DNA from: Cyanobacteria bacterium M_DeepCast_200m_mx_001
Lineage (GTDB): Bacteria; Cyanobacteriota; Cyanobacteriia; PCC-6307; Cyanobiaceae
DNA: 37,288 bases
Direction: 5' to 3'
Assembly (NCBI GenBank): GCA_016882415.1
Contig: VGQL01000008.1
Location: 1-37,288 of the forward strand
The translations under genes were made by a program, and so were the position numbers. This document shows positions 1 through 37,288 of this stretch, piece after piece; the stretch's first letter is position 1; every line of letters starts with the position of its first letter. A model generated the notes under the pieces. That model had not been told where the DNA came from. It was given only the letters and a program-made list of their open reading frames with translations, and made no database searches.

Positions 1-346
1 GCTGCTGACCGAGGCGGCGGCGACGGTGCTCACGGCGCTGCTGCTGGGCCGCCAGCCCCATCAACTGCTCGACGGTGAGCAGCGCATTGCAGCGCTGCAC
101 CAGGGCCGCCAGACGCCGTTGGAACGCCTGCCGGCGTGCGGCCGGCAACTGGCTGTAGCGCTCGGGGGCCACCTGGGTGGCGAGATGAAAACAGGCCTGC
201 TGCACGGCGTGCAACAGGCCTTCTCGCAACACCTGCAGGTACAGCGCCAGGTCGCGGTACAGCTCTGGGGCGAGCTGCTCCTGCTGGCTCAGCAGCAGGT
301 CGAGTTGGCGCTGGGCCTCATCGAGGGGCCGGGCGTTGGGATCCAA
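1..346 (-). CDS. hypothetical protein, partial (C-terminus off the left edge); likely TTG start at 346
   Basis: Reverse strand reads LDPNARPLDEAQRQLDLLLSQQEQLAPELYRDLALYLQVLREGLLHAVQQACFHLATQVAPERYSQLPAARRQAFQRR... with no stop to the window edge. It is not in the ORF track. It lies immediately downstream of tsf with an in-frame stop upstream of the TTG. Confidence 0.65.
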   Translation of the reverse strand, partial: MDPNARPLDEAQRQLDLLLSQQEQLAPELYRDLALYLQVLREGLLHAVQQACFHLATQVAPERYSQLPAARRQAFQRRLAALVQRCNALLTVEQLMGLAAQQQRREHRRRRLGQQ

Positions 347-375
347 GGATCAGGGATGGGCGGGGCTGCGCCGCA

Positions 376-1032
376 TCAGGCGGCCTGCATGGCCGCCACC
401 TCGGCGGCGAAGTCCATCTTCTCCACTTCGATGCCCTCACCGAGGTTGAAACGCACGAAGCGGCGCACCTGGATGTTCTCGCCCACCTTGCCGGCCACCT
501 GCTTCACCATCTCCTCAACGGTCATGGCGCTGTCCTTGATGAAGGCCTGGTCCATCAGGGCCATCTCCTTGAGGCGCTTGCCGATGCGGCCGGCCACGAT
601 CTTCTCCTTCATCTCCTCCTTCTTGCCGGCGAGGTCGTCGCGGCCCATTTCAATCTGCTTCTCGCGCTCGGCCACCTCGGCGGGGATGTCCTCCACCTTC
701 ACGAAGTCGACGTTGGGGCAGGCGGCGATCTGCATCGCCACGTTGCGGATCAGCTCCTGGAAGATCTCACCGCGGGCCACGAAGTCGGTTTCGCAGTTCA
801 CCTCCACCAGCACGCCCACGCGGGCACCGGTGTGGATGTAGCTGCCGATGGCACCCTCAGCGGCGGTGCGGCCGGACTTCTTCTCGGCGGAGGCGATGCC
901 CTTCTGACGCAGCCACTCCACGGCCTTGTCCTTGTCGCCCTTGGTTTCAGCAAGGGCCTTCTTGCAATCCATCATCCCTGCGCCGGTCATGTCGCGCAGT
1001 TCTTTGACGAGCTTGGCGGAGATCTCAGCCAT
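376..1032 (-). CDS. tsf: translation elongation factor Ts
   Basis: [29 protein letters not shown]... is the canonical EF-Ts N-terminus, with the C-terminal [11 protein letters not shown] motif. Confidence 0.98.
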
Positions 1033-1101
1033 GGGGATTCAGCGGGTGGGTGGGGGTGCTGTGGGGGAAAAGCAATCGGGTGGCAGGGGCCCATAGGGGA
1101 A

Positions 1102-1123
1102 GAGCTCCCCCTCAGGGAAGCTC
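1102..1123 (-). other. hairpin in the rpsB-tsf spacer (possible attenuator or processing site)
   Basis: Minus-strand RNA GAGCUUCCC-UGAG-GGGGAGCUC: about 9 bp stem with one G-U pair and a 3-4 nt loop, followed by UUCCCC. Confidence 0.35.
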
Positions 1124-1162
1124 CAGGGCGTCTGCGGGGGTGGGCCGCCGGGCCCGGGGGGC

Positions 1163-1885
1163 TCAGCCCTCCTCGTCGTCGTAGCCGCCGCGCTGGTCAC
1201 CGGCGCCGTGGCGACCTTCATTGATGGCGTCCGCCAGACGGCCGAGCACCAGCTGCACCGAGCGCACGGCGTCGTCGTTGCAGGGGATGGGCACGTCGCA
1301 GAGGTCGGGATCGCAGTTGGTGTCGAGCATGGACACCAGGGGGATATCGAGCTTGCGGGCTTCGAGCACCGCGTTAGTTTCACGGCGCTGATCCACCAGC
1401 ACCACCACATCGGGCAGACGGCGCATGTTCTTGAGGCCGCCCAGATACTTCTGCAGGCGCTCCAGCTCCCGGCGCAGCACGGCCGCTTCCTTCTTGGGAC
1501 GCATGGCGATGGCGCCGGAGGCCTCCATGCGCTCCAGGTCCTTGAGGCGGTCGATGCGGGCGCGCATCGTGGTCCAGTTGGTGAGCATGCCGCCCAGCCA
1601 GCGCTGGTTCACATAGGCGGCGCCGCAGCGGGTGGCCTCCAGGGCGATCACTTCAGAGGCCTGCTTCTTGGTGCCCACAAACAGGAAACGCTTGCCGCTG
1701 CGGGCGGCGCTGCGCACCCACTTGTAGGCGTTGTTCATGCAGACGGCGGTCTGCACGAGATCAATGATGTGGACTCCGTTGCGCGCGCAATAGATGTAGC
1801 GCGACATCTTGGGATTCCAGCGGCGGGTTTGGTGCCCGAAGTGGGCACCCGCCTCCATCATTTCGGCGAGGGTGACAACAGCCAT
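1163..1885 (-). CDS. rpsB: 30S ribosomal protein S2
   Basis: [46 protein letters not shown]... is a clear S2 signature; the tsf neighbour is conserved. Confidence 0.98.
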
Positions 1886-1897
1886 GGTTTGAATTGA

Positions 1898-1963
1898 GTT
1901 TCGGGTTTGCCTCCACCTGCCAGGGACGCGCTGCCATCAGAGGCGGCCACGGTCACCCGAAAC
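1898..1963 (-). ncRNA. candidate structured rpsB 5' leader (nested stems)
   Basis: Minus-strand RNA GUUUCGGGU(1963-1955)...ACCCGAAAC(1906-1898) is a perfect 9-bp stem. It encloses GCCUC(1944-1940)...GAGGC(1913-1909). The structure lies 12 nt upstream of the rpsB AUG. Confidence 0.45.
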
Positions 1964-1995
1964 GTGCAGGTGTGCGGTGTGAATGGGACCCGGGC

Positions 1996-2001
1996 ACCCT
2001 A
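1996..2001 (-). promoter_or_regulatory. putative -10 element TAGGGT for rpsB-tsf
   Basis: Minus-strand GATAGGGTG about 110 nt upstream of the rpsB start codon; the same hexamer occurs in other intergenic regions of the window. Confidence 0.3.
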
Positions 2002-2020
2002 TCAAACCGCCCGTCTGGAC

Positions 2021-2953
2021 TCAGCTCAGGCCGGCGGCGCGGGCCTCGGCATAGAGGGCCCGCACACCGATGCGGTTGAGGGGCAGCCGCAGCAGTTCCA
2101 TGGCCAGCCCGGGTTTGCCGTGGCGAATCAGCCAGGCCAGCAGCGGCCTCAGGCTGCGCTCATTGAGCAGGCCCCCGAGGGTGAGCAGCTCCCACAGCAA
2201 CCCGTGGAGGGGGGTGAACTGGATGATGAACCGCACCCGCCGGGTGGGGTGCTTGCGGTAAAACACCAGGCCCATCTTGGCCCGCTGCCGCTCCACCTCG
2301 ATCAGGCGGGGCACCTGATCCAGGCTGAGGGCCGGATGCCAGTGGTACCCCACCGCCTCGGGGCAGCGCACCAGCACCACCCCCATGCGCCGCAACCGTT
2401 CCCCCAGTTCGAGGTCCTCCCAGCCGTAGAGCCGGAAGCGGGTGTCGAACAGGCCGCTCTCCTCCAGCACCGCCCGGTCGATGGCCACGTTGCCGGTGGC
2501 GAAGTAGGCCCAGGAGAGATCCCGCAGCTTGTGGGGTTCGCCGGTGGGCTGCTCGAAATTGGCGGTGTTGATCACCGCGCCGTAGGTGAAACAGAGGCGA
2601 TCGCCCCGTTCCGCCCAGGTCTGCTGCAGCCGGCGGGCATGGCAGAGCAGAAAGTCATCGGTGACCACCAGGTCACTGTCGATGAACACGATCACATCGC
2701 CGCAGGCGTGCTCGACGCCGCGGTTGCGCCCCTCGGCAGGGCCGCCGTGGTCCTGCTGCACCAGGCGCACGTGGGGGTGGTTGGCCCCCTCGCGGGCCAG
2801 CCAGGCCACCGTGTCGTCGGTGGAGCCGTCGTCCACCAGCACCACCTCATAGGCGCTGAGCGGGGCCTCCAACCGCTGCTGCTCCAGGGCCCGCAGACAC
2901 TTCTGCAGGATCGGCAGACGGTTGTAGGTGGGGATGACGACGCTCAGGAACAT
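2021..2953 (-). CDS. family 2 glycosyltransferase
   Basis: MFLSVVIPTYNRLPILQKCLRAL...VVLVDDGSTDDT...IVFIDSDLVV: GT-A fold with DxD-type motif. Confidence 0.93.
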   Translation of the reverse strand: MFLSVVIPTYNRLPILQKCLRALEQQRLEAPLSAYEVVLVDDGSTDDTVAWLAREGANHPHVRLVQQDHGGPAEGRNRGVEHACGDVIVFIDSDLVVTDDFLLCHARRLQQTWAERGDRLCFTYGAVINTANFEQPTGEPHKLRDLSWAYFATGNVAIDRAVLEESGLFDTRFRLYGWEDLELGERLRRMGVVLVRCPEAVGYHWHPALSLDQVPRLIEVERQRAKMGLVFYRKHPTRRVRFIIQFTPLHGLLWELLTLGGLLNERSLRPLLAWLIRHGKPGLAMELLRLPLNRIGVRALYAEARAAGLS

Positions 2954-2986
2954 GGGGGTGATCCGCGGGCGAGCTGGGGGCCGGGA

Positions 2987-3018
2987 GCAAAAAAGGGGGA
3001 CCCGTCAGGATCCCCCTT
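2987..3018 (-). terminator. intrinsic terminator downstream of the 51-aa basic protein gene
   Basis: Plus-strand aaaaaaGGGGGACCcgtcaGGATCCCCCtt. On the minus strand this is a GC-rich hairpin (one bulge) followed by a T-run. Confidence 0.65.
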
Positions 3019-3060
3019 CATGGCAGGGTCGGCGCAAGCGCTGACGGCGATGGACCCGGA

Positions 3061-3216
3061 TCAGTCGGCAGCGCCGCCGTTGTTGGCGGTGCCGGTGACG
3101 CCGTTGCCGGCGCCTTCACCACGGCCGTCGTTGCGCAGCTTGCGCTTCTTGAACTTGCGGGCGTAGGCGCGGTTGCGCTCTTGCTTTTCCTTCTTGAGGT
3201 TGCGGCGTTTGGCCAT
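3061..3216 (-). CDS. 51-aa very basic conserved small protein
   Basis: MAKRRNLKKEKQERNRAYARKFKKRKLRNDGRGEGAGNGVTGTANNGGAAD; has its own terminator and a TAGGGT-type promoter hexamer upstream. Confidence 0.75.
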   Translation of the reverse strand: MAKRRNLKKEKQERNRAYARKFKKRKLRNDGRGEGAGNGVTGTANNGGAAD

Positions 3217-3251
3217 CGAAACGGCGGGTCCTTGGGGAGATGGTCCCCACC

Positions 3252-3959
3252 CTACTGAACGGCGGTGGTGAGGGCCTTGAGGCGACCGTCCTCCATGCGC
3301 ACCAGGCGGTCGGCGATGTCGAGGATGCGGGGATCGTGGGTCACCATCAGCACCGCGCAACCCTGGTCCCGGGCCAGGCGCTGCAGCAGCTCCACCACCT
3401 CCCGACCGGTGCGGGAATCGAGGGCCGCGGTGGGTTCATCCGCCAGCAGCAGGCGCGGATGGGCCGCCAGGGCCCGGGCGATGGCCACCCGTTGCTTCTG
3501 GCCGCCGGAGAGGTCGTGGGGGAGCTTGTGGAGCTCGTCCCCCAGGCCCACCGCCCGCAACCATTCACGGGCCTGGTCGCGGCGGGCGCGGTAGGCGAGG
3601 CCCGGCAGCAGGTCGGAGCCCATCTGCACGTTCTGCTCCGCGGTGAGGCAGCGCAGCAGGTTGTGGCCCTGGAAGATCATCCCGATGGAGCGGCGCAGCT
3701 GCTGGCGTTGGCCCTGGCTGGCCCCCGCCAACTGGCGGCCCAGCACCTGCACCGACCCCTCCTGCACCTGGCGCAGGGCCCCCACCAGGGTGAGCAGGGT
3801 GGTTTTGCCGCAACCGGAGGGGCCGGTGAGCAGCACCACCTCCCCCGGGGCCACCGCCAGATCGATGCCCTGCAACACCTGGCGACGGGTGTCGCCTTTG
3901 CCATACCAATGGTTGAGCCCCTGCAGGGCGATGGCATGGAGGGGGGCGGCGGCGGACAT
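3252..3959 (-). CDS. devA: DevA-like ABC exporter ATP-binding protein (LolD/MacB-type)
   Basis: Walker A GPSGCGKTTLL, signature LSGGQKQRVAIARAL, Walker B LLLADEPTAALD. The start MSAAAPLHAIAL removes overlap with devC; an upstream ATG at 3989 is also possible. Confidence 0.85.
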   Translation of the reverse strand: MSAAAPLHAIALQGLNHWYGKGDTRRQVLQGIDLAVAPGEVVLLTGPSGCGKTTLLTLVGALRQVQEGSVQVLGRQLAGASQGQRQQLRRSIGMIFQGHNLLRCLTAEQNVQMGSDLLPGLAYRARRDQAREWLRAVGLGDELHKLPHDLSGGQKQRVAIARALAAHPRLLLADEPTAALDSRTGREVVELLQRLARDQGCAVLMVTHDPRILDIADRLVRMEDGRLKALTTAVQ

Positions 3960-3963
3960 CAGC

Positions 3964-5151
3964 TCAGAAGATTTCGGCCGGATCGGCATCCGCCAGGCGC
4001 CGCATGGCCAGGGCGGCGGAGGCCATGCACATCACCAGAATCATGGTGAGCACCGTGAAGGCCCGTGTGGCATTCATGGCCACCGGCAGCTGGGTGGCAC
4101 TGCGCACCAGCCAGTAGAGCCCCTGGCCGGCGGCGTAGGCGGGCAGGTAGCCGAAGGCCGCCAGCAGCAACCCCTCCCGGGCCACCACCCCCAGCAGGCT
4201 GCTGAGCCGGTAGCCCATGGCCATCAAGGTGGCGTACTCCGGCAGGTGATCACTGACATCGCTGTAGAGCACCTGGTAGACGATCACGCAGCCCACCACG
4301 AAGCCCATGGCGGCCCCCAGGCTGAAGATGAATCCGATGGAGGTGCTGGTGCGCCAGTAGTTCTGCTCAAAGGCGATGAAGCCGTCCTTGGTGAGCACCG
4401 TCACGTCGCTGGGGAGCTGGCCCTGCAGGCGCCGGGCCACGGCGGCGGCATCGGATCCCGGCCGCAGCCGCACCAGGCCCACCTCGATGCTGCCGGGGGG
4501 CGTGTTGGGCAGCAGCTCCAGGAAGGTTTCGCTGCTGGTGAGCAGGTTGCCGTCGGCGCCGAAGGAGGTGCCGAGCCCCACCAGGCCGGCCACCCGCACC
4601 CGCTTGCCGGCGATTTCACTCTCCACGGTGCGACCGGCCTTGAACCACGCGGCCACCGGGCCGAATTCCGGCCGCGATTGCTCATCAAACAGCACCCGGC
4701 CCTTCTGGCTCAGCAGCCGTGCCTTGGGGGCCAGGCTGGGGTCGGTGAACAGGGGATCCCCCGGTTCAAAACCCAGGGCCAGCACGGAACGGGTGGCGCG
4801 GGTCTCGGGGTTGCGCCACAGCAGCAGATTCCAGTGCACGGGGGTGATGCCCTCCACCTCCGGGGCCGCCATCACCTGCACCAGGCGGCGGCGTGGGAAG
4901 CCCGCCATGCTCACCGAACTGGTGGAGCGGGGGCTGATCAGCACCAGATCCGCATCAAACAGCCGGTGGATGGTGACGCTGGCGTCAAACAATCCATCGC
5001 GGAAGCCCAGCTGCATGAACATCAGGATCCCGGCGAAGCTGATGCCCGCCAGGGCCACCGCCAACCGCACCGGCTGCCGGGTGAGCAGCAACCAGGCCAG
5101 CGGAATGCGCCGGGCCCGCCAGCGGGCCGCCAACCAGGCCCTCAGGGTCAC
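3964..5151 (-). CDS. devC: DevC-like ABC exporter permease
   Basis: RIPLAWLLLTRQPVRLAVALAGISFAGILMFMQLGFRDGLFDASVTIHRLFDADLVLISP... and C-terminal DADPAEIF; between the DevA- and DevB-like genes. Confidence 0.88.
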   Translation of the reverse strand: MTLRAWLAARWRARRIPLAWLLLTRQPVRLAVALAGISFAGILMFMQLGFRDGLFDASVTIHRLFDADLVLISPRSTSSVSMAGFPRRRLVQVMAAPEVEGITPVHWNLLLWRNPETRATRSVLALGFEPGDPLFTDPSLAPKARLLSQKGRVLFDEQSRPEFGPVAAWFKAGRTVESEIAGKRVRVAGLVGLGTSFGADGNLLTSSETFLELLPNTPPGSIEVGLVRLRPGSDAAAVARRLQGQLPSDVTVLTKDGFIAFEQNYWRTSTSIGFIFSLGAAMGFVVGCVIVYQVLYSDVSDHLPEYATLMAMGYRLSSLLGVVAREGLLLAAFGYLPAYAAGQGLYWLVRSATQLPVAMNATRAFTVLTMILVMCMASAALAMRRLADADPAEIF

Positions 5152-6059
5152 GGGTTGAAGCGGGCGATCAGCTTGAGGCCCGAGAGGTTGCGCACCCGGG
5201 CGGCGGCCTGTGGATCGAGGGCCAGGCGCACCTCCACCACCCGCGCATCGGCGTCGCCGGTGGGGTCGGTGGAGAGCACTTGGCGCTGACTCACCTGGGG
5301 GGAGATGCGCAGCACCCGCGCCTGCAGGGTGCCGCTGAAACCGCCGTTCTCACTGGTGAGGCGCACGGTCTGGCCGACCCGCACGCGGTTGATGTCGCTC
5401 TCGTACACCTCCGCCACAGCCTCCATGCGATCGCTGGCGCCCAGCTCCAGCACCCCCTGGGCACCGGGGCGCTCGCCCACCTGGGCATGGATCTTGAGCA
5501 CCGTGGCGTCGAGGGGAGCCCGCAGCTCGCTGTTGGCCAGGTCCACCTGCAGACCCTGGCGCTGGGCGAGGGATTCGCGCCACTGACCCTCCAGCTTCAC
5601 CAGCTCATCACGCTTCTCCTCCAGCAGCACCAGGGGCGAGGCACCCGTGGCAGCGGCACGGCTGTAGCGGTCCACCTCGCGGCGCTGCAGGCGAATCTGG
5701 GCCTGCAGGCTCTGCAGGCGGGCGTTCACGGCGGCGAGGTCCGCCTGGAGCCGCGGGCGGTTGTCGAAACTGGCCAGCAGTTGGCCGCGGCGCACCCGCT
5801 GGCCCTCCTGCACCAACAGCTGGCTGAGGCGTGGGGTGCCGCCAAAGCCGCTGATGGGGGCGGCCAGCTCCACCACCTCGCCGGCGGGCTCCAGGTAGCC
5901 CAGGGCCGACACGGCCTCCGGCTGCACCACGGGCGCAGGGGTGGGCGGCGCCGGCTTGGGGCGTGGACGCAGGGCCAGCCCCCCCAGCAGCAGCAACACA
6001 GCCCCGCCGCCGGCCAAGAGCCAGGGACGGGCGGTGAGACGGGCCATCAGCCGAGCCAT
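5148..6059 (-). CDS. devB: DevB/HlyD-type membrane fusion protein
   Basis: TM anchor LLAGGGAVLLLLGGLAL, then PEAVSALGYLEPAGEVVELAAPISGFGG, coiled coil and lipoyl-like half. The 636-aa ORF N-terminus is a shadow of pcyA. Start is 6059 or 6047. Confidence 0.85.
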   Translation of the reverse strand: MARLMARLTARPWLLAGGGAVLLLLGGLALRPRPKPAPPTPAPVVQPEAVSALGYLEPAGEVVELAAPISGFGGTPRLSQLLVQEGQRVRRGQLLASFDNRPRLQADLAAVNARLQSLQAQIRLQRREVDRYSRAAATGASPLVLLEEKRDELVKLEGQWRESLAQRQGLQVDLANSELRAPLDATVLKIHAQVGERPGAQGVLELGASDRMEAVAEVYESDINRVRVGQTVRLTSENGGFSGTLQARVLRISPQVSQRQVLSTDPTGDADARVVEVRLALDPQAAARVRNLSGLKLIARFNP

Positions 6060-6790
6060 CAGCTCAGGGGCAGCGGGTCGTCGAACAGCAGCTGCTCGAT
6101 GTACCGATCGGCCCAGGCGGGATTGAAGGCCTTCTCCAGCACCCGGCGGGTCTTGTCGTTGCGTTTCTGCTGCTGGCAATAGGAGAGCTGACCCCGATGG
6201 CGATTCACCGTATCGGGGTGATCGATGGGCTGCGCCGGGGTGGTGCGGCTGGCCTCGGCCATGACGCTGAGGAAATCCCCCACCACCGCCACGAACTGCT
6301 GCTCCTCCGCCGCATCGGCGGGGCGCACGAAGCGCACATGGGGGGAGAAGATCGTGCCCCACTCGGGCAGTTCCCGCTCCTGGCTGAAGCGCCGCGGGGG
6401 CAGGGCCTCCAGGGCCGTGCTCACCGCCGGAGGCAGGGCCGGGCCCACGGGGGAGAGGTCGACGACGGCGGCGGAGACCACCCCGCGGCCCGCCACGATA
6501 TCGGCCCCGAACACCGGCAGGTCGTAGCGGGGGTCGGGGAAGAACACACAGTGCAGGATCTGCAGCCCCGCCCCCAGGCGGGCGGTTTCCAGGTGCAGCT
6601 TGCGCAGGCCGCGGCTGCGGCGCAGCTCGTTGCAGATGAACAGATCCTCCCCATCGAGGCTGCCGCTGATGGCCTCCAGCTCGGGATCCACTTCCATGAG
6701 CTCCAGATCCGGCAGCTCCTGCCAGCAGAGGCGGATGCGAGCGGCCAGGGTGTCCACCAGCGGATGGATGCCAAGGGCGGCGGAACTCAT
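6059..6790 (-). CDS. pcyA: phycocyanobilin:ferredoxin oxidoreductase
   Basis: MSSAALGIHPLVDTLAARIRLCWQELPDLELMEVDPELEAISGSLDGEDLFICNELRRSRGLRKLHLETARLGAGLQILHCVFFPDPRYDLPVFGADIV; FDBR family with conserved Asp and His. Confidence 0.96.
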   Translation of the reverse strand: MSSAALGIHPLVDTLAARIRLCWQELPDLELMEVDPELEAISGSLDGEDLFICNELRRSRGLRKLHLETARLGAGLQILHCVFFPDPRYDLPVFGADIVAGRGVVSAAVVDLSPVGPALPPAVSTALEALPPRRFSQERELPEWGTIFSPHVRFVRPADAAEEQQFVAVVGDFLSVMAEASRTTPAQPIDHPDTVNRHRGQLSYCQQQKRNDKTRRVLEKAFNPAWADRYIEQLLFDDPLPLS

Positions 6791-6831
6791 CGGCGAAGCC
6801 GCGGCGACACGCTGCCGATCCTGCCAGCAGA

Positions 6832-8133
6832 ATGCCTGCAGCACGACCTGCCCCGCCGTTGCCGCCCTTGCCCGCTGCCGCCGTTCCAGCCCTCCCCGAG
6901 CCGCAGCACGAGCAACTGAGCAATGGAGCGTCGGTGGTGCACATCGATCTGCCCCAAGCGCCGGTGGTGTGCCTGGACTTCTGGTGCCGCGCCGGCAGCG
7001 CCCGCGAAACCGCCGCGGAATCCGGCATCGCCCACTTCCTCGAGCACATGGTGTTCAAGGGCAGTGAGCGACTGGCGGCCGGTGAATTCGATTACCGGGT
7101 GGAGGCCCTGGGGGGCAACAGCAATGCGGCCACGGGCTTCGACGACGTGCACTACCACGTGCTGATGCCTCCGGAGGCCAGCAACGACGCCCTCGAGCTG
7201 CTGCTGGATCTGGTGCTGCAGCCGCGCCTGGATGCGGAGGATTTCGACCTGGAGCGCCAGGTGGTGCTCGAGGAGCTGGCCCAGAGCGAAGACCAACCGG
7301 AGGAGGTGGCCTTCCAGGAGCTGTTGCGCCAGGCCTGCGGGTCCCACGCCTATGGCCAACCGATCCTGGGGCAGCGCTCGGCCCTGGAGGCCCACCGGCC
7401 GGAGGCCATGGCGCAGTTTCACCGCCGCCACTACCGGCCGGAGCGCTGCTGCCTGGCCATCGCCGGCCCCACCGCCGCCCTCGGGGGGGATCTGCGGCAG
7501 CGGCTGGAGCACTCACGCCTGGGGCAACTGAGCCCCGGTGCCGAGGCGGAGCCGCCGCCGCCGCCGCTGGCCCTCCGCCCCGGTGAAGCGCGGTTGGAGC
7601 TGCCACGGCTGGAGGCGGCCCGGCTGCTGATGGCCTGGCAATTGCCGGGGGCTGCGGATCAGCGCAGCGTGCTGGGGGGGGATCTGCTCACCACGCTGCT
7701 GGCGGAGGGCCGCCGCAGCCGCCTGGTGGAGCGGTTGCGGGAGAACCTGCGCCTGGTGGAGAGCATCGACCTGGACCTCAACGTGTTGGAGAGCGGTTGC
7801 CTGGTGCTGCTGGAGGCGGTGTGTGAGACGGAGCAGCTGCCGGCGGTGCAGCGGGAGGTGCGGCGGGTGCTGCTGGAGCTGCAGGAGCAGCCCCCCGCGG
7901 AGGCGGAGTTGGAGCGGGCGCGGCGGCTGGTGGGCAATGGCTACCGCTTCAGCCTGGAGGTGGCGGGATCGGTGGCGGCCATGGTGGGCAACAGCGCCCT
8001 GTGGCAGCGCCGCCACAACCTGCAGGCCCCGCTGGACTGGCTGCAGCAGTGGGATGGGGCGGCGCTGCAGCGGGAGCTGGTGCCGCTGCTGGCCCCGGAG
8101 CGGGCCTTCTGCCTGCAGGCGGTGCCGGCGTGA
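6832..8133 (+). CDS. M16 family zinc peptidase (catalytic HxxEH partner)
   Basis: SGIAHFLEHMVFKGSERLAAGEFDYRVEALGGNSNAATGFDDVHYHV contains the inverted zincin motif HFLEH. Confidence 0.93.
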   Translation: MPAARPAPPLPPLPAAAVPALPEPQHEQLSNGASVVHIDLPQAPVVCLDFWCRAGSARETAAESGIAHFLEHMVFKGSERLAAGEFDYRVEALGGNSNAATGFDDVHYHVLMPPEASNDALELLLDLVLQPRLDAEDFDLERQVVLEELAQSEDQPEEVAFQELLRQACGSHAYGQPILGQRSALEAHRPEAMAQFHRRHYRPERCCLAIAGPTAALGGDLRQRLEHSRLGQLSPGAEAEPPPPPLALRPGEARLELPRLEAARLLMAWQLPGAADQRSVLGGDLLTTLLAEGRRSRLVERLRENLRLVESIDLDLNVLESGCLVLLEAVCETEQLPAVQREVRRVLLELQEQPPAEAELERARRLVGNGYRFSLEVAGSVAAMVGNSALWQRRHNLQAPLDWLQQWDGAALQRELVPLLAPERAFCLQAVPA

Positions 8134-9434
8134 GCGCCCCGCTGGCACTGGCCGCGCGGGTGGAGCAGGGGCACTGGCCCCTCGACTGCCCCCTGTGGCT
8201 GCTGCACCGGCCCGGGGCCCCGATCCTCTCGGCCAAGCTCTGGATGCGGGGCGGCAGTGGCAGTGACGCCCCCGGTGAACGCGGGGCGGCCCAGCTGCTG
8301 GCGGGGGTGCTCAGCCGCGGTTGCGGCCCCTACAGCGCCGATGCCCTGGCGGATCTGGTGGAGGGCTGTGGCGCCGGCCTGCGCTGCGAGGCGGCGGAGG
8401 ACGCCACCTTGATCAGCCTCAAGTGCGCCAGCGATGACGCCGCCACCCTGCTGCCACTGCTGCTGCAGATGGTGCGCAGCCCCTGGCTGGTGGAGGACCA
8501 GATCGCCCTGGAGCGGCAGCTCAACCTGCAGACGCTGCAGCGGCAGCGGGAAGACCCCTTCCAGGTGGCCCACGACGCCCTGCGGGAGCAGCTCTATGGC
8601 AGCGGACCCTACGGCCATGACCCCCTGGGGGTGGAGTCGGAGCTGCGGCAGCTGGGGCGGGATGCGCTGCAGCGGCAGGTGGAGCAGCTGGGGGCGCAGG
8701 GGGCGGTGCTGGTGCTGGCGGGTGCGATCCCCGATGGGGTAGAGCAACGGCTGCTGGCGGGCCTGGAGGGGACAACCTGGGCCCCCCGCCCCCCGGAACG
8801 GCGGGCAGGCCCGCCGGGGCTGAAGGCCGGCGGCCTGGCCACCAGCCCCGATGAAACCGAGCAGCTGGTGCTGATGCTGGGCACCACCACCACACCCCTG
8901 GGGGCCGAGCAGGCCCTGGCCCTGCGGTTGCTCCATTGCCACCTGGGCATCGGCATGTCCAGCCGGCTGTTCGTGGCCCTGCGGGAGGAGCACGGCCTGG
9001 CCTACGACGTGGGGGTGCACCACCCGGCCCGGCTGGGGGATGCCCCCTTCGTGATGCACCTCTCCAGTTCGGCGGAGCGGGCGGTGGAGGCCACCCGCGA
9101 ATTGCTCAACGAATGGCAACGGCTGCTGGAGCAGCCCATCAGCCCTGAGGAGCTGGAGCTGGCCCGCGCCAAATTCCGCGGCCAGGAGGCCCTGGGACGC
9201 CAGACCAGCAGCCAGCTGGCGGACCGCCAGGCCCTGGTGCTGGGCCATGGCCTGCCGATGGCCTTCGCCGACCGCAGCCTGGAGGCGGCGGCCCAGCTCA
9301 CCCCGGAGGACCTGCACCGGGCCGCCCGCACACTGCTGACCCAGCCCTGCCTCAGCCTTTGCGGCCCTGCCACCGCCCTGCGGGCCGCTGAAACCCAATG
9401 GCAGCGGCACCCCCTCAGCGCTTCTGCGGCCTAG
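8130..9434 (+). CDS. M16 family peptidase-like protein (non-catalytic partner); GTG start overlapping the preceding TGA
   Basis: SAPLALAARVEQGHWPLDCPLWLLHRPGAPILSAKLWMRGGSGSD...; lacks HxxEH but keeps the C-terminal R/Y-type segment (LREEHGLAYDVGV). Confidence 0.88.
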   Translation: MSAPLALAARVEQGHWPLDCPLWLLHRPGAPILSAKLWMRGGSGSDAPGERGAAQLLAGVLSRGCGPYSADALADLVEGCGAGLRCEAAEDATLISLKCASDDAATLLPLLLQMVRSPWLVEDQIALERQLNLQTLQRQREDPFQVAHDALREQLYGSGPYGHDPLGVESELRQLGRDALQRQVEQLGAQGAVLVLAGAIPDGVEQRLLAGLEGTTWAPRPPERRAGPPGLKAGGLATSPDETEQLVLMLGTTTTPLGAEQALALRLLHCHLGIGMSSRLFVALREEHGLAYDVGVHHPARLGDAPFVMHLSSSAERAVEATRELLNEWQRLLEQPISPEELELARAKFRGQEALGRQTSSQLADRQALVLGHGLPMAFADRSLEAAAQLTPEDLHRAARTLLTQPCLSLCGPATALRAAETQWQRHPLSASAA

Positions 9435-9670
9435 GCGCCTGGCAACAGTTCCAGCTGGCGGCGCTCCAGCAGGAAGGCGCCCCGGCGGAAGCGCACCGCC
9501 ACCGTCTCGCCGGCCCGCAGGCCCACCACCTCCCCCTCCTCACCGCTGTCCACCAGGTCGGGGGGGCGCAGCATCGGCATGGCATCGGCGCTTTTGAGGT
9601 ACGGGGGCGCCTGCAGCAGGCGCACCCGGGAGCCCACCAGCAGCGCAGGGGAGTCGGGCGCGTCGGACAT
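9431..9670 (-). CDS. sipA: SipA-like regulatory protein (DUF3148)
   Basis: MSDAPDSPALLVGSRVRLLQAPPYLKSADAMPMLRPPDLVDSGEEGEVVGLRAGETVAVRFRRGAFLLERRQLELLPGA. Confidence 0.82.
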   Translation of the reverse strand: MSDAPDSPALLVGSRVRLLQAPPYLKSADAMPMLRPPDLVDSGEEGEVVGLRAGETVAVRFRRGAFLLERRQLELLPGA

Positions 9671-9716
9671 GGCGATGGGGAGCGGCCGGGTTGCGATGCT
9701 GCCACTCTCCTGCAGG

Positions 9717-10313
9717 ATGGGGCCCATTGCCTGGCCTGCCGTGCGCGCCCTTGCCAACTGGAGCGGTGCCCTCGCCGGACTGCTGCTGCTGATCTGCGGT
9801 GGGCTGATCCAGGCGGCCCTGCCCGGCTTTGGGGCCGCTGGATTCACCCTGATTCCCCTGCCCATCAGCCTGCAGGTGCCGGCGCTGCTGCTCACGGCCC
9901 TGGTGTGCGGGCCTCGGCCGGCCATGCTGGCGGGGGTGGCATACATCAGCCTGGGGCTGTTCCAGCTGCCGGTGTTCCAGGCCGGCGGTGGCCTCAGTTA
10001 CCTGCTGGATCCGGGCTTCGGCTACATCGCCGGGTTCCTGCCCGCCGCCTGGCTCACGGGTCGCCTGGGCCGGCAGCCGGGGATGGACAACCTGCTCAGC
10101 CTGGCGGCGGCGGCGGTGGTGGGGCTGCTGGTGCTGCAGGCCTGCGGCCTGGCCAACCTGTTGCTGGGGGGCCTGGTGCAGCGCTGGAACGGGGCCCTGC
10201 CGCAGCTGCTGCTCAGCTACAGCATCGGACCGCTGCTGCCGCAGCTGCTGCTCTGTTGCGGCGTGGCGGTGCTGGCCCTGCCCCTGCGGCGCCTGCTGCT
10301 GGTGGAGCCGTGA
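9717..10313 (+). CDS. bioY: biotin transporter BioY
   Basis: FTLIPLPISLQVPALLLTALVCGPRPAMLAGVAYISLGLFQLPVFQAGGGLSYLLDPGFGYIAGFLPAAWLTG is the BioY signature. Confidence 0.93.
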   Translation: MGPIAWPAVRALANWSGALAGLLLLICGGLIQAALPGFGAAGFTLIPLPISLQVPALLLTALVCGPRPAMLAGVAYISLGLFQLPVFQAGGGLSYLLDPGFGYIAGFLPAAWLTGRLGRQPGMDNLLSLAAAAVVGLLVLQACGLANLLLGGLVQRWNGALPQLLLSYSIGPLLPQLLLCCGVAVLALPLRRLLLVEP

Positions 10314-10768
10314 TCGCCCCCGCCTACCGCACGGCCCTGGCGGTGGTGCTGCTCGACCAGCTGAGCAAGGCCTGGGCCAGCGCCCAGCTCACCCCCGGGC
10401 TGGCGACGCCGCTGCTGCCGGGGCTGTTGCAGCTGCGGCTGGTGGTGAACACCGGGGCCGCCTTCAGCCTGCTCACCGGCAACGCCCCGCTACTGGGGCT
10501 GGTGAGTGCCGCCGTGGCGGCGGGGCTGGTGCTGTGGATCCAGACCAGCGGCCCGCTGCGGCCCTGGCAGGCCCTGGGGCTGGGGTTGCTGCTGGGGGGC
10601 GCCCTCGGCAACGGCATCGACCGTTGGCGCCTGGGGCACGTGGTGGATCTGCTGGAGGCGGTGCCGGTGAGCTTCCCGGTGTTCAACCTGGCGGATGTGG
10701 CCATCAACCTGGCGGTGCTCTGCCTGGCGATCGATCTCTGGCGCGGCGATGGTCGGGCGGCCCGCTGA
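10310..10768 (+). CDS. lspA: lipoprotein signal peptidase (signal peptidase II)
   Basis: DQLSKAWA, VVNTGAAFSLL, GGALGNGIDRWRLGHVVDLLE, FPVFNLADVAI; catalytic Asp pair; GTG start overlaps the bioY stop. Confidence 0.95.
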   Translation: MIAPAYRTALAVVLLDQLSKAWASAQLTPGLATPLLPGLLQLRLVVNTGAAFSLLTGNAPLLGLVSAAVAAGLVLWIQTSGPLRPWQALGLGLLLGGALGNGIDRWRLGHVVDLLEAVPVSFPVFNLADVAINLAVLCLAIDLWRGDGRAAR

Positions 10769-12893
10769 ACTGCACTGGTGTGGTGAAGCGGGGCAGCCAC
10801 GGCGCCTGCTGCTACAGCCCGGCACCTATCGCATCGGCCGCGATCCGGATGCCGAGATCTGCATCGCCGCCGCCGGTGTGAGCAAGCGCCATGCGCTGCT
10901 GGAGTGGGTGGGGGGCCAGTGGTGGCTCCAGGATCTCGACTCCACCAATGGCCTCTGGTTCCGCGGCCGGCGCATCCGGCAGCTGCTGCTGGCCGATGGG
11001 GATCAACTGCAGCTGGGGCCCGGAGACGTCGAGGCACCGCTGCGGCTGCAGTTTGTCTGGGGGGCGTCAGCCCGGCGGCGGCGCTGGACCCGCATCGGCG
11101 CCACCACCCTGGCGGCGGTGGCGGGGGCGGGGCTGGCGCTGCTGGCCCTGGGGCGCCTGCAGGTGCCGATCCGGCCGGAGCTCAGCGGCCAGCGGGGTCC
11201 GCTGCTGCTCTACGACGGCCTCAACCGGCCGATGCGGGCGGCGGATTCCAACCAGGCCCTGGATCAGAGCCGGCTGGAGGCCTACGCGCCGGTGCTGATC
11301 GAGGCGCTGCTGGCCAGTGAGGACAGCCGCTTCTGGCGGCATCCGGGGGTGGATCCCATCGGCACCGGCCGGGCGGTGCTGAGCAACCTGCTGGGGGGTC
11401 GTGTGCTGGAGGGGGGCAGCACCCTCACCCAGCAGCTGGCCCGCAGCCTCTACCCCGAACAGGTGGGCCAGGGGGACACCCTGCCCCGCAAGGGTCGGGA
11501 GCTGCTGGTGGCGCTGCAGCTGGAGGCGGGCTTCAGCAAACGCGAACTGCTGCTCACCTATCTCAACCGGGTGTACCTGGGGGTGGGCTGGGGTTTTGAG
11601 GCGGCCGCCCGCCACTACTTCGCCAAGCCGGCCCGAACCCTCAGCCTCGGGGAGGCGGCACTGCTGGTGGGCCTGCTGCCCTCCCCCAACGGCTTCGACC
11701 CCTGCGTGAACCCATCGGGGGCCCTGACGGCCCGCAACCAGGTGCTGCGCAAGCTGGTGGACTCGGGCCGCCTCAGCCAGGCCGCCGCCCGGCGCAGCCG
11801 CCGGCAGCCCCTGCAGCTGGCGCCGGGGGCCTGCGGTGCCGGTGGCGCCACACCGCTGCGGAGGCCCGCACCCTTCTACGGCGACCAGGTGCGCCGCGAC
11901 CTGGAGACCCTGCTGGGGGCCGAGGTGGCCGCCGAAGGGAATTTCCTGGTGAGCACCTACTTCGATCCGCTGCTGCAGGAGGTGGTGGAGCGGCGCCTGC
12001 GGCAGCTGTTGCAGCGCCACGACCCCGCCATCAGCCAGGGGGCCGTGGTGGTGCTCGATGCCCGCAACGGCGGCATCCTGGCCATCAGCGGCGGCCGCGA
12101 CTACAGCCGCAGCCAGTACAACCGGGCCAGCATGGCCCTGCGCCAGCCGGGCAGCACCTTCAAGCTGTTCCCCTACCTGGTGGCCCTGGAGAAGGGCATG
12201 GGGCCCAACGATCCGGTGCCCTGCGGCCCCCTGGAGTGGGGCGGGCAGGTGTTCCGCAGCGGCTGCGGCGGTGAGCTGAGCCTGCGCCAGGCCTTCGCCA
12301 GCTCCAGCAACACCGCGGCCCTGCGGCTGGCGCGGCTGTTCGGCCTGGAGGCGGTGGTGGAGAAGGCCCGCGTCCTCGGGCTGCAGACCCCGCTGGAGCC
12401 GGTGCCCGGGCTGGTGCTGGGCCAGGCGGAGGTGCGGCTGGTGGATCTCACCGCCGCCTACGCCGCTGTGGCCAATGGCGGCATCTGGCATCCCCCCAGC
12501 ACCATCCGCCAGCTGAGCGACAGCAGTGGTGGCACGGGCAGCCCCGCCGCCGCTGCGGCCCCCCAGCGCAGCCTGCGGCCGGGCCGGCGGGTGCTGAGCA
12601 CCCCCACGGCCCGCAAGATGCAGGAGCTGCTGCAGGCGGTGGTGCGCAACGGCACGGGCCGGGCGGCACGGCTGGGGGGCCAGGAGGGGGGCAAGACGGG
12701 CACCACCAATGGCGGCCGCGACCTGCTGTTCATCGGCTACGAGCCCAGCCGCCACTGGGTGATGGGCATCTGGCTGGGCAACGACGACAACCGCCCCACG
12801 GGCGCCAGCAGCGCGGTGGCCGCCGCCCTCTGGGCCGACATCCTGCAGGCGGCGGGCCGGGGCAGCCTGGCGGCGGGCACCAGGCTGCGCTGA
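10749..12893 (+). CDS. class A penicillin-binding protein with N-terminal FHA domain
   Basis: FHA: YRIGRDPDAEICIAAAGVSKRHALLEW...DLDSTNGLWFRGRRI. GT51: EDSRFWRHPGVDPIGTGRAVLSNL..EGGSTLTQQLARSLYP. Transpeptidase: GSTFKLFPYL (SxxK), SSN, KTGTT. Confidence 0.94.
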   Translation: MVGRPAELHWCGEAGQPRRLLLQPGTYRIGRDPDAEICIAAAGVSKRHALLEWVGGQWWLQDLDSTNGLWFRGRRIRQLLLADGDQLQLGPGDVEAPLRLQFVWGASARRRRWTRIGATTLAAVAGAGLALLALGRLQVPIRPELSGQRGPLLLYDGLNRPMRAADSNQALDQSRLEAYAPVLIEALLASEDSRFWRHPGVDPIGTGRAVLSNLLGGRVLEGGSTLTQQLARSLYPEQVGQGDTLPRKGRELLVALQLEAGFSKRELLLTYLNRVYLGVGWGFEAAARHYFAKPARTLSLGEAALLVGLLPSPNGFDPCVNPSGALTARNQVLRKLVDSGRLSQAAARRSRRQPLQLAPGACGAGGATPLRRPAPFYGDQVRRDLETLLGAEVAAEGNFLVSTYFDPLLQEVVERRLRQLLQRHDPAISQGAVVVLDARNGGILAISGGRDYSRSQYNRASMALRQPGSTFKLFPYLVALEKGMGPNDPVPCGPLEWGGQVFRSGCGGELSLRQAFASSSNTAALRLARLFGLEAVVEKARVLGLQTPLEPVPGLVLGQAEVRLVDLTAAYAAVANGGIWHPPSTIRQLSDSSGGTGSPAAAAAPQRSLRPGRRVLSTPTARKMQELLQAVVRNGTGRAARLGGQEGGKTGTTNGGRDLLFIGYEPSRHWVMGIWLGNDDNRPTGASSAVAAALWADILQAAGRGSLAAGTRLR

Positions 12894-12917
12894 ACTCATG
12901 GCAGCAACCTCCCCCGC

Positions 12918-14480
12918 GTGAAACCACCCGCTCGGCTCTGGCTCTGGCTTGGGATCGGGCTGCTGCTGGTGGTGGCGATCACCACGGTGCTGCAGGCGGT
13001 GAATGCCCTGATCTGGCAGCTGAGCTACCTGCTGCCCAGCTGGCTGGTGGGCCCCACCCTGCTGTTGCTGTTCGGTGGCGGCGCCCTGCTGCTGCTGCAG
13101 CTGCTGTGGCCCTGGTGGCAGGCCAGCCGCCGCGGAGCCGGCCCGAAGGCCGCCGCTGGCGTGGTGGCACCGGGCAACCGCCAGGAGGCGGCCCAGCAGA
13201 ACCTGGCGGCCATTGATCAGCTGCTGGAGCGCATCCGCGATGACGTGCAGCGGGAGGCCCTGCGCCAGGAGCGGCAGCGGGTGGCGGCGGAGCTGGAGCG
13301 GGGGGATCTGGTGGTGGTGGTGTTCGGCACCGGCTCCGCCGGCAAAACCTCCCTGATCCGCGCCCTGCTCAAGGATGTGGTGGGGGAGGTGGGGGCCGCC
13401 ATGGGCTCCACCGACGACTGCCGGCGCTACCGGCTGCGGCTGAGCAACCTGCCGCGGGGGCTGCAGCTGGTGGACACCCCCGGCATCCTCGAGGCCGGCA
13501 GCGCCGGCCAGGAGCGGGAACAACGGGCCCGCGGCCAGGCGGCCCAGGCGGATCTGCTGCTGTTGGTGGTGGATGGCGACCTGCGCAACGCCGAGCAGGA
13601 GGTGTTCGATGCCCTGGCCCGCCTCGGCAAGCGCCTGCTGCTGGTGCTGAACAAATGCGACCTGCGGGGCCAGGAGGAGGAGCGGCGGCTGCTGGCGCTG
13701 CTGCGCCGGCGCGGCCAGGGGCGCATTGCCCCGGAGGATGTGGTGCCCGCCAGTGCGGCGCCCCAGTCGGTGCCGATGCCGGGGGGACGGCCGCTGCAGC
13801 CGCCGCCGGAAATCGATGCGCTGCTGCGGCGCATCGCCCAGGTGCTCCACAGCGATGGCGAGGAGCTGATCGCCGACAACATCCTGTTGCAGAGCCGCCG
13901 GCTCAGCGATGCGGGCCGCCAGCTGCTCAGCGACCAGCGCCAGAGCGACGCCGAAACGGTGGTGGATCGCTACAGCTGGATCAGCGCCGGAGTGCTGGCG
14001 GCCACCCCCCTGCCGGTGGTGGATCTGCTGGGGGCTGCGGCGGTGAATGCCCAGATGGTGGTGGAGATCGGGCGCATCTATGGCGTCAGCCTCTCCCGGG
14101 CCAGTGCCCAGGATCTGGCGGTGTCGGTGGGGCGCACCCTGGCCAGCCTGGGGGTGATCAAGGGGGGGGTGAGCCTGATCGGCAGCGCCCTCAGCCTCAA
14201 CCTGCCGGCCCTGTTGCTCACCCGGGCGGTGCAGGCGGTGGGGGCGGGCTGGCTCACCCGGGTGGCCGGCCGCAGTTTCATCACCTACTTCCAGCAGGAC
14301 CAGGACTGGGGGGACGGCGGCATCCAGGAGGTGGTGCAGCGCCAGTACGACCTCAACCGCCGTGACTCCGCCCTGCAGGCCTTCCTCAGCGCCGCCTTCA
14401 GCCGCGTGGTGGAACCGCTGCAGCGCCAGCAGAAGCAGGGGCAACTGCCCCCGCGGCCGCAGGAGCCCCGGCGGGGCTGA
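12918..14480 (+). CDS. membrane-anchored small GTPase with DUF697-like C-terminus; GTG start
   Basis: N-terminal TM segments, G1 GTGSAGKTSL, G3 DTPG, G4 NKCD, then a C-terminal hydrophobic AATPLPVVDLLGAAAVNAQMVVEIGRIYGV domain. Confidence 0.88.
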   Translation: MKPPARLWLWLGIGLLLVVAITTVLQAVNALIWQLSYLLPSWLVGPTLLLLFGGGALLLLQLLWPWWQASRRGAGPKAAAGVVAPGNRQEAAQQNLAAIDQLLERIRDDVQREALRQERQRVAAELERGDLVVVVFGTGSAGKTSLIRALLKDVVGEVGAAMGSTDDCRRYRLRLSNLPRGLQLVDTPGILEAGSAGQEREQRARGQAAQADLLLLVVDGDLRNAEQEVFDALARLGKRLLLVLNKCDLRGQEEERRLLALLRRRGQGRIAPEDVVPASAAPQSVPMPGGRPLQPPPEIDALLRRIAQVLHSDGEELIADNILLQSRRLSDAGRQLLSDQRQSDAETVVDRYSWISAGVLAATPLPVVDLLGAAAVNAQMVVEIGRIYGVSLSRASAQDLAVSVGRTLASLGVIKGGVSLIGSALSLNLPALLLTRAVQAVGAGWLTRVAGRSFITYFQQDQDWGDGGIQEVVQRQYDLNRRDSALQAFLSAAFSRVVEPLQRQQKQGQLPPRPQEPRRG

Positions 14481-14625
14481 GCCCCAGGGCCTCCGGCGGT
14501 GGCGGCAGCAGGGGGCCGCGGGAATCGAGCACGGCGATCAGCACCAGATAGGCCACCGCGATGGCCACCGAAATGGCGCCGGTGATGATCGCCACCCAGC
14601 GGCCCCGGGGTTCGGGGCCACTCAT
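14398..14625 (-). CDS. 75-aa small membrane protein
   Basis: MSGPEPRGRWVAIITGAISVAIAVAYLVLIAVLDSRGPLLPPPPEALGLSPAG...; one TM helix; start overlaps the stop of the upstream decarboxylase (ATGA); 3' part antisense to the GTPase gene. Confidence 0.6.
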   Translation of the reverse strand: MSGPEPRGRWVAIITGAISVAIAVAYLVLIAVLDSRGPLLPPPPEALGLSPAGAPAAAGAVAPASAGAAAVPPRG

Positions 14626-16052
14626 GGCAGCGATGCCTCCACCACCGCGGCCAGACGCTGCAGCTCCGCCTCGCCGGTGTGGGGGTTGCCCAGCACCGCC
14701 TTGAGGTGATGGCGGCCGCCGTAGAGCGGGCGCGACAGCATCAACTGCTGGTCCAGCAGCCGCTGGCGGGTGGTGGCCGACCAGGCGTCGGACTGGGATG
14801 GCCCCATCCCCTCCGGGCAGAAGGCGAGCACGTGCAGGGGGCCGCCGCGGAGCTCCAGGGGCAGGGGCTCCAGCAACCGCTGCAACCGCTGCCGCCGGGC
14901 CACGGCCCCCTCGAGCAGGGCATCGATGCCGCTGCGGCCCAGCTGGCGCAGCCCCAGCCACAGCTTGAGCACCTCCGCCGGGCGGGTGCCCTGCAGGCCG
15001 CATTCGCCGCCGTGGGCATCGGCCCAGCTGGGCTCCATGTAGGGAAGGCCGGTGGCGAAGCAGGCGGCCAGCAGCGCCGGCTGCCGCAGCAGCAACAGCG
15101 AACTGCTCTTGGGGATCCCCAGCAGCTTCTGGGGGTTGACGGTGAGGGAATCGGCGAAGCCCAGATCGGGCACCCGCTGGCGATGGGCCCCGCTGAGGCC
15201 AAACACCGCCCCGATGGCCCCATCCACATGCAGCCAGATGCCGCGGCTGCGGCAGAGCTCCGCCATGGGGGCGATCGGATCCACCGCTCCGCGCACGGTG
15301 GTGCCGGCGGTGGCCACCACGGCCAGCACGGGCCGGCCCTGGCGTTCCGCCCGCTCCAGGGCCCCCTGCAGGGCTTCGATGGCCAGGGCGCCGTCGGCAT
15401 CCACCGCCACGGGCCAGAGGGCCGTGGCGGGCAGGCCCATCACCATCAGGGCCTTGCCCAGGGAGACATGGGCATCGGCACTGCAGAGCACCACCGCATC
15501 GGGGTGACCCGCCAGGCCGGCACGGTGCCGGGCCACCACCAGGGCCATCAGGTTGCTGAGGCTGCCGCCGCTGGCGGCCACGCCACCGGCCTGCTCCCCC
15601 AGGCCCAGGGCGGAGGCCATCCAGGCGCACAGGCCCCGCTCCAGGCGGGTGAGGCTGGGGCTGAGCTCCTCCGCCAGCAGGTTGTTGTTGAGGCCGGCGG
15701 CCACCAGCTCCGCCGCCACCCCCGCCGCCAGGGGCGGGGGATCGAGGTGGGCCAGGGAGCCGGGATGCAGCGGGTTGAAGGCCCCATCCATCACCAGCTG
15801 CAGGTCCGCCAGGAGGGCCTGGGGCGGTAGCCCCTCCGCAGGGGGCGCCAACTCCGGCAGCACGCTCAGCAGCGGCAGGGGGCTGCGCTGGCCCGATCCG
15901 GCCCACCATTGGCACAGCTGCGCCACGGCCGACTCCAAAAAACGCTGCAGCTGCGGGTCGCCCTGCAGCGGATCGGGGAACGCCACCAAGGGATCCACCG
16001 ACGGCTCGTGCTGGGGTGCTGGAGCCAAAACGGCGGAACAAGCTGGCGCCAT
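14622..16052 (-). CDS. group II pyridoxal-phosphate-dependent decarboxylase
   Basis: GAFNPLHPGSLAHLDPPPL, AASGGSLSNLMALVVARH, TAGTTVRGAVDPIAPM, LHVDGAIGAVFGLSG, LTVNPQKLLGIPKSSSLLLL (PLP Lys). Confidence 0.9.
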   Translation of the reverse strand: MAPACSAVLAPAPQHEPSVDPLVAFPDPLQGDPQLQRFLESAVAQLCQWWAGSGQRSPLPLLSVLPELAPPAEGLPPQALLADLQLVMDGAFNPLHPGSLAHLDPPPLAAGVAAELVAAGLNNNLLAEELSPSLTRLERGLCAWMASALGLGEQAGGVAASGGSLSNLMALVVARHRAGLAGHPDAVVLCSADAHVSLGKALMVMGLPATALWPVAVDADGALAIEALQGALERAERQGRPVLAVVATAGTTVRGAVDPIAPMAELCRSRGIWLHVDGAIGAVFGLSGAHRQRVPDLGFADSLTVNPQKLLGIPKSSSLLLLRQPALLAACFATGLPYMEPSWADAHGGECGLQGTRPAEVLKLWLGLRQLGRSGIDALLEGAVARRQRLQRLLEPLPLELRGGPLHVLAFCPEGMGPSQSDAWSATTRQRLLDQQLMLSRPLYGGRHHLKAVLGNPHTGEAELQRLAAVVEASLP

Positions 16053-16080
16053 TCTCCAGCCCGGCGGGCCGCGCCCAGGG

Positions 16081-16665
16081 ATGGCATCCTGCAGACAGCA
16101 TGCGGCAGGGCCCCTGGGCGCCGACCCCCTGGAGTTAGGAGCGGGCTTTGGCCCCGAGGCGCCGGCGCATCAGGGCTGGATGGGGCGGCTGCTGCGGCGG
16201 GCCGAACGGGTGGGGGAAGCCGGTGAAATCCCCGTGGCGGCGGTGGTGCTGGATGAGCGGGGCCGGGCGATCGGCTGGGGCAGCAACCGCCGCGAACGGG
16301 ATCAGCAGCCCCTGGCCCATGCGGAACTGGTGGCGCTGCAACAGGCGGCGCGGCTGCGGCAGGACTGGCGCTTCAACGGCTGCACCCTGCTGGTGACCCT
16401 GGAGCCCTGCCCCATGTGCGCCGGGGCCCTGGTGCAGGCCCGCATGGGCCGGGTGGTGTTCGGCGCAGCCGACCCCAAGCGGGGGGCCCTGGGGGGCTGC
16501 CTCAATCTGGCGGCGGACGCCAGCGCTCACCACCACATGGTGGTGACGGGGGGTGTGCTGTCGGAGGCCTGTGGGGCCCAGCTGGAGGGCTGGTTCAGGC
16601 GACGCCGGCGGCAGCGGCGGGAACCGCCGAGCGGAAGGCCGGCAGCTCCTGCTCCAGCAGGTTGA
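16081..16665 (+). CDS. tadA: tRNA(Arg) adenosine-34 deaminase
   Basis: EIPVAAVVLDERGRAIG...AHAELVALQQA...TLLVTLEPCPMCAGALVQARMGRVVFGAADPKRGALGG; HAE and PCxxC zinc motifs. Start uncertain. Confidence 0.9.
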   Translation: MASCRQHAAGPLGADPLELGAGFGPEAPAHQGWMGRLLRRAERVGEAGEIPVAAVVLDERGRAIGWGSNRRERDQQPLAHAELVALQQAARLRQDWRFNGCTLLVTLEPCPMCAGALVQARMGRVVFGAADPKRGALGGCLNLAADASAHHHMVVTGGVLSEACGAQLEGWFRRRRRQRREPPSGRPAAPAPAG

Positions 16666-17785
16666 GCAGCAGATCGACGTTCTCCTCGCGGGAGTTGTAA
16701 CCCATCAGGCCGATGCGCCACACCTGGCCGGCCAGGGCCCCGAGGCCGCCACCCACCTCGATGCCGTGCTTGTTGAGCAGGTGCAGGGTGAAGGCCTTGC
16801 CGTCGACACCCTCGGGGATGCGCACCGTGGTGAGGGTGGGCAGGCGCAGGTGGGCGGGCACGTGCAGCTGCAGGCCCAGGCGCTCCAGGCCGGCCCAGAG
16901 GCGCTCGGCGTTGCGGCGGTGGCGGGCCCAGACGTTCTCCAGGCCCTCCTCGGCGATCAGGCGCAGGGCCTCCCGCATGCCGAAGTTCATGTTCACCGGG
17001 GCGGTGTGGTGGTACACCCGGTCGCTGCCCCAGTACAGGTTGAGCAGGCTCACATCCAGGTACCAGTTGGGCACCTTGCCGCTGCGGGCATGGAGCTTCT
17101 CCTCAGCCCGCAGGCCCATGGAGAAGGGCCCCAGCCCGGGGGGGCAGCTGAGGCCCTTCTGGCTGCAGCTGTAGGCCAGGTCCACCTTCCAGTCGTCGAG
17201 GTAGAGGGGGACCGCCCCGAGGGAGGTAACGGTGTCCAGCAGCAGCAGGCAGTCGTACTGACGGCAGAGGTCGCCGATGCCCTCCATGGGCTGACAGACG
17301 CCGGTGGAGGTTTCGGCGTGGACGATGGCCAGGATCCTGGGGCGGTGCTGCTTCAGGCCGGCCTCGATCTCCTCGAGGCTGAAGGCCTCACCCCAGGGCT
17401 TCTCGATGGTGCGCACGTCAGCGCGGTAGCGGCCGGCCATGTCCTGCAGGCGCAGGCCGAAATAGCCCTTCACCGCCACCAGCACGGTGTCGCCGGGCTC
17501 CACCATGTTGGCGATGGTGGCCTCCATGGCCGCCGAACCGGTGCCGCTCATGGGCAGGGTGAGGCGGTTGTCGGTCTGCCAGACGTAGCGCAGCAGCTCC
17601 TGCACCTCGCCCATCAGGGCCACATAGAGGGGATCCAGGTGCCCGATGGGATTGCGGCTCAGGGCCTGCAGCACCGTGGGGTGGGCATTGGAGGGGCCGG
17701 GGCCCAGCAGCAGCCGATCCGGTGTGGCGATCGGACCGAGGGACAGGCGGTGCCGATCGGACACGGGATAGGGGGTGGAAGCCAA
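16595..17785 (-). CDS. alanine/serine-glyoxylate aminotransferase family (class V PLP); TTG 17785 or nearby GTG start
   Basis: LLLGPGPSNAHPTVLQALSRNPIGHLDPLYVALMGEVQELLRYVWQT...GTGSAAMEA...LLLDTVTSLGAVPLYLDDWKVDLAYSCSQKGLSCPPGLGP. Confidence 0.92.
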   Translation of the reverse strand: MASTPYPVSDRHRLSLGPIATPDRLLLGPGPSNAHPTVLQALSRNPIGHLDPLYVALMGEVQELLRYVWQTDNRLTLPMSGTGSAAMEATIANMVEPGDTVLVAVKGYFGLRLQDMAGRYRADVRTIEKPWGEAFSLEEIEAGLKQHRPRILAIVHAETSTGVCQPMEGIGDLCRQYDCLLLLDTVTSLGAVPLYLDDWKVDLAYSCSQKGLSCPPGLGPFSMGLRAEEKLHARSGKVPNWYLDVSLLNLYWGSDRVYHHTAPVNMNFGMREALRLIAEEGLENVWARHRRNAERLWAGLERLGLQLHVPAHLRLPTLTTVRIPEGVDGKAFTLHLLNKHGIEVGGGLGALAGQVWRIGLMGYNSREENVDLLLNLLEQELPAFRSAVPAAAAGVA

Positions 17786-17834
17786 GGCCTGGAAGGGGTC
17801 TGGGTACAGGGAGCCTACGCAGTCGTGGGGGCGC

Positions 17835-18365
17835 TCAGCGGGCCCGCACGTTGGTGTCGGCCAGGCCGCGGCAGAGGTGTTCGAAGGGGGCCCGCACCAC
17901 CGCATTGATGGCTTCGGGGGCGGCCACGCCGGCGTCGGACAGCTGCTCGCACACCACATCCGCCATCAAGGCGATGCTGCGCACCGTGGGGCCCGTGGGC
18001 ACCCCCAGGCTCTTGTAGGTGTCATCGAGGCCGTTGAGCACCCGCTGGTTGAGGATGGTGCTGTCGTCGGCCACCAGGGCGTAGCTGGCGTAGCGCAGGA
18101 AATAGTCCATGTCGCGCAGGCAGGCGGCCCAGCGACGGGTGGTGTAGGCGTTGCCGCCGGGCAGCAGCAGCTCGGGGTCGGCCTGCCAGAGGCGCTGGCT
18201 GGCCTCCCGCACGATCTCGGCGGCCTCGCGGTTGATCAGCTCCACCGCCGCCAGCCGCAACTGGGCCTCGGAGAAATAGCCGGAGATGCGGTCGATGGCA
18301 TCACGATCGAGGTAACGACCCAGCTGGTCGTACCGACCGATCAGACCCGTGATGGCATCGCGCAT
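17835..18365 (-). CDS. apcF: allophycocyanin beta-18-like phycobilisome core subunit
   Basis: MRDAITGLIGRYDQLGRYLDRDAIDRISGYF...GGNAYTTRRWAACLRDMDYFLRYASYALVADDSTILNQRVLNGLDDTYKSLGVPTGPTVRSI; bilin Cys in AACLRDMDY. Confidence 0.9.
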   Translation of the reverse strand: MRDAITGLIGRYDQLGRYLDRDAIDRISGYFSEAQLRLAAVELINREAAEIVREASQRLWQADPELLLPGGNAYTTRRWAACLRDMDYFLRYASYALVADDSTILNQRVLNGLDDTYKSLGVPTGPTVRSIALMADVVCEQLSDAGVAAPEAINAVVRAPFEHLCRGLADTNVRAR

Positions 18366-18501
18366 GGCGTGAAGGATCGACGCACCTGAGCCGGAAGGTA
18401 GCACCCCAAAACTTTCAGATCCCTTGCCGGCGCTTGCATCTGGCGCAATTGACAGAAACGGTTACGCAAGCGGCCGTGGGGGGCCATCAGAGCGGATTTT
18501 G

Positions 18502-18543
18502 GTTACCTCTGATACACAAGCCGGCGCCGCAGCTCCGTACGGT
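18502..18543 (+). promoter_or_regulatory. NtcA-type class II activated promoter of glnA
   Basis: GTT-ACCTCTGA-TAC (18502-18515), 22-nt spacer, then TACGGT (TAnnnT, 18538-18543); ATG of glnA at 18606. Confidence 0.75.
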
Positions 18544-18605
18544 CCCGAGCAGCCCGGTTCCAGGCCGGTCGCGAACCCGTTGTTCCACACGCTCCACGCA
18601 ACGTC

Positions 18606-20024
18606 ATGTCCAAGACCGCCCAGGACGTCCTCCGTCAGATCAAGGACGAGGGCATCGAACTGATTGACCTCAAGTTCGTCGATCTCCACGGCAAGTGGCA
18701 GCACCTCACCGTGTGTGAGGACCTGATCGATGAGGCCGCCTTCACCGAAGGCGTGGCCTTCGACGGCTCCTCGATCCGTGGCTGGAAGGCCATCAACGAG
18801 TCGGACATGGCGATGGTGCCCGACCCCAACACCGCCTGGATCGACCCCTTCTACAGCCACAAGACCCTCAGCCTGATCTGCTCGATCCAGGAGCCCCGCA
18901 GCGGCAAGCCCTACGCCCGCTGCCCCCGGGCCCTGGCCCAGAAGGCCCTCGACTACCTGGGCTCCACCGGCCTGGCCGACACCGCCTACTTCGGCCCCGA
19001 GCCCGAGTTCTTCATCTTCGACGACGTTCGCTACAAGAGCACCAACGGCTCCAGCTTCTACGCCGTTGATTCGATCGAAGCCCCCTGGAACACCGACCGG
19101 GTGGAGGAGGGCGGCAACCTCGCCAACAAGATCCAGCTGAAGGAGGGTTACTTTCCGGTGTCGCCCAACGACACCCTGCAGGACATCCGCAGCGAAATGC
19201 TGCTGACCATGGGTGGCCTGGGGGTGCCGATCGAAAAGCAGCACCACGAGGTGGCCACCGCCCAGCACGAACTCGGCATCAAGTTCGCCGAGCTGATCAG
19301 CGCGGCCGACAACGTGATGATCTACAAGTACGTGGTGCGCAACATTGCCAAGAAGTACGGCAAAACCGCCACGTTCATGCCCAAGCCGATCTTTGGCGAC
19401 AACGGCAGCGGCATGCACGTGCACCAGAGCCTCTGGAAAGCCGGCCAGCCCCTGTTCTGGGGTGAGGGCACCTACGCCAATCTCTCCCAGACCGCCCGCT
19501 GGTACATCGGTGGCCTGCTGAAGCACGCCCCCAGCTTCCTGGCCTTCACCAACCCCACCACCAACAGCTACAAGCGTCTGGTGCCGGGCTTCGAAGCGCC
19601 GGTGAACCTGGTGTACTCCCAGGGCAACCGCTCCGCCGCCGTGCGCATCCCGCTCACCGGCATGAACCCCAAGGCCAAGCGCCTGGAGTTCCGCTCCGGC
19701 GACGCCCTCTCCAACCCCTACCTGGGCTTCGCGGCGATGCTGATGGCCGGCATCGACGGGATCAAGAACCAGATCGATCCGGGCGACGGCACCGACGTCG
19801 ACCTGTTCGAACTGTCGGCTGAGGAGCTGGCCAAGATCTCCACCGTGCCCGCCTCCCTGAACGGCGCCCTGGAGGCCCTCAAGGCCGACCACGAATACCT
19901 GCTGGCCGGGGGTGTGTTCACCGAGGACTTCATCGACAACTGGATCGCCCTCAAGTACGAGGAGGTGCAGCAGCTGCGCCAGCGGCCCCACCCCCACGAG
20001 TACACGATGTACTACGACGCCTGA
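18606..20024 (+). CDS. glnA: glutamine synthetase type I
   Basis: [36 protein letters not shown]...FDGSSIRGW...[12 protein letters not shown]...NRSAAVRIP. Confidence 0.98.
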
Positions 20025-20041
20025 GCCCCTCAGGCCCCTGC

Positions 20042-20067
20042 AGCCCCGGCTCCGGCCGGGGCTTTGT
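20042..20067 (+). terminator. glnA intrinsic terminator
   Basis: AGCCCCGGC-tccg-GCCGGGGCT followed by TTGTTGT, just after the glnA stop. Confidence 0.7.
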
Positions 20068-20078
20068 TGTGGGCCGGC

Positions 20079-20303
20079 TCAGCCGTGGCGCAACTGGGCC
20101 AGGGCGCTGGCGTGGAGGCGCCGCTCGTGGGCGTGGCGCTCAGCCCAGGCCTGCTCCTGGGCATGCACGTCGGCGGCCTCGCTGCCGTCGCCGGTGCGCT
20201 GGCGCTGGGCGATCACCGGCTGGTGGGCGTGCTCGCGGCGCTGGCGGGCCCGCGCCCAATCCACATAGGAGCGGGTGTCGGAGGGGAGGGGTTGTGTGCT
20301 CAT
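20079..20303 (-). CDS. 74-aa Arg/His/Gln-rich hypothetical protein convergent with glnA
   Basis: MSTQPLPSDTRSYVDWARARQRREHAHQPVIAQRQRTGDGSEAADVHAQEQAWAERHAHERRLHASALAQLRHG; strong GC3 bias in this frame; NtcA box upstream. Confidence 0.6.
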   Translation of the reverse strand: MSTQPLPSDTRSYVDWARARQRREHAHQPVIAQRQRTGDGSEAADVHAQEQAWAERHAHERRLHASALAQLRHG

Positions 20304-20344
20304 GGGGGTGACGGCCTGCCGGCCGGACTTGCTGGGTCCATTCT

Positions 20345-20358
20345 GTAGCTGTTGCTAC
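20345..20358. promoter_or_regulatory. perfect NtcA-type box GTA-N8-TAC
   Basis: GTAGCTGTTGCTAC, palindromic, in the divergent spacer between the 74-aa ORF and the methyltransferase. Confidence 0.6.
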
Positions 20359-20464
20359 TAAATCAACCGCCGCGCCATCAATCTTGATCTCTGGCCACCG
20401 GGGCCCGCGGAGCGGCTGCCGGATCCGTTGGAATGGGGCCAACTCGCCGGAGCGGCGCCAGTCC

Positions 20465-21520
20465 ATGGCCGACACCCTCACCAAGCTCGCGTACCAAGCC
20501 CTGCAGCAGGGCAAGAGCCTGATGGGGGTGGCCCACAAGGAAGTGAGCACCAAGCTGATGGAACTGGTGGCTCCGGAGGGTGCCCCCAAGACACGGCCCA
20601 TCCCCCCCCAGATGCTGAAGGATCTGCAGGCGGCCCACGGCGCCCTGCTGGACCTCGACTGGCAGGAGGCCCAGCAGGGGCTGTACCCCACCAGCCTGCT
20701 GTTCGACGCCCCCTGGCTCGACTGGGCCACCCGCTACCCGCTGGTGTGGCTGGACATGCCCAGCACCTGGGCCCGCCGCAGCGAGCGCAATGTGCATGAC
20801 CTGCCGGAGGAGGTGAACCGGGAGAACTACCCCGACTACTACCTGCAGAACTTCCACCACCAGACCGACGGCTACCTGAGCGACCACTCCGCCTCGCTCT
20901 ACGACCTGCAGGTGGAGATCCTGTTCAACGGCACCACCGACCCCATGCGGCGCCGGGTGATCCGCCCGCTGGTGGAGGGGCTGCGCGCCTTCCGTGAGCG
21001 CCCCGCCAGCCAGCTGCGCGTGCTCGACATCGCCACCGGCACCGGTCGCATGCTGCGGCAGCTGCGGGCCGCCCTGCCGGAAGCCCAGCTGGTGGGGCTC
21101 GACCTCTCCGCCGCCTACCTGCGCCAGGCCAACCGCTGGCTCAGCCAGCTGCCCAGCGAGCTGCCGCAGCTGGTGCAGGGCAATGCCGAAGCGATGCCCT
21201 TCGCCGCGGGCAGCATGCAGGCGGTGACCTGCGTCTTCCTGCTGCATGAGTTGCCCGGTGAGGCGCGCCAGGCGGTGCTCGACGACTGCTTCCGCGTGTT
21301 GGAGCCCGGCGGCACCCTGGTGCTGGCCGACTCGGTGCAGCTGGCGGATTCACCCCAGTTCGAAGCGGCCATGGACAACTTCCGCCGCGTCTTCCACGAG
21401 CCCTACTACCGCGACTACATCGCCGACGACATCGACCAGCGCCTGCAGGCGGCCGGCTTCAGCGGCATCCGCGCCAGCTCCCACCTGATGACCCGCGTCT
21501 GGAGTGCCACCAAGCGCTGA
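20465..21520 (+). CDS. SAM-dependent class I methyltransferase
   Basis: LRVLDIATGTGRMLRQLRAALPEAQLVGLDLSAAYLRQA...VLEPGGTLVLADSVQ. N-terminus MADTLTKLAYQALQQGKSL. Confidence 0.9.
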   Translation: MADTLTKLAYQALQQGKSLMGVAHKEVSTKLMELVAPEGAPKTRPIPPQMLKDLQAAHGALLDLDWQEAQQGLYPTSLLFDAPWLDWATRYPLVWLDMPSTWARRSERNVHDLPEEVNRENYPDYYLQNFHHQTDGYLSDHSASLYDLQVEILFNGTTDPMRRRVIRPLVEGLRAFRERPASQLRVLDIATGTGRMLRQLRAALPEAQLVGLDLSAAYLRQANRWLSQLPSELPQLVQGNAEAMPFAAGSMQAVTCVFLLHELPGEARQAVLDDCFRVLEPGGTLVLADSVQLADSPQFEAAMDNFRRVFHEPYYRDYIADDIDQRLQAAGFSGIRASSHLMTRVWSATKR

Positions 21521-21586
21521 CAAAGGGCCCTCGGCCGCAACCCGGCCCCATAGGGTCGCAGCAGCTGAACCGCCGGACACCCGGGC

Positions 21587-21907
21587 ATGGCCAACCCCTT
21601 CAGTGTGCGATGGCTGGCCGGCTGGACGTTTCAGACCGTGTTCATGGAGGGGCACCTGCAGGTGGAGGCCCATGGCTTCGGCATCTGCCTGCGCACCCCC
21701 GTGCTGCCCGGCGAAAGCCCCCTCTCCGCCGCTGACCGGCTGGTGCTGGCGGAAGACCAACGCCGCCGGGCCCTGCACAACGCCTGGCTACGGGGTGAAC
21801 GCCTGGCCCAGGGGTCCCCGGCCCCACGCCTGAGCGGTGCCCGGGTGGATCTGCAGCAGGAACCGCTGCCGGAGCCCGACGCGGTGGCCATGGGGCCGGC
21901 GGCCTAA
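21587..21907 (+). CDS. conserved hypothetical protein (106 aa)
   Basis: MANPFSVRWLAGWTFQTVFMEGHLQVEAHGFGICLRTPVLPGESPLSAADRLVLAEDQRRRALHNAWLRGERLAQG; TAGGGT upstream at 21551. Confidence 0.7.
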   Translation: MANPFSVRWLAGWTFQTVFMEGHLQVEAHGFGICLRTPVLPGESPLSAADRLVLAEDQRRRALHNAWLRGERLAQGSPAPRLSGARVDLQQEPLPEPDAVAMGPAA

Positions 21908-22176
21908 CGCCGCAACCAGAGGGCCAGGGCCAGCCCCAGGCCTCCCCAGCGCAGGGCCTGCCACAGCCAGCGCTCCCCCCAGGGGGTGGCCCGCAGGGGG
22001 GCAGGCAGGGGGTCGAGCAGCCGCTGCGCCAGGGCCATGCGCTGCCGCAACCGCCGGGCCTGGAGGCTGTCGTCGCGGGGCTGCAACCGCTCGGCCCGCG
22101 CCACCTGGGCCATGAGCCCCCCCAGCTGGTGCAACCAGCGGATGGGGGGATGGGGGGAGCGCGGCCGCTGCTGCAT
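21904..22176 (-). CDS. hypothetical protein (90 aa) with C-terminal hydrophobic segment
   Basis: MQQRPRSPHPPIRWLHQLGGLMAQVARAERLQPRDDSLQARRLRQRMALAQRLLDPLPAPL...WGGLGLALALWLRR; convergent shared stop with the preceding gene. Confidence 0.55.
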   Translation of the reverse strand: MQQRPRSPHPPIRWLHQLGGLMAQVARAERLQPRDDSLQARRLRQRMALAQRLLDPLPAPLRATPWGERWLWQALRWGGLGLALALWLRR

Positions 22177-22212
22177 GGCGCCAGGATGGCCGCCGGACAC
22201 GCCGTTCGTCCA

Positions 22213-22482
22213 GTGAGTACCCCTGCACCGCAGCGATCCCGCCCCAGCCTCTGGCCCGAGGGCAGCCCGGAGGCCACCGAAGCCCTGGCGCGCCTGCTCA
22301 GCATCGAGGAGCGCCAGTGGCATGCCCTCAAGGGTCAGCCGCGGCGGCGCGCCGCCGAACTGCTGGCGGCGGCCCTGGTGCAGTTGGTGAACGGCGGGGA
22401 GGCCACCCCGATGGTGCAGCAGGCCCTGGGCTGGCTGCAGGGGGACCTGCGGGACCCGGGCTGCCCCCAGCACGGTCGCTAG
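22213..22482 (+). CDS. hypothetical cyanobacterial protein (89 aa), GTG start
   Basis: (V)STPAPQRSRPSLWPEGSPEATEALARLLSIEERQWHALKGQPRRRAAELLAAALVQLVNGGEATPMVQQALGWLQGDLRDPGCPQHGR. Confidence 0.65.
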   Translation: MSTPAPQRSRPSLWPEGSPEATEALARLLSIEERQWHALKGQPRRRAAELLAAALVQLVNGGEATPMVQQALGWLQGDLRDPGCPQHGR

Positions 22483-22485
22483 GGC

Positions 22486-22878
22486 TCAGGCGGCCCGGCG
22501 CACAGCCACCTGCACCCGGTTGCCACGGCGGCTCCAGCGCACATCCTCAAAGCACTGGTGGATCAGGAACAGGCCCCGTCCACTGGCGGCATCCAGCTGG
22601 TCCGGCAGGTCACGGCAGCGGCCCTGGGGGGGCACCCCGCAACCTTCGTCCTGCACCTGGAACACCAGCCAGCGGGGCGTGAGGATGCGGCGCACCCGCA
22701 GGCATTTGCGCGGGTCGTTGCCATTGCCATGGCGCACCGCATTCACCAGCACCTCCTGGAGCCCCAGCTGCAGGTTGCCCAGCTGCGGCGAACGGTTGAT
22801 CGGCTCCAGCAACAGCTCCAGCAGGGGGGAGAGGTGCAGGGTGGATGGGGTGATGAAATCAGCCCAACGCAGGGCCAT
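22486..22878 (-). CDS. RsbW-like anti-sigma factor / HATPase_c protein
   Basis: GLQEVLVNAVRHGNGNDPRKCLRV...LVFQVQDEGCGVPP...ASGRGLFLIHQCFEDVRWSRRGNRV; GHKL N and G1 boxes. Confidence 0.88.
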   Translation of the reverse strand: MALRWADFITPSTLHLSPLLELLLEPINRSPQLGNLQLGLQEVLVNAVRHGNGNDPRKCLRVRRILTPRWLVFQVQDEGCGVPPQGRCRDLPDQLDAASGRGLFLIHQCFEDVRWSRRGNRVQVAVRRAA

Positions 22879-22980
22879 GGCTGCAGGAGCTGGGGGGCCG
22901 TTGCTGGGGGGCCGCGGCTGGGCGGTTCCCCGGTGTCTTGACCCTACCCCTGCGGCGCCGACGCCGCACGCCGCAACGGC

Positions 22981-23703
22981 TCAGGCCGGCACACGCCGTT
23001 GCAGGGCCGGATGGGAGAGCAGCGCATCCATCAGGCGCACCCCCCGCAGCTGGTTCACCAGCGGCAGGTGCCCCTCCGGCGCCTCCAGCGACCAGGTGAA
23101 GGAACCGGGGTAGCGGGTCCACACCCCCGCCTGCTTCCAGCCCAGGCGTGGCCAGAGTTGATCCCATCGGCCCGCCAGGCTGCGCAACAGGCGCAGTTGC
23201 ACCGAAAACCCGAAGCGGCCTTGGGAATACACCACCCAGAGGCGGTCGAGGCTCTCGAGGTCCGCCGCCGCCATGGGGGGCACCTCGGAGTAATAGACGT
23301 AGCCGCGCTTGACGGCATCCGTGCCCGCCAGCTGCCGCAGGTGCTCGCTGGTGAGGCGATCCGCCTCCTCGAATTGCTGCTGGATCAGGGCCCGCTGCAG
23401 GGGCCCGTAATCGAGGCCCTGGGCGCTGCTCACCGCCAGCCAGCCCTCCGGATGGCGCTGCCAGAAGGCCTCCGCCAGGCCGTCGGCCTGGCTCAGCAAC
23501 AGCTGCACCAGGGTGCCGGGGGCCCAATCGTCGGCGGTGGCGTCGAGGCGATCCAGCTGCTCCGGGATCAGGGGCCTCAGCTCCGGGCAGCGCTGCAGCA
23601 GCTGGGGCAGGAGGCTGCGCCGTTGCCGGGGGGCGGCGCTGAGGAAACGCTCCAGCAGCTGTTCAGCACTGACCGTGGTGGTGACAGGGGGTCCGGAAAG
23701 CAT
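22981..23703 (-). CDS. gun4: GUN4 domain-containing protein (Mg-chelatase regulator)
   Basis: DYGPLQRALIQQQFEEADRLTSEHLRQLAGTDAVKRGYVYYSEVPPMAAADLESLDRLWVVYSQGRFGFSVQLRLLRSL. Confidence 0.92.
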   Translation of the reverse strand: MLSGPPVTTTVSAEQLLERFLSAAPRQRRSLLPQLLQRCPELRPLIPEQLDRLDATADDWAPGTLVQLLLSQADGLAEAFWQRHPEGWLAVSSAQGLDYGPLQRALIQQQFEEADRLTSEHLRQLAGTDAVKRGYVYYSEVPPMAAADLESLDRLWVVYSQGRFGFSVQLRLLRSLAGRWDQLWPRLGWKQAGVWTRYPGSFTWSLEAPEGHLPLVNQLRGVRLMDALLSHPALQRRVPA

Positions 23704-23770
23704 CGAGAAGGACTGAGCTGTCGGCGCCAGCGTTGGCCCACTATGTCAGGCGTGGCCGGGAGCGGGCGGA

Positions 23771-24826
23771 GTGGGCGCAGGGGGGCGTGAGGGCATCGAG
23801 GCGTTCCTGGCGGGCGCTGGCCCCGTGCTGGATGTGCGGGCCCCGGCGGAGTTCGCCCAGGGCCATCTCCCCGGGGCCCGCAATCTGCCGCTGTTCAGCG
23901 ACGAGGGCCGTGCCGCGGTGGGCACCGCCTACAAACAGCAGGGGCGCCAGGCGGCGATCCAGCTGGGGCTGGAGCTGGTGGGGCCCCGGCTGGCGGAGTT
24001 GGGGGCGGCCCTCAGCGCCGCTGCGGCCGAAGCTCACGGGCCGCTGCGGCTGCACTGCTGGCGGGGGGGCATGCGCTCGGAGAGCGTGGCCTGGCTGGCG
24101 CGACAGCTGGAGTTGCCGGTGGTGGTGCTGGAGGGGGGCTACAAGAGCTTCCGGCGCTGGGTGCTGGGGCGGCTGGAGCAGCCCTGGCCGGTGCACCTGC
24201 TGGGGGGGCGCACGGGCACCGGCAAGACCGATCTGTTGCTGGCGCTGCGGCGCCGTGGGGTGGCGGTGGTGGATCTGGAGGGGCTGGCCCACCACCGCGG
24301 CAGCAGCTTCGGGGGCCTGGGGCTGCCGCCCCAGCCCAGCAACGAGCACTACGAGAACCGCCTCGCCCTGGAGCTGGAACGGCAGCGGGGGGCGCGCCAG
24401 ATCTGGCTGGAGGCCGAAAGCGCCCAGGTGGGGCGCTGCCGCATTCCCGCCGGCCTCTGGCGCCAGATGCAGCAGGCGCCCCTCCTGGAGATCCGACGCC
24501 CGCTGGAGGAGCGGCTGCAGCAGCTGGTGGCGGTGTACGGCGGCCAGGGCCAGGCCCCCCTGCGGGAGGCCACCGAACGCATCGCCCGCCGGCTCGGCCC
24601 CCAGCGCACCGCCGCCGCCCTCGAGGCCATCGACCAGGGGGACTGGGCCGGCGCCGCCCGCCAGATGCTGGATTACTACGACCGCTGCTACGACCACGAG
24701 CTGGCCCGGCACGGGGAGACGGATCAACGGCGCCTGCTGGGCAGCCACGACCTGGGGGGCCTCGACGCCGAGCAGGGGGCAGAGCGGCTGCTGGCCAGTG
24801 CCGGCATCAGCGCCGGCGGCGGCTGA
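23771..24826 (+). CDS. mnmH: tRNA 2-selenouridine synthase (rhodanese + P-loop), GTG start
   Basis: [40 protein letters not shown] (rhodanese Cys), [49 protein letters not shown]. Confidence 0.95.
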
Positions 24827-24873
24827 GGGGGCCCGGAACACTGCCTAGGATCAGCACTTTCAGGGACCCGGGG

Positions 24874-25248
24874 ATGGCCGCCATTCAGTTTTTTCGCGGA
24901 ATCGATGAACCGGTGGTGCCCGACATCCGCATGACCCGTTCCCGGGATGGCCGCACGGGCCAGGCGATCTTTGTGTTCGACCAGCCCGAAGCCCTCTCGC
25001 CCGAGTCCCTGGGGGACATCGGCGGCATGTACATGGTGGATGAGGAGGGTCAGCTGGTGACCCGCGACGTGAACGCCAAATTCGTGAACGGCAAGCCGGC
25101 GGCCCTGGAGGCCACCTACACCTGGAAAACGCCGGAGGATTTCGAGCGCTTCATGCGCTTCGCCCAGCGCTATGCCGACACCCATGACCTGGGCTTCTCC
25201 CAGAAGGGGGACCAGGGCGACGCCGGCGATGCAGCTGATGCCGACTGA
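24874..25248 (+). CDS. psb28: photosystem II assembly protein Psb28
   Basis: [38 protein letters not shown]...[51 protein letters not shown]. Confidence 0.95.
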
Positions 25249-25254
25249 GGCCCC

Positions 25255-26310
25255 GTGAAATTCGGCCAGTGGATCGGCGTGATCGCCACGGCGGCGGCCC
25301 TCGTGCTGCTGTGGCAGCTGCGGGAGGTGGTGATCCACCTGTTCGCCGCCGTGGTGCTGGCGATGGCCCTGTGCACCCTGGTGGGGGTGGTGCAGCAGCG
25401 GTTGCGCTGCCGCCGGCCCCTGGCCCTGCTGCTCACCCTGCTGGGGCTTGTGTTGCTGCTGGCGATCGCCCTGGCGGCGGTGGTGCCCCCGTTTGTGGAG
25501 CAGTTCCAGCAATTGCTGCTGCAGTTGCCCACCGCCGCTGAGCGGGCCACGGCCCTGTTGCGGCAGGCCCTCGAGCAGAGCAACCGCATGCTCTATGGCC
25601 AGCAGGCGGTGCAGTGGCTGCAGCAAACCTGGGGGGCCTCCGGCGGCGGCGCCGAGCCCGTGGCCGGCGGCCTGCGGGGTTTGCTGGGGGTGGCCGGCAA
25701 CCTGGGCAGCGGCCTGGTGCAGCTGCTGTTCGTGCTGGCGGTGAGCCTGATGATCGCCGCCCAGCCCCAGGCCTACCGGGAGGTGGCCGTGCTGCTGGCC
25801 CCCTCCTTCTATCGCCGTCGCCTGCGGCAGGTGCTGCAGCAGTGCGGGGAAGCCCTCAGCAGCTGGATGGGGGGCGTGCTGATCAGCTCCCTGTGCGTGG
25901 CGCTGCTGGCGGGCATCGGCCTGTCGCTGCTGGGGGTGAAGCTGGTGGTGGCCAATGCCCTGCTGGCGGGGCTGCTGAACGTGATTCCCAACATCGGCCC
26001 CACCCTGAGCACGGTGTTCCCGATGTCGGTGGCGTTGCTGGTGTCCCCCTGGAAAGCCCTGGCGGTGCTCGGGCTCTACGTGCTGGTGCAGAACCTGGAG
26101 AGCTATGTGATCACCCCCTCGGTGATGCAGCACCAGCTGAAGCTGCTGCCCGGCCTCACCCTGGCGGCGCAGTTGTTGTTCACGGTGCTGTTCGGCCCCC
26201 TGGGGCTGCTGCTGGCCCTGCCCCTGGCGGTGTGCCTGCAGGTGGTGATCCGTGAGGTGCTGATCCGAGATGTGCTCGACCCCTGGCGGCGGGAGCAGCA
26301 GACCCCATGA
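25255..26310 (+). CDS. AI-2E family transporter (copy 1), GTG start
   Basis: Multiple TM helices; NVIPNIGPTLSTVFPMSVALLVSPWKALAVLGLYVLVQNLESYVITPSVMQHQLKLLPGLTLAAQLLFTVLFGPLGLLLALPLAV. Confidence 0.88.
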   Translation: MKFGQWIGVIATAAALVLLWQLREVVIHLFAAVVLAMALCTLVGVVQQRLRCRRPLALLLTLLGLVLLLAIALAAVVPPFVEQFQQLLLQLPTAAERATALLRQALEQSNRMLYGQQAVQWLQQTWGASGGGAEPVAGGLRGLLGVAGNLGSGLVQLLFVLAVSLMIAAQPQAYREVAVLLAPSFYRRRLRQVLQQCGEALSSWMGGVLISSLCVALLAGIGLSLLGVKLVVANALLAGLLNVIPNIGPTLSTVFPMSVALLVSPWKALAVLGLYVLVQNLESYVITPSVMQHQLKLLPGLTLAAQLLFTVLFGPLGLLLALPLAVCLQVVIREVLIRDVLDPWRREQQTP

Positions 26311-27308
26311 ACGGCCGCACCCTGATCGGCCTGCTGGCCCTGGTGGTGCTGGGGCTGTTGGCGTGGGAGCTGCGCTGGGTGCTGCTGGTGCTGTTCGGGG
26401 CGATCGTGCTAGCGGTGGCCCTCGACGTGCCGGTCACCTGGCTGCGGCGCGTCACCCGCCTCAACCGGCCCATCGCCCTGCTGGTGGTGGTGCTGGTGCT
26501 GGTGTTCACCGGCTGGCGGCTGGGGCAGCTGCTGCTGCCGGAGCTGGTGGAGCAGGTGAACCAGTTCACCCAACTGGTGCCCGCCCTGTTCAACCGGCTG
26601 GGGCAGCTGCTGGGCGGCATGGCGATGCTGGAGAGCGTCGAAGCCCGGCTGCTGCAGTTCGGCACCCTCGAGAAACTGCAGCCCCTGGGCAGCCAGTTGC
26701 TGGGCCTCGCCGGCGGTGCCGCCGCCATCACGGTGCAGCTGCTGCTGATGGTGTTGCTGGCGCTGCTGCTGGCCCTCGACCCCCGCAGCCACCAGCGGCT
26801 GGTGCTGGCGATCACCCCGGCCCAGTTCCGCCCGCTGATCAGCGAGGTGCTGGGGGACTGCCGCCAGGCCCTGGGGGGCTGGCTGGCGGGGATGACCCTC
26901 TCCGGTGTGGCGGTGTTCGCCCTCACCTGGGCGGGCCTGGCGGCCCTGAAGGTGCCCCTGGCGCTGCTGAGCGCCCTGGTGTGCGGCCTGCTCACCTTCG
27001 TGCCCACCATCGGCCCCACCGCCGCCACCCTGCTGCCGTTGTCGGTGGCGCTGCTGGTGTCACCGGCGCTGGCGCTGCAGGTGCTGGTGCTGCGGCTGCT
27101 GGTGCAGAACGGTGAAGCCTTCCTGCTCACGCCACTGCTGCTCAGCCGCACGGTGAACCTGCTGCCCACGGTGGCCCTGATGGCCCAGTTGTGCCTGGGG
27201 GCGCTGCTGGGGCTGCCGGGGGTGCTGCTGGCCCTGCCCCTGGTGGTGGTGCTGCAGGTGCTGGCCCAGAAGCTGCTGGTGGAGCAGGTGATGGACCGCT
27301 GGCTCTAG
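26307..27308 (+). CDS. AI-2E family transporter (copy 2)
   Basis: TFVPTIGPTAATLLPLSVALLVSPALALQVLVLRLLVQNGEAFLLTPLLLSRTVNLLPTVALMAQLCLGALLGLPGVLLALPL; ATGA overlap with copy 1. Confidence 0.88.
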   Translation: MNGRTLIGLLALVVLGLLAWELRWVLLVLFGAIVLAVALDVPVTWLRRVTRLNRPIALLVVVLVLVFTGWRLGQLLLPELVEQVNQFTQLVPALFNRLGQLLGGMAMLESVEARLLQFGTLEKLQPLGSQLLGLAGGAAAITVQLLLMVLLALLLALDPRSHQRLVLAITPAQFRPLISEVLGDCRQALGGWLAGMTLSGVAVFALTWAGLAALKVPLALLSALVCGLLTFVPTIGPTAATLLPLSVALLVSPALALQVLVLRLLVQNGEAFLLTPLLLSRTVNLLPTVALMAQLCLGALLGLPGVLLALPLVVVLQVLAQKLLVEQVMDRWL

Positions 27309-27324
27309 GGGCCGGTTGCCGCCC

Positions 27325-27537
27325 TCAGCGGGGACGCTGCCGCAGGGAGGGCAACAGCAGCAGCACCGCCACCGCCAGGGGGTGGTGCACGGGGATCTGG
27401 ATCAGGCTGCTCCAGGTGAAGTGGTCGAGCAGCAGCTGCAGCTCCACCCGCAGATCGAGCAGGGCCAGCAGGGCCAGAACCGCCAGCACCCAGGGGAAGC
27501 CGCGCAGCGACAGGGGGCGCCGCGGGGGCCCGCTCAT
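27325..27537 (-). CDS. 70-aa hydrophobic hypothetical protein downstream of secF
   Basis: MSGPPRRPLSLRGFPWVLAVLALLALLDLRVELQLLLDHFTWSSLIQIPVHHPLAVAVLLLLPSLRQRPR; start overlaps the secF stop. Confidence 0.6.
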   Translation of the reverse strand: MSGPPRRPLSLRGFPWVLAVLALLALLDLRVELQLLLDHFTWSSLIQIPVHHPLAVAVLLLLPSLRQRPR

Positions 27538-28508
27538 CGGCGGGCCAGCAGCGGCAGCAGGGTGGGGGCCACACCGATGCTCGACCAGCTGCCCACCGCG
27601 ATGCCGATGGTGAGCGCCACGGCGAACCAGAAGAGGGTGCTGCCACCAAAGAAGATCAGGGCCACCAGCGGCAGCAGCGTGGTGAGGGAGGTGAAGAGGG
27701 AGCGGGTGAGGGTGGCATCCACCGCCACGTCCACCTGATCACTGAGGGCCAGATCCCGCAGCACGGTTTTCTGCTCGCGGATGCGGTCGAACACCACCAC
27801 GGTGTCGTTGACGGAGTAGCCCGCCACGGTGATCAGGGAGACGGCGAACAGCGAATCCACCTCAATGCCCGCCAGCAGGCCCAGCCAGGCGAACACCCCA
27901 CAGGTGATCAGCACGTCGTGGCCGAGGCACAGCAGGGCCAGGCCCGCAAAGATGCGGTCGTAGCGCACGGTGATGTACACCGCGATGGCGGCGAAGCTCA
28001 CCAGCAGCGAGATCAGGCTGCCCTTGAGCAGCTGATCCCCGAGGGTGGGGCCGATGGTGTTCACGGAGGTGGCTGCCGCCTGCAGCGGGCCCGCCTCCGC
28101 CTGCACCGCCGCCACCACCGCGGCGGCCTGATCGGGGTTGAGGTCGGGCAGGCGCAGCACCAGGGAGCGGCCCTGGTCGAGCACCTGCACCGCGGCGGCG
28201 TTGAGACTGGGCGCACTGGCCCCCGGCTCCGCCGGCAGGCTCAGGCGGGAGAGGCTGCGCTGCAGCTCCGAAGCGGAGAGGGGAGCACAGTTGGCGCCGC
28301 AGGCTCGCTCCAGCTGGATCTGGGTGCCGCCGGTGAAGTCGAGGCCGGGCCGCAGCGGGGCGCGGATGTCGGGGTTGAGCCAGCAGAGCACCAGGCCCAC
28401 CAGGCTCAGCAGGCAGGCCAGGCCCGAGCCCCACCAGGCCAGCCGGCGGTGGCGGGTGATGCGGAAGCGGGGGTTGGGCAGGGGGCCGGGCTGGGGGCTG
28501 CTGGTCAT
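27534..28508 (-). CDS. secF: protein translocase subunit SecF
   Basis: LRPGLDFTGGTQIQLE...ITVRYDRIFAGLALLCLGHDVLIT...TVAGYSVNDTVVVFDRIREQ. Confidence 0.96.
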   Translation of the reverse strand: MTSSPQPGPLPNPRFRITRHRRLAWWGSGLACLLSLVGLVLCWLNPDIRAPLRPGLDFTGGTQIQLERACGANCAPLSASELQRSLSRLSLPAEPGASAPSLNAAAVQVLDQGRSLVLRLPDLNPDQAAAVVAAVQAEAGPLQAAATSVNTIGPTLGDQLLKGSLISLLVSFAAIAVYITVRYDRIFAGLALLCLGHDVLITCGVFAWLGLLAGIEVDSLFAVSLITVAGYSVNDTVVVFDRIREQKTVLRDLALSDQVDVAVDATLTRSLFTSLTTLLPLVALIFFGGSTLFWFAVALTIGIAVGSWSSIGVAPTLLPLLARR

Positions 28509-30019
28509 CAGGCGGCAGCAGCGGGCTGCTGGCGGGCGGGCAGGAAGTAGGTGACGCGGCGCAGGGCCGGGTAGCTGGTGAGCAGCCGCAGGATGCTGCG
28601 GGTGCAGGTGAGGGCCGTGAACAGGCTCAGCAGCAGGCCGATGGCCAGGGTGACGGCGAAGCCCTTCACCAGGCCCGTGCCCAGGGCGAACAGGGCGGCA
28701 CAGCTGATCAGGCCGGTGACATGGCCATCCAGGATCGAGGAGAAGGCCAGGGAGAAGCCGGTGTCGATCGAGCGGATCAGGGTGTTGCCGGCCCGCAACT
28801 CCTCCTTCACCCGCTCGAAGATCAGCACGTTGGCATCCACTGCCATGCCGATCGAGAGGATGAAGCCGGCGATGCCCGGCAGGGACAGGGTCACCGGGAT
28901 CAGGGCGTAGAGGGCCAGGTTGAACAGGGCGTAGAGGCTGAGGGCCAGCACCGACACCACCCCGGGCAGCCGGTAGACCACCACCATGAACACCGCCACC
29001 AGGGCCAGGCCCGAGAGGGCGGCCACCAGGCTGGAGCGGATGTTCTCGGCCCCCAGGGAGGGGCCCACGGTGCGCACTTCGATCAGCTTCACCGGCAGGG
29101 GCAGGGAGCCACCCCGCAGCTGCACCTCCAGGTCGCGGGCCTCCTCGGCGCTGAAGTTGCCGGTGATGCTGGCGGAGCCGCCGGTGATGCCCGCGGGCTT
29201 GAATTCGGGGCCGACGCTGGCCTCACTGATGGAGCGGCCGTCGAGCACGATGCCCAGCAGGCGGCCGCTGCCGGCGATGCCCTGGGTGAGCGCCGCAAAC
29301 TTGCGCCCCCCCTCGCTGTTGAAGCTGAGGGTCACATCCCAGCCGTTGCCGGTCTGCTGCTGCTGGCGGCCGGCGGCGGTGAGGTCGCGGCCGGTGAGTT
29401 CGGCCGGTTCGTAGAGCTCGACGATGCGGCGATTCACCTCCGCCAGCAGCAGCTCCAGCTGTTCGGTTTCACCGCTGCCGGCGGGCACGGTCACCCCGAG
29501 GCTGCGCAGCGACTCCGCCAGCTCCTGGGCGGGAATCGAAGCGGCGGGGGGCTCACCGGCCGGTGTGGGCTGCCCCTCCGCCAGGGCCTGGCTGCGCTGG
29601 CGACGTTGGTTGAGCACCGCCTGGGCCTGGCGCTTGAGCTTGAGCAGGCCGGTCATCTGCTGCTCGGTGCCGGGCCTCTGGGCCCGGAACTCCAGCAGGG
29701 CGGTGGTGCCCAGCACCTTGGCGGCGCGGCTGGGGTCCTGCTCGCCGGGGAGCTGCAGCACCAGCTGGTCGTCACCCACGGTCTGCAGGGTGGATTCGGC
29801 CACCCCCAGGCCGTTGATGCGGCGGTCGAGCACATCTTTCACCGCCTCCAGTTGCTCGGCCTTCACGGTTTTGATCGAGCCGGTGGGCATCACCTGCAGG
29901 GTGAGCTGGCTTCCGCCCTTGAGGTCGAGCCCCAGCTGCAGGGGGAAGCTGGCGAGCACGGCGCCGGCGGCAATGGCCAGGGCCAGGATCAGGGCGAACC
30001 ACCCCTGTTGGCGTGCCAT
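28508..30019 (-). CDS. secD: protein translocase subunit SecD
   Basis: PLQLGLDLKGGSQLTLQV...LDRRINGLGVAESTLQTVGDDQLVLQLPGE...LPGIAGFILSIGMAVDANVLIFERVKEEL. Confidence 0.97.
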   Translation of the reverse strand: MARQQGWFALILALAIAAGAVLASFPLQLGLDLKGGSQLTLQVMPTGSIKTVKAEQLEAVKDVLDRRINGLGVAESTLQTVGDDQLVLQLPGEQDPSRAAKVLGTTALLEFRAQRPGTEQQMTGLLKLKRQAQAVLNQRRQRSQALAEGQPTPAGEPPAASIPAQELAESLRSLGVTVPAGSGETEQLELLLAEVNRRIVELYEPAELTGRDLTAAGRQQQQTGNGWDVTLSFNSEGGRKFAALTQGIAGSGRLLGIVLDGRSISEASVGPEFKPAGITGGSASITGNFSAEEARDLEVQLRGGSLPLPVKLIEVRTVGPSLGAENIRSSLVAALSGLALVAVFMVVVYRLPGVVSVLALSLYALFNLALYALIPVTLSLPGIAGFILSIGMAVDANVLIFERVKEELRAGNTLIRSIDTGFSLAFSSILDGHVTGLISCAALFALGTGLVKGFAVTLAIGLLLSLFTALTCTRSILRLLTSYPALRRVTYFLPARQQPAAAA

Positions 30020-31002
30020 CAGATCTGGCCGGCCTTGAGGGCCTTGGCCGCTTCCACGATCTGGTGGGGCTGGATGATCGTCAGGTTTTCCAGGGTGCCG
30101 TTGTAGGGGGTGGGGATGTCCTGGGAGGACAGCCGCACCGGCCGGGCGTCGAGGTCGTCGAAGCACTGCTCGGTGATCAGGGCCATCAGCTCGGCGCCGA
30201 TGCCGCCGGTCTTCATGCACTCCTCCACGATCAGCACCTTGTGGGTCTTGCGGATCGAGCGGGCGATGGTCTCCATGTCGAAGGGCTTGAGGCTGATCAG
30301 GTCGATCAGCTCCACGCTCACCCCCTCCTTCTCCAACTGCTCCACGGCCTTGAGGCAGTGGTGGCGCATGCGGGAGTAGGTGAGGATCGTCACGTCGCTG
30401 CCCTCCTGCACCAGGTCGGCCTGGTCGAGGGCGCAGATGTAATCGCCTTCGGGGATGTCCTCGGTGAGGTTGTAGAGCAACACGTGCTCAAAAAAGAGCA
30501 CCGGGTTGTTGTCGCGGATGGCGGCCTTCATCAGGCCCTTGGCGTTGGTGGGGGTGCTCACCGCCACGATCTTGATGCCGGGCACCGCGTGGAAATAGGC
30601 CTCCAGGCGCTGGCTGTGCTCAGCCCCCAGCTGGCGCCCCACGCCACCGGGGCCGCGCACCACCGCCGGGATCGTGAAGTTGCCGCCGCTGGTGTAGCGC
30701 AGCATCCCCATGTTGTTGGAGATCTGGTTGAAGGCCAGCAGCAGGAAGCCCATGTTCATGCCCTCCACGATCGGGCGCAGGCCCGTCATGGCGGCGCCCA
30801 CGGCCATGCCGGTGAAGGCGTTCTCGGCGATCGGGGTGTCCAGCACCCGCAGCTCGCCGTACTTCTCGTAGAGATCCTTGGTGACCTTGTAGGAGCCGCC
30901 GTATTGGCCGACGTCCTCACCCATCACACAGACGTGGGGGTCACGGGCCATTTCCTCGTCGATGGCCTCGCGCAGGGCGTTGAACAACAGGGTCTCTGCC
31001 AC
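30019..31002 (-). CDS. pdhB: pyruvate dehydrogenase E1 component, beta subunit
   Basis: [94 protein letters not shown]. Confidence 0.97.
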
Positions 31003-31062
31003 GGCGGCGCAATCAGTCCGGCTCTGGCCGGTCGCTGGGCCAACTTATCTCAGCCGCCCGTC

Positions 31063-31158
31063 TCAGCCGCCGGCGGCGAAGGTGGCCAGCAGCAGCACCG
31101 AGAGGAGCATGCCGGGGGAGAGCAGCAGCACCAGCAGCTGCAGGTCGTGGCCGGTCAT
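31063..31158 (-). CDS. 31-aa single-TM peptide
   Basis: MTGHDLQLLVLLLSPGMLLSVLLLATFAAGG* between DUF3082 and pdhB on the same strand; hidden inside a longer spurious ORF in the track. Confidence 0.5.
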   Translation of the reverse strand: MTGHDLQLLVLLLSPGMLLSVLLLATFAAGG

Positions 31159-31187
31159 CGGAGCGAAGGCCCTGGGGCCCGCCCAGG

Positions 31188-31517
31188 CTAGGGAGTTTCC
31201 TCCGCCTGGCTCCATCCCGGTAAGAGGCTGCGGATAAAGGTGAGGAACAGCCCCAGGCCCACGAAGGCGAAGGTGAAGGTGGCCAGGAAGGCCATGCCCT
31301 CGATCAGGGTCTTCATGAACACGGCGATGCTCTGGGCGAAGCGGGCCGTGTAGTGGGGCGGATGCTCGGCGTACCAGCCCACCACCCGGTACGACAGCTG
31401 CAGCGCCAGCCAGCCCAGGCCGAAGCTGGTGAGCGAGCCGGTGATGAAGCTGAGGGGGCCCTTGCGGGGCCGGCTGCTGTTGCCCTCGGTGGGGGTGGGA
31501 TCCGTTGCTGCCATCAC
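31188..31517 (-). CDS. DUF3082-type membrane protein
   Basis: [79 protein letters not shown]; overlaps the ispE stop. Confidence 0.75.
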
Positions 31518-32446
31518 CCCAGGGTGGCACCGGCCTGATGGCAGCCGCAGACCCAGGCCTCAAAGCCACCCGCCTGCAGGGCCCCATCCAGCTGCTGATG
31601 GGCGGCGACGGCGGCGGCGCGGCTCGGGAACAGGGCGAACAGGCTGGGGCCCGAGCCGCTCATGGCCACCGCCAGGGCGCCATCGGCCTGGCGCAGCAGG
31701 GCCAGTCCCTCCCGCACGCTGGCCACCTCCGGTTCCACCACGGGTTGGAGGTCGTTGCGCAGGGGCGGCAGCGGCGCCCCCTGGCCCAGGGCCGTGAGCA
31801 GCGGGCCCGTGCGCAGGGCCTGGCGCCGCTGCTCGAAGTCCGCCTCATCACTGAGATAGAAGTCCTGCCGTTGCTCACGGCAGCGGCCATAGGCCCAGGG
31901 GGTGGAGACGCTGGCCTCCGGATGCTTGATCAGCAGCACCCCCAGGGATGGGGCCTGGGCCAGGGGCACGGGCTCCAGCACCTCCCCCCGGCCGAAGCAG
32001 AGCTGGGTGCCGCCGGCGATGCAGAAGGGCATGTCGGAGCCCAGCTCCGCCGCCAGGGCCAGCAGCTGTTCCGGCGACAGAGCACATCCCCACAGGGCAT
32101 TGAGCCCCACCAGGGCCGCTGCGCCGTTGCTGGAGCCCCCCGCCAGGCCGGCGCCGATGGGGATGCGCTTGGTGAGCTCCATGGCCACCCCCAGCTCCGG
32201 CAGCCCGGCCCGAGCACGCAGCAGCTCCGCCGCCCGCACGATCAGGTTGCGGCCATCGGTGGGCAGATCGCTGCGGTCGCAACGCAGGCGGATCGAGCCG
32301 TCGGCGGTGGGCTGCAGCCGCAGGGTGTCCGCCAGGTCGAGCATCTGCATCACCATGGCCAGCTCGTGGAAGCCATCGCTCCGCAGGCCGAGCACCTCTA
32401 GGTGCAGGTTGATCTTGGCGGGGGCGCTGACCAGCAGCTCAGCCAT
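31514..32446 (-). CDS. ispE: 4-diphosphocytidyl-2-C-methyl-D-erythritol kinase
   Basis: [40 protein letters not shown]...[24 protein letters not shown]...[13 protein letters not shown] (GHMP kinase). Confidence 0.96.
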
Positions 32447-32454
32447 GGGGGCCC

Positions 32455-33267
32455 TCAGGCGGTGAGCCGATTCAAACCCGCCGCCAGCGCCACCCAGGCC
32501 GCGGGCGCCACCTCCTGGGGGCGCTGATCCAGCCGGATGCCGGCCGCGGCGCACAGCTCCTGCAGCAGCTCCGGCGGCTGCAGCCCCGCCAGGGTGTTGC
32601 GCAGCATCTTGCGGCGGGCCGCGAAACAGCGGCGCAGCAGCCCCTCCACCCCCCGGGCCAGGGCGGGCTCCAGGCGCCGCTCCGGCGGCAGCGGCTCGAG
32701 GCACACCACCTCACTCATCACCTTGGGGGGCGGCTGGAAGCAGCGGGGCGGCACCGGGCACACGCTGCTGCAGCTGGCCAGCAGCTGCATGCGCACGCTC
32801 AGGGCGGAGTAGGCGCTGCTGCTGGGGCGGGCCCGGATGCGCTCCCCCACCTCCTGCTGCACCAGCAGCACCAGGCGCCGGTAGGGCTCGGCCACGGGCC
32901 GATCAAGCCGGCCCACCAGGCGCTCCAGCAGCGGGCCGGTGATGTTGTACGGGATGTTGGCCACCACGGCGGTGGCGGCCGGCAGCGGCAGGGCGAGCAC
33001 ATCCCCCTGGCTGAGGCTGAAGCGGGGGTTGTCGCCGAAGCGTTGGTGCAGGCCCTGCACCAGGTCGCGGTCGAGCTCCACGGCCCGAACCGCCGCCGCC
33101 GGCGACGCCAGCAGCCGCTCCGTGAGGGCACCACGGCCGGGCCCCACCTCCAGCACCGTGTCCTCGGGGGTGAGTTCCGCCGCCGCCACGATGCGCTGCA
33201 GCACGGTTTCGTCCTGGAGCCAGTGCTGGCCGAAGCGTTTGCGGGCGCGGTGGGCCGCGAAGGACAT
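32455..33267 (-). CDS. rsmA: 16S rRNA (adenine1518/1519-N6)-dimethyltransferase
   Basis: [45 protein letters not shown]...[14 protein letters not shown]. Confidence 0.95.
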
Positions 33268-33321
33268 CGCCGAGCAGGGCAGGCCTACCCCCAGATTGCC
33301 CCCCGGCCGGCCGCCAGCCCC

Positions 33322-33690
33322 CTAGTGCCAGCGGATCCAGCGCACCGGCCCCCGGGCCGGCGGCAGCGGCACCACGGCCGCCACCAGTTCCACGCTGCAG
33401 TGGCCGTAGGGGGGATGGGCCGCCTGCCACAGGGCCAGGGCCGCCGCCAGCCGGGCCCGCTTGCGCCGGTCCAGCCCCAGGCGCACCGCGCCGCCCAGCC
33501 CGGCACGGCGCCCCTTCACCTCCACCAGCAGCAACCGATCGGGCGGCTTGTGCAGCAGCAGATCCAGCTCCCCCCAGCGGCAGCCCCAGCGCAGGGCCAG
33601 GGGTCGCCAGCCGGCCTGCAGCAGCAGCCGTTGGGCCCGCTGCTCCGCCCAGCGGCCCCCACGCTGGGCGGCGGTGCGAACCATGGCCAC
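33322..33690 (-). CDS. UPF0102/YraN family endonuclease-like protein
   Basis: GGRWAEQRAQRLLLQAGWRPLALRWGCRWGELDLLLHKPPDRLLLVEVKGRRAG; nuclease-like E..D..EVK. Confidence 0.85.
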   Translation of the reverse strand: MAMVRTAAQRGGRWAEQRAQRLLLQAGWRPLALRWGCRWGELDLLLHKPPDRLLLVEVKGRRAGLGGAVRLGLDRRKRARLAAALALWQAAHPPYGHCSVELVAAVVPLPPARGPVRWIRWH

Positions 33691-33730
33691 GGGGCGGGGA
33701 TGGTGCGAGGGTTCCCCGCCGCGGTTGCCC

Positions 33731-33961
33731 TCAGCCCTCCGGCAGCTGGCCCCGCAACTGGCGCAGGCAGTATTTGCAGCCGCCGGTGGTCACCAGGTGA
33801 CGCTCCGGGGTGATCGAGATCAGGCGCACCGGATGTTCACGGCAGCGGATCTTGATGGGGCTCTTGAAACTGCGGTAGACGATCTCGCTGTAGTCGTAGC
33901 GATCGCCGAAGCGGGCCCGGGCGCGGGCCAGAAACGTGGTGAGATCAATCGGATTTCCCAT
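33731..33961 (-). CDS. 76-aa DUF723-like treble-clef small protein
   Basis: MGNPIDLTTFLARARARFGDRYDYSEIVYRSFKSPIKIRCREHPVRLISITPERHLVTTGGCKYCLRQLRGQLPEG; YDYS...I.C..H...HL..GGC.YC pattern. Confidence 0.7.
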   Translation of the reverse strand: MGNPIDLTTFLARARARFGDRYDYSEIVYRSFKSPIKIRCREHPVRLISITPERHLVTTGGCKYCLRQLRGQLPEG

Positions 33962-34080
33962 CGCCGCCGCCCGGGGTGCTGATCGCGCTGTGCTGGGAAT
34001 CGCAGAACCAACCCTAGGGGGATCGCCACGGGCAAACGGTGAGCCCTGCGACAACCTGATTAGGGTTGCGCCACCGCCGG

Positions 34081-34575
34081 ATGTCCGTGATGCGTCGCCT
34101 CCTGCAGTTGATGCTGCCGCTGCTGTGGCTGCCCGCACTGCTGCTGCCCCTGGCGCCCCCCGCCTGGGCCGCCATGGATTACGCCAAACAGGTGTTGATC
34201 GGCCATGACTTCGCCGGCGCCGACCTGCGCGGGGTGACCTTCAACCTCACCAACCTGCGGGATGCGGATTTCCATGGGGCCGACCTGCGGGGCGCCAGCC
34301 TGTTCGGCGCCAAGCTCCAGGACGCCGACCTCTCCGGCACGGACCTGCGGGAGGCGACCCTCGACTCGGCGGTGCTGGATGGCACCGACCTGCGCAACGC
34401 CGTGCTGGAGGACGCCTTCGCCTTCAACACCAAATTCACCAACGTGCAGATCGACGGGGCCGACTTCACCAACGTGCCCTTCCGGGGCGACGTGCTCAAC
34501 CGGCTCTGCGCTAGCGCCAGCGGCACCAACCCCGTGACCGGCCGCAGCACCCGCGACACCCTCGAGTGCGGCTGA
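34081..34575 (+). CDS. secreted/lumenal pentapeptide-repeat protein
   Basis: Signal peptide MRRLLQLMLPLLWLPALLLPLAPPAWAA, then ADLRG/ADFHG/ADLRG/ASLFG/ADLSG/TDLRE repeats. Confidence 0.88.
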   Translation: MSVMRRLLQLMLPLLWLPALLLPLAPPAWAAMDYAKQVLIGHDFAGADLRGVTFNLTNLRDADFHGADLRGASLFGAKLQDADLSGTDLREATLDSAVLDGTDLRNAVLEDAFAFNTKFTNVQIDGADFTNVPFRGDVLNRLCASASGTNPVTGRSTRDTLECG

Positions 34576-34593
34576 GGCTGCCCCGCAACCGCC

Positions 34594-35061
34594 ATGAGCT
34601 TTGACGCCCGCAGCCTGGAGCGCCTGCAGCAGCTGGGCCGCACCCTGCCCCAACCGCTGCCCAAGCCCGCAGCGGCCGCCACACCGCCGCCGGCCACCGC
34701 CAAGCGCCACCGGGTGGAAACCGAAACCGACCCCCAGGCCCTGTTTCGCGAACTGATGCAGGTGAGCCCGGATGGCACCGTGCCGCCCCACCTGATGGAG
34801 CGCCTGCGCCAGGCGGAGGCGGAAGCGGAACGCGCTGCGGCGGCCAGTGCGGCGGCCCAGCGCCGCGCCCAGCTGCAGCCCCCGGGGGGCGCTGCCCCCA
34901 GCGGCGATCAGCGGCGCGGCACCGCTCGGAGCCGCACCCCTCTGCACCCCGGCGGCCAGCGGCGCGGTCCGCTGAGCGCCGAGGAGCTGGAGCTCTATGG
35001 GGCCTTCCAGGATCTGCTGCACCTGGAGAGCGATGAACGGGAGGACTCCGACGGGGCCTGA
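34594..35061 (+). CDS. hypothetical protein (155 aa)
   Basis: MSFDARSLERLQQLGRTLPQPLPKPAAA...TDPQALFRELMQVSPDGTVPPHLMERLRQAEAEAERAA...LSAEELELYGAFQDLLHLESDERED. Confidence 0.7.
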   Translation: MSFDARSLERLQQLGRTLPQPLPKPAAAATPPPATAKRHRVETETDPQALFRELMQVSPDGTVPPHLMERLRQAEAEAERAAAASAAAQRRAQLQPPGGAAPSGDQRRGTARSRTPLHPGGQRRGPLSAEELELYGAFQDLLHLESDEREDSDGA

Positions 35062-35196
35062 GCCCCGCAACGGGGCCCCCGGGGGTTGCACCCAGCCGGA
35101 GACCGTTGCGGCGGCGGGGCGTTGTCGTCCTGGCCGCGCCACCGGATCCGGTCTGGCACCGGTGCGGCCCGCGGCGCCATAACCGCGGGCTAACCC

Positions 35197-35466
35197 TCAG
35201 GCCGCCAGGGGCTGGCCACCGCGGCGTCGGCCCAGGGGCTCGATCCAATCCACCAACACCTGGCGGTGCCGCAGCACCCGGCTGGGGAGACGGCAGCCCA
35301 GGTTGATCCGCCCCTCATCCACCCAGCGCCCGAGGCGAATCGCCAGGGCCTCCTCATGGCGGGCGAAGGAGCCCTGCTGGGCGGCCACCCAGGCCATTTC
35401 GCGCTCGGTGATCACGCCGCTGGCCACCGCCTCCAAGAACACTTCCCCGAGAACCATGGGAGCCAT
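35197..35466 (-). CDS. hypothetical protein (89 aa)
   Basis: MAPMVLGEVFLEAVASGVITEREMAWVAAQQGSFARHEEALAIRLGRWVDEGRINLGCRLPSRVLRHRQVLVDWIEPLGRRRGG; divergent from umuDC. Confidence 0.7.
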   Translation of the reverse strand: MAPMVLGEVFLEAVASGVITEREMAWVAAQQGSFARHEEALAIRLGRWVDEGRINLGCRLPSRVLRHRQVLVDWIEPLGRRRGGQPLAA

Positions 35467-35484
35467 GTAACAAAGTCGTTACAT
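35465..35484. promoter_or_regulatory. 20-bp perfect inverted repeat, candidate operator
   Basis: ATGTAAC-AAAGTC-GTTACAT; 7-bp arms, 6-bp spacer; abuts/overlaps the start codon of the 89-aa gene. Confidence 0.55.
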
Positions 35485-35527
35485 CATGTCGCCCGCGACC
35501 GGCAGGGCGCGACCCGCTCGCCAGGGC

Positions 35528-35541
35528 AGTACACCTGAACT
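35528..35541 (+). promoter_or_regulatory. LexA-box-like site upstream of umuDC
   Basis: AGTACACCTGAACT matches the recalled cyanobacterial LexA consensus RGTACNNNDGTWCB with one mismatch. Confidence 0.5.
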
Positions 35542-35569
35542 ACTGTGCAGACCGTGCTGAGGCGCCGCC

Positions 35570-36031
35570 GTGACCAAGCCCGTTGATGACGCGAACCCAC
35601 AGCTGATCGGCGGCCTGCGCCTCGAGCGGCGCCCCCTGCGGCTGCCCCTGGCGGGGGCAACCGTGGCGGCCGGGTTCCCCAGCCCCGCCGACGACTACAT
35701 CGAGGTGGGGCTCGACCTCAACGAGCTGCTGATCCGCCACCCCAGCAGCACCTTTTTCCTGCGGGTGAGCGGCGATTCGATGGTGGGGGCCGGCATCCAG
35801 CATGGCGATCTGCTGGTGGTGGACCGCAGCCTGGAGGCCCGGCCCGGCCTGGTGGTGGTGGCGGTGCTGGACGGGGCCTTCACCCTCAAGCGGCTGTCGC
35901 GGCACCGGGGCCGGCTGCGGCTGGAGGCGGCCAACAGCGCCTATCCGCCCCTGGAGCTGCACCAATGCGGCGACGTGCAGATCTGGGGAGTGGCGATCCA
36001 CGTGATCCACCCGCTGGGGCGCCATGGCTGA
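35570..36031 (+). CDS. umuD: SOS-response protein UmuD (LexA/S24 peptidase), GTG start
   Basis: AAGFPSPADDYIEVGLDLNELLIRHPSSTFFLRVSGDSMVGAGIQHGDLLVVDRSLEA...GAFTLKRL; Ala-Gly cleavage site, catalytic Ser and Lys. Confidence 0.94.
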   Translation: MTKPVDDANPQLIGGLRLERRPLRLPLAGATVAAGFPSPADDYIEVGLDLNELLIRHPSSTFFLRVSGDSMVGAGIQHGDLLVVDRSLEARPGLVVVAVLDGAFTLKRLSRHRGRLRLEAANSAYPPLELHQCGDVQIWGVAIHVIHPLGRHG

Positions 36032-37288
36032 GGCCATCGCCCTGATCGACGCCAACAACTTCTATGCCAGCTGCGAGCAGGCCCTCGATCCGGCGCTGCT
36101 GGGGCGGCCGGTGGTGGTGCTCTCCAACAACGACGGCTGCGTGGTGTCCCGCAGCAGCGAGGCCCGCCAACTGGGCATCGCCATGGGCCGGCCCTATTTC
36201 CAGATCGCCGCCCAGCTGGCACGCCACGGCGTGGTGGTGCGCAGCTCCAACTACGCCCTCTACGGCGACATGAGCCAACGGCTGATGAGCAGCCTGGAGC
36301 CCTACGTGGCGGAGCTGGAGGTGTATTCGATCGATGAGGCCTTCGCCCGGCTGCCCCGCCCCCGCCACGGCGACCTGCAGCGCTGGGCCACCGCCCTGCG
36401 CAGCCGCGTGCGCCACAACCTGGGGCTGCCGATCGCCATCGGCCTGGCCCCCAGCAAGGTGCTGGCCAAGCTGGCCAACCACGTGGCCAAGGCCGACAGC
36501 CAGCACGCGGGGGTGTTCGACCTGGGGGGCCAGGACGACCCCTCCCCCTGGCTGGAGCAAACCGCCGTGGAGGAGGTATGGGGGGTGGGGCGCCAGCTGA
36601 GCCGCTGGTGCCGGCTGCGGGGCATCGCCAACGCGCGCCAGCTGCGGGACATGGCCAGCGGCGAGCTGCGGGCCAAGGCGGGGGTGGTGGGGGTGCGGCT
36701 GCAGCTGGAGCTGCAGGGGCAAAGCTGCCTGCCCCTGGAGGAGGCCCCCGCCGCCAAGCGGGAAACCTGCGTGAGCCGCAGCTTCAGCCAGCCGATCACC
36801 GACGAAACGGAGCTGCGCCAGGCGGTGGCCAGCTACGTGGTGCGGGCGGCGGAGAAGCTGCGGCGCCAGGGGCAGCGGGCCGGGCGGATCACGGTGTTCG
36901 CCCGCACCAGCCCCTTCGCCCCCGGCTTCTACAGCCAGGCCAGCAGCGCCCCGCTGCCCCTGGCCAGCAACGACACCGCCGTGCTGCTGCAGGCCGCCCT
37001 GCGGCTGGTGCCGGGCCTCTACCGGCCCCACAAACGCTTCGCCAAGGCGGGGGTGCTGCTGCAGGAGCTGCAGCCGGAGCAGCAGCTGCAGCACCACCTG
37101 CTGGCGCCGCTCACGGCGGAGCAGCAGGCCCGGCGGGAGGCGCTGATGGGCCGCATCGACGGCCTCAACCGGCGCTATGGCCGCGGCTGCGTGCAGTGGG
37201 GGGCCTGCGGCCTGGATCCCGCCTGGACCATGCGGCGCGAACGGCTCTCCCGGGCCGCCACCACGCGGTTCAGCGACCTGCCCACGGC
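36024..37288 (+). CDS. umuC: DNA polymerase V subunit UmuC, C-terminus truncated by the window edge
   Basis: MAEAIALIDANNFYASCEQALDPALLGRPVVVLSNNDGCVVSRSSEARQLGIAMGRPYFQ...YSIDEAFARL...RFSDLPT; no stop in window, absent as a full ORF in the track. Confidence 0.95.
   Translation, partial: MAEAIALIDANNFYASCEQALDPALLGRPVVVLSNNDGCVVSRSSEARQLGIAMGRPYFQIAAQLARHGVVVRSSNYALYGDMSQRLMSSLEPYVAELEVYSIDEAFARLPRPRHGDLQRWATALRSRVRHNLGLPIAIGLAPSKVLAKLANHVAKADSQHAGVFDLGGQDDPSPWLEQTAVEEVWGVGRQLSRWCRLRGIANARQLRDMASGELRAKAGVVGVRLQLELQGQSCLPLEEAPAAKRETCVSRSFSQPITDETELRQAVASYVVRAAEKLRRQGQRAGRITVFARTSPFAPGFYSQASSAPLPLASNDTAVLLQAALRLVPGLYRPHKRFAKAGVLLQELQPEQQLQHHLLAPLTAEQQARREALMGRIDGLNRRYGRGCVQWGACGLDPAWTMRRERLSRAATTRFSDLPT

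Follow-up and report, generated by a model that had tools for sequence, protein, structure and literature searches.

Gene Organization around glnA

In the window (the whole stretch of DNA analysed, 37,288 bases), glnA encodes a type I glutamine synthetase (GS; TIGR00653, E=2.4e-197) on the plus strand (18606–20024) and is convergent with a small-protein gene on the minus strand (20079–20303, stop codon included). The small gene specifies 74 amino acids with 11 Arg, 7 His and 0 Lys, and the position, length and composition given by an earlier, sequence-only reading of this DNA are confirmed. Divergent from it lies a gene for a class I SAM methyltransferase (20465–21520, plus strand; Pfam Methyltransf_25/11). 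A putative NtcA box, GTAGCTGTTGCTAC, is found between the two divergent genes (20345–20358, assigned to neither strand; minus-strand reading GTAGCAACAGCTAC). It is an exact, nearly palindromic GTA-N8-TAC sequence with the extended palindrome GTAGC-N4-GCTAC, and lies 41 nt from the start codon of the small gene, as had been reported. No other GTA-N8-TAC occurs in the window, for which shuffled sequences predict 0.12 occurrences, and the longer GTAGCN4GCTACAGA is present once in the window's genome, at the small-protein gene. The gap between glnA and the small gene contains a GC-rich inverted repeat followed by TTTGTT (20042–20066), which appears terminator-like when read by eye.

A Small-Protein Family of the Cyanobiaceae

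Within the genus of the window (g1; 25 genomes compared, the window's own included), tblastn matched the small gene in 24 genomes, with an intact frame in 23, and gave no match in one. With the family profile A1, 102 of 400 Cyanobiaceae genomes and 14 of 59 genera proved to carry it, and the named carriers include Cyanobium, Vulcanococcus and the marine Synechococcus WH7803. Outside the Cyanobiaceae, a wider profile (A2) found zero matches in a 145-genome sample of the class. Pairwise dN/dS values within the genus range from 0.03 to 0.42 and are mostly about 0.1, and third codon positions hold 379 of the 581 codon differences. A single homologue is a pseudogene (genome G010, locus L014; two internal stops).

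Several long frames on both strands overlap the ORF, as might be expected of a spurious frame on high-GC DNA. The chance of this being the case is negligible, because the signature of coding selection excludes it, and because the ORF is conserved across 14 genera and Shine-Dalgarno-like sequences precede the start codons in many relatives. Given the low dN/dS, the third-position excess and this conservation, the ORF is almost certainly a genuine gene under purifying selection. Searches of Pfam, NCBIfam and PDB sequences with the protein returned chance-level matches only (e.g., DUF7848, E=0.022), and the gene represents a previously undescribed small-protein family of freshwater and coastal picocyanobacteria. 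The suggestion of a lineage-specific small-protein gene is thus supported, the family being conserved, under selection and, among the genomes sampled, present in Cyanobiaceae only. It had been offered on the understanding that it would fall if relatives lacked the ORF or the box; both are conserved, and the suggestion stands.

Members of the family have median values of 82 amino acids, 12% Arg, 9% His and 1% Lys, with a pI of 9.2. The net charge is weakly positive (median +1.4 at pH 7.5), and a purely electrostatic, IF7-like grip on a target is therefore not obvious. Columns with more than 90% conservation include W16, Q49, A54, R56, L63, S66, A67 and R72. The proteins are built from tandem repeats of the WAxxHxxxxRxHxxxxxAQ type, two in number or occasionally three, as seen when the N-terminal half of the L054 protein (AWAAEHQREQRLHEAELAQI) is set against its C-terminal half (AWARRQEHEKRLHDSAIAQM); the resemblance between repeats has a median z of 3.6 (range −1.5 to 11.7, 63 members). 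Three repeats, with a unit of about 40 amino acids, occur in G115:C1:149536-149856 (L083) and G162:C47:4812-5147 (L079), both of which are without an NtcA box. An AlphaFold2 model of modest quality (pLDDT 73, pTM 0.35) contains helices only, and a Foldseek search with this model revealed no fold match in the PDB.

Assignment of the NtcA Box

The window's genome encodes NtcA, as do 12 of 12 other genomes tested. As in NtcA-repressed genes, a conserved GTA-N8-TAC is found at a fixed place: 52 of the 63 intact homologues have an exact upstream box, and the distance from box to start codon is about 42–67 nt in nearly all homologues (extremes 25 and 85 nt). One intact locus (L088) has a box with one mismatch, and ten are without a box (L021, L024, L054, L055, L058, L060, L068, L079, L083 and L086).

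In the window the box is located between two genes and could act either way, and a few of 47 nonredundant relatives contain TAnnnT 18–21 nt downstream in the methyltransferase direction. It is nevertheless very unlikely that the box drives the methyltransferase, with the small gene as an incidental passenger. Box and small gene persist without a methyltransferase ortholog in G297, G143 and G164 (loci L059, L061 and L063), and in L061 and L063 a long open frame upstream runs co-directional with the small gene, leaving the box without a divergent gene to serve. Conversely, the box is lost with the small gene even where the methyltransferase stays: it is present in one of 20 methyltransferase loci that lack the small gene (Fisher p=4e-10, a value that overstates the number of independent events because the loci are related by descent). 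Within the genus, G009 (L124) is missing both small gene and box, and its methyltransferase directly follows glnA. Upstream of the pseudogene in G010 (L014), the box is substituted in a half-site that is otherwise invariant in g1 (GTAGCAACCGCCAC). The near-constant spacing between box and start codon of the small gene also argues against control of the methyltransferase, which has a conserved promoter-like motif of its own, YTGRAATR (TTGGAATG, 20428–20435, plus strand). All 57 loci with the small gene have this motif 28–43 nt before the methyltransferase start; of the 20 loci lacking the small gene, 10 have it within 70 nt of that start. The remark that no good TAnnnT is found in the methyltransferase direction is borne out by the window and by at least 42 of the 47 nonredundant relatives. 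An NtcA-activated methyltransferase promoter was rejected on account of the loss of the box with the small gene, the mostly absent TAnnnT and the separate YTGRAATR motif. Because the box is kept without the methyltransferase, gone with the small gene and mutated above the pseudogene, it is judged to belong to the small gene. The earlier proposal of an NtcA-type operator for this gene agrees with the finding that the box tracks the small gene and not the methyltransferase.

Promoter Architecture and Predicted Repression

Box-anchored alignment of the 47 nonredundant loci shows GTAGCAACCGCTAC followed by AGAAT, which is nearly as conserved (1.2–2.0 bits per column). In the window, this element is part of a putative −10 hexamer, CAGAAT (20340–20345, minus strand), the first base of which is shared with the NtcA box. 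Mild conservation of a CA is seen 11–12 nt past the box (alignment column 25 is A in 32 of 47 loci), and the A of this CA, 7 nt past the −10 hexamer, is the predicted transcription start (20333, minus strand). In the simplest reading, a start at about 20333 would put the centre of the box near −18.5. The previously noted minus-strand pair TTGATT/CAGAAT, with 15-nt spacing, holds up in part: it is present in the window and its AGAAT is conserved, but −35-like hexamers in this direction are not enriched over shuffles among the relatives, and the TTGATT is thus specific to the window.

TAnnnT is found 16–30 nt downstream of the box, in the direction of the small gene, in none of the 47 loci, which excludes canonical class II activation of this gene. 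A box that lies over the −10 hexamer and spacer and lacks an activator-type TAnnnT corresponds to the predicted geometry of an NtcA repressor site. The NtcA boxes of gifA and gifB cover the core promoter, at −30.5/−7.5, and mediate repression (PMC6316151), and in the case of nirP1 a repressor NtcA box overlies the start site (PMC10907346). The sequence-only reading had described a repression-fitting arrangement of the gifA/gifB kind, and the conserved AGAAT abutting the box, together with the lack of a downstream TAnnnT, supports this view. Judged by this geometry, the small gene is very likely controlled and repressed by NtcA. Since a conserved NtcA site overlies its promoter, production of the protein is probably confined to nitrogen-replete conditions.

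A second conserved block, AAG....TG.AG, is located 15–27 nt upstream of the box (about 20373–20385 in the window) and is common to freshwater and marine loci. The block may serve the small gene as an activator site, or it may belong to the control region of the methyltransferase.

Relationship to Glutamine Synthetase

Upstream of glnA, a putative NtcA site with one mismatch (GTTACCTCTGATAC, 18502–18515, plus strand) is followed at 22 nt by TACGGT (18538–18543), and upstream of glnA in the relatives scanned the spacing between site and TAnnnT is 22–23 nt in all but one. This corresponds to a predicted activator geometry, opposite in sense to the box of the small gene. Across many genera the small gene has remained close to glnA although the other flank, with the methyltransferase, has been rearranged, and the two genes are unlinked in several genomes (G108, G117, G140, G150 and G179).

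At the threshold used, canonical glnA is missing in 23 of 194 complete Cyanobiaceae genomes. The small gene was found in none of the 19 genomes without canonical glnA that were tested (from genus g6: G029, G135, G157, G175, G190, G215, G236, G245, G253, G261, G269, G288, G312 and G317; in addition, G185, G242, G083, G122 and G097), and, in the two genera with the most genomes sampled (g6 and g68), in 12 of 19 genomes that have glnA (Fisher p=6e-5 within these two genera, uncorrected for phylogeny and likewise overstating the number of independent events). Because the small gene and glnA are usually neighbours, their common absence could reflect joint deletion, and both proximity and linked loss can arise without physical interaction of the products. 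Prochlorococcus-type genomes and the genus g5 contain glnA and lack the small gene; GS can thus do without it in many genomes. The pattern would fit a regulatory accessory discarded by lineages whose nitrogen supply is low and steady.

Complete Cyanobiaceae genomes without canonical GlnA look like cases of repeated glutamine synthetase replacement; G029 contains a GSI-like protein with 48% identity in its place. In the Prochlorococcus-type locus L126, the gap between glnA and the methyltransferase is occupied by a different small gene (964–1266, plus strand, 100 amino acids), encoded on the glnA strand, with a C-terminus like EPNYNWKEIKNVLLEIPKKHCK and a GTAGCAGTCAATAC box after the gene. Similar frames are found upstream of the methyltransferase in L132–L137 and L140.

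In the laboratory strain WH7803, the small gene lies beside glnA at about 1,245,120–1,245,450 of CT971583.1, and GS activity is lower with ammonium than with nitrate or under nitrogen-free conditions (PMC4923085). A nitrogen-starvation transcriptome of this strain exists (PMC9430850), and the text of that paper contains no value assignable to the small gene.

Comparison with Known Small Regulators

IF7 and IF17 are likewise small, basic and Arg-rich, and they share with the family described here a presumed role in nitrogen sufficiency. Their genes, gifA and gifB, are repressed via an NtcA box over the core promoter, opposite to glnA (PMC6316151), and at the sequence level the small gene likewise has an NtcA site over its core promoter, inverse to that of glnA. 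The proteins differ: the IF7 motif QARxLMxRHHxxIKxRQQSMLxR is absent from the new family, which has a two-repeat architecture, a gene beside glnA and a box centre placed near −18.5. IF7/IF17 are distributed over Synechocystis and most other cyanobacteria and were not found in Cyanobiaceae. Among 109 genera of the class, tblastn searches found IF7 relatives in 73 and, among the matches listed, in none of the Cyanobiaceae; the query can be taken as IF7 because it found relatives with 83% identity. Homology to IF7/IF17, which the sequence-only reading had wished to see compared by profile, was rejected (hhalign of A2 against A3: probability 0.1%, E=0.39, 16 columns). RQQ...S stretches in single sequences resemble IF7 by eye; the core of IF7 comprises three essential Arg residues in the QAR...NRQQSMLSR region. 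No solved IF7 structure was found in the PDB.

NirP1 resembles the new family in its size of 76–86 amino acids, its repressor NtcA box over the start site and a further conserved upstream element (PMC10907346). It is distinguished by its C-terminal 50 amino acids, which contain a single invariant Cys and three Trp (PMC10907346), whereas the new family contains no conserved Cys and, in most members, two Trp. As these defining features are missing, membership in NirP1 was rejected. In contrast to the new family, NirP1 is reported to be absent from most marine picoplanktonic Synechococcus.

The DUF4278 proteins encoded behind glutamine-II riboswitches (PMM1846 type) were proposed as IF-like candidates of picocyanobacteria; they too are small and Arg-rich, occur in the same organisms and were suggested to be produced under nitrogen excess (PMC6316151). 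They differ in being encoded by separate genes, which are found alike in genomes with and without the small gene, and in the window's genome the DUF4278 gene is located on another contig. An Rfam scan of the window revealed no match, RF01704 included, and the DUF4278 domain had no match in the new family. The DUF4278/glutamine-II riboswitch peptides are a separate system, and the small gene resembles the gif/nirP1 class in gene control while belonging to neither protein family.

Proposed Function and Alternatives

Under nitrogen shortage, NtcA loaded with 2-oxoglutarate would activate glnA from a box at activator distance and would simultaneously cover the −10 hexamer and spacer of the small gene, thereby silencing it. 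With ample nitrogen, NtcA would leave and the Arg/His-rich, helical repeat protein would be produced, which could then bind and damp a target in nitrogen assimilation, most likely GS. The 2-oxoglutarate/NtcA logic of this scheme is taken from known NtcA biology, and GS is a target that we infer. The scheme as a whole, an NtcA-repressed small effector of Cyanobiaceae that acts under nitrogen sufficiency with GS as likeliest target, is given a probability of roughly 0.45. That the protein is an effector of nitrogen metabolism is likely; that GS itself is the target falls somewhat short of an even chance. Indirect support for GS comes from the proximity to glnA, the opposite NtcA geometry, the absence of IF7/IF17 and the absence of the small gene where glnA is missing.

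NirP1 and PirA are effectors of nitrite reductase and PII, respectively, in other cyanobacteria. By analogy, the small protein could act on another nitrogen or carbon target, such as PII, PipX, a transporter, nitrate/nitrite reduction or arginine synthesis, and its position beside glnA would be historical. This possibility, which deserves to be taken seriously without being probable, draws on the absence of any sequence link to known GS inhibitors, on the retention of the small gene, in many cases together with its box, in genomes where glnA lies at a distance, and on nirP1, which follows the same logic (76–86 amino acids, NtcA box over the start site) and targets nitrite reductase (PMC10907346). 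Arguing for GS instead are the proximity to glnA, which many genera have preserved through rearrangements on the side of the methyltransferase, and the absence of the small gene from 19 of 19 tested genomes without canonical glnA.

Arg and His are nitrogen-costly residues. With median contents of 12% and 9%, respectively, and little Lys, the protein could be an NtcA-controlled non-inhibitor, e.g., a housekeeping protein or nitrogen-rich reserve that starving cells would cease to make in order to conserve nitrogen; repression under nitrogen stress would be economical, and the small gene is missing in lineages with small genomes, which are presumably oligotrophic. The nitrogen saved on so small a protein is slight, however, and the strong purifying selection on W16, Q49, R56, L63, S66 and R72 points to a specific interaction, which makes a reserve or housekeeping role unlikely.

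If the protein does act on GS, it would correspond in function, but not in ancestry, to IF7/IF17, which Cyanobiaceae lack. Picocyanobacteria without IF7/IF17 would then have evolved an unrelated tandem-repeat GS inhibitor, encoded beside its target and wired oppositely to NtcA, a scenario that is put forward tentatively.

Significance for Picocyanobacterial Nitrogen Control

Post-translational switching of GS in picocyanobacteria has been described as unclear because IF7/IF17 are missing (PMC6316151, section 2.7). With its conserved operator, the small gene is a specific candidate for this control, and its product may supply the missing brake on nitrogen assimilation in freshwater and coastal picocyanobacteria. 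If GS is the target, NtcA alone would turn on the enzyme while turning off its brake. Even with a target other than GS, an undescribed family would be added to the few NtcA-repressed effector proteins, and the locus would serve as a clear case of a single regulator exerting opposite effects on two neighbouring genes.
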